From assembly GCF_003367175.1 (NCBI RefSeq), contig NZ_QRGA01000023.1:1-64000 (forward strand): 64,000 nt of DNA, in the 5' to 3' direction. Below the pieces are notes generated by a model. That model saw only the letters and a list, made by a program, of their open reading frames with translations, had not been told where the DNA came from and did no database searches. Shown piece after piece: positions 1-64,000 of this stretch. Source of the stretch: Trinickia dinghuensis (GTDB taxonomy: Bacteria; Pseudomonadota; Gammaproteobacteria; Burkholderiales; Burkholderiaceae). Position 1 is the stretch's first letter, and each line of letters opens with the position of its first letter. The position numbers and the translations under genes are program-made.

Positions 1-100
1 TGCCGGGCTCGACAACGAACTGTTCTACATGGACAAGACGATGATGGTGTTCGGCGATGCGAAGAAAGTCATCGAGGATATGGTGAAGGCCGTCGAGTGA
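1..100 (+). CDS. pntB: NAD(P) transhydrogenase subunit beta, C-terminal end (partial)
   Basis: Only the last 32 residues are inside the window, read in frame 2 from base 2 to the TGA at 98-100. They contain the C-terminal signature of the NADP(H)-binding domain III of proton-translocating transhydrogenase (LFYMDKTMMVFGDAKK followed by a short helix ending KAVE). In the family this subunit sits in the inner membrane and couples hydride transfer from NADH to NADP+ with proton entry. The upstream part, including the membrane segments, lies outside the window. The assignment rests on the tail motif alone, which is distinctive. Confidence 0.85.
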   Translation, partial: AGLDNELFYMDKTMMVFGDAKKVIEDMVKAVE

Positions 101-109
101 TGTCTGTGT

Positions 110-137
110 GCCGGCCGCTGATTATGCGGCGGCCGGC
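110..137. terminator. GC-rich hairpin between convergent pntB and the WYL regulator
   Basis: GCCGGCCGC at 110-118 and GCGGCCGGC at 129-137 form a perfect 9-bp stem with a 10-nt loop. It lies between the pntB stop and the stop of the convergent regulator gene. There is no clear U tract, so termination is likely but not certain. Confidence 0.4.
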
Positions 138-164
138 TTCCGTGTGAGTGAAAGCTGGGCCGTG

Positions 165-887
165 CTACCGGCCCGCCGTGGAGCGCGGCGCGGACGATTT
201 ACGATCGGAGGGCGCTTCGACACGACGCAGGTAATCGGCGAGCCGCCGTCCTTCCATGTCGGGAAACGGTTCGTGCTCGGCGACGTTCGTCATGTTGGCG
301 ATGTCGAAGTTGCGGAAATCGCCGCGTAGCTCGCACCAGGCACCGACGGTCCAGCGCCCGCCCCAGTAGACGAGGCTCAGCGGCCAAATCCGCCGCTCCG
401 TATGCGCCCCGAGCCGGTCGCGATACGCGAAACTGACGACATGCCGCGTATCCACCGCGCGGTGCAGCGTGTCAACTTTCTCCGAAAACGCTCGGTCGAT
501 GTGGAACGACGGCGCGAAGACGGCCAGACGTTCGAGCGTCGCGCGCTTGTCGGCCGGCATCGCCGAGGCCACTTTCGCCAACGCGCTGCGGGCGCCGCCG
601 GCGAGTGCCGCACCGCCCCAGGTCTCGATCATTCTTGCGCCGGCCGCCAGCGCCGCCAACTCTTCAGCCGTGAACGTCAACGGCGGAAGGCTGGCCGAGC
701 GGCTCAGCCGATATCCGATCCCGGCTTCACCCTCGATCGGCACGCCCGACAACTGTAAATCGCGCACGTCCCGATAGACGGTGCGCTGCGACACATGCAG
801 CCACTCGGCCAACTGCTGCGCCGTCGTCAGGCGCCGGCCGCGCAGCAGTTCGGCGATTTGGAATAGGCGGTCGGCGCGTCGGGTCAT
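165..887 (-). CDS. HTH/WYL-domain (YafY-type) transcriptional regulator
   Basis: A 240-residue protein. Residues about 4-60 form a winged helix-turn-helix of the HTH_11 type (LTTAQQLAEWLHVSQRTVYR). The C-terminal half (about 138-215) is a WYL ligand-sensing domain, seen in VVSFAYRD, RRIWPLSLVYWGGRW and the FRNFDIANM strand. This architecture is the YafY family of one-component regulators, many of which control an adjacent VOC/glyoxalase-like gene. It lies 24 bases downstream of such a gene on the same strand, so the two are probably co-transcribed and self-regulated, perhaps through the inverted repeat at 1389-1414. The ligand is unknown. Confidence 0.85.
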   Translation of the reverse strand: MTRRADRLFQIAELLRGRRLTTAQQLAEWLHVSQRTVYRDVRDLQLSGVPIEGEAGIGYRLSRSASLPPLTFTAEELAALAAGARMIETWGGAALAGGARSALAKVASAMPADKRATLERLAVFAPSFHIDRAFSEKVDTLHRAVDTRHVVSFAYRDRLGAHTERRIWPLSLVYWGGRWTVGAWCELRGDFRNFDIANMTNVAEHEPFPDMEGRRLADYLRRVEAPSDRKSSAPRSTAGR

Positions 888-911
888 GGTGCGGCCAGTG
901 TATCAACGCGC

Positions 912-1313
912 TCAACGCAGATGGCGCGAATGCAGGCCGATACGGTTGCCTTCCGGGTCGATGAAGAACGCGATGTAGCCGATGTCGTTCGGCAGCTCGA
1001 CGATCGAGCCGTCGAGCTTGCCGCCGGCCGGCGCCACCCGATCCAACGTGGCCTGCAGCGTCGGCTCGGCGGCGAGATAGACGGTCACGCCGTCGCCCGT
1101 CACCGACGGCCGCAGGTCGCGCGGATTGCCGACGATGGCGCCGCCCGTTGCTTCGTCTTCGTGCGAGAAGACGGCCATCGGCACGCCGCCGAAGACTTGG
1201 CGCTGCATCGGCTGATCGAGGGCGGCTTCGTAAAACCGCACGGCACGCTCGAAATTGATCGCGGGAATTTCGAACCAGGAAATGGTGCGCGTGGCAGTGG
1301 CAGTAGCAGTCAT
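912..1313 (-). CDS. VOC (glyoxalase/bleomycin-resistance superfamily) protein
   Basis: A 133-residue single VOC module with the beta-alpha-beta-beta-beta pattern. FEIPAINFERAVRFYEAAL opens the first half and IGYIAFFIDPEGNRIGLHS closes the second, with the typical DPEGNRIGLH end. Members of this small PhnB/YaeR-like group are mostly uncharacterised metal-dependent enzymes or binding proteins. The specific substrate cannot be read from sequence. It is the first gene of a two-gene unit with the WYL regulator that starts 24 bases downstream. Confidence 0.8.
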   Translation of the reverse strand: MTATATATRTISWFEIPAINFERAVRFYEAALDQPMQRQVFGGVPMAVFSHEDEATGGAIVGNPRDLRPSVTGDGVTVYLAAEPTLQATLDRVAPAGGKLDGSIVELPNDIGYIAFFIDPEGNRIGLHSRHLR

Positions 1314-1388
1314 GACAGTCTCCGTCTAGGGTGGGAAGACAAGCTGGGCAAGGCGCCGGATAGCGCGTGAGACAGAGTTTGCGACAGC

Positions 1389-1414
1389 GCTGCTGACACC
1401 GTTCTGTCAGCAGC
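1389..1414. promoter_or_regulatory. Perfect inverted repeat upstream of the VOC-regulator pair (candidate operator)
   Basis: GCTGCTGACA (1389-1398) and TGTCAGCAGC (1405-1414) are perfect inverted copies separated by 6 nt (CCGTTC). The core TGACA-N6-TGTCA is a two-fold symmetric site of the size bound by a dimeric HTH regulator. It lies 76 bp upstream of the VOC start. A hairpin role cannot be excluded. The rest of 1314-1578 holds no gene that I can support. Confidence 0.45.
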
Positions 1415-1578
1415 TTGTTCCCTTTTCGCGGGCACGGCCGGCCACGTGAAACCCAAGGGGCGGCGGCGATGGGCGCGCGCCGAAGCTCGGCCCGGAGCCG
1501 GACTCCCGGAACCAGGCTCCCGGGATGGCGTTTCCGGGACCGAGTTCCTGCGACGGAGCTTTTAGACGGAGGAGAGAA

Positions 1579-2892
1579 TTAGGCCTGCGATTCCTGCGAG
1601 CCCGGCCGCGATTTCACGCTGCCCGCGACGAGATCGAAGCGGAACAGCCGGCATTCGAGCGCGCCGTTGAAAAGCGGCGTCTTGGTCGATTCGCGCAGCC
1701 GCATTTGCCCCGGCAGCGAACGGTCCGCCGTCAGCACGAATGCGCGCCAGCCGGCGAAGCGCTGCTTGAGCGCATCGCCGAAGGCGCGGAAGAATTCGCT
1801 GTCGGCGGCATCGGGCTGCGCGCGGCTGAACGCCTCGGCACCGTCCTCTCGGCTCGCGTGACGCGGCTCGCGCACCTCGCCGCGCGGGCCGCGGCCGCGC
1901 ACGGCAATCCGCTCGCCGTAGGGCGGGTTCGCGATGATGATGCCCGGCTGCTCGAGCGGCGGGACGATTCCGCGCGCATCGAGCTGCTTGAGCCAGAGCG
2001 AAGGCACCCCCGCGCGCGCCAGGTTCGCGCGCGCCTTCTCGAGCATGTCGCCCGAGATATCGCTGCCGAAGATCGGCAGATCGGCCTTCTTGGCGCCGGC
2101 CTGGCGCTTGGCATCGAGCGCGGCGACCTTCATCGTCTGCCAGGTCGACACGTCGTATTGCTTGAGCTTCTCGAAGCCGAAGCGGCGTTCGACGCCGGGC
2201 GCGACGCCGAGCGCGATCTGCGCGGCTTCGGCGATGAACGTGCCGCTGCCGCACATCGGATCGTAAATGGGCGTGCCGGGCGCCCAGCCGGCCAGGCGCA
2301 GGATGCCCGCGGCGAGGTTCTCGCGCAGCGGCGCGGCGCCTTTGTCGAGCCGCCAGCCGCGCTTGAACAGCGGCTCTCCCGAGGTATCGAGGTAGAGCGT
2401 GCAGTTCGTCGCGGTCAGGAACGCGAATACGCGCACGTCGGGCTGTGCCGTGTCGATGCTCGGGCGCGCGCCGCTCACGCCGCGCAGCCGATCGCAAACG
2501 GCGTCCTTCACGCGCAGCGTGGCGAACTCCAGGCTGCGCAGCGGCGATTTGATCGCCGTGACGTCGACGCGCAGCGTTTCGTTCGCCGAAAACCAGCGCT
2601 CCCACTGCTGTTCGGCTGCCAGGGCGTAGATGTCCTGTTCGCTTCGGTAGGGACGTTCGGCGATCTTCAGCAGGACGCGGCTCGCGATGCGCGAGTGCAG
2701 ATTCGCCGCCATGCCGGCAGCCCACCCGCCGCGAAAATGGACGCCGCCCGGTACCTGGGCGCCCGCTTCGAACGAGGGCGCGCCGGCCGCGCTCGGCAGG
2801 CGCTGCGCGATCTCGGCTAGCTCGGCGGCGAGCGGGGCTTCGAGCCCGCGCGGGCAAGGGGCGAAGAAGTCAAACGGCATGGGCGAAGGCAT
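1579..2892 (-). CDS. THUMP-domain class I SAM-dependent rRNA methyltransferase (RlmL/YcbY N-half type)
   Basis: About 437 residues from the ATG at 2892. The N-terminal part is a THUMP RNA-binding domain (opening FDFFAPCPRGLEAPLAAEL). The C-terminal part is a Rossmann methyltransferase with SAM motif I (YDPMCGSGTFIAEAA) and the N6/N2-methylating NPPYGER catalytic loop. In E. coli the equivalent half of RlmL makes m2G2445 in 23S rRNA; the fused RlmK half is absent here, as is usual in beta-proteobacteria. A short insertion rich in Arg and Glu follows NPPYGER. A TACAAT box at 2921-2926 (minus) would put the transcript start just upstream of ATG 2892, so I prefer 2892 (or 2880) over the longer ATG at 2922. 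Confidence 0.85.
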   Translation of the reverse strand: MPSPMPFDFFAPCPRGLEAPLAAELAEIAQRLPSAAGAPSFEAGAQVPGGVHFRGGWAAGMAANLHSRIASRVLLKIAERPYRSEQDIYALAAEQQWERWFSANETLRVDVTAIKSPLRSLEFATLRVKDAVCDRLRGVSGARPSIDTAQPDVRVFAFLTATNCTLYLDTSGEPLFKRGWRLDKGAAPLRENLAAGILRLAGWAPGTPIYDPMCGSGTFIAEAAQIALGVAPGVERRFGFEKLKQYDVSTWQTMKVAALDAKRQAGAKKADLPIFGSDISGDMLEKARANLARAGVPSLWLKQLDARGIVPPLEQPGIIIANPPYGERIAVRGRGPRGEVREPRHASREDGAEAFSRAQPDAADSEFFRAFGDALKQRFAGWRAFVLTADRSLPGQMRLRESTKTPLFNGALECRLFRFDLVAGSVKSRPGSQESQA

Positions 2893-2949
2893 GGAGGAAA
2901 ACCGAGCGTGCAAAGGCGTCATTGTACGCGGGTGCCGGGCCGGAGCCCG

Positions 2950-3663
2950 TCACGGTGCGTGGCCGTTTGCTGTGCTTTCCGTGCTGCCCGTGGTGCAATC
3001 GCCTGCATTGGCGCCGGGCGTCGGCGCGCGCGCGCCGGACGACATGGCGCGTACGACCGAGGCGATCGCATCGGACAGCGCGCCGACTGCGCGCCGATGT
3101 CCGTCCACGAGCGCGTCGTAGCCCGGCCCCACGGCTTCGGTTTCGACGCTCCGGCACGTCACCACGGTTTGCGTGCGCAGCGAATGCACGCTCCATACGG
3201 CATCGAGCACGGCGCGCGAACCCGGCCAGGATTCGAACCGGCCCACGTTCACGGCGATGCGGTAGACGGGCACGTTCTGCGGATGAGGCGAGCCGAAGAC
3301 GTCGAACGTGCCGAGCTTGGCGGCCAGGTCGCTCGAGAGGGCCCGACGCAGTTCGTCGGCCGGCGGCGACGCCCAGCGCTCTTGTTCGAGCACCGTCACG
3401 CGCGTCGCGCTGTCGCGCACGACGAGCTGATTGCGGGCGACTTGCGTCGGCACGTCGACGGTCGGCACTTCGATCAGGAAGGGGGGCGTCGTTGCCTGGC
3501 CGGCGGCAGCCGCATGCTCGGTCGGGCTTTCGCCGCCGAGCGTATAGAAGCGGCTGGACGGCGTCGAGGCACATCCCGGCAAGAGGGCGGCGCCGAGCAG
3601 TGCGGCGCAGGCGGCAAACCCGGCTAGCGGGCGCCCGTAAAGGGTGAGTCGTTCACGCTTCAT
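2950..3663 (-). CDS. pqiC: PqiC-type lipoprotein (ABC-type transport auxiliary)
   Basis: A 237-residue outer-membrane-type lipoprotein. The signal peptide ends in the lipobox LLPGC with the lipidated Cys near residue 31, followed by the family opening SRFYTLGG. In E. coli PqiC forms an outer-membrane ring that receives the PqiB needle, so that PqiABC bridges inner and outer membrane for lipid transport. The ATG at 3663 overlaps the pqiB stop codon in an ATGA arrangement, showing translational coupling. It is the last gene of the operon. Confidence 0.88.
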   Translation of the reverse strand: MKRERLTLYGRPLAGFAACAALLGAALLPGCASTPSSRFYTLGGESPTEHAAAAGQATTPPFLIEVPTVDVPTQVARNQLVVRDSATRVTVLEQERWASPPADELRRALSSDLAAKLGTFDVFGSPHPQNVPVYRIAVNVGRFESWPGSRAVLDAVWSVHSLRTQTVVTCRSVETEAVGPGYDALVDGHRRAVGALSDAIASVVRAMSSGARAPTPGANAGDCTTGSTESTANGHAP

Positions 3664-5336
3664 GGCTTTGACGAGTCCTTGTCCTTGGCTTTGCCGCGCA
3701 GCAGCGATTCGGGATGGCGCTCGAGGTAGTCGGCGAGTGCATTGAGCGTTTGCAGCGTCTGCGTGAGCTGGGTCAGTGCCTGATGCATGTCCGATTGCAG
3801 CGGCGAGTCTTGCTGCAGCGTCGATTGCGCCGCGCCGAACGTGCGCTGCGCGGCGGCCAGCGTATCGCGCGCCTGCGGTGCGAGTTGCGTATTCAGTTGC
3901 TTGAAGAGGCCGTTCGCGCTTTCGAGCGTGCCGTTCAGATTCTGGCTGATCTTGTCGAACGGAATCTGATCGACCTTGCGCGCGATGTCGGCCACCTGCA
4001 CCTGCAGCTCTTCCAGCGTGTTCGGCACGGTTGGCAGCTCGAGCGGCGTATGGTTCACGTCGAACGAAACCGGCGCGGCTTTCGGGAACATGTCGAGCGC
4101 GACGTACAGCTGGCTCGTCAGCAAATTGCCCGTGCGCAGCTGGCCGCGCAGCCCGTGCGTGACGAGCGTGCGCAGCAGCTGTTTGCCCGCCGATTCGCCG
4201 CCTTGTTCGATCGATTCGCGGAACTTCCGGCCGAGACGATCGGGGTAGAGATTCATCGTGACCGGCATCGTGAAGTCGCGCGCCTTCGGGTCGTATTGAA
4301 TGCCGATTTTGGTGACCTCGCCCAGTTCGATGCCTCGGAAATCGACGGTCGCACCGACGGACAGCCCGCGCAGCGACTGGTTGAAATTCATGACGACGGT
4401 GATCGGCGGGCCGTCGGGTGCGCGCATCGCGTCGCCCTCGTTCGCCGCCAGGTTGAAGACGGTGTTGTCCGCGGCTTCGGTGCCGACGGCTTCGCCGGGC
4501 GGCGATTGGAACGCGAGCCCGCCGATGATGACAGTCGCCAGCGACTGCGTGTTCAGCTTCAACCCGCCCGAGTCGATGCGCAGATCGACCCCGCTCGCAT
4601 GCCACCAGCGCGAATTAAGGCCGACATACTGGTCGTACGGCGCATCGATGAAGACGTCGATCGACACGCCGGTGCCGTCGCGGTCGAGCGAGAAGCCGGT
4701 GACTTGTCCCACCTGCACGCGCCGGTAGTAAATCGGCGAACCGATGTCGATCGAGCCGAGCGAGGTGCCGTGCAGCGTGTAGCGCCGCCCCTTCTGATCG
4801 CCCGTGACGGCCGGCGGCTTCTCGAGTCCGACGAAATCGCTCTGCGAGTCGTGCGACCGGCCCGCGTCGACGCCGATGTACGAGCCCGAGAGGAGCGTGC
4901 CGAGCCCCGTGACGCCCGTCGTGCCGATGCGCGGACGCACGATCCAAAAGCGCGTGTCCTCGACGGCGAAATCGCTCGCTTCCTTCGTGAGCTGGACCGA
5001 CACGATCACGCGCGAGTGATCGTGCGAGAGCCGGATCGTCTTCACCGAGCCGATGTCGACGTCCTTGTACTTGACCTTGGTCTTGCCGGGCTCGAGGCCC
5101 TCGGCCGTCGAGAAGCTGATCGTGATCAGCGGGCCGCGGTCGATGACGGATTTGGCGACGAGCGCGATGCCGACGAGCGCGGCAATGAGCGGCACGAGCC
5201 AGACCAGCGAGGGCAGCCAGCCCCCGCGATGCGTGGCGACGGGCTCGGGCAGGTCGGGCGGCAGCTCGGGGCCTCGCGGAGGGCCGCCGGCCGAGCCGCC
5301 GTTCGGGGAGGGGGGCTGTCCTTGCGGGCTAGTCAT
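3660..5336 (-). CDS. pqiB: Intermembrane transport protein PqiB, three MCE (MlaD) domains
   Basis: 558 residues. A Pro/Gly-rich cytoplasmic tail (1-38) precedes one transmembrane helix (about 40-62, LPSLVWLVPLIAALVGIALV). Three MCE domains follow, each with the LEPG/IDIG/LSVG-type core: about 70-160 (GLEPGKTKVKYKDVDIG), 185-290 (IDIGSPIYYRRVQVG) and 305-410 (LSVGATVDFRGIELG). The C-terminal 120 residues are helical (repeated TLxxLQxQ patterns) and by analogy form the tunnel tip. Length fits E. coli PqiB (546). It overlaps pqiA by 8 bases and pqiC by 4, so the operon is tightly coupled. Confidence 0.92.
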   Translation of the reverse strand: MTSPQGQPPSPNGGSAGGPPRGPELPPDLPEPVATHRGGWLPSLVWLVPLIAALVGIALVAKSVIDRGPLITISFSTAEGLEPGKTKVKYKDVDIGSVKTIRLSHDHSRVIVSVQLTKEASDFAVEDTRFWIVRPRIGTTGVTGLGTLLSGSYIGVDAGRSHDSQSDFVGLEKPPAVTGDQKGRRYTLHGTSLGSIDIGSPIYYRRVQVGQVTGFSLDRDGTGVSIDVFIDAPYDQYVGLNSRWWHASGVDLRIDSGGLKLNTQSLATVIIGGLAFQSPPGEAVGTEAADNTVFNLAANEGDAMRAPDGPPITVVMNFNQSLRGLSVGATVDFRGIELGEVTKIGIQYDPKARDFTMPVTMNLYPDRLGRKFRESIEQGGESAGKQLLRTLVTHGLRGQLRTGNLLTSQLYVALDMFPKAAPVSFDVNHTPLELPTVPNTLEELQVQVADIARKVDQIPFDKISQNLNGTLESANGLFKQLNTQLAPQARDTLAAAQRTFGAAQSTLQQDSPLQSDMHQALTQLTQTLQTLNALADYLERHPESLLRGKAKDKDSSKP

Positions 5337-5997
5337 GGTCTCGTCCAGATGCAGAAGCGGAAGCGTTTCGGGTGCGGGTCTCCGCGCAGTCCCAGATGAG
5401 GCGCGGATCGAACTGAAGGGAGGCGAGCATCGTGAGCACGACGACGCAGGCGAATGCGAGCGCGCCCCAGCCCGCCGTGATGACGGCCAGGGACTTGAAG
5501 CGCACGAGCGCGACGGTCAGCGTCACGACGAACACGTCGAGCATCGACCACCTTCCGATGCGCTCGACGATGCGGTAAAGCTTGGTGCGCTCGAGCGGCC
5601 GCCAGTCGGAGCGCCGCTGCGTGGTCCAGGCGAGCAGGGCGAGCACGGTCAGCTTGAGCATCGGCACGAGGATGCTGGCGACGAACACGATCACGGCGAG
5701 CGGCCAGTCGCCCGACACCCAGAAATAGACGACGCCGCTCATGATCGTGTCGTCCTCGTTGCCGAACAGGGATGTGGTGTGGAGTACAGGCAGCAGGTTG
5801 GCCGGGATATAGAGAATCGCGGCGGCGATCAGGAGCGCCCACGTACGCGTCACGCTGTCGGGCTTGCGCAAATGGAGCGCCGCGTCGCAGCGTTCGCAGC
5901 GCTGCCGCGGCAAGGGGTTGCCCGCCGCGCGCGGCTGTACGTACCCGCAGGCATGGCAGCTGATCATGCCCGCGCGGGCGGCAGTCAGGTATCTCAT
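5329..5997 (-). CDS. pqiA: PqiA-domain membrane protein (second half-type PqiA)
   Basis: 222 residues from ATG 5997. It has an N-terminal zinc-ribbon-like pair of CxxC motifs (CHACGY and CERCDA) followed by four predicted membrane helices, the single-module form of the PqiA domain. E. coli PqiA carries two such modules in one chain of about 417 residues. Here each module is its own gene, and the start of this one overlaps the stop of the upstream module gene (ATGA, 5994-5997). It is likely the inner-membrane partner of PqiB. Confidence 0.85.
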   Translation of the reverse strand: MRYLTAARAGMISCHACGYVQPRAAGNPLPRQRCERCDAALHLRKPDSVTRTWALLIAAAILYIPANLLPVLHTTSLFGNEDDTIMSGVVYFWVSGDWPLAVIVFVASILVPMLKLTVLALLAWTTQRRSDWRPLERTKLYRIVERIGRWSMLDVFVVTLTVALVRFKSLAVITAGWGALAFACVVVLTMLASLQFDPRLIWDCAETRTRNASASASGRDHD

Positions 5998-6671
5998 CGG
6001 GTTGGGGTGCTGCCGCTCGAAGTGGGTGGGATCGATTGCCCGGTGCGCTCGCCGCGCGAGCGGCGCTGCGCAATCGCATCGGCCACATCCCAGAGGGCGC
6101 GCGGATCGAACAGGACGACGACCGCCAGCATCAGCGTCAGCGCGCCGAACGCGAACAGGGCCGCCTCGGGAATCACGCGCGCGAGGCTCGTCATTTTGAC
6201 GATGGTGACGAGGATGCCCAGCATCAGCACTTCGATCATGCCCCAAGGCCGCACGAACTGGATCGCGCGGAGCACGAGATTGAAGCCGGGCGGCACGGTG
6301 CCGGCCCGGATCGGCACGAGCACGTAGAGCAGCGCGAGGAGCTCGATCAGCGGAAACAGGACGGTCGAGCAAAAGACGGCGATCGCGACGAGCTCCATCC
6401 CTTCGCTCCACAGCGCGACGAGCGCGCCGATCAGCGTCGTTTGCGACGTCACGCCGTTGACGTCGAGCTCGACGATGGGGAAGGCTTGCGCGATCAGAAA
6501 CGTGAACAGCGCCCCGAGCGTGAGCGCGCTGATCCGCTCGAGCTGCACCGAGCTCGGACGGTAAAGCATCGCGCCGCACCGCGGACACTGTGCGCTGCCC
6601 TTCGCTGAATGGCGCGGTTTTCGCAACAGTGCATCGCAGTCGTGACATGCAATAAGGTCGTTTCCATTCAT
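5994..6671 (-). CDS. pqiA: PqiA-domain membrane protein (first half-type PqiA)
   Basis: About 225 residues from the ATG at 6671 (an in-frame ATG exists at 6722 but adds a basic stretch unlike the family). Cysteine pairs CHDCDA and CPRCGA near the N-terminus, about 22 residues apart, precede four hydrophobic helices. It is the first gene of the pqiA-pqiA-pqiB-pqiC operon. The two PqiA proteins are paralogues, matching the N- and C-terminal modules of the enterobacterial protein. The 276 bases between this start and the divergent cytochrome gene at 6948 presumably hold both promoters; I see no convincing boxes there. Confidence 0.83.
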   Translation of the reverse strand: MNGNDLIACHDCDALLRKPRHSAKGSAQCPRCGAMLYRPSSVQLERISALTLGALFTFLIAQAFPIVELDVNGVTSQTTLIGALVALWSEGMELVAIAVFCSTVLFPLIELLALLYVLVPIRAGTVPPGFNLVLRAIQFVRPWGMIEVLMLGILVTIVKMTSLARVIPEAALFAFGALTLMLAVVVLFDPRALWDVADAIAQRRSRGERTGQSIPPTSSGSTPTR

Positions 6672-6947
6672 AGGCGTTGCGCGTCGACTCCGTGGGCCGG
6701 GGGATCCAAAGGGGGTGAACAATGACGGTTGACACCCCGCAAACCCGCGCCCATCTTACCAAAAGGGGTGCAATGCGCTTATCGGGAGATGCAGCCGAGC
6801 GTGCAGGCGAAGCGCCGAGCCGCCACCCGATGAGGCAACTTTCGCGCCACCTCGGGCAGCCTAGCCGACGGTGCAGGCGCTCCATGGCCGGCCGCATGAA
6901 AATACGGCTTGAGTTAGCATGGCGACGGTCCATTTTGGCAGCAGGCA

Positions 6948-7553
6948 ATGACACACCGTAATTCGTTTTCCGCTTCCGACGAGGCTTATACCGCCACCGC
7001 GATCGGCCTGCATTGGCTGATTGCCGCCTTGATGGTTTGCGGCTTTTCGCTCGGCTGGGTCATGACGAGCATCCATGGCTTCACGCCGGCCAAGCTGCGC
7101 TACGTGTCGTGGCACAAGTGGATCGGCGTGACCGTGTTCGCGCTCGCGACGCTGCGCATCCTGTGGCGCGCCACGCACCGCGCGCCGCCGCTGCCGCCCG
7201 GCATGCCGGCGTGGCAGCGCGCCGGCGCGAATCTCGTGCACGTGCTCCTGTACGTGCTGATGATTGCGATTCCGATCACCGGGTATTTGTTCAGCTCGGC
7301 CTCGAACGTGCCCGTCGTCTACCTCGGCATCGTGCCGCTGCCGCGGCTGATCGCGCCGGACAAGGCGCTCAAGGCCGTGTTCGAGACAGCCCACCTCGTC
7401 CTCAATTGGAGCTTGGCCGCGCTCGTGCTGGCCCACGTGGGCGCGGCGCTCAAGCATCAGTGGATCGATCGCGACGGCTTGCTCGCCCGCATGATCCCAT
7501 TCTTGAAGACGAAACAAAAAAAGCTCGATTTGCGTCAATTGCAAGAAAAATGA
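6948..7553 (+). CDS. Cytochrome b561 family protein
   Basis: 201 residues with four transmembrane helices. Histidines suitable as haem b ligands occur in IGLHWLIAAL, YVSWHKWIG, FETAHLVLNW and LVLAHVGAALKH. This is the bacterial b561/YceJ (CybB-like) fold, an inner-membrane di-haem protein that oxidises quinol or passes electrons to periplasmic partners. It sits directly upstream of two yceI genes, the same pairing as yceJ-yceI in E. coli. Confidence 0.9.
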   Translation: MTHRNSFSASDEAYTATAIGLHWLIAALMVCGFSLGWVMTSIHGFTPAKLRYVSWHKWIGVTVFALATLRILWRATHRAPPLPPGMPAWQRAGANLVHVLLYVLMIAIPITGYLFSSASNVPVVYLGIVPLPRLIAPDKALKAVFETAHLVLNWSLAALVLAHVGAALKHQWIDRDGLLARMIPFLKTKQKKLDLRQLQEK

Positions 7554-7572
7554 AAGGCATCAACTGACAAGG

Positions 7573-8145
7573 ATGAAAATGAAAGCTTCGTTTTATCGCT
7601 ATATGCTCGCCGCGTTCACGGCTGCGTCGATGGCTGCCTCGGGCATCGCCTTCGCGCAAGTCGACGCGGCGAAGAGCACCGTGACCGCCACGTCCAAGCA
7701 AATGAACGTGCCCGTCGAGGGCAAGTTCAAGAAATTCGACGCGAAGGTGAGCTTCGATCCGGCCAAGCCGTCCGCGGGCAGCGCGCAGCTGACCGTCGAC
7801 GTCGGCAGCTACGACCTCGGAGACGACAGCTACAACGACCAGGTGCGCGGCAAGGAATGGTTCGACGCCAAGACCTTCCCGAAGGCCACGTTCGTTTCGT
7901 CGGCCATCGCGGCCGCGGGCGCGGGCAAGTACACGGTGACGGGCACGCTGACCATCAAAGGCAAATCGCAAAGCGTCTCGTTCCCGATGACGGTCGGTCA
8001 GCAAGGCGCGGAGCAGACGTTCGACGGCAGTTTGCCCATCAGCCGCCTGAAATTCGACATCGGCACCGGCGAATGGAAGGACACGTCGGAGGTCGCGGAC
8101 GAAGTCACGATCAAATTCCATATCGTTGTACCGAAAAAGTCGTAG
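7573..8145 (+). CDS. YceI family periplasmic protein (first copy)
   Basis: 190 residues. A signal peptide ends near AFA at residue 28. The mature part is a YceI lipocalin-like barrel, seen in [38 protein letters not shown] and the closing [11 protein letters not shown]. The family binds isoprenoid lipids such as long polyprenyl chains in the periplasm. The start lies 19 bases after the b561 stop, so the genes are probably co-transcribed. Confidence 0.88.
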
Positions 8146-8242
8146 GCCCGGAGCGCCATCCCTGCCCAACGTTTCCGGCTTGCAATTCCATCGCTTAGAT
8201 CGCCGCTCGCGCGTAGCGGCTTCCCATACGGAGCATCCTTTG

Positions 8243-8827
8243 TTGAACACTCGCACTCTCATCGCCGCCGCCGTTGCGGCCGCATCGATCGTCTCGCTGA
8301 CGCCGGCATTCGCAGCGGACACGTATCAACTCGATCCGAATCACACGTACCCGAGCTTCGCGGCCGATCACTTCGGCGGCCTGTCGGTGTGGCGCGGCAA
8401 GTTCACGAAGACGACGGGCACCGTGACGCTCGATCGCGCGAACAAGACGGGGACGGTCGACGTCGAGATCGATCCGGCTTCGATCGATACCGGTAACGCG
8501 ACGCTGAACTCGCATCTGCAAACGGCCGAGATGTTCGACGTCAGCAAGTACCCGACGGCAACCTACAAGGGTACGCAGGTCAAGTTCGACGGCGACAAGC
8601 CGGTCGAAGTGATCGGCACGCTGACGCTGCACGGCGTCACCAAGCCTGTCGATCTGAAGATCAAATCGTTCAAGTGCATGATGCACCCGATGCTCAAGCG
8701 TCAAGTGTGCGGCGTCGAGGCCGACGCCGACTTCAATCGCGACGAGTTCGGTCTCGATTTCGGCAAGGCTTACGGCTTCAGCATGGACACGAAGCTCGAG
8801 ATTCAAGCCGAAGGCATCAAGCAGTAA
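8243..8827 (+). CDS. YceI family periplasmic protein (second copy)
   Basis: About 194 residues starting at a TTG codon (8243; 8240 is also TTG) preceded by GGAG at 8230-8233. No suitable ATG is present at the signal peptide, and this start gives a clean one ([18 protein letters not shown], cleavage after AFA). The mature domain is a typical YceI barrel ([37 protein letters not shown]). It is clearly diverged from the adjacent copy, so the two probably have different ligands. A strong terminator follows at 8884-8919. Confidence 0.87.
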
Positions 8828-8883
8828 GCGTTCAGTCGCCGCGGGCTGCCCCGAGCAGCCTCGTCGCGCGCACGCTCATGGAA

Positions 8884-8919
8884 AGCCGCCCGCGAGCGTT
8901 TCGCTTCGGGCGGTTTTTT
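8884..8919 (+). terminator. Intrinsic terminator after the second yceI gene
   Basis: CCGCCCG (8886-8892) pairs with CGGGCGG (8907-8913), with a run of six T directly after (8914-8919). This is a standard Rho-independent terminator for the b561-yceI-yceI unit. Confidence 0.8.
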
Positions 8920-9103
8920 GTCTCCCGAGAAGGTTCGCGTTGCATGCGACGTTTTAGCGGGCCATACTGGGCGCCGGCCGTCGCTGTCGTTCCGGCGGCA
9001 CTTGGTTGCGCGCACATCCAATCCAAAAATCCCAAATGGGCGCTCGCGATGAACAGGCGCCTTCGTCGAGGATTTTCCCGGAAGACCACGACAGGAGACT
9101 GGC

Positions 9104-10381
9104 ATGAGTGACACGTTGGCGGCAGCATCGATGACTTCCCGCGGCCATGTCTGGCGCGCCGTTCTGGCCACCTCGATCGGCAACGCGCTCGAGTGGTTCG
9201 ATTTGGTCGTCTACGGCTTTTTCGCGGTCGTGATTTCCAAACTGTTCTTCCCGGCCGGCAACGACACCGTTTCGCTCCTGCTCGCGTTCGGTACGTTCGG
9301 CGTTTCGTTCTTCATGCGGCCGCTGGGCGCGATCGTGATCGGCGCTTATGCCGACCGCGTCGGCCGCAAGGCGGCGCTCACGCTCTCGATTCTGCTGATG
9401 ATGTTCGGCACGGCCATCATCGTCGTGTTGCCGACCTACGGGACGATCGGCATCGCGGCGCCGCTGATTCTCGTTTTGGCGCGCTTGATGCAGGGCTTCT
9501 CGGCCGGCGGCGAGTTCGGCAGCGCCACGGCGTTTCTCGCCGAGCACGTGCCGCACCGGCGCGGCTTCTTCGCCAGCTGGCAGGTGGCGAGCCAAGGGCT
9601 CACGACCGTGCTCGCCGCCGTGTTCGGCACGGTGCTGACCGGTTCGCTTACCCACGAGCAACTGATGTCCTGGGGCTGGCGCGTGCCGTTCGCATTCGGT
9701 CTGCTGCTCGGGCCGATCGCGTATTACATTCGCTCGAGCGCCGACGAAACGCCTGAATTCCTGGCGGCGAAGACGACGGCTTCGCCGCTCCGCGACACGT
9801 TCGCGGATCACAAGGCGCGGCTCTTGATCGCGATCGGGATCGTCGTGCTCGGGACGGTCGCGACCTATCTCGTGCTGTTCATGCCAACCTACGGCGTGAA
9901 GCAATTGGGGCTGCCGCCGTCGGTGGCGTTCTCGGCCGTCGTGTTGACGGGCTTGATTCAGATGGTCGGGTCGCCGTTCGTCGGCCATCTTTCCGACAAG
10001 ATCGGGCGCACGGGGATCATGTGTGCGTCGGCTGTGCTGATGCTGGTCCTGATTTACCCCGCCTTTTCCTGGCTCGCGCATGCGCCGAGCGCGGGTACGC
10101 TGATCGCCGTTCAAGTGGGGCTTGGCGTGCTCGTGACCGGCTATTTCGCGGCGCTGCCGGGCTTGCTCTCCGAAATCTTCCCGGTTCAGACGCGCACGAC
10201 CGGTATGTCCCTCGCTTACAACATCGCCGTGACGATCTTCGGCGGGTTCGGACCGTTCATCATCGCGTGGCTCATTCGCGCGACGGGCGATAAGGTCGCG
10301 CCGAGCTTCTACATGATGTTCGCAGCGCTCGTCAGCTTGGCCGCGCTGATCGCCGCGCGCCGGCAGCTCGGCTTCAAGTAA
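9104..10381 (+). CDS. MFS transporter, metabolite:H+ symporter (MHS) family
   Basis: 425 residues with twelve predicted membrane helices. Family signatures include ALEWFDLVVYGFF in helix 1, FFMRPLGAIVIGAYADRVGRK between helices 2 and 3, and LMQGFSAGGEFGSATAFLAEH in helix 4. These mark the MHS branch that includes ProP, KgtP, CitA and shikimate permease. The substrate is probably an organic acid or small zwitterion, but it cannot be fixed from sequence and the neighbours give no clue. The gene is monocistronic, bounded by the terminators at 8884 and 10418. Confidence 0.88.
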   Translation: MSDTLAAASMTSRGHVWRAVLATSIGNALEWFDLVVYGFFAVVISKLFFPAGNDTVSLLLAFGTFGVSFFMRPLGAIVIGAYADRVGRKAALTLSILLMMFGTAIIVVLPTYGTIGIAAPLILVLARLMQGFSAGGEFGSATAFLAEHVPHRRGFFASWQVASQGLTTVLAAVFGTVLTGSLTHEQLMSWGWRVPFAFGLLLGPIAYYIRSSADETPEFLAAKTTASPLRDTFADHKARLLIAIGIVVLGTVATYLVLFMPTYGVKQLGLPPSVAFSAVVLTGLIQMVGSPFVGHLSDKIGRTGIMCASAVLMLVLIYPAFSWLAHAPSAGTLIAVQVGLGVLVTGYFAALPGLLSEIFPVQTRTTGMSLAYNIAVTIFGGFGPFIIAWLIRATGDKVAPSFYMMFAALVSLAALIAARRQLGFK

Positions 10382-10417
10382 CGCAGCCGCGGCGACAAAC
10401 GAAACGACAAACGAAAA

Positions 10418-10454
10418 CGGCGCGCAGCGGAATCACCCGCATGCGCGCCGCTTT
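10418..10454. terminator. Bidirectional terminator between the MFS gene and secF
   Basis: CGGCGCGCA-GCGG (10418-10430) pairs with CCGC-A-TGCGCGCCG (10437-10450) with one bulged A. It is followed by CTTTT on the plus strand; on the minus strand the mirrored sequence is followed by TTTTC. It separates convergent genes. Confidence 0.65.
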
Positions 10455-10485
10455 TCGAAGCGGAGCGACAACTAAAACGAACCGC

Positions 10486-11436
10486 TCAAACCTGTGCGCC
10501 CGCGTTCGGATCGCTCGGATCGTGTTTCGGCTTTTTCTCCTTGAGCAGATCTTCGCGCTTCACGCCGAGCCACATCGCCAGCGCCGCCGCGACGAACACC
10601 GACGAATAAATACCGAAGCAGATGCCGATCGTCAGCGCGAGCGCGAAGTAGTGCAGCGTCGGCCCGCCGAACAGGAACATCGACAGCACCATCATCTGCG
10701 TACAGCCGTGCGTGATGATCGTACGCGACATCGTGCTCGTGATCCCGTGGTTGATCACGTCGATCACCGACATCTTGCGTTCGCGGCGGAACGTCTCGCG
10801 AATCCGGTCGAAGATAACGACCGATTCGTTCACCGAGTAGCCGAGCACGGCCAGCACGGCCGCCAGCACTGACAGCGAGAACTCCCACTGGAAGAACGCG
10901 AAGAAGCCGAGAATGATCACGACGTCGTGCAAGTTCGCGATGATGCCGGCCACCGCGTATTTCCATTCGAAGCGGAACGACAGATAGATGACGATGCCCA
11001 CGACGACGCAAGCGAGCGCGAGCAGGCCGTTCGTGGCCAATTCCTTGCCCACCTGAGGCCCGACGAACTCGACGCGCTGCAATTGGGCCTGAGCGTCTTG
11101 CTGCTTCAGGCCCGCCATGACTTGCTCGCTTTGCTGCGACGACGTGAGCCCTTGCTTCAGCGGCAAGCGGATCATCACGTCGCGCGAGGTGCCGAACGTC
11201 TGCACCTGCGCGTCGCCGTAGCCGAGCTTGTCGAGCGTGGTGCGCACGGGATCGAGCTGGACGGTCTGGGGATACTGCACTTCGATGACGGTGCCGCCCG
11301 TGAATTCCACCGACAGATGCAGCCCGCGATGGATCAAGAAGAACACCGCCGCGAGGAACGTCAAGAACGAGATCGCGTTGAAGATCAACGCGCGTTGCAT
11401 GAACGGAATGTCTTTGCGGATGCGGAAAAATTCCAT
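10486..11436 (-). CDS. secF: Protein translocase subunit SecF
   Basis: 316 residues with six membrane helices and a periplasmic loop after helix 1. Family signatures are VEFTGGTVIEVQYP and the helix 4-5 region GYSVNESVVIFDRIRETFR with IDVINHGITSTMSRTI. SecDF uses the proton motive force to pull exported proteins from SecYEG into the periplasm. It lies 28 bases downstream of secD in the yajC-secD-secF unit. Confidence 0.95.
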   Translation of the reverse strand: MEFFRIRKDIPFMQRALIFNAISFLTFLAAVFFLIHRGLHLSVEFTGGTVIEVQYPQTVQLDPVRTTLDKLGYGDAQVQTFGTSRDVMIRLPLKQGLTSSQQSEQVMAGLKQQDAQAQLQRVEFVGPQVGKELATNGLLALACVVVGIVIYLSFRFEWKYAVAGIIANLHDVVIILGFFAFFQWEFSLSVLAAVLAVLGYSVNESVVIFDRIRETFRRERKMSVIDVINHGITSTMSRTIITHGCTQMMVLSMFLFGGPTLHYFALALTIGICFGIYSSVFVAAALAMWLGVKREDLLKEKKPKHDPSDPNAGAQV

Positions 11437-11464
11437 GGTCTGTCTCCGGGTTCTCGCGAACCGA

Positions 11465-13504
11465 TTAGCGGGGGGCGCCCGGTTTGCGCGGCGCGTTGCC
11501 TTCGCTCGCGCGATTGCGCAGGACCGGCTTCGCGCCGCTACGGCTGCCCTTGCCCTTCGGTTGCGCGGCGACGGCCTTGGCCGCGCGCATCGTGTCCGTG
11601 TTCTCGTCGGTGTCGTTCGTGACTTGCGGGTAAGGCACGCCCTCGGCCGCGGCCGGCCGCCATACTTGGCCGATCGCGAGCGACTTGAGCTTCTTCTTGC
11701 CGCCGTACCACGCGTTGACGATCCCGCGCGAGAAGAACACGGCCGAGAACATCGACGTCAAGATGCCGATACAGTGGACGATCGCGAAGCCGCGGACCGG
11801 GCCCGAACCGAAGGCGAGCAGCGCCAGACCGGCGATCAGCGTCGTCACGTTCGAGTCGAGAATCGTCGCCCAGGCATGTGCATAGCCGTTCTGGATCGCG
11901 AGCTGCGGCGGCGCGCCGTGGCGCAGTTCTTCACGCACGCGCTCGTTGATCAGCACGTTCGAGTCGATCGCCATACCGAGCGCGAGCGCGATAGCGGCGA
12001 TGCCGGGCAGCGTCAGCGTGGCCTGCAGCATCGACAGCACCGCGATCAGCAGCAGCAGGTTGACCGACAGGCCGATGACCGAGACGAGGCCGAACAGCAT
12101 GTAGTAGAGGATCATGAACACGGTGATCCCGGCGAAGCCGTAGATGACCGAGTCGAAGCCCTTCTTGATGTTGTCGGCGCCGAGGCTCGGGCCGATCGTG
12201 CGCTCTTCGATGATGTCCATCGGCGCGGCGAGCGAACCCGCGCGCAGCAGCAGCGCGAGATCGGCCGCCGCTTGCGGCGTGGGCTGGCCCGTGATCTGGA
12301 AGCGATCGCCGAGTTCGGACTGGATCGTCGCGACCGTCAGCACCTGCCCCTTGCCCTTCTCGAACAGCACCATCGCCATCGGCTTGCCGATGTTGTCGCG
12401 CGAGACGATGGCCACGGCGTGGCCCGCCGACGAGTTCAAGCGAATATTGACGGACGGGCGCTGGTGTTCGTCGAAGCCGGCCGATGCATCGATGATGCTG
12501 TCGCCCGTGAAGATCACTTGCTTGCGCAGCAGCACCGGCGCCTGGTTGCCTTCGGTGAAGAGTTCGTCGCCGGGCGGGACCGCTTCGCCGGGTGCCGGAT
12601 GCGTGTTGACCGGATCGGCCAAGCGCGCTTCGAGCGTGGCCGTGCGGCCGATGATTTCCTTCGCCTTCGCCGTGTCTTGCACGCCGGGCAGCTCGACGAC
12701 GATGCGGTCGGCGCCTTGCTGCTGGATCACGGGCTCGGCTACGCCGAGTTCGTTCACGCGGTTGTGCAGCGTCTGGATGTTCTGCTTGACGGCCGCTTCC
12801 TCGACGGCGCTCAGCTGCGCGGGCGGGAAGGTGCCGACGACTTGCACGCCGCCGGCCGCCGCCGGGCGCGTGGCCCATTGCAGCTCGGTCACGCTGCGCG
12901 TCAGTTGCGTGCGCGCATTGTCGGCCGTCGCCTGATCGGCGAAATCGATCACGACCGATTGGCCGACGCGATTGACGCCGCCTTCGCGGATTTCGTTGTC
13001 GCGCAGGAACGTGCGCGCATCCGATGCGTCGGAGTCGAGGCGCTTGTTGAGCGCGCCCGCCATGTCGATCTGCATCAGGAAGTGGACGCCGCCGCGCAAG
13101 TCGAGGCCGAGATACATCGGCAGCGCGTGCAGGGCCGTGAGCCAGCGCGGCGACGCGCTTTCCAGGTTCAGCGCGACGACGTACTGCGGGTCGTTCGGAT
13201 CGGGGTTCAGCGCCTTTTGCAGCAGGTCCTTCACGTGCAGCTGCGTATCGGTGTCCTTCACGCGGACGCGGATATTGGCGTTGGACGAAGCGTTGTCGAA
13301 CGTGACGTCGTCAGGCTTGATCTGGTTCGAGGCGAGCGCGGACTCGACTTGCGAGAGCGTCGATTCGTCGAGCTTGACCGTTGCCTTGCCGCTGAGCACC
13401 TGCACGGCCGGCGCTTCGCCGTAAAAGTTGGGCAATGTGTACAGAAGGCCGATGGCGAGCGCCACGGCCATCACGACATATTTCCAAAGGGGGTAGCGAT
13501 TCAT
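11465..13504 (-). CDS. secD: Protein translocase subunit SecD
   Basis: 679 residues, a little longer than E. coli SecD (615). An N-terminal membrane helix precedes a large periplasmic region (P1 head and base). Five C-terminal helices follow, with the conserved LDLRGGVHFLMQID and ALGMAIDSNVLINERVREEL motifs. The C-terminal tail beyond the last helix (about the final 60 residues) is basic and Pro/Ala-rich and accounts for the extra length. It works with SecF and YajC. Confidence 0.95.
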   Translation of the reverse strand: MNRYPLWKYVVMAVALAIGLLYTLPNFYGEAPAVQVLSGKATVKLDESTLSQVESALASNQIKPDDVTFDNASSNANIRVRVKDTDTQLHVKDLLQKALNPDPNDPQYVVALNLESASPRWLTALHALPMYLGLDLRGGVHFLMQIDMAGALNKRLDSDASDARTFLRDNEIREGGVNRVGQSVVIDFADQATADNARTQLTRSVTELQWATRPAAAGGVQVVGTFPPAQLSAVEEAAVKQNIQTLHNRVNELGVAEPVIQQQGADRIVVELPGVQDTAKAKEIIGRTATLEARLADPVNTHPAPGEAVPPGDELFTEGNQAPVLLRKQVIFTGDSIIDASAGFDEHQRPSVNIRLNSSAGHAVAIVSRDNIGKPMAMVLFEKGKGQVLTVATIQSELGDRFQITGQPTPQAAADLALLLRAGSLAAPMDIIEERTIGPSLGADNIKKGFDSVIYGFAGITVFMILYYMLFGLVSVIGLSVNLLLLIAVLSMLQATLTLPGIAAIALALGMAIDSNVLINERVREELRHGAPPQLAIQNGYAHAWATILDSNVTTLIAGLALLAFGSGPVRGFAIVHCIGILTSMFSAVFFSRGIVNAWYGGKKKLKSLAIGQVWRPAAAEGVPYPQVTNDTDENTDTMRAAKAVAAQPKGKGSRSGAKPVLRNRASEGNAPRKPGAPR

Positions 13505-13623
13505 GAGGGAGCCGAACGGGTGGGTTGGCGTGGGGGCGGTGCGGGGCTTTCGCCTGCCGGGCCGGCTTGGCGTCGCGCGTCAGGCGCGCCGCCTCGGGCC
13601 GGGCTCGGCAGGATAGGGCCGCA

Positions 13624-13953
13624 TCAGAGCGATTTGATCGTGCCTTTCGGGAGAATCGTCGTGACCGAACCCTTTTGCACGGTGATTTCCGTGCCCGTGG
13701 CGATTTCGATACCGACGTAAGCGTCGCCGACCTTCGTGATCTTGCCGACCACGCCGCCGTTCGTCACGACTTCATCGCCCTTGGCCATCGCGGCAAGCAT
13801 GTTGCGATGCTCCTTCTGACGCTTCATCTGCGGACGAATCATGATGAAATACAGCACCGCGAACATGAGAATGAGCGGCAAAAAGCTCATCAGATTCGAC
13901 TCGGCGCCGCCGCCGGCTGCGCCTTGCGCGAGTGCGTTGGAAATCAGCGACAC
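13624..13953 (-). CDS. yajC: Preprotein translocase accessory subunit YajC
   Basis: 109 residues from a GTG start at 13953, chosen because GGAG lies 8 bases upstream of it and because the product then begins VSLISNALAQG like its homologues. An ATG at 14031 would add an unrelated extension. One membrane helix (FLPLILMFAVLYFIMIRPQ) is followed by a small cytoplasmic domain (KEHRNMLAAMAKGDEVVTNGG), both diagnostic of YajC. It is part of the SecDF-YajC complex and precedes secD by 119 bases. Confidence 0.93.
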   Translation of the reverse strand: MSLISNALAQGAAGGGAESNLMSFLPLILMFAVLYFIMIRPQMKRQKEHRNMLAAMAKGDEVVTNGGVVGKITKVGDAYVGIEIATGTEITVQKGSVTTILPKGTIKSL

Positions 13954-14131
13954 GTTGGTTTCTCCGTAAATAACGATCGTAAAGATCGTAAAGATCGCGG
14001 GCGATCGAAAAATAGCCGCGTATTTTACCACCGGCGCATGCCGCGCCGGCTGGGTGGTTTCCTCACCTGCCCGTTACCGCGCGCCGCCTCCCGCGCGGGC
14101 AGCGGCGAGGCCCGGTGTTCGCACGCGGCCG

Positions 14132-15385
<1,254 letters not shown>

Positions 15386-15566
15386 ATCGCAAGTCCGGCG
15401 CAGGGGGGAAAGACACGCTTCCCAGGGTGACCGAGACGCGTGAATAAAAGCTAGGCGGTTCGACTACTTTGGCTATCCGCGCCGCCAATCCCTTCGTCGC
15501 GGAAGCAAGCTTCAAGACGCGCGAAGGGCCGACAACATAGGCGATCCGCCCGAACTCGGTTCAGTC

Positions 15567-16616
<1,050 letters not shown>

Positions 16617-16751
16617 GCTGCGTTGGTTGGCGGCGGGTGCGGCGCGACGGCCCGTGAGCCGCTATGATCGCGAAGCGCGATGCTCGTGCTTGATGCGGCC
16701 CCGCAGGCCTTTCGTTCTGAATAAACCGTTATTGTACTTGCCACCAGAGTA

Positions 16752-19058
16752 ATGCCGTTGCCTCGATTGCGTCCGACCGATCCCGCCGACGATACGACGC
16801 CGCCCGCGCCCGCCGCGAAGCGGCGCCAAGCCGCGCCCGCCGACGCGCTCGCGCGCGATGCCGGCGGCACGCAACCCAAGGACGAGGACGACGTGCCGGT
16901 CGAACCCGCCGCCAGCGGCGCGGCGAAGAAGCGAACGAAGGCGGCGGCCGAAAAAGCGGCCGGCAAGGCAGCCGACAAATCCGCGGCCAAGCCCGCGAAG
17001 ACCGCCGACAAGCTCGCCAAGCTCGGGCTCGCGCGCGACATCGATCTCGTCCTGCATCTGCCGATGCGGTACGAAGACGAAACGACGCTCACGCCGATCG
17101 GCGAGCTGTTGCCCGGCGAGACGGCGCAGACGGAAGGGCTCGTCGTCGATAACGAGATCGGCTACCGGCCGCGACGGCAGCTCGTCGTCAAGCTGCGCGA
17201 CGCCGAAGGCGGCGAGCTCTCGCTGCGGTTTCTGAATTTCTACGGTTCGCAGGTCAAGCAAATGGCGCTCGGCGTGCGTCTGCGCGTGCGCGGCGACGTC
17301 CGCGGGGGCTTCTTCGGGCTCGAGATGGTCCACCCGGCCGTGCGCCCCGTCGAGGAAGACACGCCGCTGCCGCAGGCGCTGACGCCCGTCTATCCGAGCA
17401 CGGCCGGCGTCTCGCAGGCGTATCTGCGCAAGGCCATCGACAATGCGCTCGCCCGCACGCCGCTGCCCGAGATCCTGCCCGAGCGCGTCGCCGAGCAGTA
17501 TTGCCGGCCGCTCGAGATGCCGCCGCTCGCGCAGGCCGTGCGCGTGCTCCATCACCCGGGTGTGGGCGCCGACGAAACGGCATTGATCGACGGTACCCAT
17601 CCGGCCTGGACGCGGATCAAGTTCGACGAACTGCTCGCGCAGCAGCTCTCGCTCAAGCGCGCGCACGAGGAGCGGCGCGCGCGCCTGGCGCCGTCGATGC
17701 CGCGCGGGGAGGGCGAGGCGATCGGGGAGACGCTCGTGGCGAAGCTCTCGGCCGCGCTGCCGTTCCAGCTGACGGGCGCGCAGACGCGCGTCGTCGCCGA
17801 GATCTCGGCCGATTTGAGCGCGCCGCATCCGATGCAGCGACTTTTGCAGGGCGACGTCGGCAGCGGCAAGACCGTCGTCGCCGCGCTTGCGGCCGCGCAA
17901 GCGATCGATTGCGGCTATCAGGCGGCGCTGATGGCGCCGACCGAAATCCTCGCCGAGCAGCATGCACGCAAGCTGCGCGGCTGGCTCGAGCCGCTCGGCG
18001 TCACCGTGGCCTGGCTCGCGGGCTCTCTGAAGGCGAAGGAAAAACGCGCGGCCGTCGAAGCGGCGGCTTCCGGCGCGGCGCAACTCGTCATCGGCACGCA
18101 CGCGATCATCCAGGACACCGTGCAATTCGCGCGGCTAGGCCTCGTCATCGTCGACGAACAACATCGCTTCGGCGTCGCGCAGCGGCTCGCCCTGCGCGCC
18201 AAGGCCGACCGCACGGCCGAGGGCGGGGCGGCTTTCCAGCCGCATCAGCTGATGATGTCGGCGACGCCGATCCCTCGCACGCTCGCCATGACGTACTACG
18301 CCGATCTGGATGTCTCCACGGTCGACGAGCTACCCCCGGGGCGCACGCCGATCGTCACGAAACTGATCTCCGATGCGCGCCGCGACGAAGTGATCGCCCG
18401 CGTGCGCGACGCGGCGCTGAAGGGCAGGCAGGTGTATTGGGTGTGTCCGCTCATCGAGGAGAGCGAGACGTTGCAGCTGCAAACGGCGATCGAGACCTAC
18501 GAAACGCTCGTGCTGGCGCTGCCCGAGTTGCGTGTCGGCCTCGTGCACGGACGGCTGCCGCCGGCCGAGAAGGCCGCGGTCATGGACGCATTCTCGCGCA
18601 ACGACGTCCAGCTGCTCGTCGCGACGACGGTGATCGAGGTGGGCGTGGACGTGCCGAACGCATCGCTGATGGTGATCGAGCACGCGGAGCGCTTCGGCCT
18701 GGCCCAATTGCACCAGCTTCGCGGACGCGTGGGGCGCGGCAGCGCGGCTTCGATCTGCGTGCTGCTCTACAGCAACCCGCTGTCGCTGACGGCGCGCGAG
18801 CGGCTGAAGACGATGCGCGAGACGACGGACGGCTTCGAGATCGCCCGGCGCGACCTGGAGATCCGCGGCCCCGGCGAGTTCCTCGGCGCGCGCCAGTCGG
18901 GCGCGGCGATGCTGCGCTTCGCCAGTCTCGAGAACGACGCCTGGCTCATCGAGCCGGCGCGCGAAGCCGCGGCGCGGCTCATCGCGGAGTACCCCGAAGT
19001 CGTCCTGCAGCACCTGGCGCGCTGGCTCGGGGGGCGCGAACAATTTTTGAAGGCGTGA
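16752..19058 (+). CDS. recG: ATP-dependent DNA helicase RecG
   Basis: 768 residues. A low-complexity N-terminal extension of about 75 residues, rich in Ala, Lys and Pro, precedes the wedge/OB domain. The helicase core follows with Walker A GDVGSGKT near residue 366, the DEQH box near 467, MMSATPIPRTLAMT, and motif VI HQLRGRVGRG. RecG remodels stalled forks and branch-migrates Holliday junctions. E. coli RecG has 693 residues and the extra length is almost all in the N-terminal extension. It is followed by oxyR, as is common in beta-proteobacteria. Confidence 0.95.
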   Translation: MPLPRLRPTDPADDTTPPAPAAKRRQAAPADALARDAGGTQPKDEDDVPVEPAASGAAKKRTKAAAEKAAGKAADKSAAKPAKTADKLAKLGLARDIDLVLHLPMRYEDETTLTPIGELLPGETAQTEGLVVDNEIGYRPRRQLVVKLRDAEGGELSLRFLNFYGSQVKQMALGVRLRVRGDVRGGFFGLEMVHPAVRPVEEDTPLPQALTPVYPSTAGVSQAYLRKAIDNALARTPLPEILPERVAEQYCRPLEMPPLAQAVRVLHHPGVGADETALIDGTHPAWTRIKFDELLAQQLSLKRAHEERRARLAPSMPRGEGEAIGETLVAKLSAALPFQLTGAQTRVVAEISADLSAPHPMQRLLQGDVGSGKTVVAALAAAQAIDCGYQAALMAPTEILAEQHARKLRGWLEPLGVTVAWLAGSLKAKEKRAAVEAAASGAAQLVIGTHAIIQDTVQFARLGLVIVDEQHRFGVAQRLALRAKADRTAEGGAAFQPHQLMMSATPIPRTLAMTYYADLDVSTVDELPPGRTPIVTKLISDARRDEVIARVRDAALKGRQVYWVCPLIEESETLQLQTAIETYETLVLALPELRVGLVHGRLPPAEKAAVMDAFSRNDVQLLVATTVIEVGVDVPNASLMVIEHAERFGLAQLHQLRGRVGRGSAASICVLLYSNPLSLTARERLKTMRETTDGFEIARRDLEIRGPGEFLGARQSGAAMLRFASLENDAWLIEPAREAAARLIAEYPEVVLQHLARWLGGREQFLKA

Positions 19059-19107
19059 AAACGGGGACATGCCTGCCGCCCCCGTGCGGCCGAGGACACG
19101 TTGCCTG

Positions 19108-19136
19108 TTGGCTAATCGCCATCTCGGGTGTATAAG
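19108..19136 (+). promoter_or_regulatory. Sigma70-type promoter of oxyR
   Basis: TTGGCT (19108-19113) and TATAAG (19131-19136) are separated by exactly 17 bp. A short palindrome GATA-AACC-TATC (19136-19147) overlaps the probable transcription start, where an autorepressing OxyR could bind. oxyR starts at 19175. Confidence 0.6.
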
Positions 19137-19174
19137 ATAAACCTATCGATTCCAACGCCCTGATTGGTCCCCCA

Positions 19175-20134
19175 ATGACGCTCACTGAACTGAAATACAT
19201 CGTGGCGGTGGCGCGCGAGCGGCATTTCGGCCGTGCCGCCGAGGCGTGCTTCGTCAGCCAGCCCACCTTGTCGGTCGCGATCAAGAAGCTGGAAGACGAG
19301 CTCAACGTCCAGATCTTCGAGCGCGGCACGAGCGAGGTCAGCGTGACGCCGATCGGCGAGCAGATCGTCACGCAGGCGCAGCGCGTGCTCGAACAGACGC
19401 TCGCCATCAAGGAAATCGCGAAGCAGGGCAAGGACCCGCTCGTCGGGCCGCTGCGTCTCGGCGTCATCTATACGATCGGCCCGTATCTGCTGCCCACGCT
19501 CGTCAAGCAGATGATCAAGGGCGTGCCGCAGATGCCGCTGATGCTGCAGGAAAACTACACGCTCAAGCTGATCGAGCTGCTCAAGCAAGGCGAGATCGAC
19601 GTCGCGATCATGGCGTTGCCGTTTCCCGAAACGGGCCTCATGGTGCGCCCTCTGTACGACGAGCCGTTCGTCGTCGCGTTGCCGGCGGGGCATGCGTGGG
19701 AGGCGCGCAAGAAGATCGATGCGAACGACTTGAAGCAGGAAACGATGCTGCTGCTCGGCAACGGCCATTGCTTCCGCGACCACGTGCTCGGCGTCTGCCC
19801 CGAGCTCATGCGTTTTTCGCAGACGGCGGACGGCATCCAGAAGACATTCGAAGGCTCGTCGCTCGAAACGATTCGCCATATGGTCGCAAGCGGCGTGGGC
19901 ATCACGGTGCTGCCGCGCATGTCGGTGCCCGAGGTCAGGGCGCACGCCGGCGGGCCCGACGCGGGGCTGCTGAGCTACGTGCCGTTCGACGAGCCCGTGC
20001 CTGACCGCCGCGTCGTGCTCGCTTGGCGCAAGAGCTTTACGCGGATGCCGGCCATCGACGCCATCAGCGAAGCCATCTCGTCGTGCGTGCTGCCCGGTGT
20101 CAGCAAGCTCGATATGCCCGCCGTCATGAACTGA
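19175..20134 (+). CDS. oxyR: Hydrogen peroxide-responsive LysR-type regulator OxyR
   Basis: 319 residues. The LysR HTH occupies about 1-60 (FGRAAEACFVSQPTLSVAIK). The redox pair is visible as CFRDHVLGVC: the first Cys codon at 19769-19771 is residue 199 and the second is residue 208, the same numbering as E. coli OxyR Cys199/Cys208. Peroxide forms a disulfide between them and switches the tetramer to activate peroxide-defence genes. It lies between recG and dps; dps is a classic OxyR target. Confidence 0.95.
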   Translation: MTLTELKYIVAVARERHFGRAAEACFVSQPTLSVAIKKLEDELNVQIFERGTSEVSVTPIGEQIVTQAQRVLEQTLAIKEIAKQGKDPLVGPLRLGVIYTIGPYLLPTLVKQMIKGVPQMPLMLQENYTLKLIELLKQGEIDVAIMALPFPETGLMVRPLYDEPFVVALPAGHAWEARKKIDANDLKQETMLLLGNGHCFRDHVLGVCPELMRFSQTADGIQKTFEGSSLETIRHMVASGVGITVLPRMSVPEVRAHAGGPDAGLLSYVPFDEPVPDRRVVLAWRKSFTRMPAIDAISEAISSCVLPGVSKLDMPAVMN

Positions 20135-20232
20135 TACCGATACTGCGGTTACTGTGCAGTGGCGGGTCGGCACGGCGTCCACCGCGTACCATGGCTTGCC
20201 GGTCGCAACCGGCATTGCGGTAAAGCTATCGA

Positions 20233-20279
20233 ATAGATAAAAACAATCAAATTTATATTTTTGATAGTTTTTGTATTAT
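20233..20279 (+). promoter_or_regulatory. AT-rich promoter region with an OxyR-like site upstream of dps
   Basis: In an abruptly AT-rich stretch, four tetranucleotides are spaced at the OxyR interval of 7 bp: ATAG (20233), CAAT (20244), ATAT (20255) and AGTT (20266). Against the ATAG-N7-CTAT-N7-ATAG-N7-CTAT consensus they match 4/4, 3/4, 3/4 and 1/4. A TATTAT -10 box follows at 20274-20279, so the site would overlap the -35 region, as for OxyR-activated promoters. The call is partly inference because the fourth half-site is poor. Confidence 0.5.
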
Positions 20280-20330
20280 TGGCTCCATGGATCGCCGTTC
20301 CCGGCGTTCACCGCAAACATGGAGGAAGTC

Positions 20331-20423
20331 ATGTCGAAACTCATCGCTCGTGTCGTTTCTTCGTCGGCACGATCGCGTGCCGCGTTTTTTGCTCTGCTTG
20401 CCGACCGCGCGCTCGCCGCGTGA
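20331..20423 (+). CDS. Possible 30-residue small ORF in the dps leader
   Basis: An ATG at 20331 follows a strong GGAGGAAG ribosome site (20321-20328). The ORF encodes 30 residues beginning MSKLIARVVSSSARSR and ending LLADRALAA. The second half is hydrophobic. I recognise no family. It lies between the OxyR-like promoter and dps, where relatives often carry katG, so it may be a leader ORF, a small membrane peptide or a remnant. Nothing else in 20135-20642 looks coding. Confidence 0.3.
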   Translation: MSKLIARVVSSSARSRAAFFALLADRALAA

Positions 20424-20642
20424 GCGATTCGTTTTCGCTCACCGCGCCGGCTTGGCCGCTTGGCTCCCCGCCCGGGCCATGCCGATGCGACGGCACGCAT
20501 GTGGCACCGTTTCACTGGCCTGGGCTACACTGGCGTTCGTCCGTTCCACACTGAATTGCGCCGGCAGTGCGCGCTCGATCTCGATCGTCCGATCGCCGCC
20601 GACAGGTTCGGCCGTTTCGCTTCATCCTCGGAAGGAATCGCT

Positions 20643-21131
20643 ATGGCAAAGAAAAACCCCGCAGTGCAAATCGACATCGGCATCAACGACAAAGACCGCA
20701 AGAAAATCGCGGACGGCCTGTCGCGTCTGCTTGCCGATACCTACACGCTTTATCTGAAGACCCACAACTTCCACTGGAACGTGACGGGCCCGATGTTCAA
20801 CACGCTGCACCTGATGTTCGAAGGCCAGTACAACGAACTCGCGCTGGCAGTCGATGCCATCGCCGAACGCATTCGTGCGCTGGGCGTGCATGCGCCGGGC
20901 AGCTACAAGGACTTCGCCAAGCTCTCGTCAATTCCCGAGGCCGACGGCGTGCCCGCGGCGGAAGAGATGATTCGCCAGCTCGTGCAAGGCCAAGAGGCCG
21001 TTGCGCGGACGGCGCGCGAGGTCTTCACGGCCGCCGATGCCGCCAACGATCAGCCGACGGCCGATCTGCTGACGCAGCGCCTGCAAACGCACGAAAAGAC
21101 GGCTTGGATGCTGCGTTCGATGCTCGCTTGA
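20643..21131 (+). CDS. dps: DNA-protection ferritin-like protein Dps
   Basis: 162 residues. A Dps four-helix bundle with the inter-subunit ferroxidase ligands in [17 protein letters not shown] and [24 protein letters not shown]. The dodecamer oxidises Fe(II) with hydrogen peroxide and shields DNA. AAGGA lies about 8 bases before the ATG. Its position after oxyR and an OxyR-like promoter suggests peroxide induction. A perfect GC-rich hairpin follows at 21181-21210. Confidence 0.95.
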
Positions 21132-21180
21132 TGAATCGCTTATCGCTTGATGCCGGCATGACGTAGTTGCCGCATCGTGC

Positions 21181-21210
21181 GCGCGCCGCGGCAGGGCTGC
21201 CGCGGCGCGC
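21181..21210 (+). terminator. Perfect 13-bp GC hairpin downstream of dps
   Basis: GCGCGCCGCGGCA (21181-21193) and TGCCGCGGCGCGC (21198-21210) pair perfectly around a GGGC loop. There is no U tract, so it may act as an RNA 3'-end stabiliser or Rho-assisted terminator rather than a classical terminator. Confidence 0.45.
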
Positions 21211-21216
21211 CATGAC

Positions 21217-21273
21217 GAGGGCCTCTCCAAGGCAGGCCGCCTGATCGGGCGGCCCGTTGTCGGGGAGGCCCTC
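21217..21273. other. Nested hairpin element between dps and ubiA
   Basis: GAGGGCCTCTCC (21217-21228) pairs with GGGGAGGCCCTC (21262-21273) over 12 bp with one G-U pair. Inside it GGCCGCC (21235-21241) pairs with GGCGGCC (21248-21254). The element immediately follows the dps hairpin and precedes ubiA by about 55 bases, so it could be a repeated palindromic element or a structured ubiA leader. I could not identify it. Confidence 0.4.
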
Positions 21274-21327
21274 GGCGTTTCGGCTCTACAATACGGCGAT
21301 TGTCTTCAGCTCTCGGCCGCCTTGCCC

Positions 21328-22203
21328 ATGTACGCGCCCATGTTCGCCCGTCTTCCGCTTTATCTGCGCTTGATCCGCATGGACAAGCCGATCGGCAGCC
21401 TGCTGCTGCTGTGGCCCACGCTCAACGCGCTGTGGATCGCCTCGAACGGGCATCCGTCGCCTTCGCTGCTCGCCATTTTCGTCGTCGGCACGATTCTCAT
21501 GCGTTCGGCGGGCTGCGCGATCAACGACTACGCCGATCGCGACTTCGACCGCTACGTGAAGCGCACCGAATCGCGGCCGATCACCTCGGGCAAGATTCGA
21601 GCATGGGAAGCGCTCGCGATCGCGGCGGGGCTATCGATCGTCTCGTTCCTGCTGATCTTGCCGCTCAACGGATTGACGAAAGGCCTCTCCGTGGTGGCGC
21701 TGTTCGTGGCCGGCAGCTATCCGTTCACGAAGCGTTTCTTCGCGATCCCGCAGGCCTATCTCGGCATCGCGTTCGGCTTCGGCATTCCGATGGCGTTCGC
21801 GGCTGTGCAGAATCACGTGCCGGCGATTGCATGGATCATGCTCGCGGCGAACGTGTTTTGGTCGGTGGCCTACGATACCGAGTACGCGATGGTCGATCGC
21901 GACGACGACATCAAAATCGGGATCCGCACTTCAGCGCTGACGTTCGGCCGTTTCGACGTGGCGGCGATCATGCTGTGCTACGCCGTCACGCTTGGAATCT
22001 ACGCGTCGCTCGGCATCGTGCTGCACTTCGGCTGGCTGTTCTGGGCAGGGTGGGCGGGGGCGGTCGGTTGCGCGCTCTATCACTACACGCTGATTCGCGA
22101 TCGCGAGCGGATGCCTTGCTTCAAGGCGTTCCTTCACAACAACTGGCTCGGCGGCGTGCTCTTCGTCGGCATTGCCGCGCATTACGCGGTGGCTGGGCTT
22201 TGA
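21328..22203 (+). CDS. ubiA: 4-hydroxybenzoate octaprenyltransferase
   Basis: About 291 residues from ATG 21328 (ATG 21340 is an alternative). It is a multi-helix membrane prenyltransferase with the two aspartate motifs that bind prenyl diphosphate through Mg2+: [15 protein letters not shown] and [16 protein letters not shown]. It also has [20 protein letters not shown] near the N-terminus. It attaches the polyprenyl tail to 4-hydroxybenzoate in ubiquinone synthesis. Length and motifs match the family. Confidence 0.95.
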
Positions 22204-22309
22204 TGCGATGCGCGGCGTCGCGCCGTGCCTTGCCTTGCCGCGTAATAGAAAATTACAGATTCCGAACGAGCGCCGGTAGTCGAAATGGGCGAGTAAGGCG
22301 TTATCCGTC

Positions 22310-22328
22310 ATAAGGGAACCACCCTTAT
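22310..22328 (+). other. Small inverted repeat before the 86-residue secreted protein
   Basis: ATAAGGG (22310-22316) and CCCTTAT (22322-22328) form a perfect 7-bp inverted repeat with a 5-nt spacer. It lies 17 bases upstream of the start codon and just before the CGGAG ribosome site, so it could be an operator or a hairpin affecting translation. Confidence 0.35.
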
Positions 22329-22345
22329 TTCGGAGAAATGAAACC

Positions 22346-22606
22346 ATGAAAATCAAAACGCTTGCCGTCCTCTTGGGCGCCCTGGCAGTGGCCAACATCG
22401 CTTCGGCCGACGAACTCCACAACAAGGCGATGGCCGCGACGCACGATCTGCAGCGTTCCATCGAAGAAATGCACGTGATTCAGCAGGAACACGGCGGTCA
22501 GTTCGGCGGCCACATGGCACGCGCCGAGCAATTGGCCCGCCAAGCCGAGCAAGAGCGCAACGCGGCGTTGGAGTACTACCGCGCGGCGCACCCCGGCTGG
22601 CAATAA
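22346..22606 (+). CDS. Small secreted protein of unknown function
   Basis: 86 residues. A clear signal peptide (IKTLAVLLGALAVANIASA, cleavage before DELHNK) is followed by about 65 mostly helical residues rich in Gln, Glu, His and Ala (HDLQRSIEEMHVIQQEHGG, ARAEQLARQAEQERNAALEYY), ending HPGWQ. Several His/Met/Glu residues could bind metal, but no motif proves it. CGGAG precedes the ATG. I do not recognise the family. It converges on proC. Confidence 0.75.
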   Translation: MKIKTLAVLLGALAVANIASADELHNKAMAATHDLQRSIEEMHVIQQEHGGQFGGHMARAEQLARQAEQERNAALEYYRAAHPGWQ

Positions 22607-22623
22607 GGGTCGTTCAATAAGCG

Positions 22624-23436
22624 TTATTGATTGCCCAGCTCGTCGCCCATCTCCTTCGCTCGAGCGTCGGCGGCGAGCACCCCTTTCACGATCGCTTCCT
22701 TGATGCCTTGCGCGTCGAATGCGGCCAGGGCCGCCGCCGTCGTGCCGCCCTTCGAGGTGACGCGTTCCCGCAAGACCGAAGCGCTCTCATCCGATTGCAC
22801 GGCCAATTGCGCCGCGCCCGCGAACGTACCGAGCGCGAGCGCCCGGCCTTCCTCGTCGCTCAAGCCGAGACGGCTAGCGGCCTCTTGCATCGCTTCGATG
22901 AAATAGAAAATGTAGGCCGGACCGCTGCCCGAGATGGCCGTGACGGCATCGATCTTGGATTCGTCGTCGAACCATACCGTGGTGCCGACGGCGCCGAGCA
23001 CCGCCGACGCGAGCGTGCGGCCTGTCTCGTCTACACCCGGCAGCGCTGCGAGCCCGGTCACCCCTTGGCCGATCAGTGCCGGCGTATTCGGCATCGTGCG
23101 CACGATGCGCGTGTAGCCGCCGAGCCAGCGCGACAGATCGGCGCCGCGAATGCCGGCCGCGATACTGATGACGAGTTGCGTCGACAGATGCGGCGCGAGC
23201 GACGCCGATACGGCTTTCAACACCTGCGGTTTCACGGCGAGCACGACGGCATCGTAGCCGCGCAGCGCTTCGTCGGCCGCCGCGGCCGTTGCAATGCCGA
23301 ATTGCGCATGCGTGCGCGCGCGGGCGTCTTCGTTGACGTCGATGGCGAAGAGGCCGGCGGGTGCGACGCCGCGCTTGATCAAGCCGCCGATCAATGCCGC
23401 GGCCATGTTGCCGCCGCCGATGAATGCGATCTTCAT
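22624..23436 (-). CDS. proC: Pyrroline-5-carboxylate reductase
   Basis: 270 residues. The N-terminal Rossmann motif IAFIGGGNMAAALIGGL binds NADPH. The C-terminal domain carries the family signature SGSGPAYIFYFIEAMQEAA and VTSKGGTTAAALAAF. It performs the last step of proline synthesis. It is downstream of the YggS-family gene on the same strand, a very common pairing in bacteria. Confidence 0.96.
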   Translation of the reverse strand: MKIAFIGGGNMAAALIGGLIKRGVAPAGLFAIDVNEDARARTHAQFGIATAAAADEALRGYDAVVLAVKPQVLKAVSASLAPHLSTQLVISIAAGIRGADLSRWLGGYTRIVRTMPNTPALIGQGVTGLAALPGVDETGRTLASAVLGAVGTTVWFDDESKIDAVTAISGSGPAYIFYFIEAMQEAASRLGLSDEEGRALALGTFAGAAQLAVQSDESASVLRERVTSKGGTTAAALAAFDAQGIKEAIVKGVLAADARAKEMGDELGNQ

Positions 23437-23563
23437 GATGGAGATGTGAGTGGGAGCAGCGGCTGATTATAGACCGCTGCTCGATGAGAATCAGTTGGGT
23501 GCAACCCGAAAGAGGTGCAACCCATTTGCGTGCGTGCTTCGGCCCAGCCTCGAACGCCTTCGG

Positions 23564-24262
23564 TCAATGCGCGTAATCGCGCTTGCCGAAGACGGCGGTG
23601 CCGATGCGCACGATCGTCGCGCCTTCCATCACGGCCGCTTCGAGGTCACCCGACATGCCCATCGACATCGTATCGAGCGCCACGCCTTCGGCCACGAGTG
23701 CGTCGAACAGCGCCCGCAGGATGCGATGCGGTTCGCGCTGCGCCTCGAGATCGCCGGCGGGTTCGGGGATCGACATGAGGCCGCGCAGCCGCAGCTTCGG
23801 CAACGCGCCGATCGCTCGTGCGAGGGCGGGCGCATCCGCCGGGGCGACACCGCTTTTCGACGCCTCGCCGCTCACGTTGATCTGCAGACAGACGTTGAGC
23901 GGCGGCAGCGCATCGGGGCGTTGCTCGGACAAGCGCTGCGCGATCTTGAGCCGATCGACCGAATGGACCCAGTCGAAATGCTCGGCCACGGGCCGTGTCT
24001 TGTTCGATTGCAGCGGCCCGATGAAATGCCATTCGATCCGTGCGCGCAGATCCGCGAGTGCCTCGATTTTCGAAAGCGACTCCTGCACGTAGTTTTCGCC
24101 GAAGGCGCATTGGCCCGCGGTGAACGCTGCGCGGACATCTTCCGCGGGGAATGTCTTCGAGACCGCGAGCAGGCGGATCGAATCGGGCGTGCGTTCGGCC
24201 GTTTGAGCCGCGCGTGCTATGCGAGCTTGAACGGCCAGCAGGTTGTCGGCGATATGTGACAT
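23564..24262 (-). CDS. YggS/PROSC family pyridoxal 5'-phosphate homeostasis protein
   Basis: 232 residues, a fold-type III PLP barrel without the C-terminal domain of alanine racemase. The PLP lysine lies in RLLAVSKTFPAEDVR; other signatures are FGENYVQE, WHFIGPLQSNKT, and GMSGDLEAAVMEGATIVRIGTAVFG. Members bind PLP and keep B6 and amino-acid pools in balance without known catalytic activity. It sits between glcF and proC, spaced 39 and 127 bases. Confidence 0.94.
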   Translation of the reverse strand: MSHIADNLLAVQARIARAAQTAERTPDSIRLLAVSKTFPAEDVRAAFTAGQCAFGENYVQESLSKIEALADLRARIEWHFIGPLQSNKTRPVAEHFDWVHSVDRLKIAQRLSEQRPDALPPLNVCLQINVSGEASKSGVAPADAPALARAIGALPKLRLRGLMSIPEPAGDLEAQREPHRILRALFDALVAEGVALDTMSMGMSGDLEAAVMEGATIVRIGTAVFGKRDYAH

Positions 24263-24301
24263 GGGTTGTGCTCGAGGGAGGGCCTGGCCAAGCGCCGTAG
24301 C

Positions 24302-25567
24302 CTACCCATAAATCAAGTGCTCCACCAGTTCGACCCAGTGAGCGACCGGCATCGACGTCCCGCTTTGCAGGTGCGCGATGCAGCCGACGTTGGCCGACAC
24401 GATCATCTGCGGCTCGAGCACTTCGAGGTTGCGCACCTTCCTATCGCGCAGCGTATAGGACATCGAAGGCTGCGTGACCGAATAGGTCCCGGCCGATCCG
24501 CAGCACAAGTGGCTGTCGGCCGGCAGACGGACTTCGATGCCGAACGAGGCGAGCAGATGCTCGACCACGCCGCGAATCTGCTGGCCGTGCTGGAGCGTGC
24601 ACGGCGGGTGATACGCGACCGTATGCACGCCGCGCCGGCGCGCGAGGCCCGCCAGTTCGGCTTCGAAACCGCCGAGCACCTCGGCGATGTCGCGCGAAAG
24701 ATCGGTAATCCGCTGTGCCTTTTCCGCATAGGCGGGATCGTTGCGCAGCAGGTGGCCGTACTCCTTGACCGTTGCGCCGCAGCCCGACGCGTTGATGACG
24801 ATCGCTTCGATGCCCGCTTCGACGTGCGGCCACCAGGCGTCGACGTTGCGGCGGATATCGTCGAGCGCTTCGTCGCGGTACCCGAGGTGCAAACGAATGG
24901 CGCCGCAGCAGCCTGCTTCGGGCTCGATCAGCGTCTCGATGCCGAGCGCATGCAGCACGCGCGCCGTCGCGATGTTGATGTTCGGCAGCATGGCCGGCTG
25001 CACGCAGCCCGCGAGCAGCAGCATGCGGCGCGCAGCGGCGGGCGGGTTCGCTTCGCTCGCGCCTTCGGCGGGGGCCGGTTTCGTCGGCCACTCGAGCAGA
25101 CGCTGGCGCGCCGGAATCTTGTCGCGCAGCCGGCGCGGCAGGAACGGCCGGACGAGCTGGCCGAGCCGCATGGCCGGCGCGAACACGGTGCCGTTCGGCA
25201 GCACGCTCGCGAGCACTCTGCGCAGAAGCTGCTGACGCAGCGGCCGCGGAACCGTCTGTTCGACCTGCTGCCGTCCGATCTCGACGAGCCGCCCGTATTG
25301 CACGCCCGAGGGACACGTCGTTTCGCAGCTGCGGCAGGTCAAGCACCGGTCGAGATGCAATTGCGTGCTGCGCGTGACGGCGCCGCCTTCGAGCATTTGC
25401 TTGATCAGGTAGATGCGTCCGCGCGGGCCGTCGAGTTCGTCGCCGAGCAGTTGATAGGTGGGGCAGGTGGCCGTGCAAAAGCCGCAATGCACGCATTTGC
25501 GCAAGATCGCATCGGCCTCTTCGCCGTCGGCCGTGTTACGGATGAAGTCTGCGAGTTGGGTTTGCAT
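24302..25567 (-). CDS. glcF: Glycolate oxidase iron-sulfur subunit
   Basis: 421 residues. Two 4Fe-4S clusters are held by CVHCGFCTATCPTY and CLTCRSCETTCPSGVQYG in the first 80 residues. Two CCG domains follow (LLAGCVQPAML with EAGCCGAI, and YHPPCTLQHGQQI with LCCGSAGTYSV). GlcF passes electrons from the flavin subunits GlcD/GlcE to the quinone pool. The order glcD-glcE-glcF matches E. coli. Confidence 0.95.
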   Translation of the reverse strand: MQTQLADFIRNTADGEEADAILRKCVHCGFCTATCPTYQLLGDELDGPRGRIYLIKQMLEGGAVTRSTQLHLDRCLTCRSCETTCPSGVQYGRLVEIGRQQVEQTVPRPLRQQLLRRVLASVLPNGTVFAPAMRLGQLVRPFLPRRLRDKIPARQRLLEWPTKPAPAEGASEANPPAAARRMLLLAGCVQPAMLPNINIATARVLHALGIETLIEPEAGCCGAIRLHLGYRDEALDDIRRNVDAWWPHVEAGIEAIVINASGCGATVKEYGHLLRNDPAYAEKAQRITDLSRDIAEVLGGFEAELAGLARRRGVHTVAYHPPCTLQHGQQIRGVVEHLLASFGIEVRLPADSHLCCGSAGTYSVTQPSMSYTLRDRKVRNLEVLEPQMIVSANVGCIAHLQSGTSMPVAHWVELVEHLIYG

Positions 25568-25643
25568 CGCGTCGCCCTTATCTCTTGCCCGGTCGCGTAA
25601 TTCTGGAACGCACTGAACTCCTTCGTGACATCGATGCCAGCGA

Positions 25644-26732
25644 TCAGAAATCGGGATACATGCGCGCGCGGTTGAAGATGCGCGCCGGATCGAAAGCTTC
25701 CTTCAGGCCGCGATGGATCTTCATCAGCGGCGTCGGCAGCAGCGTGAAGACGCCCACGCTGCGATCGAAGTTGCGGCCCGCGCGAAAGATCGTGGCGTGC
25801 CCGCCTGCCTGCTTCGCGCTGATGCGCACCGTCTGCGCATCGGTATCGGTGATCCACCAACGCTGCGCGCCGCCCCATTCCATCAACTGGGCGCCCGGCA
25901 GTTGCAGCGGCTCCGTGATCGAGGGCAGCGCGAGGCGCCATAGGGCTGCGTCGGGCGGGATCGAAGCGAAGAAAGGATCGGTCTGCTCGCGCAGCCCTTC
26001 CCAAAATCGTTCGGCCTCCACGGCATCGACAACTTCCCCGCCGATCGTATTGCGCGCGGTCTTCACGGCCGTTTCCGCGCCGGACAGGCGAACCGCGAGC
26101 GTGCCGTTGCGCCAGGCGCTGGCCGTGATCGGCAGCGGGCGGCCGCCCCATTCGTTGAGCTTGCGCACGGCGTCGGTGCCGTTCGTGTCGAACTTGAGCG
26201 TGATTTCGACGGCAGGCCGCGGCAGCACCTTGATCGACAGGTCGAGCATGAGGCCGAGCGTGCCGAGCGAGCCCGCCATGAGCCGCGCGACGTCGTAGCC
26301 CGCGACGTTCTTGACGACTTGGCCGCCGAAGCGCAGCACTTCGCCCGCGCCGTTCATCATCGTGACGCCGAGGACGAAGTCGCGCGCGGCGCCCGCTTGC
26401 GCGCGGCGCGGCCCCGAAATGCCGGCCGCGATGCAGCCGCCGAGCGTCGCGGCGCGGCCGAAGTGAGGCGGCTCGAACGCGAGCATCTGGTCGTGTTCGG
26501 CGAGCGCTGCTTCGATTTCCGCGAGCGACGTTCCGCAGCGGGCGGTGATGACGAGTTCCGCGGGATCGTAGGAGACGATCCCGCGATAGGCGCGCGTATC
26601 GAGGATTTCACCTTGCAACTGCTGGCCGTACCAGTCCTTGGTGCCTGCACCGCGCAAACGCAGCGGGCGCGCATCGGCCGTGGCCTGCCTGATCCTGTCG
26701 GACCAGTAGGTCACGATCTCCTCTTCCTGCAT
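25644..26732 (-). CDS. glcE: Glycolate oxidase FAD-binding subunit GlcE
   Basis: About 362 residues from ATG 26732, which has GGGAAG just upstream; in-frame ATGs at 26759 and 26792 are possible. It is an FAD_binding_4 protein (GIVSYDPAELVITARCGTSL, FEPPHFGRAATLGGCIAAGI, FGGQVVKNVAGYDVARLMAG), shorter than GlcD and lacking the full C-terminal cap, as expected for GlcE. It forms the membrane-associated glycolate dehydrogenase with GlcD and GlcF. About 210 bases separate it from glcD upstream. Confidence 0.93.
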   Translation of the reverse strand: MQEEEIVTYWSDRIRQATADARPLRLRGAGTKDWYGQQLQGEILDTRAYRGIVSYDPAELVITARCGTSLAEIEAALAEHDQMLAFEPPHFGRAATLGGCIAAGISGPRRAQAGAARDFVLGVTMMNGAGEVLRFGGQVVKNVAGYDVARLMAGSLGTLGLMLDLSIKVLPRPAVEITLKFDTNGTDAVRKLNEWGGRPLPITASAWRNGTLAVRLSGAETAVKTARNTIGGEVVDAVEAERFWEGLREQTDPFFASIPPDAALWRLALPSITEPLQLPGAQLMEWGGAQRWWITDTDAQTVRISAKQAGGHATIFRAGRNFDRSVGVFTLLPTPLMKIHRGLKEAFDPARIFNRARMYPDF

Positions 26733-26945
26733 GGCTTCCCGCTTCGTGTTGTCGTTCATCCGGTTGAGCCGCAAGTCATGCCGTGGTTGCATTCTGTCCA
26801 GATTGTACCGGCCGAGCGCGGCGAGACAAGCCGCGGCGGCCGCGCCTAGGGGTAATTCCGCGTGCTCTCCGGCGCCAAGAGAGCTGAGCGGCCTCTCGAG
26901 AACCGCTCAACGACGGCTCAGGGGCCGCTTCGGACACGCTTCAAA

Positions 26946-28439
26946 TCAGAATCGCGGCAGCTCGGGATGCGGCAGCAAGCCGCCGCGCACGTGCATCTTG
27001 CCGTATTCGGCGCAGCGCGCGCGGGTGGGGATGCCCTTCGTCGGGTTGAGCAGCTCGGCCGGATCGAAGGCGCGCTTGACCGCGAAGAACGCCTCGCGCT
27101 CGCCGGGCGAAAACTGCACGCACATCGAATTGATCTTCTCGATGCCGACGCCGTGCTCGCCCGTGACCGTGCCGCCGAGTTCGACGCAGGTCTCGAGGAT
27201 CTCGGCACCGAACGCCTCGGCACGGCGCAGTTCGTCCCGGTCGTTGCCGTTGAACAGGATCAGCGGATGCATGTTTCCGTCGCCCGCGTGGAATACGTTG
27301 ATGCAGCGCAGCCCATATTTCCCCTCCATCGCTTCGATGCGAGCGAGCAGCGGGCCGATGCTGCGGCGAGGGACCGTGCCGTCCATGCAGTAGTAATCGG
27401 GCGAGATGCGGCCCGCCGCGGGAAACGCGTTCTTGCGGCCCGACCAGAAGCGCAGCCGTTCGGCCTCGCTGCGCGAAATCTGCAAGCGCGTGGCGCCGTG
27501 CTCGCGCAGGACCGCCGTCATGCGAACGATTTCGTCGGCGACTTCATCGGGCGTGCCGTCCGATTCGCAGAGCAGGATCGCCGCGGCATCGAGGTCGTAG
27601 CCGGCGCCGACGAAGCCCTCGACGGCGCGCGTCGCGGGCTTGTCCATCATTTCGAGTCCGGCCGGAATGATGCCGGCCGCGATGATCGCCGCAACGGCTT
27701 CACCGCCTTTGACGACGTCGTCGAAGCTCGCCATGACCACTTGCGCCGCTTGCGGCTTCGGGACGAGTTTGACCGTCACCTCCGTCACGACGGCGAACAT
27801 CCCTTCGCTGCCGATCATGACGGCCAGCAGGTCGAGTCCCGGCGCGTCCGGCGCGAACGAACCGAACTCGACGATCTCGCCGTCCATCGTCACCGCGCGC
27901 ACGCGCAGCACGTTATGGACGGTCAGGCCGTATTTCAGGCAATGGACGCCGCCCGAGTTCTCGCTGACGTTGCCGCCGATCGTGCAGGCGATTTGCGACG
28001 AGGGATCGGGTGCGTAGTAGAGCCCGTAGGGCGCGGCGGCTTCGGACACGGCGAGATTGCGCACGCCGGGCTGCACGGTGGCCGTGCGCGCGTAAGGGTC
28101 GACATCGACGATCTTCGTGAAGCGCGAGAGCGAGAGCACGATGCCGTGCGCGATCGGCGTGGCGCCTCCGGATAGGCCCGTGCCTGCGCCGCGCGGCACG
28201 ATGGGCACGCCGAGCCGCCGGCAGATCTGCAAGACGCGCTGAACTTGCGCCTCCGTTTCGGGCAGCGCGACGGCAAGCGGCAATTGGCGGTAGACACTCA
28301 TGCCGTCGCACTCGTACGGCGCGGTATCTTCATCGCGATAGAGCAGGCAGTGCGTCGGCAACGTGGCCATGAGCGCCTGCACCACTTCGCGTTGACGCTC
28401 GGCGCGCATTTCTGCTGCCGGCAAGGCAACGGCTTCCAT
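26946..28439 (-). CDS. glcD: Glycolate oxidase FAD subunit GlcD
   Basis: 497 residues. The FAD-binding domain has PIVPRGAGTGLSGGATPI, YYAPDPSSQIACTIGGNVSE and NSGGVHCLKYGLT. The C-terminal FAD-linked oxidase domain has NVFHAGDGNMHPLILF and the closing GEHGVGIEKINSM. It is the catalytic flavoprotein oxidising glycolate to glyoxylate. It lies 20 bases after a paralogous flavoprotein gene and is likely in one transcript with glcE and glcF. Confidence 0.95.
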   Translation of the reverse strand: MEAVALPAAEMRAERQREVVQALMATLPTHCLLYRDEDTAPYECDGMSVYRQLPLAVALPETEAQVQRVLQICRRLGVPIVPRGAGTGLSGGATPIAHGIVLSLSRFTKIVDVDPYARTATVQPGVRNLAVSEAAAPYGLYYAPDPSSQIACTIGGNVSENSGGVHCLKYGLTVHNVLRVRAVTMDGEIVEFGSFAPDAPGLDLLAVMIGSEGMFAVVTEVTVKLVPKPQAAQVVMASFDDVVKGGEAVAAIIAAGIIPAGLEMMDKPATRAVEGFVGAGYDLDAAAILLCESDGTPDEVADEIVRMTAVLREHGATRLQISRSEAERLRFWSGRKNAFPAAGRISPDYYCMDGTVPRRSIGPLLARIEAMEGKYGLRCINVFHAGDGNMHPLILFNGNDRDELRRAEAFGAEILETCVELGGTVTGEHGVGIEKINSMCVQFSPGEREAFFAVKRAFDPAELLNPTKGIPTRARCAEYGKMHVRGGLLPHPELPRF

Positions 28440-28459
28440 AGGCTCCCCCGTTGGCCGCT

Positions 28460-29881
28460 TCAGGCCGTGTACGAAAAAATCTTGCCCGGGTTCATCAGAT
28501 TGCGCGGGTCGAACGCGTGCTTGACCGCGCGCATCGCGTCAACTGCCGCGAGTCCGTGTTCCTCGAGCAGGAAATCCATCTTGTGCAGCCCGATCCCGTG
28601 TTCGCCCGTGCAAGTGCCGCCCATGGCCAGCGCACGCGCCACGACGCGGCGGTTCAACCGTTCCGCTTCTTCCAGCTCCTCGGGCTTCTCGGGATCGATC
28701 AGCATCGCGACGTGGAAATTGCCGTCGCCGACATGGCCGACGATCGGACACGGCAGCGGCGAGCCGAGCAGATCCTGTTCGGTTTCGACGACGCAATCGG
28801 CCAGCCGCGAGATTGGCACGCAGACGTCGGTCGTCACGGCGCGGCAGCCGGGCTTCAATTGCAGCATCGCGAAGAACGCCGTGTGACGCGCATTCCAGAG
28901 GCGGCTGCGCTCTTCGGGCCGCGTGGCCCACGCAAAGCCGCTGCCGCCGTGCTCGCCGGCAAGACTCTCGACGCGCTCGGCTTGCTCCTTGACGCTCGCC
29001 TCGGTGCCGTGGAATTCGAAGAAAAGCGTGGGCGATTCGGTCAGCGTGAGATTCGAATGCCGGTTGATGGCGCGAATGGCCAGCGAATCGACGAACTCGA
29101 CGCGCGCGATCGGCACGCCGAGTTGGATCGTCTCGATCACGGTACGGACGGCCTCGCCCATCGACGGGAACGCGCAGACGGCCGCCGAAACGGCCTCGGG
29201 CTGCGGGTAGAGCCGCACCGTGACTTCGGTGATGACGCCGAGCGTGCCTTCGGAGCCGACGAACAGGCGCGTCAGATCGTAGCCCGCCGACGATTTGCGG
29301 GCGCGCGTGCCGGTTTTGACGATGCGCCCGTCGGCGAGCACGACGGTGAGACCGAGCACGTTCTCGCGCATCGTGCCGTAGCGCACGGCGTTCGTGCCCG
29401 AGGCTCGAGTGGCCGACATGCCGCCCAAGCTCGCATCGGCGCCCGGATCGATCGGGAAGAAGAGCCCGGTGTCGCGCAGCGCTTCGTTGAGCGTCTTGCG
29501 CGAGACGCCGGCCTGCACGGTGGCCGTCATATCCTCGGCCGCGATCGAGACGATGCGGTTCATGCCCGACAAGTCGATGCTCACGCCGCCTTCGACGGCA
29601 AGCAGTTGGCCTTCGAGCGAGGAGCCGTTGCCGTAGGGGATGATCGGCACATCGTGGCGCGCGCACAGCTCGACGATCGCGCGCACGTCCTCCGTGCTTT
29701 GCGCGAAGACGACGGCATCGGGCAACTGCGGATCGAACGGGGACTCGTCGCGGCCGTGGTGGGCACGGACAGCGTCCGAGGTCGATACGCGCTCGCCGAA
29801 CTCGGCTTGCAAGGCAAGAAGCAGATCGGCCGGAAACGGCCGGCGCGGGCGCCGGGCCGCCGGGGGCGCGGGATGGTTCAC
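28460..29881 (-). CDS. FAD-linked 2-hydroxyacid oxidase, D-lactate dehydrogenase (cytochrome)-like
   Basis: 473 residues, paralogous to GlcD. The FAD site differs from GlcD (PIIPYGNGSSLEGQLLAV instead of GAGTGLSGG), with DPGADASLGGMSATRASGTN and the closing GHVGDGNFHVAMLID and GEHGIGLHKMDFLLEEHG. This combination is typical of the D-lactate dehydrogenase (cytochrome) group rather than glycolate oxidase. It is the first gene of the glc transcript, suggesting joint oxidation of D-lactate and glycolate. A Pro/Arg-rich N-terminus of about 15 residues is present. Confidence 0.85.
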   Translation of the reverse strand: MNHPAPPAARRPRRPFPADLLLALQAEFGERVSTSDAVRAHHGRDESPFDPQLPDAVVFAQSTEDVRAIVELCARHDVPIIPYGNGSSLEGQLLAVEGGVSIDLSGMNRIVSIAAEDMTATVQAGVSRKTLNEALRDTGLFFPIDPGADASLGGMSATRASGTNAVRYGTMRENVLGLTVVLADGRIVKTGTRARKSSAGYDLTRLFVGSEGTLGVITEVTVRLYPQPEAVSAAVCAFPSMGEAVRTVIETIQLGVPIARVEFVDSLAIRAINRHSNLTLTESPTLFFEFHGTEASVKEQAERVESLAGEHGGSGFAWATRPEERSRLWNARHTAFFAMLQLKPGCRAVTTDVCVPISRLADCVVETEQDLLGSPLPCPIVGHVGDGNFHVAMLIDPEKPEELEEAERLNRRVVARALAMGGTCTGEHGIGLHKMDFLLEEHGLAAVDAMRAVKHAFDPRNLMNPGKIFSYTA

Positions 29882-30231
29882 GAATGTAGTCTCCTGGCGC
29901 GCGAATCGCCTTCGCAGGCGCCGCGCGTCCGTGTAATCGAACGCGGCGCGCTGGCCGCCCGCGCGGCCGCGCCTACCCTGCGTTCAGTTCAAAAGTCGGT
30001 TTATTCTACGCCCAACGACGGGCCGCCAGTATGGGCCGACGTGGGCCTGCGGGCCGAACCCGAAGCCCGCCCGAAGCGCTTCGCGGCGCGCCTATAATGG
30101 GTCGCTTCGCATTTCGGCGCGGCATGCGCGAGCCGCCTCGCGGCGCGGCGAACCGCAGCCGAAACGCTGCCATAGGCCGCTAAAAGGCCGATCAGGCGCC
30201 GCAAACGAATCAAGGAAAAGGAGCAAGGACG
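29882..30231. other. Divergent intergenic region, no gene seen
   Basis: 350 bases separate two divergent transcripts. On the plus strand TATAAT occurs at 30093-30098 without a recognisable -35 box, a possible start for the adenosyltransferase gene. A purine-rich ribosome site lies just before 30232. No stem-loop resembling a cobalamin riboswitch was found. I see no convincing ORF. Confidence 0.4.
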
Positions 30232-30786
30232 ATGGGCCACCGCTTGAGCAAGATCGCCACGCGCACGGGCGACGACGGCACGACGGGCCTCGGCGACGGC
30301 AGCCGCGTGCGCAAGGACGACGCGCGCATCGCCGCGATGGGCGAGGTCGACGAACTGAATTCGCATATCGGCGTGCTGCTGACCGAGCCGTTGCCCGCCG
30401 ACGTCCATGAAGCGCTGACGGCCATCCAGCACGACCTATTTGATCTCGGCGGCGAGATTTGCATTCCGGGCCATACGGTGATCGGCGATGCCCACCTCGC
30501 CCGGTTGGACGGCTGGCTTGCGCGCTACAACGCCGATTTGCCGCCGCTGAAGGAATTTATCCTGCCCGGCGGCACGCGTGCCGCGGCGCTCGCGCACGTG
30601 TGCCGGACCGTTTGCCGGCGCGCCGAGCGCGCGATCGTCACGCTCGGCGCCGGACAAGCCCTTGCCGATGCTCCGCGCCGATACGTCAATCGCCTGTCCG
30701 ATCTCTTGTTCGTGCTCGCCCGAGTGCTCAATCGCGCCGGCGGCGGCAGCGACGTGCTTTGGCAGCCGCAGCGTCGCGTCGAGTAG
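30232..30786 (+). CDS. Cob(I)yrinic acid a,c-diamide adenosyltransferase, PduO type
   Basis: 184 residues, the size of single-domain PduO/MMAB enzymes. The N-terminal ATP-binding motif is KIATRTGDDGTTGLGDGSRV. It is followed by the signature GEVDELNSHIGVLL, LKEFILPGGTRAAALAHVCRT and RRAERAIVTL. It transfers the adenosyl group of ATP to cob(I)alamin, making coenzyme B12. The gene appears to have its own promoter and does not sit among other cobalamin genes. Confidence 0.93.
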   Translation: MGHRLSKIATRTGDDGTTGLGDGSRVRKDDARIAAMGEVDELNSHIGVLLTEPLPADVHEALTAIQHDLFDLGGEICIPGHTVIGDAHLARLDGWLARYNADLPPLKEFILPGGTRAAALAHVCRTVCRRAERAIVTLGAGQALADAPRRYVNRLSDLLFVLARVLNRAGGGSDVLWQPQRRVE

Positions 30787-30934
30787 GAATCGACGGACGG
30801 GCATCGGGGTAGGGCGCCAGGGCGATAGCGCATCGCAGCAGCTTCTTGGCTCTGATCTGATGTAAACGAAGGGCGATTGCGGTCCTCCCGACATGCTGCC
30901 CTGCGACAAAGTGTCGTATGGAGTGCGCACCTTG

Positions 30935-30961
30935 TTAAAATGTATTCTTGATGCATCTTAA
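30935..30961. promoter_or_regulatory. NsrR-like palindromic operator of hmp
   Basis: TTAAAATGTAT (30935-30945), 5 nt, then ATGCATCTTAA (30951-30961): the arms are inverted with 9 of 11 matches. The core resembles the ATGYATTT-type NsrR motif described for proteobacteria. A TAAAAT -10-like box lies inside the left arm and the hmp start follows 17 bases later. This arrangement suits repression by the nitric-oxide sensor NsrR. The nsrR gene is not in the window. Confidence 0.65.
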
Positions 30962-30977
30962 CGAGGAACGCAAAACG

Positions 30978-32186
30978 ATGACCTCCGCTCTTACGCCCGA
31001 TCAAATCTCCCGTGTCAAAGCCACGGCCCCCGTGTTTGCCCAGCACGGCGCGACGATCACGAAGCACTTCTACCGCCGCATGTTCGCGAATCGTCCCGAA
31101 TTGCGGAATCTGTTCAACCAGACGCACCAGACGAGCGGCAGCCAAGCCGACGTCCTCGCGCGCGCGGTCTACGCCTACGCCGCCAACATCGACAACCTCG
31201 GCGCGCTCGGCTCCGCGGTCGGCAGGATTTCGCATAAGCACGCAAGTTTGAATATCCGCCCCGAACATTACCCGATCGTCGGCGAAAACCTGCTTGCGTC
31301 GGTGGTTGAAGTGCTCGGCGACGCTGTCGACGAGGCAACACTCGAAGCTTGGCGCGCGGCCTACGCGCAACTCGCGCAAATCATGATCGGCGCGGAAGCG
31401 AAGCTCTACGACGGCGCGGCATGGAGCGGCTATCGTCCGTTCATCGTTTCGCGCAAAGTCGTGGAAAGCGACGAAATCACGTCGTTCTACCTGACGCCGG
31501 CCGACGGTGCCTCGGTTTCGGGCTTCCAGCCGGGCCAGTTCGTCACGGTGAAGCGCTATGTCGGCGAACTCGGGGTCGATCAGCCGCGGCAATACAGCAT
31601 GTCGGATGCGCCGCACGGCAAGTGGCTGCGTATCTCGGTGAAGCGTGAGGGCGGAAACGAAGCGGTGCCGGCCGGGCGTCTCTCGACGCTCCTGCACGAC
31701 GGCGTGGAAGAGGGGGCCATCGTCGAGGTGACCGCGCCGATGGGCGACTTCCGCCTCGATCGGACGAAGTCGTCGCCGGTCGTGCTCGTTTCGGGCGGCG
31801 TCGGCATCACGCCGATGATGTCGATGCTCTCGACGCTGGCAGCGGAAGGCAGCACACGCCGTGTCGCTTTTGTCCATGCCTGCCGGAACGGCAAGGTGCA
31901 TGCGTTCAAGGAATGGCTTGCCAACACCGCGGCGACGCATGCGAACCTGTCGCGTGCGGTGTTCTACGAAGAGGTGGGCGCGGATGATCGGAAGGGCGTC
32001 GATTACGACTTCGAAGGCCGTATCGACTTCTCGTGTATCGCCGAGCAAGCCGTGCTGCCCGATGCCGATTACTACCTGTGCGGGCCGATGGCCTTCATGG
32101 AAGCACAGCGCAATGCACTCGTCGCACGCGGCGTCGATGCGGCGCGCATCCACAGCGAAGTGTTCGGAACGGGCGCGCTGGCGTAA
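30978..32186 (+). CDS. hmp: Flavohaemoprotein, nitric oxide dioxygenase
   Basis: 402 residues from ATG 30978; an earlier in-frame ATG at 30948 lies within the operator and adds nothing family-like. The globin domain (about 1-138) holds the proximal His in ISHKHASLNI and the FYRRMFANRPELRNLF helix. The FAD domain has QFVTVKRYVG and RQYSMSD, and the NAD domain has SGGVGITPMMSM and YLCGPMAFM. It converts NO and O2 to nitrate. A 14-bp terminator follows. Confidence 0.96.
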   Translation: MTSALTPDQISRVKATAPVFAQHGATITKHFYRRMFANRPELRNLFNQTHQTSGSQADVLARAVYAYAANIDNLGALGSAVGRISHKHASLNIRPEHYPIVGENLLASVVEVLGDAVDEATLEAWRAAYAQLAQIMIGAEAKLYDGAAWSGYRPFIVSRKVVESDEITSFYLTPADGASVSGFQPGQFVTVKRYVGELGVDQPRQYSMSDAPHGKWLRISVKREGGNEAVPAGRLSTLLHDGVEEGAIVEVTAPMGDFRLDRTKSSPVVLVSGGVGITPMMSMLSTLAAEGSTRRVAFVHACRNGKVHAFKEWLANTAATHANLSRAVFYEEVGADDRKGVDYDFEGRIDFSCIAEQAVLPDADYYLCGPMAFMEAQRNALVARGVDAARIHSEVFGTGALA

Positions 32187-32220
32187 CCGGCCGCACCGAT
32201 CAGGCAAGGGACTGCCTGGT

Positions 32221-32270
32221 AACGGGCCGCCCGCTCCCGGAAGCGACGCTCCGAGGGCGGGCGGCCCGTT
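32221..32270. terminator. Bidirectional terminator between hmp and aroG
   Basis: AACGGGCCGCCCGC (32221-32234) and GCGGGCGGCCCGTT (32257-32270) form a perfect 14-bp stem with a 22-nt loop. T-rich bases follow on the plus strand (TTTGTT). It lies between convergent hmp and aroG. Confidence 0.7.
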
Positions 32271-32276
32271 TGTTCG

Positions 32277-33350
32277 TCAATTGCCGCTGCCGCGGGCGAC
32301 ACGCCGCTGCTTGACGCTCTCGGCCAGCCCTTCGAGCACGGCAATGCTTTCGTCCCAGCCGATGCATGCATCCGTGATGCTCTGGCCGTACGTCAGTGCG
32401 CAATCGGGCTGCAAGTCCTGGCGGCCGGCGACGAGATGCGACTCCACCATCACCCCGACGATGCGTTCGTCGCCGCCGGCCACTTGCCGGCCGATGTCCG
32501 CGCAGACGGGAATCTGATTCTCGTGCTTCTTCGAGCTGTTCGCGTGGCTCGCATCGATCATCAAGCGTGCGGCCAGCCCGGCGCGGCCGATGTCGGCGCA
32601 GGCCGCGTCGACGCTTGCCGCATCGTAGTTCGGCGTCTTGCCGCCACGCAGAATCACGTGGCAGTCCTCGTTGCCGGCCGTCGAGACGATGGCCGAATGG
32701 CCGCCCTTGGTGACCGAGAGGAAATGGTGCGGCTGCGAGGCGGCCTTGATCGCATCGACGGCGATCTTGACGTTGCCGTCGGTGCCGTTCTTGAAGCCCA
32801 CCGGGCACGACAACCCGGAAGCCAGCTCGCGGTGCACCTGCGATTCGGTCGTGCGCGCGCCGATCGCCCCCCAGGACACGAGATCGGCGATGTACTGCGG
32901 GCTGATCATGTCGAGGTACTCGGTGCCGGCCGGCAGCCCGATTTCGTTGATGCCGACGAGCAGCTCGCGCGCGGCGCGCAGGCCGTCGTTGATCTTGAAG
33001 CTGTTGTCGAGATACGGGTCGTTGATGAGCCCTTTCCAGCCCACCGTCGTGCGCGGTTTTTCGAAATAGACGCGCATGACGATTTCGAGCTCGCCCGCGA
33101 AGCGCTTGCGCTCATGAACGAGCCGGCTCGCGTATTCGAGCGCCGCCTTCGGATCGTGGATCGAGCAGGGGCCGATGATGACGATGAGGCGATCGTCCAT
33201 GCCGTGCAGGATCCGATGCATCGCACTGCGCGCGCTGTAGATCAGATCGGAAGCGGCTTCGGTGCACGCGAACTCGCGAATCAAGTGCGCGGGCGGCGTG
33301 AGTTCTTTCAACTCGCGGATACGGACGTCATCGGTGTTGTACGGGGGCAT
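32277..33350 (-). CDS. aroG: 3-deoxy-7-phosphoheptulonate (DAHP) synthase, class I AroG type
   Basis: 357 residues from ATG 33350, with AGGAGA 9 bases upstream. Signatures are LIVIIGPCSIHDPKAALEYA, MRVYFEKPRTTVGWKGLIND, GARTTESQVHRELASGLSCP, GFKNGTDGN and MIDASHANSSKKHENQ, which include the phosphoenolpyruvate and metal-binding residues of the AroF/G/H family. It condenses phosphoenolpyruvate and erythrose 4-phosphate, the entry of the shikimate pathway. Which aromatic amino acid inhibits the enzyme cannot be stated from sequence. The gene is preceded by a leader with all parts of a translational attenuator (33451-33575). Confidence 0.95.
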   Translation of the reverse strand: MPPYNTDDVRIRELKELTPPAHLIREFACTEAASDLIYSARSAMHRILHGMDDRLIVIIGPCSIHDPKAALEYASRLVHERKRFAGELEIVMRVYFEKPRTTVGWKGLINDPYLDNSFKINDGLRAARELLVGINEIGLPAGTEYLDMISPQYIADLVSWGAIGARTTESQVHRELASGLSCPVGFKNGTDGNVKIAVDAIKAASQPHHFLSVTKGGHSAIVSTAGNEDCHVILRGGKTPNYDAASVDAACADIGRAGLAARLMIDASHANSSKKHENQIPVCADIGRQVAGGDERIVGVMVESHLVAGRQDLQPDCALTYGQSITDACIGWDESIAVLEGLAESVKQRRVARGSGN

Positions 33351-33392
33351 GCTGCGCTTCTCCTCATCGGGTACGGGGCTCGCCTGCGACCG

Positions 33393-33431
33393 GCTAATTG
33401 GCTGTTGGCCATTTGCTATTGGCTTTCGGCC
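33393..33431. repeat. Short imperfect direct repeat in the aroG 5' region
   Basis: On the minus strand GGCC-N3-AGCCAAT-AGC occurs twice (33431-33415 and 33410-33393, the second with one extra T), 22 bases apart. It lies between the attenuator hairpin and the aroG ribosome site. The function is unknown. Confidence 0.4.
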
Positions 33432-33442
33432 GATTGGCGCCA

Positions 33443-33479
33443 AGGCGAAAAAAAACCGCCAGGCTCGCTGGCGGTTTTT
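33443..33479 (-). terminator. Attenuator terminator in the aroG leader (segments 3:4)
   Basis: Read on the minus strand, AAAAACCGCCAG (33479-33468), loop CGAGC, and CTGGCGGTTTTT (33462-33451) form a perfect 12-bp stem. The T run is eight long and continues to 33448, giving a strong intrinsic terminator about 100 bases before the aroG start. It lies downstream of the aroG promoter, so it would stop aroG transcription unless its 5' arm is sequestered. Confidence 0.85.
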
Positions 33480-33539
33480 CGGGAATTCGGGTTTGTGCTT
33501 TACGCGCTAACACCCCTCTCGATCCGCCAGCGGACTGAG
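33466..33539 (-). promoter_or_regulatory. Mutually exclusive pairing segments of the aroG attenuator
   Basis: Segment 1 (CTCAGTCCG, 33539-33531) can pair with CGGATCGAG (33527-33519) around a CTGG loop: eight of nine pairs including one G-U. Segment 2 (CGCTGGCGG, 33532-33524) can instead pair perfectly over 9 bp with segment 3 (CCGCCAGCG, 33474-33466), the 5' arm of the terminator. These structures exclude one another. This is the classical pause / antiterminator / terminator arrangement. Confidence 0.75.
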
Positions 33540-33575
33540 ATGCCAAAAGAAGTAAAAGTAAAACTTCGGCGACAT
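33507..33575 (-). CDS. Aromatic leader peptide of the aroG attenuator
   Basis: A 22-residue ORF, ATG at 33575 and TAG at 33509-33507. It starts MSPK and then reads Phe-Tyr-Phe-Tyr-Phe-Phe-Trp (33563-33543), seven aromatic codons in a row, followed by HLSPLADREGC. In pheA- and trp-type attenuators such codon runs make ribosomes stall when the charged tRNA is scarce. The last part overlaps pairing segments 1 (33539-33531) and 2 (33530-33522). A ribosome stalled on the aromatic run would cover segment 1 and free segment 2. No strong Shine-Dalgarno sequence is visible; that is the weak point. Confidence 0.85.
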   Translation of the reverse strand: MSPKFYFYFFWHLSPLADREGC

Positions 33576-33611
33576 GATCGGGGTGAGGCTCGTTAAAAAG
33601 ATGCGTTCAAC

Positions 33612-33640
33612 TTTATACCCCGGTTAAGCGGGGCCTGCAA
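33612..33640 (-). promoter_or_regulatory. Sigma70-type promoter of aroG
   Basis: On the minus strand TTGCAG (33640-33635), a 17-bp spacer, and TATAAA (33617-33612). Transcription would begin near 33605, about 30 bases before the leader-peptide ATG. The spacer carries CCCCG-CTTAAC-CGGGG, an inverted repeat that could be an additional operator. Confidence 0.7.
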
Positions 33641-33681
33641 GCCATATGCCGTTATAACGCGGAAAACCCGCATAAATCAGA

Positions 33682-33710
33682 AGGGCGATGCAAGATTCTT
33701 GCATCGCCCT
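33682..33710 (-). terminator. Hairpin terminator of the yhdP-nitrilase-tldD unit
   Basis: AGGGCGATGCAAG (33682-33694) and CTTGCATCGCCCT (33698-33710) form a perfect 13-bp stem with a 3-nt loop, 13 bases after the tldD stop. The following bases on the minus strand (TCTGATTTAT) are only moderately T-rich. It isolates aroG from upstream transcription. Confidence 0.65.
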
Positions 33711-33722
33711 CTCGGTTGGCTC

Positions 33723-35189
33723 TTAAACCGTGCCGCCCACGGTCAAATTATCGATACGCAGCGTCGGCTGGCCTACGCCCACAGGCACGCTCTGGCCTTC
33801 CTTGCCGCAGACGCCGACGCCCGTGTCGAGCGCCATGTCGTTGCCGATCATGCTGACGTATTTGAGCGACTCGGGGCCGCTGCCGATCAGCGTCGCGCCC
33901 TTGACGGGGTAGGTGACCTTGCCGTTTTCGATCATGTAGGCCTCGGAGGCCGAGAACACGAACTTGCCGTTCGTGATGTCGACCTGGCCGCCGCCGAAGT
34001 TGACGGCGTAAAGGCCGTGCTTGACCGATTCGATGATTTCCTGCGGCGCTTTGTCGCCGGCCAGCATGTACGTGTTCGTCATGCGCGGCATCGGCAGCGC
34101 CGCATACGACTCGCGCCGCGCGTTGCCCGTGACGGGCATCTTCATCAGCCGCGCGTTCAGCGTGTCCTGAATGTAGCCTTTGAGCACGCCGTCTTCGATC
34201 AGCGTCGTGCACTGGGTCGGGTTGCCTTCGTCGTCGATGTTCAGGGAGCCGCGGCGGTTCGGCAGCGTGCCGTCGTCCACGACCGTGACGCCCTTGGCCG
34301 CGACGCGCTCGCCCATGCGGCCGGCGAACGCCGACGATCCCTTGCGGTTGAAGTCGCCCTCGAGCCCGTGGCCGATCGCTTCATGCAGCAAGACGCCGGG
34401 CCAGCCCGGGCCGAGCACGACCGTCATCGCGCCGGCCGGCGCCGGGCGCGCGTCGAGGTTCACGAGCGCCGCCTTGACGGCGTCGTCCACATACCGCGCG
34501 AGGACGTCGTCGGTGAAGTAGCCGTAGTCGAAACGCCCGCCGCCGCCGCCGCTGCCGATTTCGCGCCGCCCGTTCTGCTCGGCGATGACCGTCACCGAAA
34601 CGCGCACGAGCGGGCGAACGTCCGCCGCGAGCACGCCGTCGCTGCGCGCCACGAGCACGACGTCGTATTCGCCGGCGAGCCCGGCCATCACCTGCGTGAT
34701 GCGCGTGTCGCGGCTGCGCGCCATTTTCTCGACGCGCTCGAGCAGCTTGACCTTTTCGGTGGCGTCGAGCGAGGCGAGCGGATCGGCCGCCAGATAAAGA
34801 TCGCGTCCCGCCACGCCCTTGAGCGCGCTGGCCACCTTGATCTTCTGCTTGCCGCCGCCCGCTTTCGCGATCGAGCGCGTGGCGTGCGCGGCCTGAGCGA
34901 GCGCTTCGACGGAAAGATCGTCGGAATAGGCGAAGGCGGTTCGGTCGCCGGCGACGGCACGCACGCCGACGCCCTTGTCGATGCTGAAGCTGCCCGACTT
35001 CACGATGCCTTCCTCGAGGCTCCACGCCTCGCTGCGCGTCGCTTGGAAGTATAAGTCCGCGTAGTCGACGCGATGCGTGAAGATGTCGGCGAGCGTGCGC
35101 GTCAAGCGCGCTTCGTCGAGGCCGTAGGGCGTGAGCAGGACGTCTTTCGCGGTCGCGAGATTGCGGATGCCAGGTTCGATCAGATTCAT
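33723..35189 (-). CDS. tldD: Metalloprotease TldD
   Basis: 488 residues from ATG 35189 (family start [18 protein letters not shown]). The zinc motif [16 protein letters not shown] (HExxxH) is intact, and the glycine-rich C-terminal region with [19 protein letters not shown] is present. TldD pairs with TldE/PmbA to degrade unfolded peptides and process modified peptides. No tldE is in this window. The gene follows yhdP and a nitrilase gene, an order I recall as common in beta- and gamma-proteobacteria. Confidence 0.95.
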
Positions 35190-35234
35190 GCGGTCGGTTC
35201 TTCGATGCGAAAAGGGGTTAAGCAAGCACGCTCG

Positions 35235-36071
35235 TCAAGCAAGTACTCGGTGGCGCCACGCCGGCAGGCTGCGCCTGACTTCGTCGATGCGCGCGCGATC
35301 GATGTCGCCGGCGACGACGCCGGAGCCTTCGTCCAGCACGGCCACGATTTCGCCCCACGGGTCGATCAACATACTGTGGCCCCATGTGCGGCGGCCGTTT
35401 TCATGCGAGCCGCCTTGCGCGGCGGCCAGCACGTAGCATTGGTTTTCGACGGCGCGGGCACGCAGCAGCATCTCCCAATGCGCGCGGCCCGTCGTGTACG
35501 TGAACGCCGACGGCACGACGATCAGCGCGCAATCTCCCATGCGGCGGTACAACTCGGGAAAGCGCAGATCGTAGCAGACGGACAGGCCGACCCGGCCGAA
35601 GGGCGCGTCGAACGTGCGAACGTCGCTGCCCGGGCGGATCGTGCGCGCCTCGTCGAACGATTCGGCGCCTTTTTCGAAATTGAACAGATGGATCTTGTCG
35701 TAGCGCGCTTGCTCGGCGCCGCTCGGATCGAAGACCAGTGTGGAGTTGAGCACGCGCGCGGCATCGGAAGGATCGGTTGCGGCCAGCGGCAGCGTGCCGC
35801 CGATCACCCAGATGCCGTGGCGCCGCGCGCTATCGGCCAAGAACCGCTGAATCGGGCCGTCGCCGTACGCTTCGCGCACGGTTAGTTTGTCGGCGTCCTT
35901 GTGCCCCATGAAGCAAAAGTACTCGGGCAGCAGCACGAGCTGCGCGCCCTCGGCCGCGGCCTGCGCGATGAGCCGCTCGGCGTCGGCGAGATTGCGCTCG
36001 CGCTCGGGCGTGCTGACCATCTGGAGCGCGGCGACGCGAAACGGTGTCGTAGGGACGGGTCGATCGCTCAT
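35235..36071 (-). CDS. Carbon-nitrogen hydrolase (Nit1/omega-amidase-like nitrilase family)
   Basis: 278 residues with the Glu-Lys-Cys triad: Glu in LVLLPEYFCFMG, Lys in YDKIHLFNFE, and Cys in LSVCYDLRFPELYR. The family branch containing Nit1/YafV-type enzymes removes deaminated glutathione or omega-amides; the exact substrate is inferred, not shown. It lies between yhdP and tldD on the same strand, spaced 72 and 45 bases. Confidence 0.9.
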   Translation of the reverse strand: MSDRPVPTTPFRVAALQMVSTPERERNLADAERLIAQAAAEGAQLVLLPEYFCFMGHKDADKLTVREAYGDGPIQRFLADSARRHGIWVIGGTLPLAATDPSDAARVLNSTLVFDPSGAEQARYDKIHLFNFEKGAESFDEARTIRPGSDVRTFDAPFGRVGLSVCYDLRFPELYRRMGDCALIVVPSAFTYTTGRAHWEMLLRARAVENQCYVLAAAQGGSHENGRRTWGHSMLIDPWGEIVAVLDEGSGVVAGDIDRARIDEVRRSLPAWRHRVLA

Positions 36072-36143
36072 GAATTCGGTGTCGGATGCTGCCGAGGATT
36101 CGCTGGCGCTGGGCTGGCTGGGCGCGGGGCCCAGCCGGGGGCG

Positions 36144-39100
36144 CTACTTCTCCGTCGCCTCGGCCGGAGCAGTCATCTTACCCCGATCGGCCGAGACCCG
36201 CTCGACGCGCGGGTGCGACCACGATCCCGTCACCGAATAGTCGTGCGCGAAGGCCCGCGAGATCGACTGCGACAGCGCGACGTTCGCCACGAGCGCGCCG
36301 AGCCCGAGCAGCGGATTGACGACGGTGGCCGCGATCACGGCCGATCCCGCGGAGATCGTCGGCGTGAGCACCACGTGCAGGTCCTGCGTCTCCTGAGCGA
36401 GATCCACGCTGCCCGACAAATCGGCGCGCATGGGCGCCGTGACGACGCGGAAATCCTCGGTGCCGGCGATGCCGTTGCGCACGGTCGCCGTGCCCGTCGC
36501 GCTCTTGAACGGCAGGCCGTCGCCGCCGATGACGTCGCGGAAGTTCAGCGCGAGCACGCGCGTGATGCTTTGCAGGCTCAGCACCCCGAGCAGCTTGGCG
36601 ACGGCCGGGTCCACCTTCAGGATCTGGCCGTGATGCAGATCCATCGTCAGATGGCCGTCGAGCGTCGGATAGTCGATCGCCGTCGGGCCGCCGCGCCAGA
36701 CGGCCTTGCCCGCGAGCGACCCGGAGCCGCCCTTGACCGTGCGCGGCAGGCCGAACCGGTCGAGCAGCGCGCCTGCGTCGGCGACGTCGAGCGTGAAATC
36801 GACGATCGTGCGGCGCGGCGTATCGGCGCCGGCTGCGCCGCCGAGGCGGCGCGAGGTGCGCCAGTTGGCCGTCGCGACGAGGTGCGCGGCCGGATTCGAG
36901 ACGTCGAGCTTGTCGACCTGCCAGACCGGCACGCCGTCTTCGTCGAAGTTGCGTGCGTTCACGGCAAGCCGGCCGACGTCGTGGCCGTGCATCGTCAAAT
37001 CGTCGATGACGAGGTCGATCGCGGGCATCGGCTGGTTCGCGCTCGGCGTGAGCTGCCCGAGCAGATCGTGACCGACCGCGACCGGGATCGCGGCCTTCGT
37101 CAGCCGCGCGCGCAGCTGGCCGCCGGGCGTGTCGGCCGCGCCGGGCCGCCAGGACACGTTGCCGGTCACTTCGTCGGAGGCGACGCTCGCTTGCCAATTC
37201 GGCGCCGCATGCGTCACGTCGACGACGACGTTCGACCACTGGCGGTTCAGGAGCTTGAGCGTCTTGAAGCGGGCCGAGATGCGGCTCGGCATGAATTGCT
37301 CCGCCTGCGAGGGCGGGTGCGATGCCGGCCGCGGCTTGCCCGGCGTATTTTGCGCCGTGGGCTGCGCTGCTTGCGGCGATTGCGCCGGGTCCTGGGATTG
37401 CTCGCGCAACGTGCTCACGAACGAGCGCCAAGCATCGGCGTCGAGCGAGTCCGCGCTCAGGCTGGCGGTGACGCCGTGCGCGGGAAGCGGCGCGGGCTCG
37501 TTCAAGCCGATTGCCCCGCTCAGAACCGATAAACCGGGTTGCCCCGCGTCGCGGTTTCCGCGTTCGACGACATACGCCGCTTGAACCGGCCCGAGGCGCA
37601 AATCGGCGCGCGCCCTGGTTCCCCCGTTTGCGCTCGCGCCGGCGCCTTCGCTTTCGTCCGTTGCGAGAGGTTGGACCGCGAGCGAAAACGGCATCGGCGT
37701 GCCGAGCGCCTTACCGAGCGGGGCGGGCAGATCGAGGGCGAGGCCAGTCAGGTCCGACGTGGCCGAGACCGTCGGCAGCCCGCCTTTCTTGCCGCGCACG
37801 GCGATCGAGTAGGGCGCGGCGCCGAAGGCGTGGCCGAGCAATTTCGCGGCCGGTCCGTCGAGCTTCAGTTGGCGCGCGCTGTCGGCGGCGATGCGGCCGG
37901 CGACGTTGAACGCATAGCTGCCGTTTTCCTGCAGCGCGCCGTCGGCATGCACTTCGCCGCCGAGCCAGCGGCCCGCCATGTGTTCGAGCGACAGCGAGCG
38001 CTTCGTGAAATGAACCTGGCCGGCGAGCCCTTCCAGCGGGGGGAATTGCGGCGCGGACAACGTGTCGCCCTCGAACGTGACGGTGCCCGCGACACCGACT
38101 TGCGGCGCCGGAGTGCGCGGCACGGTCAGCGTCAGAGCGAGGCCCGCGGGGCCGCTTGCCTCTAGTGGGTCTCCGGCGTGCCCCGACATGCCCGCGACGG
38201 CGCTGTGGTTCACGTAGTCGAGCAGGTCGGCAAGCGGGCCGTGCGCTTGGCCCGCGATGACGAGCGGGGAGCCGTGGTTGCCGAGGTCGTCGATGCGTCC
38301 CGCGATTCGGGTGAGCGCGACGCGCTTGTAATGGGCGCGGGCGAGATCGAAACGCAGCACGTTTTCCTTCAGCGTGAACACGCCGTCGATGCCTTCGAGC
38401 GCGGGCCAGACGTCCGGCGTGCCGTTCTTCAGCGTCCTGGGCGGATAGGGCGAAGGATCGAACTTGCCGCCCGTGAACGGTGCGACGATGCGGAAGATGC
38501 CGGCCTTCGGTTCGCGCGAGTAGGGGAATTTGTCGAGGTTGCCGTGCACCTCGATCGTTGCGTTGCGCGCGATGCCGCTTTGCAGGCCGTGGCCCAAATA
38601 GTGGCGCAGATGTTCGCCGATGCTGGTCGGCAGATAGCGCGGAATCAATGGCACCTTGGCGCGCGCGATCGTCGCCGTGAGGTCGAGCGCGCCGCGTCCG
38701 TGGCCGGGGTTCGTATAGGTTGCCGCGAGCGAGCCGGCTGTGTCGGCGTTCTCGATGCTCAGTTCCGGCACCGTGACCGAAAACGCCTTGTGCGCCTCGC
38801 CCGGCGCACGCGTGGGGCTGACGGTCCAGTCTCCGCGCATGCGCAGCCGGTCGAACTTCAGCCGTGGATCGTCGAACTCGCCGGGGATCGTGACGGCCGC
38901 GTTGACGGTGTCGAGCGTGAGCGAACCGTGATGCTCGTCGGCGTCGATGCTGCCCCATAGATTCTCGAATCCGGGCAGGCCGGCGCGCGGGTGGCCTGCC
39001 GGCGAGAGCCCCGGCGGCGGCTCCTGCGCGGCGAAGCTGATGCCTTGCAGATCGGCCTTGAACCGGTAGCCGACGACCGGCGCGGTGCCGCCGGCGCGCT

Positions 39101-40409
39101 CCTCGCTCGCGGCGAGCGGGCTCTCCGGACGGGCGCGTTCGACGGCGATCGTGTAGTTCGCGACCATGCCGCGCGGATCGAAGCGCACGAGCTCGTCGAG
39201 GAAGCGGCGCGGCACGGGCAGCGCGCGCGTGAATTCGGCGAGGATGCCGAGGTCGACGCGGTCGCCCGTTACGCTCATCAATTGCCCATGTTCGACCGTC
39301 GGCACGCGATAGCGGCCCGTCAGCGTCGACAGCGCGAGCGTGCGCGAGACGGGCGTGCCGTCGGGCAGCGGCGGCTGGGCGAGTTCGGCGCGCAAGTTCG
39401 TGAGCTGCAGCCGGTAGTCGCGCTGCGGGTCGATGTCGAGCGTCCAGCCGAAGCGGGCCACGGGCATGTCGAGCCGCGGCTGCGTCGGGCGTACGCGCAG
39501 CGCGATGTTCGATCCGTCGAGCCGGCCGTGCGCCGACCGAATATGCCCGCCCGAGAAGCGTGCCCAGATCGCGTTGTCGACCCGGCCGGCGTAGGTGGCC
39601 ACGGGCAGCTTCACGTAGCGTGACAGCATCGGCAGCTCGACGGGGCCCGTCGACAGATACGCCTCGCCGTTCCAGTTCTGCGGCTTGCCGACGGACTTGA
39701 GCGGCGTATGGCGGAAGCGCGCGCGAAAATCGAGCTGCCCCTTGAGCAGGGTGCCCTCGGCCGGGGCTTGCAGGGCCACGCGATGAACCAGGCCGTCGTT
39801 CAGGATGGCGATGCGTACGTCGTGCAGCGCCAGTTCCGGCGCGCCCTGCTGTGCGTCGCGCCAATGCAGCGTGCCGCCGCGCAAGACGATCGCCTGTTGC
39901 GAAAGCAGCCAGGTCGAGAACGTGTCGTTGCCCGTGTGGGTCGTGGGCACTTGTACGCCGCCAACCCAGAGCGTGCCGTCCCGCTCGCGCGCGGCGTGCA
40001 CGTCGGGCTGCTCGATGACGAGGCTGGCGAGCGCCGGTTTGCCGCGTAGCAGCGAGGCCCACGACAAGTTGGCGGTGGCATGCGGTACCGACAGCGCAAG
40101 GTTGCCCTGGCGGTCGTGGATGACGAGCCCGGTGACGTCGACCCCGGGCTCGAACACGGACCAGTACGGGGCCAGCTTGCCGATCCGTACGTCGACGTGC
40201 AGCCGCTGCGCGACGAGCGCCTCGATGCGCGGGCGAAAATCGTCGATCCGGGGCAGGAGCACGTAACGCAGCCCGATGAAGAGGGCTGCGGCGACGAAAT
40301 AGACGATGAAGGCGACGGCCAGCGCGAATTTTAGAATTCGGCGCAGCCCTTGATGATCGTGCGCGTGTCCGGCAACGGCGGCTTCGGCGGATTCCTTGCT
40401 GTCGGACAT
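36144..40409 (-). CDS. yhdP: YhdP family AsmA-like envelope protein
   Basis: 1421 residues from ATG 40409, with one N-terminal membrane anchor (FALAVAFIVYFVAAALFIGLRY). The body is a long series of beta-rich repeats of the DUF3971/AsmA_2 type, ending LVANVALSQSISRAFAHDYSVTGSW. In E. coli, YhdP with TamB and YdbH spans the periplasm and carries phospholipids to the outer membrane. A linker rich in Gln, Pro and Ala occurs near residues 1000-1030. It is first in the yhdP-nitrilase-tldD unit and divergent from glnE. Confidence 0.93.
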   Translation of the reverse strand: MSDSKESAEAAVAGHAHDHQGLRRILKFALAVAFIVYFVAAALFIGLRYVLLPRIDDFRPRIEALVAQRLHVDVRIGKLAPYWSVFEPGVDVTGLVIHDRQGNLALSVPHATANLSWASLLRGKPALASLVIEQPDVHAARERDGTLWVGGVQVPTTHTGNDTFSTWLLSQQAIVLRGGTLHWRDAQQGAPELALHDVRIAILNDGLVHRVALQAPAEGTLLKGQLDFRARFRHTPLKSVGKPQNWNGEAYLSTGPVELPMLSRYVKLPVATYAGRVDNAIWARFSGGHIRSAHGRLDGSNIALRVRPTQPRLDMPVARFGWTLDIDPQRDYRLQLTNLRAELAQPPLPDGTPVSRTLALSTLTGRYRVPTVEHGQLMSVTGDRVDLGILAEFTRALPVPRRFLDELVRFDPRGMVANYTIAVERARPESPLAASEERAGGTAPVVGYRFKADLQGISFAAQEPPPGLSPAGHPRAGLPGFENLWGSIDADEHHGSLTLDTVNAAVTIPGEFDDPRLKFDRLRMRGDWTVSPTRAPGEAHKAFSVTVPELSIENADTAGSLAATYTNPGHGRGALDLTATIARAKVPLIPRYLPTSIGEHLRHYLGHGLQSGIARNATIEVHGNLDKFPYSREPKAGIFRIVAPFTGGKFDPSPYPPRTLKNGTPDVWPALEGIDGVFTLKENVLRFDLARAHYKRVALTRIAGRIDDLGNHGSPLVIAGQAHGPLADLLDYVNHSAVAGMSGHAGDPLEASGPAGLALTLTVPRTPAPQVGVAGTVTFEGDTLSAPQFPPLEGLAGQVHFTKRSLSLEHMAGRWLGGEVHADGALQENGSYAFNVAGRIAADSARQLKLDGPAAKLLGHAFGAAPYSIAVRGKKGGLPTVSATSDLTGLALDLPAPLGKALGTPMPFSLAVQPLATDESEGAGASANGGTRARADLRLGPVQAAYVVERGNRDAGQPGLSVLSGAIGLNEPAPLPAHGVTASLSADSLDADAWRSFVSTLREQSQDPAQSPQAAQPTAQNTPGKPRPASHPPSQAEQFMPSRISARFKTLKLLNRQWSNVVVDVTHAAPNWQASVASDEVTGNVSWRPGAADTPGGQLRARLTKAAIPVAVGHDLLGQLTPSANQPMPAIDLVIDDLTMHGHDVGRLAVNARNFDEDGVPVWQVDKLDVSNPAAHLVATANWRTSRRLGGAAGADTPRRTIVDFTLDVADAGALLDRFGLPRTVKGGSGSLAGKAVWRGGPTAIDYPTLDGHLTMDLHHGQILKVDPAVAKLLGVLSLQSITRVLALNFRDVIGGDGLPFKSATGTATVRNGIAGTEDFRVVTAPMRADLSGSVDLAQETQDLHVVLTPTISAGSAVIAATVVNPLLGLGALVANVALSQSISRAFAHDYSVTGSWSHPRVERVSADRGKMTAPAEATEK

Positions 40410-40637
40410 ACTGCTGCGAATCGGGGATATGGTAGTTTGGCGTCTCGGACGACGAAATGTATCACAGCGGCCGGCCGTCCCCGCGCGCGGGAACGTGCGC
40501 CGCCCGCCTTGCCGGCGGCCCCGCCGCGCCTCGTTCGGGCGTTCGGCGGCCGCTCGGCGTTGCGGTGCGGCAAGCACTGCGCGCGCGGCCGCCGTTTCCG
40601 CCGTTACCGCTTTTACCCAAGCGAGCCACGCCTATCC

Positions 40638-43451
40638 ATGACTGCTGCCGTACTGCTGAGTTCCGCTTATTCATCGTATGCCTCGCGCGCGATCGCCGCG
40701 CGCCCTGAACTTTCCGAGCGTATCGCCGCCTGGGCCCAAGCGCCGATCACGCGAGCGCGCATCGATGCGCGGCTCGCCGAGCTGATTGCCGAACTGCGCA
40801 AGACGCGGGCCACCGAAGAAGGGGCGCCCCTCGGCGAAGACGCGCTGCGCTGCGTGCTGCGCCGGCTGCGCACCGAGGTTTTCTGCGCGGCGATGGAGCG
40901 CGATTTGGCCGGCACGGCGGATGTCGCCGAGGTCACAGGCACGATGACCGATCTGGCCGAAGCCGCGATTCAGCGCGCGATCGAAGTCCTTTCCGCCGAT
41001 TTGGAAGCGCTGTTCGGCGAGCCGCGCTCGGCCGACGGCAATCGGCTCACGCTCGGCGTCGTGGGCATGGGCAAGCTCGGCGGCCGGGAGTTGAACGTAT
41101 CGTCCGACATCGATCTCATCTTCGTCTATGAAGACGACGGCGAAACCGCGGGCGGCAGCCGCGCCGCCATCTCGACGCAGGAGTTCTTCACCCGGCTCGG
41201 ACGCCGCCTGATCGGCGCGCTGGCCGAGCCGACCGCGGACGGGTACGTTTTTCGCGTCGACATGCGGCTGCGCCCGAACGGCGATTCCGGCCCCCTCGTC
41301 TGCAGCCTGGGGATGCTCGAGGAGTACTTCTACGTTCAGGGCCGCGAATGGGAGCGCTACGCCTGGATCAAGGGGCGGCTCGTGTCGGAGCAGGACAGCG
41401 ATGCGGCGCGGCGGCTCTCGGAGCAGCTCGACGCGATCGCCAAGCCGTTCGTCTATCGGCGCTACCTCGATTTCGGCGTGATCGGCGCGATCCGCTCGCT
41501 GCATCGGCAGATTCGCGAGGAAGCCCAGCGCCGCGCCACGATGCGGCCCGACAAAGCGGACGACATCAAGCTCGGCCGCGGCGGCATCCGCGAGATCGAG
41601 TTCAGCGCGCAAGTTTTTCAATTGATCCGCGGCGGCCAGGATTCGGGCTTCCGGATCCGTCCGACGCTGGCGGTGCTCCGGCACGCGGCGGCACGGGGGC
41701 TGATTGCGCCGTCCGTCTGCGCGGATTTGTCGGTCGCTTATCGCTTCCTGCGCGAACTCGAGCATCGCCTCCAATATCGCAACGATGCGCAGACGCACGC
41801 GCTGCCCGTCGATGCCGACGAGCGGGCGAGACTGGCGGCGTCGATGGGTTTCGCCGATTACGCCGCGCTCATGGCGGTGCTCGACGCGCATCGCGAGCTC
41901 GTGGAGGCGCAATTCGATCAGATCTTCGCCGACAAGGCCGAGGCCCAAGCGCAGGCGGCCGATGCGAGCGGCGGGGAGGCGGTGCGAGCGGGCGAGCTGT
42001 GGGGCTGCGCGCTCGATGACGAAGCGGCCGACGAGCAAGTGGTCGCGCGCCTGAAGGCCGCCGGCTTCGACGCCGCCGGCGAAGTGCATGCCCGCTTGAG
42101 CGCCGTGCGCCGCTCGGGGCGCTACCAAGGCCTGCCCGAGCGCAATCGCGAGCGTTTCGACAAGATCGCGGCACGTGCGCTCGATGCGGCGGCGGCGATG
42201 GAGCCTTCGGCCAAACGCGCCTCGACGCTCGCGCGCATGATCGACCTGCTCGAGGCCGTGAGCCGGCGCGGTGCGTACCTCGCGCTGCTCAACGAATTTC
42301 CGGCCGCGCTCGATCGTGTGCTGGCCGTGCTCTCCGGATCGCGCTGGGCGGCCGGCTATTTGATTCGGCATCCGCAGCTGCTCGACGAACTGCTCGACGA
42401 CGAAGCGATCGGGAGCCCCTTCGACTGGCCCGAGTTCAAGACGTCCCTGCGCTCGCGCTTGGCCGCCGCCGACGGCGTCGAGCAGCAGATGGATTTGCTG
42501 CGCCACGCGCATCAGGCCGAAGTTTTCCGCATCCTGCTGATCGATCTGGCCGGCCGGTTGACGGTGGAGCAGGTCAGCGACCGCCTGTCCGAACTTGCCG
42601 ATTCGGTGCTCGACGTGGCGATCGGTGCCGTCTGGCAGCAGTTGCCGAAGCGCCATCGCGACGTGCCGCGCTTCGCCATCATTGCCTACGGCAAGCTTGG
42701 CGGCAAGGAGCTCGGCTATGCGTCCGATCTCGATCTGATCTTCCTCTACGACGACCCGGACGACGCGGCCGCCGATATCTACGCGACGTTCACGCGCCGG
42801 CTCATTACCTGGCTGACGACGGCGACCGGTGCCGGCACGTTGTTCGACGTCGACTTGCGGCTGCGGCCGAACGGCGAATCGGGGCTGCTCATCACCGATC
42901 TGGACGCCTTCCGGCGCTATCAGCTGCGCGAGGGCGACGCGGCCAACACGGCCTGGGTGTGGGAGCATCAGGCCCTGACGCGGGCCCGCTTTTGCGCGGG
43001 CGATACGCAGATCGGCCGCGAATTCGAGGACATTCGCCTGCGCGTGCTGACGACGCCCCGCGAGGGCGAGCCGCTCGCGGCCGAGATCGTGGCGATGAGA
43101 GAGCGTGTCGCGGCGGGCCATCCGAATCGCAGCGAATTGTTCGACGTCAAGCACGATCGCGGCGGAATGGTCGACATCGAGTTCGTCGTGCAGTACTGGG
43201 TGCTGCTGCACGCGGCGCACGATCCCGAACTGATCCGCAACACGGGCAACATCGCGCTGCTGCGCGAAGTGGCCCGCTTCGGGCTCATGGGTGCCGACGA
43301 GGCGGAGACGGTCGGCGCGGCCTATCGGACCTACCGCAAGCTGCAGCATCAACTGCGGCTCGACGGCATGGAGAAGGCTTGCGTCGCGCACGAACGCATC
43401 GAGCAGGAGCGCGAGGCCGTGCTCAAGCTCTGGCAGCGCGTGTTCGGCTAG
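40638..43451 (+). CDS. glnE: Bifunctional glutamine synthetase adenylyltransferase/deadenylase
   Basis: 937 residues from ATG 40638. It has two nucleotidyltransferase domains: the N-terminal deadenylase (GMGKLGGRELNVSSDIDLIF) and the C-terminal adenylylase (AYGKLGGKELGYASDLDLIF), both with intact DxD. Two helical GlnD-UTase-like domains separate them and end in KHDRGGMVDIEFVVQYW. It adds or removes AMP on glutamine synthetase in response to PII. Its TAG stop shares the CTAG tetranucleotide with the stop of recN on the other strand. Confidence 0.96.
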   Translation: MTAAVLLSSAYSSYASRAIAARPELSERIAAWAQAPITRARIDARLAELIAELRKTRATEEGAPLGEDALRCVLRRLRTEVFCAAMERDLAGTADVAEVTGTMTDLAEAAIQRAIEVLSADLEALFGEPRSADGNRLTLGVVGMGKLGGRELNVSSDIDLIFVYEDDGETAGGSRAAISTQEFFTRLGRRLIGALAEPTADGYVFRVDMRLRPNGDSGPLVCSLGMLEEYFYVQGREWERYAWIKGRLVSEQDSDAARRLSEQLDAIAKPFVYRRYLDFGVIGAIRSLHRQIREEAQRRATMRPDKADDIKLGRGGIREIEFSAQVFQLIRGGQDSGFRIRPTLAVLRHAAARGLIAPSVCADLSVAYRFLRELEHRLQYRNDAQTHALPVDADERARLAASMGFADYAALMAVLDAHRELVEAQFDQIFADKAEAQAQAADASGGEAVRAGELWGCALDDEAADEQVVARLKAAGFDAAGEVHARLSAVRRSGRYQGLPERNRERFDKIAARALDAAAAMEPSAKRASTLARMIDLLEAVSRRGAYLALLNEFPAALDRVLAVLSGSRWAAGYLIRHPQLLDELLDDEAIGSPFDWPEFKTSLRSRLAAADGVEQQMDLLRHAHQAEVFRILLIDLAGRLTVEQVSDRLSELADSVLDVAIGAVWQQLPKRHRDVPRFAIIAYGKLGGKELGYASDLDLIFLYDDPDDAAADIYATFTRRLITWLTTATGAGTLFDVDLRLRPNGESGLLITDLDAFRRYQLREGDAANTAWVWEHQALTRARFCAGDTQIGREFEDIRLRVLTTPREGEPLAAEIVAMRERVAAGHPNRSELFDVKHDRGGMVDIEFVVQYWVLLHAAHDPELIRNTGNIALLREVARFGLMGADEAETVGAAYRTYRKLQHQLRLDGMEKACVAHERIEQEREAVLKLWQRVFG

Positions 43452-45115
43452 GCGGCCAGCATTTCCTTGGCGTGCCGGCGCGTGGTTGCCGTGATCTCCA
43501 GCCCGCCGAGCATGCGCGCGACTTCCTCGATACGCTTGGCGTGATCGAGCGCCACGACGGTCGAAAGCGTCTTTCCGCCCTGGCTCGCCGCCTTCGCGAC
43601 CTGGAAGTGATGATCGCCGCGCGCCGCCACTTGCGGCAGGTGCGTGACGCAGAGCACTTGCCGCATCTGGCCGAGCTGATGCAGCAAGCGGCCGACCACT
43701 TCCGCCACGCCGCCGCCGATGCCCGTGTCGACTTCGTCGAAGATCAGCGTGGGTGTGGGGCTCGCCGCGCTCGCGATGACGGCCAGCGCCAGGCTGATCC
43801 GCGCCAATTCGCCGCCGGACGCGACTTTCGCGAGCGGCCGTAGCGGCACCCCGGCGTGGCCGGCGACGCGGAACTCGACCTGCTCGAGCCCGTAGGCGCC
43901 GCCCTCGGCGAGCGCCACGAGCGCCACTTCGAAGCTGCCGCCCGCCATCGACAGTTCCTGCATGCCCGTCGTGACCGCCGCGCCGAGTGCCTTGGCGGCC
44001 TTCGCGCGCGCTTTCGACAACTGCTTGGCCTCGGTCATGTAGGCCTGCCGGGCTTTTTCGACCGCGGCCGTCAGCGCATCGAGATCGGCGGCGGCATCGA
44101 GCGCCGCTAGCTGTGCGCGGCGTGCTTCGTGTTCCTGCGGCAGCGTCTCGGGTTGCAGGCGGAACTTGCGCGCGAGCGAATGCAGCGCATCGAGCCGCAG
44201 CTCGACTTGCGCCAGGCGATCGGGATCGAGTTCGAGCCGCTGCGCATAGTGCGTCAGCGAGTAGGCGCCTTCGCGCAATTGAATCTCGGCCGGTTCCAGC
44301 GCGGCGAGCGCGTCGCCGAGCGCGGGATCGATCTCGGCCAGATCGCGCAGCTTCGAAACGATCGAGCCGAGCTGGCCGACCATCGCGCCATCGGATTCCG
44401 AGATCGCGTCGAGCGCGCCGCGCACGCCTTCGATCAGACTGGCCGAGTGGGCGAGCCGCCGATGCTCGGCACCGATCTCTTCCCACTCGCCGGGCTGCGG
44501 GGCGAGCTTGTCGAGTTCCGCCAGTTGCCAGGCGAGCCGCTCGCGTTCGAGTTGGATTTCGCGGTCTTTCGAGATGGCGTGTTCGAGCGCTTGCTGGGCG
44601 TCGCGCCAAGCGCGATGGGCGCGCGCGACGGCGGCCGAGATGGCCGTGAGCCCCGAGTGCGTATCGAACAGCGTGCGCTGGGCGTCGGGCCGCATGAGCA
44701 GCTGATGCGCATGCTGGCCGTGAATGTCGACGAGCATTTCGCCGACTTGGCGCAGCTGCGTGAGCGTGGCCGGCGTGCCGTTGATGAACGCGCGCGAGCG
44801 CCCGTTCGCGTCGACGACGCGGCGCAGCAGCACGCGGGTCTCGCCACCGTCGGCGTCTTCGGCGCCGAGCGCATGCTCGGCGAGCCAGCGTGCGACGTCG
44901 CCGCCGGCGTCGAATTCGGCCGTCAGATCGGCGCGCGCCGCGCCCGTGCGGACGACGTCGGCGTCGGCGCGGGCGCCGAGCGTCAGGGCGAGCGCATCGA
45001 TGAGAATCGATTTGCCCGCGCCCGTTTCGCCGGAGAACACGGTGAAGCCGCTATCGAATTCGAGATCGAGCGCGGCGACGATCACGAAGTCGCGTATCGA
45101 GAGGTGGCGGAGCAT
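43448..45115 (-). CDS. recN: DNA repair protein RecN
   Basis: 555 residues from ATG 45115 (LRHLSIRDFVIVAALDLEF). An SMC-like ATPase with Walker A FSGETGAGKSILIDAL near the N-terminus, a central coiled coil, the signature VASGGELARISLALAVI and Walker B PTLIFDEVDTGIGGG. It acts in double-strand-break repair with RecA. It lies downstream of nadK on the same strand, 99 bases apart, and overlaps the glnE stop tail to tail. Confidence 0.96.
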   Translation of the reverse strand: MLRHLSIRDFVIVAALDLEFDSGFTVFSGETGAGKSILIDALALTLGARADADVVRTGAARADLTAEFDAGGDVARWLAEHALGAEDADGGETRVLLRRVVDANGRSRAFINGTPATLTQLRQVGEMLVDIHGQHAHQLLMRPDAQRTLFDTHSGLTAISAAVARAHRAWRDAQQALEHAISKDREIQLERERLAWQLAELDKLAPQPGEWEEIGAEHRRLAHSASLIEGVRGALDAISESDGAMVGQLGSIVSKLRDLAEIDPALGDALAALEPAEIQLREGAYSLTHYAQRLELDPDRLAQVELRLDALHSLARKFRLQPETLPQEHEARRAQLAALDAAADLDALTAAVEKARQAYMTEAKQLSKARAKAAKALGAAVTTGMQELSMAGGSFEVALVALAEGGAYGLEQVEFRVAGHAGVPLRPLAKVASGGELARISLALAVIASAASPTPTLIFDEVDTGIGGGVAEVVGRLLHQLGQMRQVLCVTHLPQVAARGDHHFQVAKAASQGGKTLSTVVALDHAKRIEEVARMLGGLEITATTRRHAKEMLAA

Positions 45116-45214
45116 GGGTAGGTTGTGTGCGACGAACGACGTTTCGTACGAGGCCGACGGGAATCGATGCAAGCTGGGCGGGCCGGATCCGCCGGGCGCG
45201 CCAGACAGGCCGGG

Positions 45215-46123
45215 TTACGGGGCCTTGGCATCGCCTTCCTCGTCGGACGGGTGCTCGTTCCAGTGGAGTTTCTGCCGCAGCGTCGCATAGTAGCTGTAGC
45301 CGACGGGATGCAGGAAGGGCACCGTGTGCCGCGAGCGGCGCACTTCGATCGTATCGTTCAGCTTCACGGCGGTGAACGATTGCATGTCGAAGTTCACGTT
45401 CACGTCGCGCCCGCCGATGATCTGGATGCTGACGTTGGAGCCGTCGGGCAGCACGATCGGACGGTTCGACAGCGCGTGCGGGGCGATCGGCACGAGCACG
45501 AGCCCTTGCAGCTGCGGATGCAGAATCGGGCCTTGCGACGACAGCGCATAGGCCGTCGAACCCGTGGGGGTGGCGACGATGAGGCCGTCCGAGCGCTGGA
45601 TGTACATGAAGCGGCCGTCGACCGACACGCGCAGCTCGGCCATCCCGGAAAAGCCGCTGCGGTTGACCACGACATCGTTGAACGCAAGGGCATGGTAGAT
45701 GGGTTCGCCGTCGCGCATGATGCGCGCCTCGAGCAGCGTGCGCTCCTCGCGCTCGAAGCTGCCCGCCAGCATTTGGGATATGCGCTGGCTCATTTCCGAG
45801 ATCGCGATGTCGGTGATGAAGCCGAGCCGCCCTTGGTTCACGCCGATCAGCGGCGTGCGATAGGGCGCGAGCTGCCGGCCGATGCCGAGCATCGTGCCGT
45901 CGCCGCCCAGCACCACGGCGACGTCGGCGCGCGCGCCGATCTCGGCGGGCGTGAGCGCCGGATAGCCGGTGACGCCGATGTCGCGCGCGGTGGCGGCCTC
46001 GAACACGACCGAGAGGCCGCGCTTCTCGATGCAAGAGGCGAGCGCCGTCAGCGGCTCGCCGATGCCTGGCGTGTTGCTGCGCCCCACGAGCGCCACAGTC
46101 TTGAATTGGCTGCCAATTTCCAT
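45215..46123 (-). CDS. nadK: NAD kinase
   Basis: 302 residues from ATG 46123. The catalytic GGDG motif is in [18 protein letters not shown]. The second conserved region is [16 protein letters not shown], and [12 protein letters not shown] carries the substrate-binding Asn-Asp. It phosphorylates NAD+ to NADP+ with ATP. It is divergent from hrcA, a usual neighbour in proteobacteria (hrcA-nadK-recN). Confidence 0.96.
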
Positions 46124-46390
46124 GCCGGCATTACACCATAGGTGTGTGTCGAAAAGAACCGTCGTCGTGGTTTGCCCTGCCTTGGTGCGGCCAAGCGCGC
46201 CGTCCCGTTCCGGCCATTTGTCGCTAGAATGGCGTTGTCCCGATAAGACGCCGGCGGCCAGGCGCGCCCGTCGCCGGCCGGGCGTCGCGTGCTTCCGGCC
46301 GGCCTTCCGCCTTCGTGCCGTGCGCATGCGAACGCTCGAGCGCCGCCACGCGCTCACGGGGGGCACGCCGTTCGGCTAAAATTTTGCGTC

Positions 46391-47410
46391 ATGTTAGAAC
46401 CCCGCGCACAGACTCTCCTCAAAACGCTGATCGAGCGCTATATCGTCGAAGGCCAGCCCGTCGGCTCGCGTACGCTATCGCGCTACTCGGGGCTCGAATT
46501 GAGCCCCGCGACGATCCGCAACGTGATGTCGGATCTCGAGGAGCTGGGTCTCGTCGCGAGCCCCCACACGTCGGCCGGCCGGATTCCGACGCCGCGCGGG
46601 TATCGGCTGTTCGTCGATACGATGCTGACCGTCGAGCCGGTTCAGGACGACGAAGCGGTCGAGCGCGTCGTGCGCAAGACTTTGAGGCCCGGCGAGCCGC
46701 AGAAGGTGGTCGCGGCCGCGGCGAGCGTGCTCTCGAACCTGTCGCAGTTCGCCGGTGTCGTGATGACGCCGCGCCGCAGCCACGTGTTCAAGCAGGTCGA
46801 GTTCATGCGGCTGTCGTCCAAGCGCATCCTGCTCATCATCGTGACGCCGGAAGGCGACGTGCAAAACCGCATGATGGCGACCCAGCGCGACTATTCGCCG
46901 TCGCAACTGACGGAAGCCTCCAATTACATCAACGCTCACTTCGCCGGGCTTTCGTTCGACGAGGTGCGGCGGCGCTTGCGCGAGGAAATCGACCAATTGC
47001 GCGGCGACATGACGACGCTGATGCATGCGGCCGTCACGGCCAGCACCGAGGAAAGCGAAGACAGCGAAACCGTGCTGATTTCGGGCGAGCGCAATCTGCT
47101 CGAAGTGGCGGATTTGTCGTCCGACATGGCGCGCCTGCGCAAGCTGTTCGACGTGTTCGACCAAAAAACGAGCCTCCTCCAGTTGCTCGACGTGTCGAGC
47201 CACGCGCAAGGCGTGCAGATTTTCATCGGCGGCGAATCGACGCTGGTGCCGATCGAGCAGATGAGCGTCGTGACGGCGCCCTACGAGGTGAACGGCAAGA
47301 TCGTCGGCACGCTCGGCGTGATCGGGCCGACCCGGATGGCCTACAACCGGGTGATCCCGATCGTCGACATCACCGCGCGCCTACTGTCCACCGCGCTGAG
47401 CCAGCCCTAG
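46391..47410 (+). CDS. hrcA: Heat-inducible transcription repressor HrcA
   Basis: 339 residues from ATG 46391. The N-terminal winged helix ([58 protein letters not shown]) is diagnostic. The C-terminal GAF-like domain ends with [20 protein letters not shown]. HrcA binds CIRCE elements and usually controls groESL. No CIRCE (TTAGCACTC-N9-GAGTGCTAA) is visible in this window, so dnaK and grpE here appear to depend on RpoH instead. Confidence 0.95.
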
Positions 47411-47497
47411 CGCGCCGCTATAATGGTCCTCACGCCAACCTAAGCGGCGCAGCATTCGGGCCGCTTAAGCCTCGCCTTCGGGCGCTTCCTATTGCTC

Positions 47498-48565
47498 ATG
47501 CGTTTCGATCTCGAGTTGCCGTCGCAGCCCGCCGCATCCCATCGCGTCGCCGTGCTGCTGATCAATCTCGGCACGCCCGACGCGCCGACGCCGCGCGCCG
47601 TGCGCCGCTATCTCGCCCAGTTCCTGTCCGATCCGCGCGTGGTCGAAATTCCCGCGCTCGTTTGGCAGCCGCTGCTGCGCGCGCTGATCCTGCCGCTGCG
47701 GGGGCGTTCGTCGGCGAAGAAATACGCGTCGGTCTGGATGCCCGAAGGCTCGCCGCTGCGCGTGTACACGGAGAGGCAGACCGAAGCGCTGCGCCAGTTG
47801 CTGCATGCGAACGGCTATCGCGTCCTCGTCGATCACGCGATGCGCTACGGCACGCCCGGCATCGGCGCGATGCTGGGGCAGCTCAAGCTCGCGGGCGCCG
47901 AGCGCGTGCTGTTGATGCCGATGTATCCGCAATATTCGTCGTCGACAACCGCCACGGCTTTCGACGACGCGTTCGCGGCGCTCGCGCGCATGCGCAACCA
48001 GCTCGAAGTGCGCACCGTGCGCCACTATGCCGATTCCCCGGCCTACATCGCGGCGCTGGTCGAGCAGGTGCGGCGCTATTGGGCCGCGCACGGCCAGCCC
48101 GATTTCGCGGCCGGCGATAAATTGGTGCTGAGCTTTCACGGCGTGCCGAAACGCACGATGGATCTCGGCGATCCCTACCACGATCAGTGCCGCACCACCG
48201 GGGCACTGGTGATGGCGGCGCTCGGGCTCACGCCCACCGAATGCCGCGTGACGTTCCAGTCGCGCTTCGGCCGCGCGGAATGGCTGCAGCCGTACACGGC
48301 GCCGACCTTGCGCGAGCTGGGCGCGGCCGGAGTGCGCCGCGCGGACGTCTTTTGCCCCGGCTTCACGGCGGACTGCCTCGAAACGATCGAGGAGATCGGG
48401 ATCGAAGTGCGCGACGAGTTTCTGCACGCGGGCGGGAAGGAATTTCATCGAATCGCCTGCCTCAATGCCTCCGAGGCTTGGATCGCGGCGCTGGGCGAAA
48501 TCGTGGTCCAGCAATTGCAAGGGTGGCCGGCGCGCGAGAGCGTGCCGGCCGGTGTCCCGGCATGA
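47498..48565 (+). CDS. hemH: Ferrochelatase
   Basis: 355 residues. It opens [23 protein letters not shown]. The active-site His is in [19 protein letters not shown], and [17 protein letters not shown] and [15 protein letters not shown] are further signatures. It inserts Fe(II) into protoporphyrin IX in the last step of haem synthesis. A TATAAT box at 47419-47424 may be its -10 element. It is followed 43 bases later by the S4-domain gene. Confidence 0.96.
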
Positions 48566-48608
48566 ACGTTCCCGCCGCGCGTCATGGCGTTTATTTTCCG
48601 ATGCTGCG

Positions 48609-49016
48609 ATGAATCACAAGATTTCGACCGAACCCGGCGCGCGCACGCGCATCGACAAATGGCTCTGGGCCGCCCGTTTCTTCAAGACGCGGTCGCTGGC
48701 CGCCGATGCCGTCGAGAAAGGCCACGCGCGCATCGGCGGCGCAACGGTGAAGCCGGCGAAGGATGTTCGGATCGGCGATCTCGTCACGGTCGAGATCGAG
48801 CGGATCGTGTGGGAGGTCCAGGTGCTCGGGATCTGCGAGGTGCGCGGGCCGGCGAGCGTGGCGCAAACGCTCTACGCGGAGACGCCGGACAGCCAGACCA
48901 AGCGCGCGGCGGAAGCCGAGCGGCGCCGCACCTATCGCGAGCCCGCGGCCGCGCTGCAAGGGCGGCCGACGAAGCGCGACCGGCGCGTCATTGACAAGTT
49001 TTCAGGCGGGGATTGA
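48609..49016 (+). CDS. S4-domain heat-shock RNA-binding protein (HslR/Hsp15)
   Basis: 135 residues. The S4 RNA-binding domain occupies about 14-75 (RIDKWLWAARFFKTRSLAADAV, GGATVKPAKDVRIGDLV). A basic tail follows (RRRTYREPAAALQGRPTKRDRR). Hsp15 binds free 50S subunits that carry a stalled peptidyl-tRNA. Its place between hemH and the grpE-dnaK-dnaJ cluster fits a heat-shock role. Confidence 0.92.
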   Translation: MNHKISTEPGARTRIDKWLWAARFFKTRSLAADAVEKGHARIGGATVKPAKDVRIGDLVTVEIERIVWEVQVLGICEVRGPASVAQTLYAETPDSQTKRAAEAERRRTYREPAAALQGRPTKRDRRVIDKFSGGD

Positions 49017-49149
49017 ACAGCGAATCGATCGCGGCGTGCGCGCCACCGTATTCCGTCGTGCAGGCGGTCACGGCGCCGGACAGGCAAATGGTGGTGGTTC
49101 CCGCGACGAGTACCAGGGCGACCACCGCAACGGCAAAGGTCAGTTTCAC
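48988..49149 (-). CDS. Possible 53-residue small secreted or membrane protein
   Basis: A GTG-started ORF (GTG at 49149-49147, TGA at 48990-48988) with GGGAG 4-5 bases upstream. It begins MKLTFAVAVVALVLVAGTTT, a good signal peptide or membrane helix, and ends SLFNPRLKTCQ with three Cys in total. It overlaps the 3' end of the convergent S4-domain gene by 29 bases. I recognise no family. The ribosome site and hydrophobic start are the only support. Confidence 0.4.
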   Translation of the reverse strand: MKLTFAVAVVALVLVAGTTTICLSGAVTACTTEYGGAHAAIDSLFNPRLKTCQ

Positions 49150-49367
49150 GGTACTCCCTCACGCGGAGAAAGGCGAATCGGACGTCGGCAACTCGGATGG
49201 GCACAGCTTGAGTGCGTTCCGGAGCGGGGGGCTCGGATTCGAAACGCATGCAAGCAGTTTAGGGCAAACCAGGATGGTGCTCAACGCGGTTTTGCCTTCG
49301 GTGCCGGTAACCAGTGTTACCGTTCGTTTCCGGCTCGCATTAAGTGCAAAAAAGGGGCGCGCAGGGG

Positions 49368-49395
49368 CTTGAAATGCGGCTCGGCAGCCCCATCT
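49368..49395 (+). promoter_or_regulatory. RpoH (sigma32) promoter of grpE
   Basis: CTTGAAA (49368-49374), 13 bases, CCCCATCT (49388-49395): a full match to the E. coli sigma32 consensus CTTGAAA-N11-16-CCCCATNT. Transcription would start near 49402, about 135 bases before the grpE ATG. The rest of 49150-49537 holds no convincing gene. Confidence 0.85.
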
Positions 49396-49537
49396 GCCGA
49401 AGCAATGCACGGCGGCATAGTTGTATTCGAGCAACGGGTCGAACCACGATGCGGTTTACGTTGCCCGGCCGGGCGGGGCGAAGTCCCCGCCTGTCGGCCG
49501 CTGCTTCGATTTCACTTTTTGGACGATTTTCAGCGAC

Positions 49538-50122
49538 ATGGAACATACGCAAGACAATCCGGCCAACCAGCAACCGTCGTCTCCCGACGCGACCGCGCAG
49601 CAGGGCGCGGCTGAGAACGCCGCGGCGCAGAGCGCCGCCGCCCAGGGCCAGCCCGCTGCCGCCGGCGCGTCCCCCGACGCCGCGCTAGCCGAAGCACAGG
49701 CGAAAGTCGCCGAGCTGAGCGAGAGCTTCTTGCGCGCGAAGGCCGAGACGGAAAACGTCCGCCGCCGCGCCGCCGAGGACGTGACGAAGGCGCGCAAGTT
49801 CGCGATCGAAGCGTTCGCCGAGCATCTGCTGCCCGTGCTGGACAGCCTCGAAGCCGCTTTGGCCGATACCTCGGGCGATGCCGCGAAGCTGCGCGAGGGC
49901 GTCGATCTGACGCTGCGCCAGCTGTCGAGCGCGATGGAAAAGGGCCGCGTGACGGTTGTGAACCCGGTGGGCGAGAAGTTCGATCCGCATCAGCATCAGG
50001 CCATTTCCATGGTGCCGGCGGAACAAGAAGCGAATACGGTCGTTTCCGTGCTGCAAAAGGGCTATGCGATCGCCGATCGCGTGCTGCGCCCGGCGCTCGT
50101 GACGGTCGCGGCGCCGAAGTAA
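49538..50122 (+). CDS. grpE: Nucleotide exchange factor GrpE
   Basis: 194 residues from ATG 49538. An Ala/Gln-rich disordered N-terminus (about 1-50) is followed by a long coiled coil ([20 protein letters not shown]) and the beta-wing head with the family signature [11 protein letters not shown] and [18 protein letters not shown]. It releases ADP from DnaK. It is driven by the consensus RpoH promoter upstream. Confidence 0.96.
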
Positions 50123-50268
50123 GCCGCGCGGCAAGCCCCACGCAAGGCGCCGTCGATGAGCGCGCACGGCGTCGACGCCACCGCGTTTTCCGTTTTCGAG
50201 AGCGGGACGTGTCCGGCGAGGCGCGGGCGAAAATTGCAAAAATCGATTGACCTTATAGATTTCAGGGT

Positions 50269-50296
50269 CTTGAAAACGGTCCGGCGGCACACATCT
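50269..50296 (+). promoter_or_regulatory. Probable RpoH (sigma32) promoter of dnaK
   Basis: CTTGAAA (50269-50275), 13 bases, then ACACATCT (50289-50296), matching the -35 perfectly and the -10 consensus CCCCATNT partially. It lies 88 bases before the dnaK ATG, in the 261-base grpE-dnaK gap. Confidence 0.55.
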
Positions 50297-50383
50297 TGGG
50301 TGCAGGTTTGAATTGAGCGGGCGGCAGCGCCAACGAAGCGCCGTCTCGTCGAAGTAATCGGAATATCTCGGAGATCAGGAAAA

Positions 50384-52348
50384 ATGGGCAAGATTATCGG
50401 TATCGACCTCGGCACCACGAACTCGTGCGTGGCGCTGATGGAAGGCAACCAAGTGAAGGTGATCGAGAACTCGGAGGGCGCTCGCACGACCCCGTCGATC
50501 ATCGCCTACATGGACGACAACGAAGTGCTCGTCGGTGCGCCGGCCAAGCGTCAGTCGGTGACGAACCCGAGGAACACGCTGTTCGCGGTCAAGCGCCTGA
50601 TCGGCCGCCGCTTCGAAGAAAAGGAAGTGCAGAAGGACATCGGCCTGATGCCCTACAAGATCCTGAAGGCCGACAACGGCGACGCCTGGGTCGAAGCGCA
50701 CGGCGAAAAGCTCGCTCCGCCGCAAATCTCGGCGGAAGTGCTGCGCAAGATGAAGAAGACGGCCGAAGACTACCTCGGCGAGCCGGTCACGGAAGCCGTG
50801 ATCACGGTGCCGGCGTACTTCAACGACAGCCAGCGTCAAGCCACGAAGGATGCGGGCCGCATTGCCGGTTTGGAAGTCAAGCGGATCATCAACGAGCCGA
50901 CGGCGGCCGCGCTGGCGTTCGGCCTGGACAAGGCCGAAAAGGGCGACCGCAAGATCGCCGTGTATGACCTCGGCGGCGGCACGTTCGACGTTTCGATCAT
51001 CGAGATCGCCGACGTCGACGGCGAAATGCAGTTCGAAGTGCTCTCGACGAACGGCGATACGTTCCTCGGCGGCGAAGACTTCGACCAGCGCATCATCGAT
51101 TACATCATCGGCGAGTTCAAGAAGGAGCAGGGCGTCGATCTGTCGAAGGACGTGCTCGCGCTGCAGCGCCTGAAGGAAGCGGCCGAAAAGGCGAAGATCG
51201 AGCTGTCGTCGAGCCAGCAGACCGAAATCAACCTGCCGTACATCACGGCCGACGCCTCGGGTCCGAAGCACTTGAACCTGAAGATCACGCGCGCCAAGCT
51301 CGAAGCGCTCGTGGAAGAGCTGATCACGCGTACCGTCGAGCCGTGCCGCATCGCGATCAAGGATGCCGGCGTGAAGATCAGCGACATCGACGACGTCATC
51401 CTCGTCGGCGGTATGACGCGTATGCCGAAGGTGCAGGACACGGTCAAGGAATTCTTCGGCAAGGAGCCGCGCCGCGACGTGAACCCTGACGAAGCCGTGG
51501 CCGTGGGCGCCGCGATTCAAGGGCAGGTGCTCTCGGGCGAGCGCAAGGACGTGCTGCTGCTGGACGTGACGCCGCTTTCGCTCGGCATCGAGACGCTCGG
51601 TGGCGTGATGACGAAGATGATCAACAAGAACACCACGATCCCGACGAAGCACGCGCAAGTGTATTCGACGGCCGACGACAGCCAATCGGCGGTGACGATC
51701 AAGGTGTTCCAAGGCGAGCGCGAGATGGCCGCGGGCAACAAGCTGCTCGGCGAATTCAACCTCGAAGGGATTCCGCCCGCGCCGCGCGGCGTGCCGCAGA
51801 TCGAAGTGACGTTCGACATCGACGCGAACGGCATCTTGCACGTCGGCGCGAAGGACAAGGCGACGGGCAAGGAAAACAAGATCACCATCAAGGCGAACTC
51901 GGGCTTGTCCGAAGCCGAGATCGAAAAGATGGTGAAGGATGCCGAGGCGAATGCCGAGGAAGATCACCGCATGCGCGAGCTGGCCGATGCGCGCAACCAA
52001 GGCGACGCCCTGGTGCACAGCACGAAGAAGGCGCTGACCGAGTACGGCGACAAGATCGACGCCTCCGAGAAGGAGAAGATCGAGTCGGCATTGAAGGAAC
52101 TCGAGGACACGCTGAAGAGCAGCTCGGCCGACAAGGCGGAGATCGAAGCGAAGGTCGAGGCGGTCGCCACGGCGTCGCAAAAGCTAGGCGAAAAGATGTA
52201 CGCCGACATGCAGGCGCAAGGCGCCGCCGGCGCGGCAGCCGGTGGTGCGTCGGCGGGCGGTGCGGGCGGAGCGAGCGCCGGCCAGGGCACGAGCAAGCCC
52301 GAGGACGACGTCGTCGATGCCGAGTTCAAGGAAGTGAAGAAGGACTGA
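50384..52348 (+). CDS. dnaK: Molecular chaperone DnaK (Hsp70)
   Basis: 654 residues. The ATPase domain has [34 protein letters not shown] and [14 protein letters not shown]. The substrate domain begins after the linker [20 protein letters not shown] Gly/Ala-rich lid tail ends in [15 protein letters not shown], the usual bacterial C-terminus. Codon use is strongly biased, as expected for a highly expressed gene. It works with GrpE and DnaJ encoded on either side. Confidence 0.98.
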
Positions 52349-52384
52349 CGATTGACTGACGGCCGCGGAAATCGCGCCGTGAAG

Positions 52385-52411
52385 CGGCCGGCCATGAAAA
52401 TGGACCGGCCG
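52385..52411 (+). other. Intercistronic hairpin between dnaK and dnaJ
   Basis: CGGCCGGCCAT (52385-52395), loop GAAA, ATGGACCGGCCG (52400-52411) form a stem of 11 pairs with one bulged A. It has a GAAA tetraloop and no U tract, so it may tune the dnaK:dnaJ ratio by mRNA stabilisation or partial termination. Confidence 0.45.
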
Positions 52412-52580
52412 GATCGACGCCTGGCGGGCCTTCGGGTCCTCCGGGCACATTTGCTTTATGGAGGGCGGGGCTGCTTGGCCCGTTCGAGACGGCCTGGCGG
52501 TGCCAGCCTAACGAGTCGCAAGACTCCACAGTATGCGAAAGGAGCGGTCGCGCCCCAAAGCGCGAACCGGCGGTGAACCG

Positions 52581-53723
52581 ATGGCGAAACGGGATTACTA
52601 CGAGGTTCTGGGCGTTGCGAAGAACGCGAGCGACGACGAGATCAAGAAGGCGTATCGCAAGCTCGCGATGAAGTACCACCCCGACCGCAACCCGGACAGC
52701 AAGAATGCCGAAGAGCATTTCAAAGAGGTGAAGGAAGCCTATGAAATGCTGTCGGACTCGCAAAAGCGCGGGGCGTACGACCAGTACGGTCACGCCGGCG
52801 TCGATCCGAACATGGCGGGCGCCGCGGGTGCGCAAGGCTTCGGCGGCTTCGCCGATGCGTTCGGCGATATCTTCGGCGACATCTTCGGACAAGCAGCGGG
52901 CGGCGCCGGTGCGGGCCGCGGCCGCGCGGGCCCTCAGGTCTACCGTGGCGCCGATCTGCGCTACAGCATGGAGATCACGCTCGAGCAAGCGGCGCACGGC
53001 TGCGAGACGCAGATTCGCGTGCCGAGCTGGGTCTCGTGCGAGATCTGTCACGGCTCGGGCGCCAAACCCGGCACGAAGCCCGAAACCTGTCCGACCTGTA
53101 ACGGCTCGGGCGCCGTGCGCATGTCGCAGGGCTTTTTCAGCATCCAGCAGACGTGTCCCAAGTGTCACGGCACCGGCTCCTACATTCCCGATCCGTGCGT
53201 GAACTGTCACGGCGCTGGAAAGGTGAAGGAGACGAAGACGCTCGAGGTCAAGATTCCGGCCGGCATCGACGACGGCATGCGCATCCGTTCGTCGGGCAAC
53301 GGCGAGCCGGGTGTCAACGGCGGGCCACCGGGGGACCTGTACGTCGAGATCCACATCAAGGCGCACACGGTGTTCGAGCGCGACGGCGACGATCTGCACT
53401 GCCAAATGCCGATTCCGTTCACGACGGCGGCGCTCGGCGGCGAGATCGAAGTGCCGACGCTCGCGGGCCGCGCGTCGTTCACGGTGCCCGAGGGCACGCA
53501 GTCGGGCAAGACGTTCCGGCTCCGCGGCAAGGGCATCAAGGGCCTGCGCTCGAGCGTTCCCGGCGATCTGTACGTGCACGTGCAAGTCGAAACGCCCGTC
53601 AAGCTGACCGACCCGCAGCGCGATCTGCTCAAGCAGTTCGAGAAGTCGCTCGTTGAAGGCGGTCCGCGTCACAGCCCGCAGAGCAAAAGCTGGTTCGACC
53701 GGGTGAAGAGTTTTTTCGATTGA
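52581..53723 (+). CDS. dnaJ: Chaperone DnaJ (Hsp40)
   Basis: 380 residues from ATG 52581 ([20 protein letters not shown]). The J domain carries the HPD motif (YHPDRNPDS), followed by a Gly/Phe-rich linker. Four zinc-binding repeats follow: [24 protein letters not shown] and CVNCHGAG. It delivers substrates to DnaK and stimulates its ATPase. Confidence 0.97.
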
Positions 53724-53793
53724 TCGGCTGGTCGGGCGTGCGCTCGTTCGCACGACGTGTTGTTGCACGAGCGCGCCGACGCAAGGGTAGTAG

Positions 53794-55932
53794 ATGAACG
53801 CAGAACAACGCGGCGCCGTTTTCGCGCTGCTCGACGATTGCGACGCGAGCGCCGCGACTCCCACCAGCCGTCTCTACACGGGCTTCGCGCGGGCGCATGT
53901 CTGCACGGATCCTTCGATGCTCGACGCGGTCTGTGCCGAAGTCGAGCGCGACGTGCGCGGCGGGTTGCACGCCGTCATGCTGGGCGATTACGAATTTGGC
54001 CGCGATTTGGAATTCGGCAAGCGGCTGATTGCCTCGGCGGCTGTTCCGGCTTCGGTAGCCTCTTATTCGCCTTCTCGATTCACGCAGCGCGGCGATGCCT
54101 CGCTGCGTTTTTTGTTGTTCGAGCGATGCGATAAGCGCTCGCGCGAGCAGGTCGATGCGTGGCTCGCGGCACTCGACGGCGGCATGCCGCCCGAGCATGG
54201 CGGGGCGGTATCGGGCGCGGGCGCGGGCATCGGAACTGGCACTGGCACTGGTGAGGCCGAGGCGCTGCCGCCGCCGCCGCCGTCCGTGGCCGGCGCGGCG
54301 AACGTCGTCGAGAGCGTGACGCCCGAGGCGTTCGCAACGGCGATCGCTGCCGTGCATGAAGCGCTGCGTGCCGGCGAGTCTTACCAAATCAACTACACCT
54401 ATCGCCTCGCATTCGAGGCGTTCGGTTCGCCCGTCGGGCTGTACCGGCGCTTGCGCGCGCGGCAGCCTGTCCGTTACGGCGCGCTGATCGCGCTGCCCGG
54501 CGACGAATGGGTGCTCTCTTGCTCGCCGGAGCTGTTCGTCGAAAAGCAAGGGGGGCGGCTGCGCACGCGCCCGATGAAGGGAACGACGGCGCGCGGCGCC
54601 TCGCCCGAGGACGATGCGCGCGCGGCGGCCTTCTTGCGCAGCGATCCCAAGAATCGGGCCGAGAACCTGATGATCGTGGATTTGCTGCGCAACGACCTCT
54701 CGCGCGTGGCGAAGACGGGCTCCGTTTGCGTTCCCGCGTTGTTTTCGGTCGAACCGTATCCGTCGATCTGGGGGATGACCTCGACGATCGAGGCGGACTT
54801 GCGCGAGCGAACCTCGTTCGCCGGCATCCTGCGCGCGCTGTTTCCGTGCGGATCGATCACGGGCGCGCCCAAGCACCGGACGATGCAGCTCATCGACGAG
54901 ATCGAAACGACGCCGCGCGGGCTCTACACGGGCACGATCGGCTGGGTCGAAGCGCCGGCTGCAACGTCCGCGCACGGCGAGGAGGCCGGCTGCGGCGATT
55001 TCTGTCTATCGGTCACGATTCGCACACTGACGCTTGGCGCGCCGTCCGGTACGCGCGGCACGCGGCGCGGGACGATGGGGGTCGGCGGCGGCATCGTGCT
55101 AGACAGCGTGGCCGCCGACGAATACGCGGAATGCCGGCTCAAGGCGAAGTTCCTGACGGGCGCGGACCCGGGGCTGCAGTTGTTCGAGACGATGTATGGG
55201 ACGCGCAACGACGGCGTGCGCTACCTCGAGCGGCATCTTGCGCGCCTGGGCAAGAGCGCGGCCGCACTAGACTTCCTATTCGACGAATCGGTGCTGCGCG
55301 AACGCTTAGCAAAGCAATGCGCGCAATTTCCGGCGGGCGTCGCGCACCGGGTGCGGCTCGCGCTGAGCAAGGATGGCAGCGCGCAGATCACGAGTGCCGT
55401 GCTCGGCGAAGTGATGCGGCTCGCCGATGCGGGCGATACGGCTAATATGGCTAATACGGTCGATGCCGCCAACACGGGCTATTCGGGCGGGGCGGCAGCC
55501 GATCGGCCCGCCGCTCCCGATAACGCCTTCGCGCCGGTCGGCGTTCTGCTCGCACCGGAGCACGGCTTCGAGCCCGTGCGCTCGGACGATTTCCTACTCC
55601 GGCATAAAAGCACGTCGCGCGCCGAATTCGACCGCGCCTGGCGATTGGCCGAAGCGCGAGGCTGCTTCGACACGCTGTTCTTCAACGAACGCGGGGCGTT
55701 GACCGAGGGCGGGCGCTCGAACGTGTTCGTCAAGCTCGACGGCCGCTGGTATACGCCGCCGCTATCGGCGGGGCTGCTGCCGGGCGTGATGCGGCAAGTA
55801 CTGCTCGAAGATCCCGCGATGCAGGCGAGCGAGCGGACGCTGACCCAAGCCGACTTGTTGCGCGCGGAAGCACTCGTCATCTGCAATGCGTTGCGCGGTG
55901 CTTTGCCCGCGCGCATCGTTCGGAACGCCTAA
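53794..55932 (+). CDS. Fused aminodeoxychorismate synthase component I / 4-amino-4-deoxychorismate lyase
   Basis: 712 residues. Residues about 1-460 are a chorismate-binding PabB domain (ESYQINYTYRLAFEAF, PMKGTTARG with the Lys of PabB enzymes, GSITGAPKHRTMQLIDEIE, GTRRGTMGVGGGIV). The C-terminal part is a class IV PLP aminotransferase-fold lyase (LFETMYGTRNDGVRYLERHL, RHKSTSRAEFDRAW, GALTEGGRSNVFV, LSAGLLPGVMRQVLL). Together they make p-aminobenzoate for folate from chorismate, with a glutaminase (PabA) that is not in the window. Two low-complexity insertions, near residues 145-170 and 545-575, are unusual. folK lies nearby on the other strand. Confidence 0.93.
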   Translation: MNAEQRGAVFALLDDCDASAATPTSRLYTGFARAHVCTDPSMLDAVCAEVERDVRGGLHAVMLGDYEFGRDLEFGKRLIASAAVPASVASYSPSRFTQRGDASLRFLLFERCDKRSREQVDAWLAALDGGMPPEHGGAVSGAGAGIGTGTGTGEAEALPPPPPSVAGAANVVESVTPEAFATAIAAVHEALRAGESYQINYTYRLAFEAFGSPVGLYRRLRARQPVRYGALIALPGDEWVLSCSPELFVEKQGGRLRTRPMKGTTARGASPEDDARAAAFLRSDPKNRAENLMIVDLLRNDLSRVAKTGSVCVPALFSVEPYPSIWGMTSTIEADLRERTSFAGILRALFPCGSITGAPKHRTMQLIDEIETTPRGLYTGTIGWVEAPAATSAHGEEAGCGDFCLSVTIRTLTLGAPSGTRGTRRGTMGVGGGIVLDSVAADEYAECRLKAKFLTGADPGLQLFETMYGTRNDGVRYLERHLARLGKSAAALDFLFDESVLRERLAKQCAQFPAGVAHRVRLALSKDGSAQITSAVLGEVMRLADAGDTANMANTVDAANTGYSGGAAADRPAAPDNAFAPVGVLLAPEHGFEPVRSDDFLLRHKSTSRAEFDRAWRLAEARGCFDTLFFNERGALTEGGRSNVFVKLDGRWYTPPLSAGLLPGVMRQVLLEDPAMQASERTLTQADLLRAEALVICNALRGALPARIVRNA

Positions 55933-56038
55933 GCGCTAGCTCGTACGCGCCCGCACTCGACCTGGGGTGCGGAGGCGACCCGGCGGCGGCCGTCGTCGGC
56001 AGGTCCGGCGACAACCCATTCGAGTGCAAAACGTGGTT

Positions 56039-56854
56039 TCAGAACACGTGCTCGAGCCCGGGGAACGAGCCGTCCTTGACGGCCTTCACGTACGCCTCGA
56101 CGGCTGCCCCGACGCTGGGCGCGCCGGCCATGAAATCCTTCACGAAGCGGGCCGGCTTGCCGGGGAAGATGCCGAGCATGTCGTGCAAGACGAGCACTTG
56201 GCCCGAACAGTCGACACCGGCGCCGATGCCGATCGTGGGCACGGCGACGGCCTTCGTGACGGCCGCCGCGACGGCCGGCGGCACGGCTTCGAGCAGGACC
56301 GCTTGGGCGCCGGCGTCCTGCATCGCGCGTGCGTCGCGCAGCAGGCGGCTCGCGCCTTCCTCGGTTCGGCCTTGCACTTTGAACCCGCCGAACGCATGCA
56401 CCGACTGCGGAGTCAGCCCGATGTGCGCGCAGACGGGCACCGAGCGCTCGACGAGAAAGCGCACCGTTTCGGCCAGCCATTCGCCGCCTTCGAGCTTGAT
56501 CATCTGCGCGCCGGCGCGCATGACTTCGACCGAACTCGCGAACGCATCGGCCGGCGTGCCGTAGGTGCCGAACGGCAGATCGGCGGCGATCAGCGCACGC
56601 GGCTGCGCGCGCGCGACGCAGGCGGTGTGATAGGCGATGTCGGCGAGCGTGACGGGCAGCGTCGTCGTTTGACCTTGCACGACGTTGCCGAGCGAATCGC
56701 CGATCAACAGCACGTCGACGCCCGATCGGTCGAGCAGCGATGCGAAGCTCGCGTCGTAGCACGTCAGCATCGCGATCTTCTCGCCCGCTTCACGCATGGC
56801 CTGCAGCTTCGGCACGGTGATCTTCGGCCGGTTGGATTCCTGCAAATAGGTCAT
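56039..56854 (-). CDS. panB: 3-methyl-2-oxobutanoate hydroxymethyltransferase
   Basis: 271 residues. A TIM barrel with the PanB signatures [48 protein letters not shown] and [21 protein letters not shown]. It makes ketopantoate in pantothenate/CoA synthesis, using methylene-tetrahydrofolate. It is the last gene of a minus-strand run that also contains folK, 87 bases after the nucleoside kinase gene. Confidence 0.96.
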
Positions 56855-56941
56855 CGAAAGTCTCGTGTTCGGAAAAAGGGACGCCGGGAAACCGGGAACC
56901 CGTAAAGGAAATTTAGCGTGCGTGCACCGACGGACCGGATA

Positions 56942-57634
56942 TTAAAGCGCTTTGACGAAGCTCGCCTTGCGTCCGCGCATCGTCTCGATGTGTTCGATCA
57001 GCAGCGCGAAATCCGTATCGGATTCGAGCAGATTCAGGTGCTCGGTGTTGACGGTCAGCACGGGGCTGTCGTCGTAGTGATAGAAGAACTGATCGTAGGC
57101 GTCGCTCAGTTGGCGCAGATACGTTTCGGAGATTCTCGCTTCTTCCGATCGTGCACGCTTGTTCACGCGCGTGAGCAGCGTCGCGGGGCTCGCCTGGAGG
57201 TGAATGACGAGGTCGGGCACCGGCGCATCCGCGGCGGCGATGCGCTCGGCTAGCAACTGATAGAGCGGCCATTCGTCGGCATCGAGCGTCAGGCGCGCGA
57301 AGATCGCGCTCTTGTGCGGGATGAAATCGGTGACGAGTGCGTGTGCGTCGCCTCGCGCGAGCAGTTCCGCGGCTTGGCGGCCCTCTTCGGTGCGCTGCAG
57401 CGCGAATTGGAGTTCGGTGGCCAGCGCGTAGCGCGGCATGTCGCCGTAAAAGCGGGCGAGAAACGGATTGGCTTCGGGCCGCTCGAGCAGCGTGCGCATC
57501 GGCCAGCGCTCGGCGAGCCGCTGCGCCAGCAAGGTCTTGCCCGCGCCGATCGGTCCTTCGATCGCGATGTAGCGGTGCGGGGCGCGCAAGTCGGGAGCCG
57601 TCACCGTTACAGGCGGGACATTCGACGGCATCAT
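56942..57634 (-). CDS. Deoxynucleoside kinase family protein
   Basis: 230 residues from ATG 57634, which overlaps the folK stop as ATGA (a second ATG lies at 57631). The P-loop is YIAIEGPIGAGKTLLAQRL. The deoxynucleoside kinase markers LLERPEANPFLARFYGD, DFIPHKSAIFA and LVIHLQASPATLLTRVNKRAR (lid arginines) are present. It probably phosphorylates deoxyguanosine or deoxyadenosine; the exact nucleoside is inference. It is translationally coupled to folK. Confidence 0.88.
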   Translation of the reverse strand: MMPSNVPPVTVTAPDLRAPHRYIAIEGPIGAGKTLLAQRLAERWPMRTLLERPEANPFLARFYGDMPRYALATELQFALQRTEEGRQAAELLARGDAHALVTDFIPHKSAIFARLTLDADEWPLYQLLAERIAAADAPVPDLVIHLQASPATLLTRVNKRARSEEARISETYLRQLSDAYDQFFYHYDDSPVLTVNTEHLNLLESDTDFALLIEHIETMRGRKASFVKAL

Positions 57635-58161
57635 GACTTGCCGCCTTGGGCTGCGGCGAGGGCGTCGGCCATTGCGCAGCGGCAAGTCTTCACCTTCTCG
57701 ATGCGCTGATCGGCGACCGCGGGCAACAGCGCATCGGCGCGGCCGCGGCCCGGAATCGCGATGTCGGGATCGATCTCGACCAGCGGCACGAGCACGAAGG
57801 CGCGCTCGAAGGCGCGCGGATGCGGGATCACAAGATCGGGCTCGTCGATGCGTGCCTCGCCGTACAGGACGATGTCGATGTCGAGCGTGCGTGGCGCGTT
57901 GCGAAACGGCCGCTCGCGGCCGAAATGATGCTCGATCCGATGGCAAAGCGCGAGCAAGACCGTCGCGCTCATCGACGTCTCGAGCTTGACGACGAGGTTG
58001 TAGTAGTCGTCGCCGTTCGCATCGATCGGCGCGGTGCGGTAAAGGCTCGATTTCGCGAGCACGGTGACCGCGTGCTGCTGGGCGAGACAGACAACCGCAT
58101 CCTTCAGGGATTGGCGAGCGTCCCCGAGGTTCGCGCCTAGACCGAGATAAGCAACCGTCAT
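57631..58161 (-). CDS. folK: 6-hydroxymethyl-7,8-dihydropterin pyrophosphokinase
   Basis: 176 residues. Signatures are AYLGLGANLGDARQSL, the acceptor loop NLVVKLET, HFGRERPFRNAPRTLDIDIVLYG (HPPK signature) and PDLVIPHPRAFERAFVLVPL. It transfers pyrophosphate from ATP to the pterin in folate synthesis. It lies 54 bases after pcnB, a conserved neighbour pair (pcnB-folK). Confidence 0.96.
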   Translation of the reverse strand: MTVAYLGLGANLGDARQSLKDAVVCLAQQHAVTVLAKSSLYRTAPIDANGDDYYNLVVKLETSMSATVLLALCHRIEHHFGRERPFRNAPRTLDIDIVLYGEARIDEPDLVIPHPRAFERAFVLVPLVEIDPDIAIPGRGRADALLPAVADQRIEKVKTCRCAMADALAAAQGGKS

Positions 58162-58215
58162 GGCATGGCTTCCTACGACTTCATGACTTCCGTTCGGCGG
58201 CGCACCGCCGCCCGT

Positions 58216-59775
58216 TCAGTCTTCTTGCGGGCTTTGCGCGTCTTGCGCGCCGGCCGGCTCCGCCTCTCCGCTCTTGCGGCTGCGTCCGCCGCGGCGGCGC
58301 CGCTTGCGCGGCGCGGCGGCGCGGCCGCCTTGCGACAAAAGCGTTTCGCGCTCGGCAGGGTTGCCGTCTAGGAAGGACGACCACCAAGCGCCGATCGCGG
58401 GATCGAGCTCGCCCGATTCGCACCGTAACAAGAGGAAATCATAACCCGCTCTAAATCTTTGGTGTTCGACGAGCTTCAGCGGGCTGCGGCCCGAGCGTTT
58501 TTCGAGCCGCGCCTGCAAGCCCCAGATCTCGCGCATATCGGCCGAGAAGCGCTTGTGGATCGCAAGCTTCTCGGTCTGCATGTCGAGCACGTCGTCCATC
58601 GCATGATGGAGCGCGGGCACCGCGAATTCGCCGTTCGCCTCGTATTGCTGCGCGCGCTGCTGCACGTCGTGCCAGAGCAGCGTCGCGAACAGGAACCCCG
58701 GCGACACGCCCTTGCCGGCTTTGACACGGGCATCGGTGCTGTTCAATGCGAGCGTGATGAACGATTCGCCGTGCGGCTGTTCGAGCACGACGTCGAGCAG
58801 CGGCAGCAGGCCGTGATGCAAGCCCTGCTTGCGAAGCTGCTTCAGGCAGGCCAGCGCGTGGCCCGAGAGCAGCAGCTTGAGCATTTCGTCGAACAGCCGC
58901 GCGGCCGGCACGTTGTGGATCAGATCGGCCAGCGGCTGGATCGGCTCGCGCGTGGCTTCGTCGATCTCGAAGCCGAGCTTGGCCGAGAAACGCACGATGC
59001 GCAGCATCCGCACCGGATCTTCGCGGTAGCGCGTGGCCGGATCGCCGATCATGCGCAACAGGCGGGCGCGGATGTCGCCCATGCCGTTGTGATAATCGAG
59101 GACCGTCTGCGTCGCCGGGTCGTAGTACATCGCGTTGATCGTGAAGTCGCGCCGGGTGGCGTCTTCGTGCTGTTCGCCCCAGACGTTGTCGCGCAGCACG
59201 CGGCCGCTCGCGTCGACGGCATGCGTGCGCCGATCGAGTTCGTCGCGGCGCAGGCGCTTAGGCGGAGCTTCCGCGGCCGGTGCAGGCGGCGGGGCATCGA
59301 CGAGTGCGCGGAACGTCGAGACTTCGATGATCTCTTGCCCGAACTGCACGTGCACGATCTGAAAGCGCCGGCCGATCAGCCGAGCTCGGCGGAACAGGCG
59401 CTGCACTTGTTCGGGCGTGGCATCGGTGGCGACGTCGAAATCCTTCGGCGCGATGCCGAGCAGCAAGTCGCGCACGGCTCCGCCGACGATGAACGCGCGG
59501 AAACCGGCCTGCTGCAGGGTGTCGGTGACCCGCACGGCGTTGCGCGAGATCAGCGACGGATCGATGCCGTGGATATCGGACGATAGGATCACGGGCGCCT
59601 CGGGCCCGCCTGCGCTAGCTTTGGGCGCGGCCTTTTTGCGGCGTGGCTTGGCGACGGCCGCCGATTCCGCGGGCGCATCGAGCGCCGCGGCTTCTTCGGC
59701 GAGGGAGTCATCCCCGGTGGGGGCGGCCGTATCCGTGTCTTGGCCGAACAGCTTGCGGATGAGTTTCTTGATCAC
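58216..59775 (-). CDS. pcnB: Poly(A) polymerase I
   Basis: 519 residues. An N-terminal Ala/Lys-rich extension of about 65 residues leads into the nucleotidyltransferase head FIVGGAVRDLLLGIAPKDFD, with RRFQIVHVQFG, RRDFTINAMYYD and the RNA-binding DPVRMLRIVRFSAKLGFEID. The C-terminus has a very basic stretch (RKRRRRGGRSRKSG), as in PcnB rather than tRNA CCA-adding enzymes. It polyadenylates RNA 3' ends for decay. Its ATG overlaps the HAD gene's stop. Confidence 0.93.
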   Translation of the reverse strand: MIKKLIRKLFGQDTDTAAPTGDDSLAEEAAALDAPAESAAVAKPRRKKAAPKASAGGPEAPVILSSDIHGIDPSLISRNAVRVTDTLQQAGFRAFIVGGAVRDLLLGIAPKDFDVATDATPEQVQRLFRRARLIGRRFQIVHVQFGQEIIEVSTFRALVDAPPPAPAAEAPPKRLRRDELDRRTHAVDASGRVLRDNVWGEQHEDATRRDFTINAMYYDPATQTVLDYHNGMGDIRARLLRMIGDPATRYREDPVRMLRIVRFSAKLGFEIDEATREPIQPLADLIHNVPAARLFDEMLKLLLSGHALACLKQLRKQGLHHGLLPLLDVVLEQPHGESFITLALNSTDARVKAGKGVSPGFLFATLLWHDVQQRAQQYEANGEFAVPALHHAMDDVLDMQTEKLAIHKRFSADMREIWGLQARLEKRSGRSPLKLVEHQRFRAGYDFLLLRCESGELDPAIGAWWSSFLDGNPAERETLLSQGGRAAAPRKRRRRGGRSRKSGEAEPAGAQDAQSPQED

Positions 59776-60458
59776 GACGGTTGGAATAGATCGAAGATGC
59801 GCCAGCCCTTCGCTTGCGCATGGGCAAGCAGCGTGGCGTCGGGGTTCGTCGCGATCGGATCGGTGACTTTCTCGAGTAGCGGAATGTCGTTGTGCGAATC
59901 GCTGTAGAAGTAGCTGTGTTCGAAGTCGGCCCAGGTTTTACCGAGCGAGGCGAGCCACGACTCGACGCGCACGATCTTGCCTTCGCGATAGCTGGGCGTG
60001 CCCGTGCCGCGGCCCGTGAACGGCGAGTGCGGCTGGCCGTCCGTGGTTTCGACTTCGCAGGCGATCAGCATCTCGACGCCGAATGCATCGGCGATCGGGC
60101 GCGTGATGAACTCGTTCGTGGCGGTGACGATGCAGCACAGATCGCCCGCCTCCTGGTGCTTGCGCACGAGTTCCAAGGCAACGGGCGTCAGGGCGGGCTT
60201 GATCACTTCGTGCATGAACTGCTCGTGCCACGCGGCGAGTTGCGCGCGCGGGCGATGGGCGAGCGGCGCGAGGATCGTCTCGAGATACGCATGGATGTCG
60301 AGCTGGCCACGCTTGTAGTCGGCGTAGAAGCGATCGATGTCACGCAGGTAGGTTTCGGCATCGACAATGCCGAGCTTCACGATGAAGCGGCCCCATTCGT
60401 GGTCGCTGTCGGTCGGGATGAGCGTGTGATCGAGGTCGAAGAGTGCGAGATTCGTCAT
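59772..60458 (-). CDS. HAD-IB family phosphatase (phosphoserine phosphatase-like)
   Basis: 228 residues. The nucleophile motif is LALFDLDHTLIPTDSDHEW (DxDxT), motif II is VTATNEFITRP, and motif IV is YFYSDSHNDIPLLEKV. The cap and spacing fit the HAD-IB subfamily of SerB-like phosphomonoesterases; the substrate is not defined. The stop overlaps the pcnB start (ATGA) and its own start lies 11 bases after hda, so it is part of the perM-hda-pcnB-folK run. Confidence 0.88.
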   Translation of the reverse strand: MTNLALFDLDHTLIPTDSDHEWGRFIVKLGIVDAETYLRDIDRFYADYKRGQLDIHAYLETILAPLAHRPRAQLAAWHEQFMHEVIKPALTPVALELVRKHQEAGDLCCIVTATNEFITRPIADAFGVEMLIACEVETTDGQPHSPFTGRGTGTPSYREGKIVRVESWLASLGKTWADFEHSYFYSDSHNDIPLLEKVTDPIATNPDATLLAHAQAKGWRIFDLFQPS

Positions 60459-60469
60459 GAGTGCGCATT

Positions 60470-61213
60470 TTACTTGAAGCGGCTCGGCGTGGCCGGCGAG
60501 CCTTCGGGAGCGGCGTCGGCGGCCGGCTGCGCGAGCATCGTGCGCAGCAGCGGCAGCGTGATCGCGCGCTTTTGTTCGAGCGAGAAGCGGTCGAGCGCAT
60601 CGAGCAGGGCCATGAGGCTCGGCATGTCTCGCCGAAAGTGCGTGAGCAGGTAGGCGGGCACGTCGTCGGCCAGCGCAATGCCGCGCTCCTTCGCCGCGTG
60701 CTTGAGCACGGCGCTCTTGCGCTCGTCGGGCAGCGGAGCCAAATGGAACACGAGCCCCCAGCCGAGGCGGGTGCGCAGATCCTCGCGCACGGCGAGCCCG
60801 AGCGGCGCGGCGTTGCCGGTTGCGACAAGCGCGCTCGTCGGATGCGCGCGCACCTCGTTGAAGAGGTTGAACAGCGCGATCTGCTGCGCGCCCGAGAGCT
60901 TGTCGCAGTCGTCGACGGCGTAGATCGCCACGCTCGGATCGAACGCGAACGCCGCCAGCGCGCTTTGCGGCCCGAGGAACGAGGCGTGGCCGGGTGCCGC
61001 GCTTTGCACGAGCGCCGAGAGCAGATGGCTGCGGCCGCTGCCGCTCTCGCCCCAGACGTAGAACGTGCGGTCGGCGAGCGGGCCCGCCGCCAGCGCGCCC
61101 TCGAGCTCGGCGAGCCGGGCGACGAGTTCCGCGTTGGCGCCGGCAAAGAAGTTATCGAACGTCGACGGCGGCGGTGTGCCGAGGTCGAGCGTCAATTGGC
61201 GATGCACAGTCAC
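60470..61213 (-). CDS. hda: DnaA regulatory inactivator Hda
   Basis: 247 residues from GTG 61213 (GTG 61207 is an alternative). The beta-clamp-binding motif QLTLDLG stands at the very N-terminus, followed by PPSTFDNFFAGANAELV. The AAA+ P-loop is WGESGSGRSHLLSALV, with Arg in place of the usual P-loop Lys, and the box VI region RDMPSLMALLDALDRFSLEQKR is present. It stimulates ATP hydrolysis by DnaA after replication begins. It follows perM, the common Burkholderiaceae order. Confidence 0.93.
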   Translation of the reverse strand: MTVHRQLTLDLGTPPPSTFDNFFAGANAELVARLAELEGALAAGPLADRTFYVWGESGSGRSHLLSALVQSAAPGHASFLGPQSALAAFAFDPSVAIYAVDDCDKLSGAQQIALFNLFNEVRAHPTSALVATGNAAPLGLAVREDLRTRLGWGLVFHLAPLPDERKSAVLKHAAKERGIALADDVPAYLLTHFRRDMPSLMALLDALDRFSLEQKRAITLPLLRTMLAQPAADAAPEGSPATPSRFK

Positions 61214-61323
61214 GATGTGGGAAACGAGCAATCAAACGGTCAAACAAAAAATCAAATAATCCAACGAACGAAAAGGACCTAAACGATCGAACGAACGAAG
61301 CGCTCGATGTCACGCTCGGCTCC

Positions 61324-62400
61324 TCAATTCTTATAGAGCGAACTCGAGAGGTAGCCGCGCCGCACTTCGCGCAGGGCCGTGGACAGAATCGCGCTGACGG
61401 GCAGCGCGAGCAGTATCCCGAAGAAGCCGAACAGCTGGCCGAATGCGAGCAAGGCGAAAATCACCGCGAGCGGGTGCAGGCCGATGCGCTCGCCCACGAG
61501 GCGCGGCGTGAGAAACATGCTCTCGAGAATTTGCCCGACCCCGTAGACGACCGCCACGGCGACGAAGCCGTAGACGCTGCCGAACTGCAGCAGCGCCGCG
61601 AGCAGCGCGAGCGCGAGGCCGATCGCGAAACCGACGTACGGGATGAACACGGCCAGCCCGGTGAAGATGCCGACCGGCAGCGCGATCTCGAAGCCCGCAA
61701 TGGTCAACGCGATGGCGTAGAACGCGGCGAGCACGCCCATCACGAGCAATTGGCCGCGCAGATACTGCGACAGCGTGCGGTCCATTTCAACCGCGAGTTC
61801 GAGCGTCTTGGGCAGCCAGCGGCGCGGCACGATCGACGCGAAGCGCGCGAGCATCTTGTTCCAGTCGTACAGCAGGTAGTAGAGCACGAGCGGGACCATG
61901 ACCACATCCCCGATCACGGTGATCATGACGTTGCCGCTCGTGCGCAGCGACTTCCAGGCCGCGAGCGCGACGGTTTGCGCGCTGCCTTCGAGCTGCGATG
62001 TGAGCATGTCGCGCAGGCTCGAGAAATCGAAGATGTCGCCGTAGCCGAGCGCCGCGAGCTTGGGCTGCAGCCAGTCGTGCAGATGCGAGATCAGCCCCGG
62101 AATCTGCGCCTTCAGTTCGGGCCCTTCCTTTTGCACGACCGCGAACACGAGCAGCACGAGCAGCGAGACTACGAGCGCGAACACGAGCATCATCACGAGC
62201 GCCGCGAGGCCGCGGGGGATCCGATGGCGCACGAGCCAGGCGACGCCGGGCTGGAGGATGTAGGCCAGGATCGCGCCGAGCAGGAACGGCGTCAGTACGG
62301 GGCTGAGCAGCCACAGCAAGATGCCTAGGCCCAGCGCGACGGCGCCCCAGAAGAGCGCTTGGCGCTGGTAGGGCGTGAGAATCGGTGAATTCTGCGACAA
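61324..62400 (-). CDS. AI-2E family transporter (PerM-like)
   Basis: 358 residues with about eight membrane helices. Family signatures include LSPVLTPFLLGAILAYILQP, VPLVLYYLLYDWNKM, PVGIFTGLAVFIPYVGFAIG and PRLVGERIGLHPLAVIFALLAFGQLFG. The family includes autoinducer-2 exporters and Na+/H+ antiporters, so the substrate is open. It is head to head with purM, 60 bases apart, next to hda, an arrangement I recall from many beta- and gamma-proteobacteria. Confidence 0.9.
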   Translation of the reverse strand: MSQNSPILTPYQRQALFWGAVALGLGILLWLLSPVLTPFLLGAILAYILQPGVAWLVRHRIPRGLAALVMMLVFALVVSLLVLLVFAVVQKEGPELKAQIPGLISHLHDWLQPKLAALGYGDIFDFSSLRDMLTSQLEGSAQTVALAAWKSLRTSGNVMITVIGDVVMVPLVLYYLLYDWNKMLARFASIVPRRWLPKTLELAVEMDRTLSQYLRGQLLVMGVLAAFYAIALTIAGFEIALPVGIFTGLAVFIPYVGFAIGLALALLAALLQFGSVYGFVAVAVVYGVGQILESMFLTPRLVGERIGLHPLAVIFALLAFGQLFGFFGILLALPVSAILSTALREVRRGYLSSSLYKN

Positions 62401-62421
62401 AGGCGTATCCCAGTCAGCATC

Positions 62422-62441
62422 GGTTAAAATCGCATTTTACC
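62422..62441. promoter_or_regulatory. AT-rich palindrome between divergent perM and purM
   Basis: GGTTAAAAT (62422-62430) and ATTTTACC (62434-62441) are near-perfect inverted copies with a 3-nt spacer. It sits in the centre of the only 60-bp space between the two start codons, so it must overlap both promoters. Confidence 0.4.
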
Positions 62442-62460
62442 GACCTTCTCGCTCTTCCCC

Positions 62461-63528
62461 ATGAATCAACCGAAATCCTCGCCGGACGCCAACGCTGGCG
62501 CCCAGGGTCTGTCGTACCGTGACGCGGGCGTCGACATCGATGCAGGCGACGCGCTCGTCGACGCCATCAAGCCCTTTGCGAAAAAGACGCTGCGCGAAGG
62601 CGTGCTGGGCGGTATCGGCGGGTTCGGCGCGCTGTTCGAGGTGCCGAAGAAGTATCGCGAGCCCGTGCTCGTGTCGGGCACGGACGGCGTCGGCACGAAG
62701 CTGAAACTGGCGTTTCATCTGAACAAACACGATACGGTCGGCCAGGATCTCGTCGCGATGAGCGTGAACGACATCCTCGTCCAGGGCGCCGAGCCGCTGT
62801 TCTTCCTCGATTACTTCGCCTGCGGCAAGCTCGACGTCGGCACGGCCGCCACGGTCGTGAAGGGTATCGCGCAGGGCTGCGAACTGTCCGGCTGCGCGCT
62901 GATCGGCGGCGAGACGGCCGAGATGCCGGGCATGTACCCGGACGGCGAGTACGATCTGGCGGGCTTTGCCGTCGGCGCGGTCGAAAAGAGCAAGATCATC
63001 GACGGCAGCACGATCGCCCCGGGCGACGTCGTGCTCGGCCTGGCTTCGAGCGGCATCCATTCGAACGGCTTTTCGCTCGTGCGCAAGATCATCGAGCGCG
63101 CGAATCCCGACCTGTCGGCCGATTTCCACGGCCGCTCGCTGGCCGACACGCTGATGGCGCCGACGCGCATCTACGTGAAGCCGTTGCTGGCGTTGATGGA
63201 AAAGATCGCCGTGAAGGGGATGGCGCACATCACGGGCGGCGGGCTCGTCGAAAATATCCCGCGCGTGCTGCGGGACGGGCTGACGGCCGAATTGCAGGCG
63301 TCGGCTTGGCCGATGCCGCCGCTGTTCACGTGGCTGCAGCAGCATGGCGGCGTTGCCGACGCCGAGATGCATCGCGTCTTCAACTGCGGGATCGGGATGG
63401 CCGTCGTCGTGGCGGCGGACGTGGCCGATGAAGCCGTGCGCGAATTGACGGCGGCCGGCGAGCAGGTCTGGAAGATCGGCGTGGTGCGCGCGAGCAAGGA
63501 AGGCGAGGCGCAGACGGTCGTGGTTTGA
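62461..63528 (+). CDS. purM: Phosphoribosylformylglycinamidine cyclo-ligase
   Basis: 355 residues. It opens [20 protein letters not shown]. Further signatures are [64 protein letters not shown] and [15 protein letters not shown]. It makes 5-aminoimidazole ribonucleotide in purine synthesis. Length and motifs are normal. Confidence 0.97.
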
Positions 63529-63707
63529 GGCGCGTGCGAGGTGCTCGTTTGAAAGACAGTCCCGAATGCGGGTTGCTTACGCCTGCTCGGCGCAAGTATT
63601 CGCTAGATCAGTGGGTTGCGGCGTGCGATTCGGAGGCCCCGCTGCCGGCCGATCTTGCCGCCTGGGGTGGGGGCGAGCCGGTCGGTCGCGAAGTATGGCG
63701 CGGCGCG

Positions 63708-64000
63708 TCAAGTTCGAACGTGGGGATGTCCTGAAGGCCCCTCGTTCACCCCGACGGCTGCTTCGACCGCGCGTACGGCCCCGTCCGTAGCGCTCGGCGC
63801 GCAGCAATCGATGACGATCCGCTCGGGCATCGAGCGCAGCCAGGTCAGCTGCCGCTTGCAGAGCTGCCGCGTGGCGAAAATCCCCCTGTCGCGCATCGTC
63901 GCGTAATCGATCGCGCCGTCCAAGTATTCCCACGCCTGCCGGTAGCCGACGCAGCGCATCGACGGCAAGCCCGGATTCAAATCGCCGCGCGCTCGCAGGC
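63708..64000 (-). CDS. miaA: tRNA dimethylallyltransferase, C-terminal part (partial)
   Basis: The gene continues past the right edge; about 97 residues are visible, ending at the TGA near 63708. The segment [20 protein letters not shown] followed by QAWEYLDG is the MiaA signature before the C-terminal helices, then [20 protein letters not shown]. MiaA prenylates A37 of tRNAs that read UNN codons. No gene is seen in the 179 bases between purM and this convergent stop. Confidence 0.93.

Follow-up and report, generated by a model that had tools for sequence, protein, structure and literature searches.

How is the flow of carbon into the aromatic pathway controlled in a member of the Burkholderiaceae? 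In Trinickia dinghuensis this question arises at aroG, which codes for a class I DAHP synthase, the enzyme of the first step of the shikimate pathway. Its product matched NCBIfam NF006723 (593.5 bits, cut-off 568) and Pfam DAHP_synth_1, and the closest relative among the matches listed was a T. dabaoshanensis protein, 96% identical. A second DAHP synthase of the same genome, 60% identical to AroG, had no aromatic leader within 500 nt upstream. No match to TrpR was detected in this genome, in which a single borderline match to the TyrR-type HTH family (27.1 bits vs 27) was found.

An earlier note had read the region upstream of aroG as a ribosome-mediated attenuator of the DAHP synthase. We followed up this proposal in the window, that is, the whole stretch of 64,000 nucleotides covering positions 1 to 64,000 of contig NZ_QRGA01000023.1, to which all coordinates refer. 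The parts of the attenuator are all located on the minus strand. The proposal held up in close relatives, which keep the aromatic codon run and both competing, covarying stems, and we consider it very probable that aroG is preceded by a ribosome-mediated transcription attenuator.

Organization of the aroG leader

Table 1. Features of the aroG leader region of T. dinghuensis (positions in the window)
Feature	Positions	Strand	Basis and remarks
-35 element TTGCAG	33635..33640	minus	Sequence reading, 16-row alignment; weak
-10 element TATAAA	33612..33617	minus	Sequence reading, 16-row alignment
Leader peptide ORF, MSPKFYFYFFWHLSPLADREGC and stop	33507..33575	minus	ORF translation, kept in relatives; no clear Shine-Dalgarno
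Control codons Phe-Tyr-Phe-Tyr-Phe-Phe-Trp	33543..33563	minus	Translation, density, register, genome pattern search
Protector hairpin (1:2), CTCAGTCCG-CTGG-CGGATCGAG	33518..33539	minus	Minimum-energy fold
Antiterminator 5' strand CGCTGGCGG	33524..33532	minus	Reading, alignment, covariation, fold; inside leader ORF
Antiterminator 3' strand CCGCCAGCG	33466..33474	minus	Reading, covariation, fold; overlaps terminator 5' arm
Intrinsic terminator	33448..33479	minus	12-bp stem, 5-nt loop, T tract 33455-33448; reading, fold, covariation
aroG Shine-Dalgarno GAGGAG	33360..33365	minus	Sequence reading, 16-row alignment
aroG, class I DAHP synthase	32277..33350	minus	NCBIfam and Pfam matches; ATG at 33350

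The promoter announced by the earlier note, two boxes separated by a 17-nt spacer, was present base by base. The -35 consensus is TTGACA; the -35 element of the window agrees with it at three of six positions, which explains the absence of this promoter from the output of the consensus promoter scan of the window. In a 16-row alignment of aroG upstream regions, TATAAA was aligned in 14 rows and TTG[CT]CA in 11. TTGC was retained in the window, L003 and L015, whereas L016 and L027 possessed neither form. Transcription is expected to start near position 33605. Some 20 nt upstream of the -35 element, at 33659-33671, the palindrome GCGG-N5-CCGC was visible in 13 of the 16 rows (the window and L003-L014); it could be an operator or an upstream part of the promoter.

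The leader ORF comprises 22 codons and a stop, and translation bore out the seven consecutive aromatic codons attributed to it. A pattern of six consecutive Phe/Tyr codons had one match in the 7.37-Mb genome, the leader itself, as compared to five matches for the reversed pattern used as a control of composition. Within the window, at least six aromatic residues in nine codons were observed in only two tiles, both lying over the leader.

The terminator is formed by the arms AAAAACCGCCAG (33479-33468) and CTGGCGGTTTTT (33462-33451) on both sides of the loop CGAGC. It had been described as a perfect 12-bp stem with eight U. The 12 bp were found; however, five of the eight U sit in the stem, and only 7 bp are left without the A-U run. 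The terminator was missing from the terminator-scan output of the window. The perfect 9-bp antiterminator and the aroG ribosome-binding site downstream of the terminator were present as claimed.

The upstream neighbour of aroG on the same strand is tldD, and position 33448 falls between the two genes, so that the terminator might merely end tldD transcription, the aromatic ORF being accidental. Yet tldD possesses a terminator-like hairpin of its own at 33711-33681, a conserved promoter is located between tldD and the aroG leader, and the aromatic ORF stands in register with the antiterminator and far above background. The comparison with relatives described below already contradicts this explanation, whose probability we regard as negligible.

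Conservation, covariation and distribution

The relatives were the best 80 of at least 591 aroG candidates obtained in one scan and consequently lean to close kin. The upstream stretch was shortened by a contig end in two of them (187 nt in L028, 58 nt in L058). An aromatic ORF, defined as 6-70 codons with at least five aromatic residues in nine codons and located at most 450 nt upstream of aroG, was found at 51 of these 80 loci, compared to 31 of 1985 other 450-nt tiles from the same loci. With at least six aromatic residues in nine codons the counts were 41 of 80 loci and 4 of 1985 tiles. The combination of an ORF with at least four aromatic residues in eight codons and a CCGC[CT] terminator arm was present in 52 of the 80, among which L078 is weak. 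One additional locus, L030, has the leader and the terminator; it was missed by the pattern and was recovered from the terminator and leader output. Alignment A1 (47 rows) was made of the window and 46 of these 53 loci, leaving out five near copies (L013, L020, L023, L056, L062), L014 with its shifted frame and L078 with its weak run. Since its rows were chosen for the aromatic ORF and the CCGC[CT] arm, A1 gives no measure of how frequently the arm is lacking.

The alignment suggested by the earlier note showed that aromatic codons and covarying stems are conserved upstream of aroG in relatives. The leader reads MSAKFYFYFFW[HY]L.PLADREG in Paraburkholderia, Caballeronia and Burkholderia, ..YFYFSNSNPKAVE in Oxalobacteraceae, FYFYFYGFLKPLAEEG in Bordetella, FYFWYYGFPMPLAEEG in Xanthomonas and SYFWYFSYDSSLAAGG in Bradyrhizobium; Mesorhizobium, Devosia and Dyella also carry a leader before aroG. 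All 47 aligned runs contain Phe and Tyr codons, and 29 contain a Trp codon as well. Codon usage in the leader differed from that of the gene: at ten Burkholderia-clade loci (L003-L012), TTT and TAT made up 49 of the 63 Phe/Tyr codons of the leaders, vs TTC and TAC for 109 of 138 in the aroG genes. In the symbiont Candidatus Burkholderia humilis (L014), the frame was shifted inside the aromatic run and the terminator and antiterminator bases were kept; the sensor may be decaying there. Three loci (L125, L127 and L039) showed a divergent short leader ending in ..FWYFTRTSG (stop) or ..FYFWHFTRTGG.., with a similar terminator.

In A1 the antiterminator core, which consists of GGCGG on the ORF side and CCGCC on the side of the terminator arm, was nearly invariant, and at the edges the partners changed together. 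Paired bases were observed in 80.8% of the antiterminator cells (77.2% in shuffles), with 18 double-change cells (5.7 in shuffles) and a covariation score of 0.110 (0.063 in shuffles); none of 500 shuffles was as high on any of these three measures. The number of pairs with double changes, four, was matched by 157 of 500 shuffles and was not above chance, and the 13 further pair types were matched by 40 of 500. Among the ten antiterminator pairs, two were invariant and two varied on one side only. For the terminator, 95.0% of the cells were paired, with 23 double changes and a score of 0.182 vs 0.093, each reached by 0 of 500 shuffles; pairs with double changes were matched by 3 of 500 and pair types by 36 of 500. 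Slid controls paired in at most 54.9% (antiterminator) and 58.4% (terminator) of the cells. Terminator and antiterminator thus covary on most measures. The protector hairpin behaved differently. Its arms CTC, CCG, CGG and GAG were conserved in the Burkholderia clade in the 16-row alignment, and in A1 only the double changes, one of five measures, were clearly above shuffles (21 vs 11.4, 1 of 500 as high) and no higher than in slid controls. With so little covariation support, we rejected the protector as a family-wide element.

The Burkholderia clade keeps the residues PLADREG outside the run, and termination would release an ORF-carrying RNA of about 158 nt, counted from the expected start site. 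The attenuated RNA or its peptide might therefore also act in trans, for which rnTrpL and peTrpL of Sinorhizobium meliloti provide a precedent in the available portions of two reports (PMC7298713, PMC10117765). However, antiterminator and protector bases can explain the conservation of PLADREG, and the peptide outside the run differs between families. We consider such an additional activity improbable.

The distribution of the leader was uneven. Among the best 80 of at least 591 candidates, no aromatic leader was found at the loci of Enterobacterales, Vibrionaceae, Methylotenera and the Rhodocyclus-Thauera-Azoarcus group, nor at L069, the sole Ferrovum locus whose upstream sequence was long enough. 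A quick tree built from 81 proteins, drawn from the same selection, contained 53 rows with the leader and 28 without by the criteria used. One of the latter, L053, has an aromatic ORF and lacks a terminator of the CCGC[CT] pattern, and some of the 28 sit within or beside the leader-bearing clade. The leader label required seven changes on this tree, whereas shuffled labels needed 23.6 on average and none of 500 shuffles was as low. The leader is clearly grouped with a single part of the aroG tree; given the weak support of its deep forks (77% for the main split), the tree does not separate one origin followed by losses from several gains.

The covariance model R1 gave one strong match in the T. 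dinghuensis genome (E 6.6e-20). The next was partial (E 0.037), and copying of the leader to other genes of this genome was rejected, the next matches being weak and partial. R1 matched 245 of 299 genomes of the family (20 of 25 genera) and 43 of 200 genomes drawn from the order (31 of 109 genera). At the level of the class, 27 of 274 genomes matched at E 0.01, but 21 of the 31 matches fell short of the whole model; full-length matches at E of 1.1e-8 or less were found in 5 of 274, own genome included. Built on aroG leaders, many from close kin, the model measures absence poorly. All of the 30 family matches that were checked (own included, out of 245) were located directly upstream of aroG. 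One family genome, G365, had two R1 matches. Of 54 match-less family genomes, 20 were examined, all of them 0.2-2.8 Mb in size: seven had no aroG relative at E 1e-60, two had an aromatic leader missed by R1, and eleven had a leader-less aroG (L122-L124, L126, L128-L134). Loss of the attenuator with genome reduction is possible in this set.

Codon register and the proposed switch

The aromatic run was placed by density alone, independently of the antiterminator, and codons were counted back from the antiterminator core; codons overlapping the core, where TGG occurs in L024, L043, L057 and L073, were not tabulated. Phe, Tyr or Trp was present 7, 8 and 9 codons before the core in 47, 46 and 44 of the 47 rows of A1, respectively, in 23, 25 and 3 rows at codons 6, 5 and 4, and in no row at codons 3, 2 and 1. 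At positions 7-9, 137 of the 141 codons were TTY, TAY or TGG, including 15 TGG. The four others were GCG, CGT, GGC and ACC, and Leu or Cys neighbours such as TTG or TGY, which would be expected from a T-rich stretch free of coding constraint, did not occur.

In the computations, the ribosome was taken to reach 12 nt beyond the first base of its A-site codon. In a snapshot taken before the terminator 3' arm is made, the computed chance of the antiterminator across the 47 sequences was 0.93-0.96 with the ribosome at codons 9-5 before the core, 0.62 at codon 4, 0.01 at codon 3 and 0.00 beyond; in L033 and L048 it never exceeded 0.5 at codons 6-9. From the codon counts and this computed availability together, the aromatic codons end where the ribosome would begin to mask the antiterminator. 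In the window itself, counting A-site codons from the start of the leader, the probability of the antiterminator was 0.98-1.00 at codons 1-11, 0.64 at codon 12, 0.09 at codon 13 and then 0. Without a ribosome it still won (0.99), so that the protector is a weak competitor before the terminator 3' arm and does not predict termination of an untranslated leader.

The whole leader folded into protector and terminator at -54.1 kcal/mol (3 of 200 shuffles as low, z -2.5). The segment 33533-33448, approximately the RNA left free by a ribosome at the Trp codon, adopted the antiterminator as its minimum-energy fold despite the complete terminator (-32.1, 5 of 200 shuffles as low). Nine stall positions were tried with the complete terminator in the window, and the antiterminator was the minimum-energy fold at codons 10 and 11. 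Its pair probability was 0.87 at codon 11 (Trp) and 0.15 at codon 10 (the last Phe), in a run using two more 3' bases than the minimum-energy run. Across the family, equilibrium favoured the terminator in at least 40 of the 47 sequences at every stall position, and the antiterminator in at most 7 at any one position. The switch would thus have to be kinetic in most relatives, and the snapshot was used because equilibrium folding of the complete leader is uninformative for most of them. On these models, the simplest reading is a kinetic switch thrown by any aromatic stall, strongest here at the last Phe and the Trp codons.

We propose the following course of events. The model takes its parts, their conservation and covariation, the codon register and the two exclusive folds from observation and computation, and adds to them the transcription start, leader translation, stalling, read-through and the choice of the amino acids that count. 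The RNA polymerase would start near 33605, and a ribosome would begin to translate the 22-codon leader. With an ample supply of charged aromatic tRNAs, this ribosome would pass over the antiterminator strand inside the ORF, the terminator would form and transcription would stop. Under shortage of an aromatic amino acid, the ribosome would stall on the Phe/Tyr/Trp run. Its leading edge would get no further than 33533, the position reached with the Trp codon in the A site, and because of this limit the antiterminator strand would stay free. A ribosome stalled from codon 9 on would also cover the protector hairpin on its 5' side. Left free, the antiterminator strand would pair with the terminator 5' arm, allowing the polymerase to read through into aroG, whereas the protector would hide this strand when no ribosome stalls.

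The earlier note had also proposed that Phe, Tyr and Trp are sensed together, which is plausible judging from the codons. The same attenuator might instead respond effectively to one amino acid, Phe, or to Phe and Trp, with the remaining codons as passengers or for tuning. At codon 7 before the core, Phe occurs more often than any other residue (33 of 47), Trp is missing from 18 of the 47 runs, and in the window the equilibrium favours the antiterminator only at the Trp codon and, slightly, at the last Phe. The AroR leader of Corynebacterium glutamicum has a Phe-Tyr-Phe run and, as far as the available part of the report goes, answers to Phe and not to Tyr (PMC11802643); joint sensing is consequently plausible but unproven. 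On the other hand, the snapshot leaves the antiterminator free at every A-site codon from 1 to 11, so that a stall at any aromatic codon could count, and Phe and Tyr, which every one of the 47 runs contains, replace each other at positions 7-9 as though one aromatic residue were as good as another. We give the single-amino-acid explanation a real chance, clearly below even.

The absence of a clear Shine-Dalgarno sequence before the leader ATG, noted earlier as a weak point, was common to most of the family and not a defect of the window copy. In A1, 13 of the 47 leaders had no Shine-Dalgarno-like match, 28 had one of 3 nt and 6 one of 4 nt, and these counts are generous owing to the weak edges of the test string (L035 has a real GGAG). 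At the start of the aroG match, 28 of 47 rows showed a Shine-Dalgarno-like match of at least 4 nt. A -10-like hexamer ending 7-14 nt before the leader ATG, from which the transcript would start at or near the AUG, was detected in 14 alphaproteobacterial and Xanthomonadales loci, with a mean score of 3.95 compared to -0.73 in shuffles (0 of 1000 as high). A mixed group of nine scored 4.76 vs 0.33 (0 of 1000 as high), with the exception of L034 and L035; all lineage groups of this analysis were drawn after -10-like boxes had been noticed. A hexamer elsewhere scored better in L048, L064, L051 and L077. The near-ATG site was not above shuffles in the Burkholderia clade (13 loci) and the Oxalobacteraceae (10 usable of 11), where the -10 element was located 26-48 nt upstream in most rows. 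The leader thus looks leaderless in several lineages. In five alphaproteobacterial loci (L050, L057, L063, L073, L075), GTGACA was found together with a TATATG, TACAAA or TATACA box ending 7-11 nt before the leader ATG, and the leader RNA of these loci is probably leaderless.

A further reading would be a single RNA element co-inherited with a clade of class I DAHP synthases of beta-, gamma- and alphaproteobacteria. The antiterminator would be freed whenever the ribosome stalls at one of the aromatic codons within a stretch of fixed position. The element would in this way act as an OR gate for charged tRNA-Phe, tRNA-Tyr and tRNA-Trp, and would replace the enteric TyrR/TrpR control at the entry of the shikimate pathway. 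Its leader ORF would be started without a Shine-Dalgarno sequence, on a leaderless RNA in several lineages. We put forward this combined reading tentatively, with a likelihood that comes close to an even chance and stays just short of it.

Comparison with known systems

The search of Rfam 15 recommended by the earlier note returned no family at the gathering threshold in the whole window, and seven sub-threshold leader or small RNA matches by E-value. Phe_leader RF01859 (15.5 bits, E 5.4, gathering 55) and Leu_leader RF00512 (19.5 bits, E 0.11, gathering 50) both scored below their thresholds. No recognised description of a proteobacterial aroG attenuator was found in the open literature searched, and an older prediction may exist. 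The main text of Naville and Gautheret 2010 does not contain aroG, aroF, aroH, shikimate, DAHP, phenylalanine or aromatic. We take the gene name aroAIalpha_Y to be that of a DAHP synthase. Predicted attenuators of tyrA-linked operons, including Vibrio aroAIalpha_Y > tyrA, are tabulated in PMC1173090. The aroG element appears to be a new instance, and a widespread version, of the known mechanism of ribosome-mediated attenuation. For Burkholderiaceae and many further proteobacteria, it provides a testable explanation of how the flow of carbon is controlled at the entrance to the aromatic pathway. Rfam would gain a widespread element that it now lacks. The leader also constitutes a natural setting for comparing three tRNAs within a single stall window, the codon register of which evolution has already mapped.

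Leaders whose codons cover more than one end product of a shared pathway are known from ilvGMEDA and thrABC, so joint sensing would not be a first; they differ from the aroG leader by their branched-chain or Thr/Ile codons and by the genes controlled. The pheA (pheL) and pheST leaders of Escherichia coli are leader-peptide attenuators with a Phe-rich run and the same overall order of parts, but they control pheA or pheST and sense Phe only. The AroR leader of C. glutamicum aroF was reportedly described by Neshat et al. in 2014. From the accessible portions of the publications, it is the closest in its target, a leader with Phe and Tyr codons placed before a DAHP synthase gene and acting by ribosome-mediated attenuation (PMC11802643, PMC7356990, PMC4046766). 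This likeness is one of description; AroR belongs to an actinobacterium, no Trp codon is mentioned in these portions for its Phe-Tyr-Phe run, and the availability of Tyr is reported to be irrelevant (PMC11802643).

The trp leaders of E. coli and S. meliloti (rnTrpL/peTrpL) share with the aroG leader the stalling on aromatic codons and differ by sensing Trp only, before trp genes. In trp leaders the choice is made between 2:3 and 3:4 pairing, and the stop codon of the E. coli leader lies before segment 2, whereas the antiterminator strand of aroG lies inside the ORF. According to the part of the report at hand, S. meliloti trpL has a leaderless leader ORF (PMC10117765), resembling in this respect the aroG leaders predicted in alphaproteobacteria.
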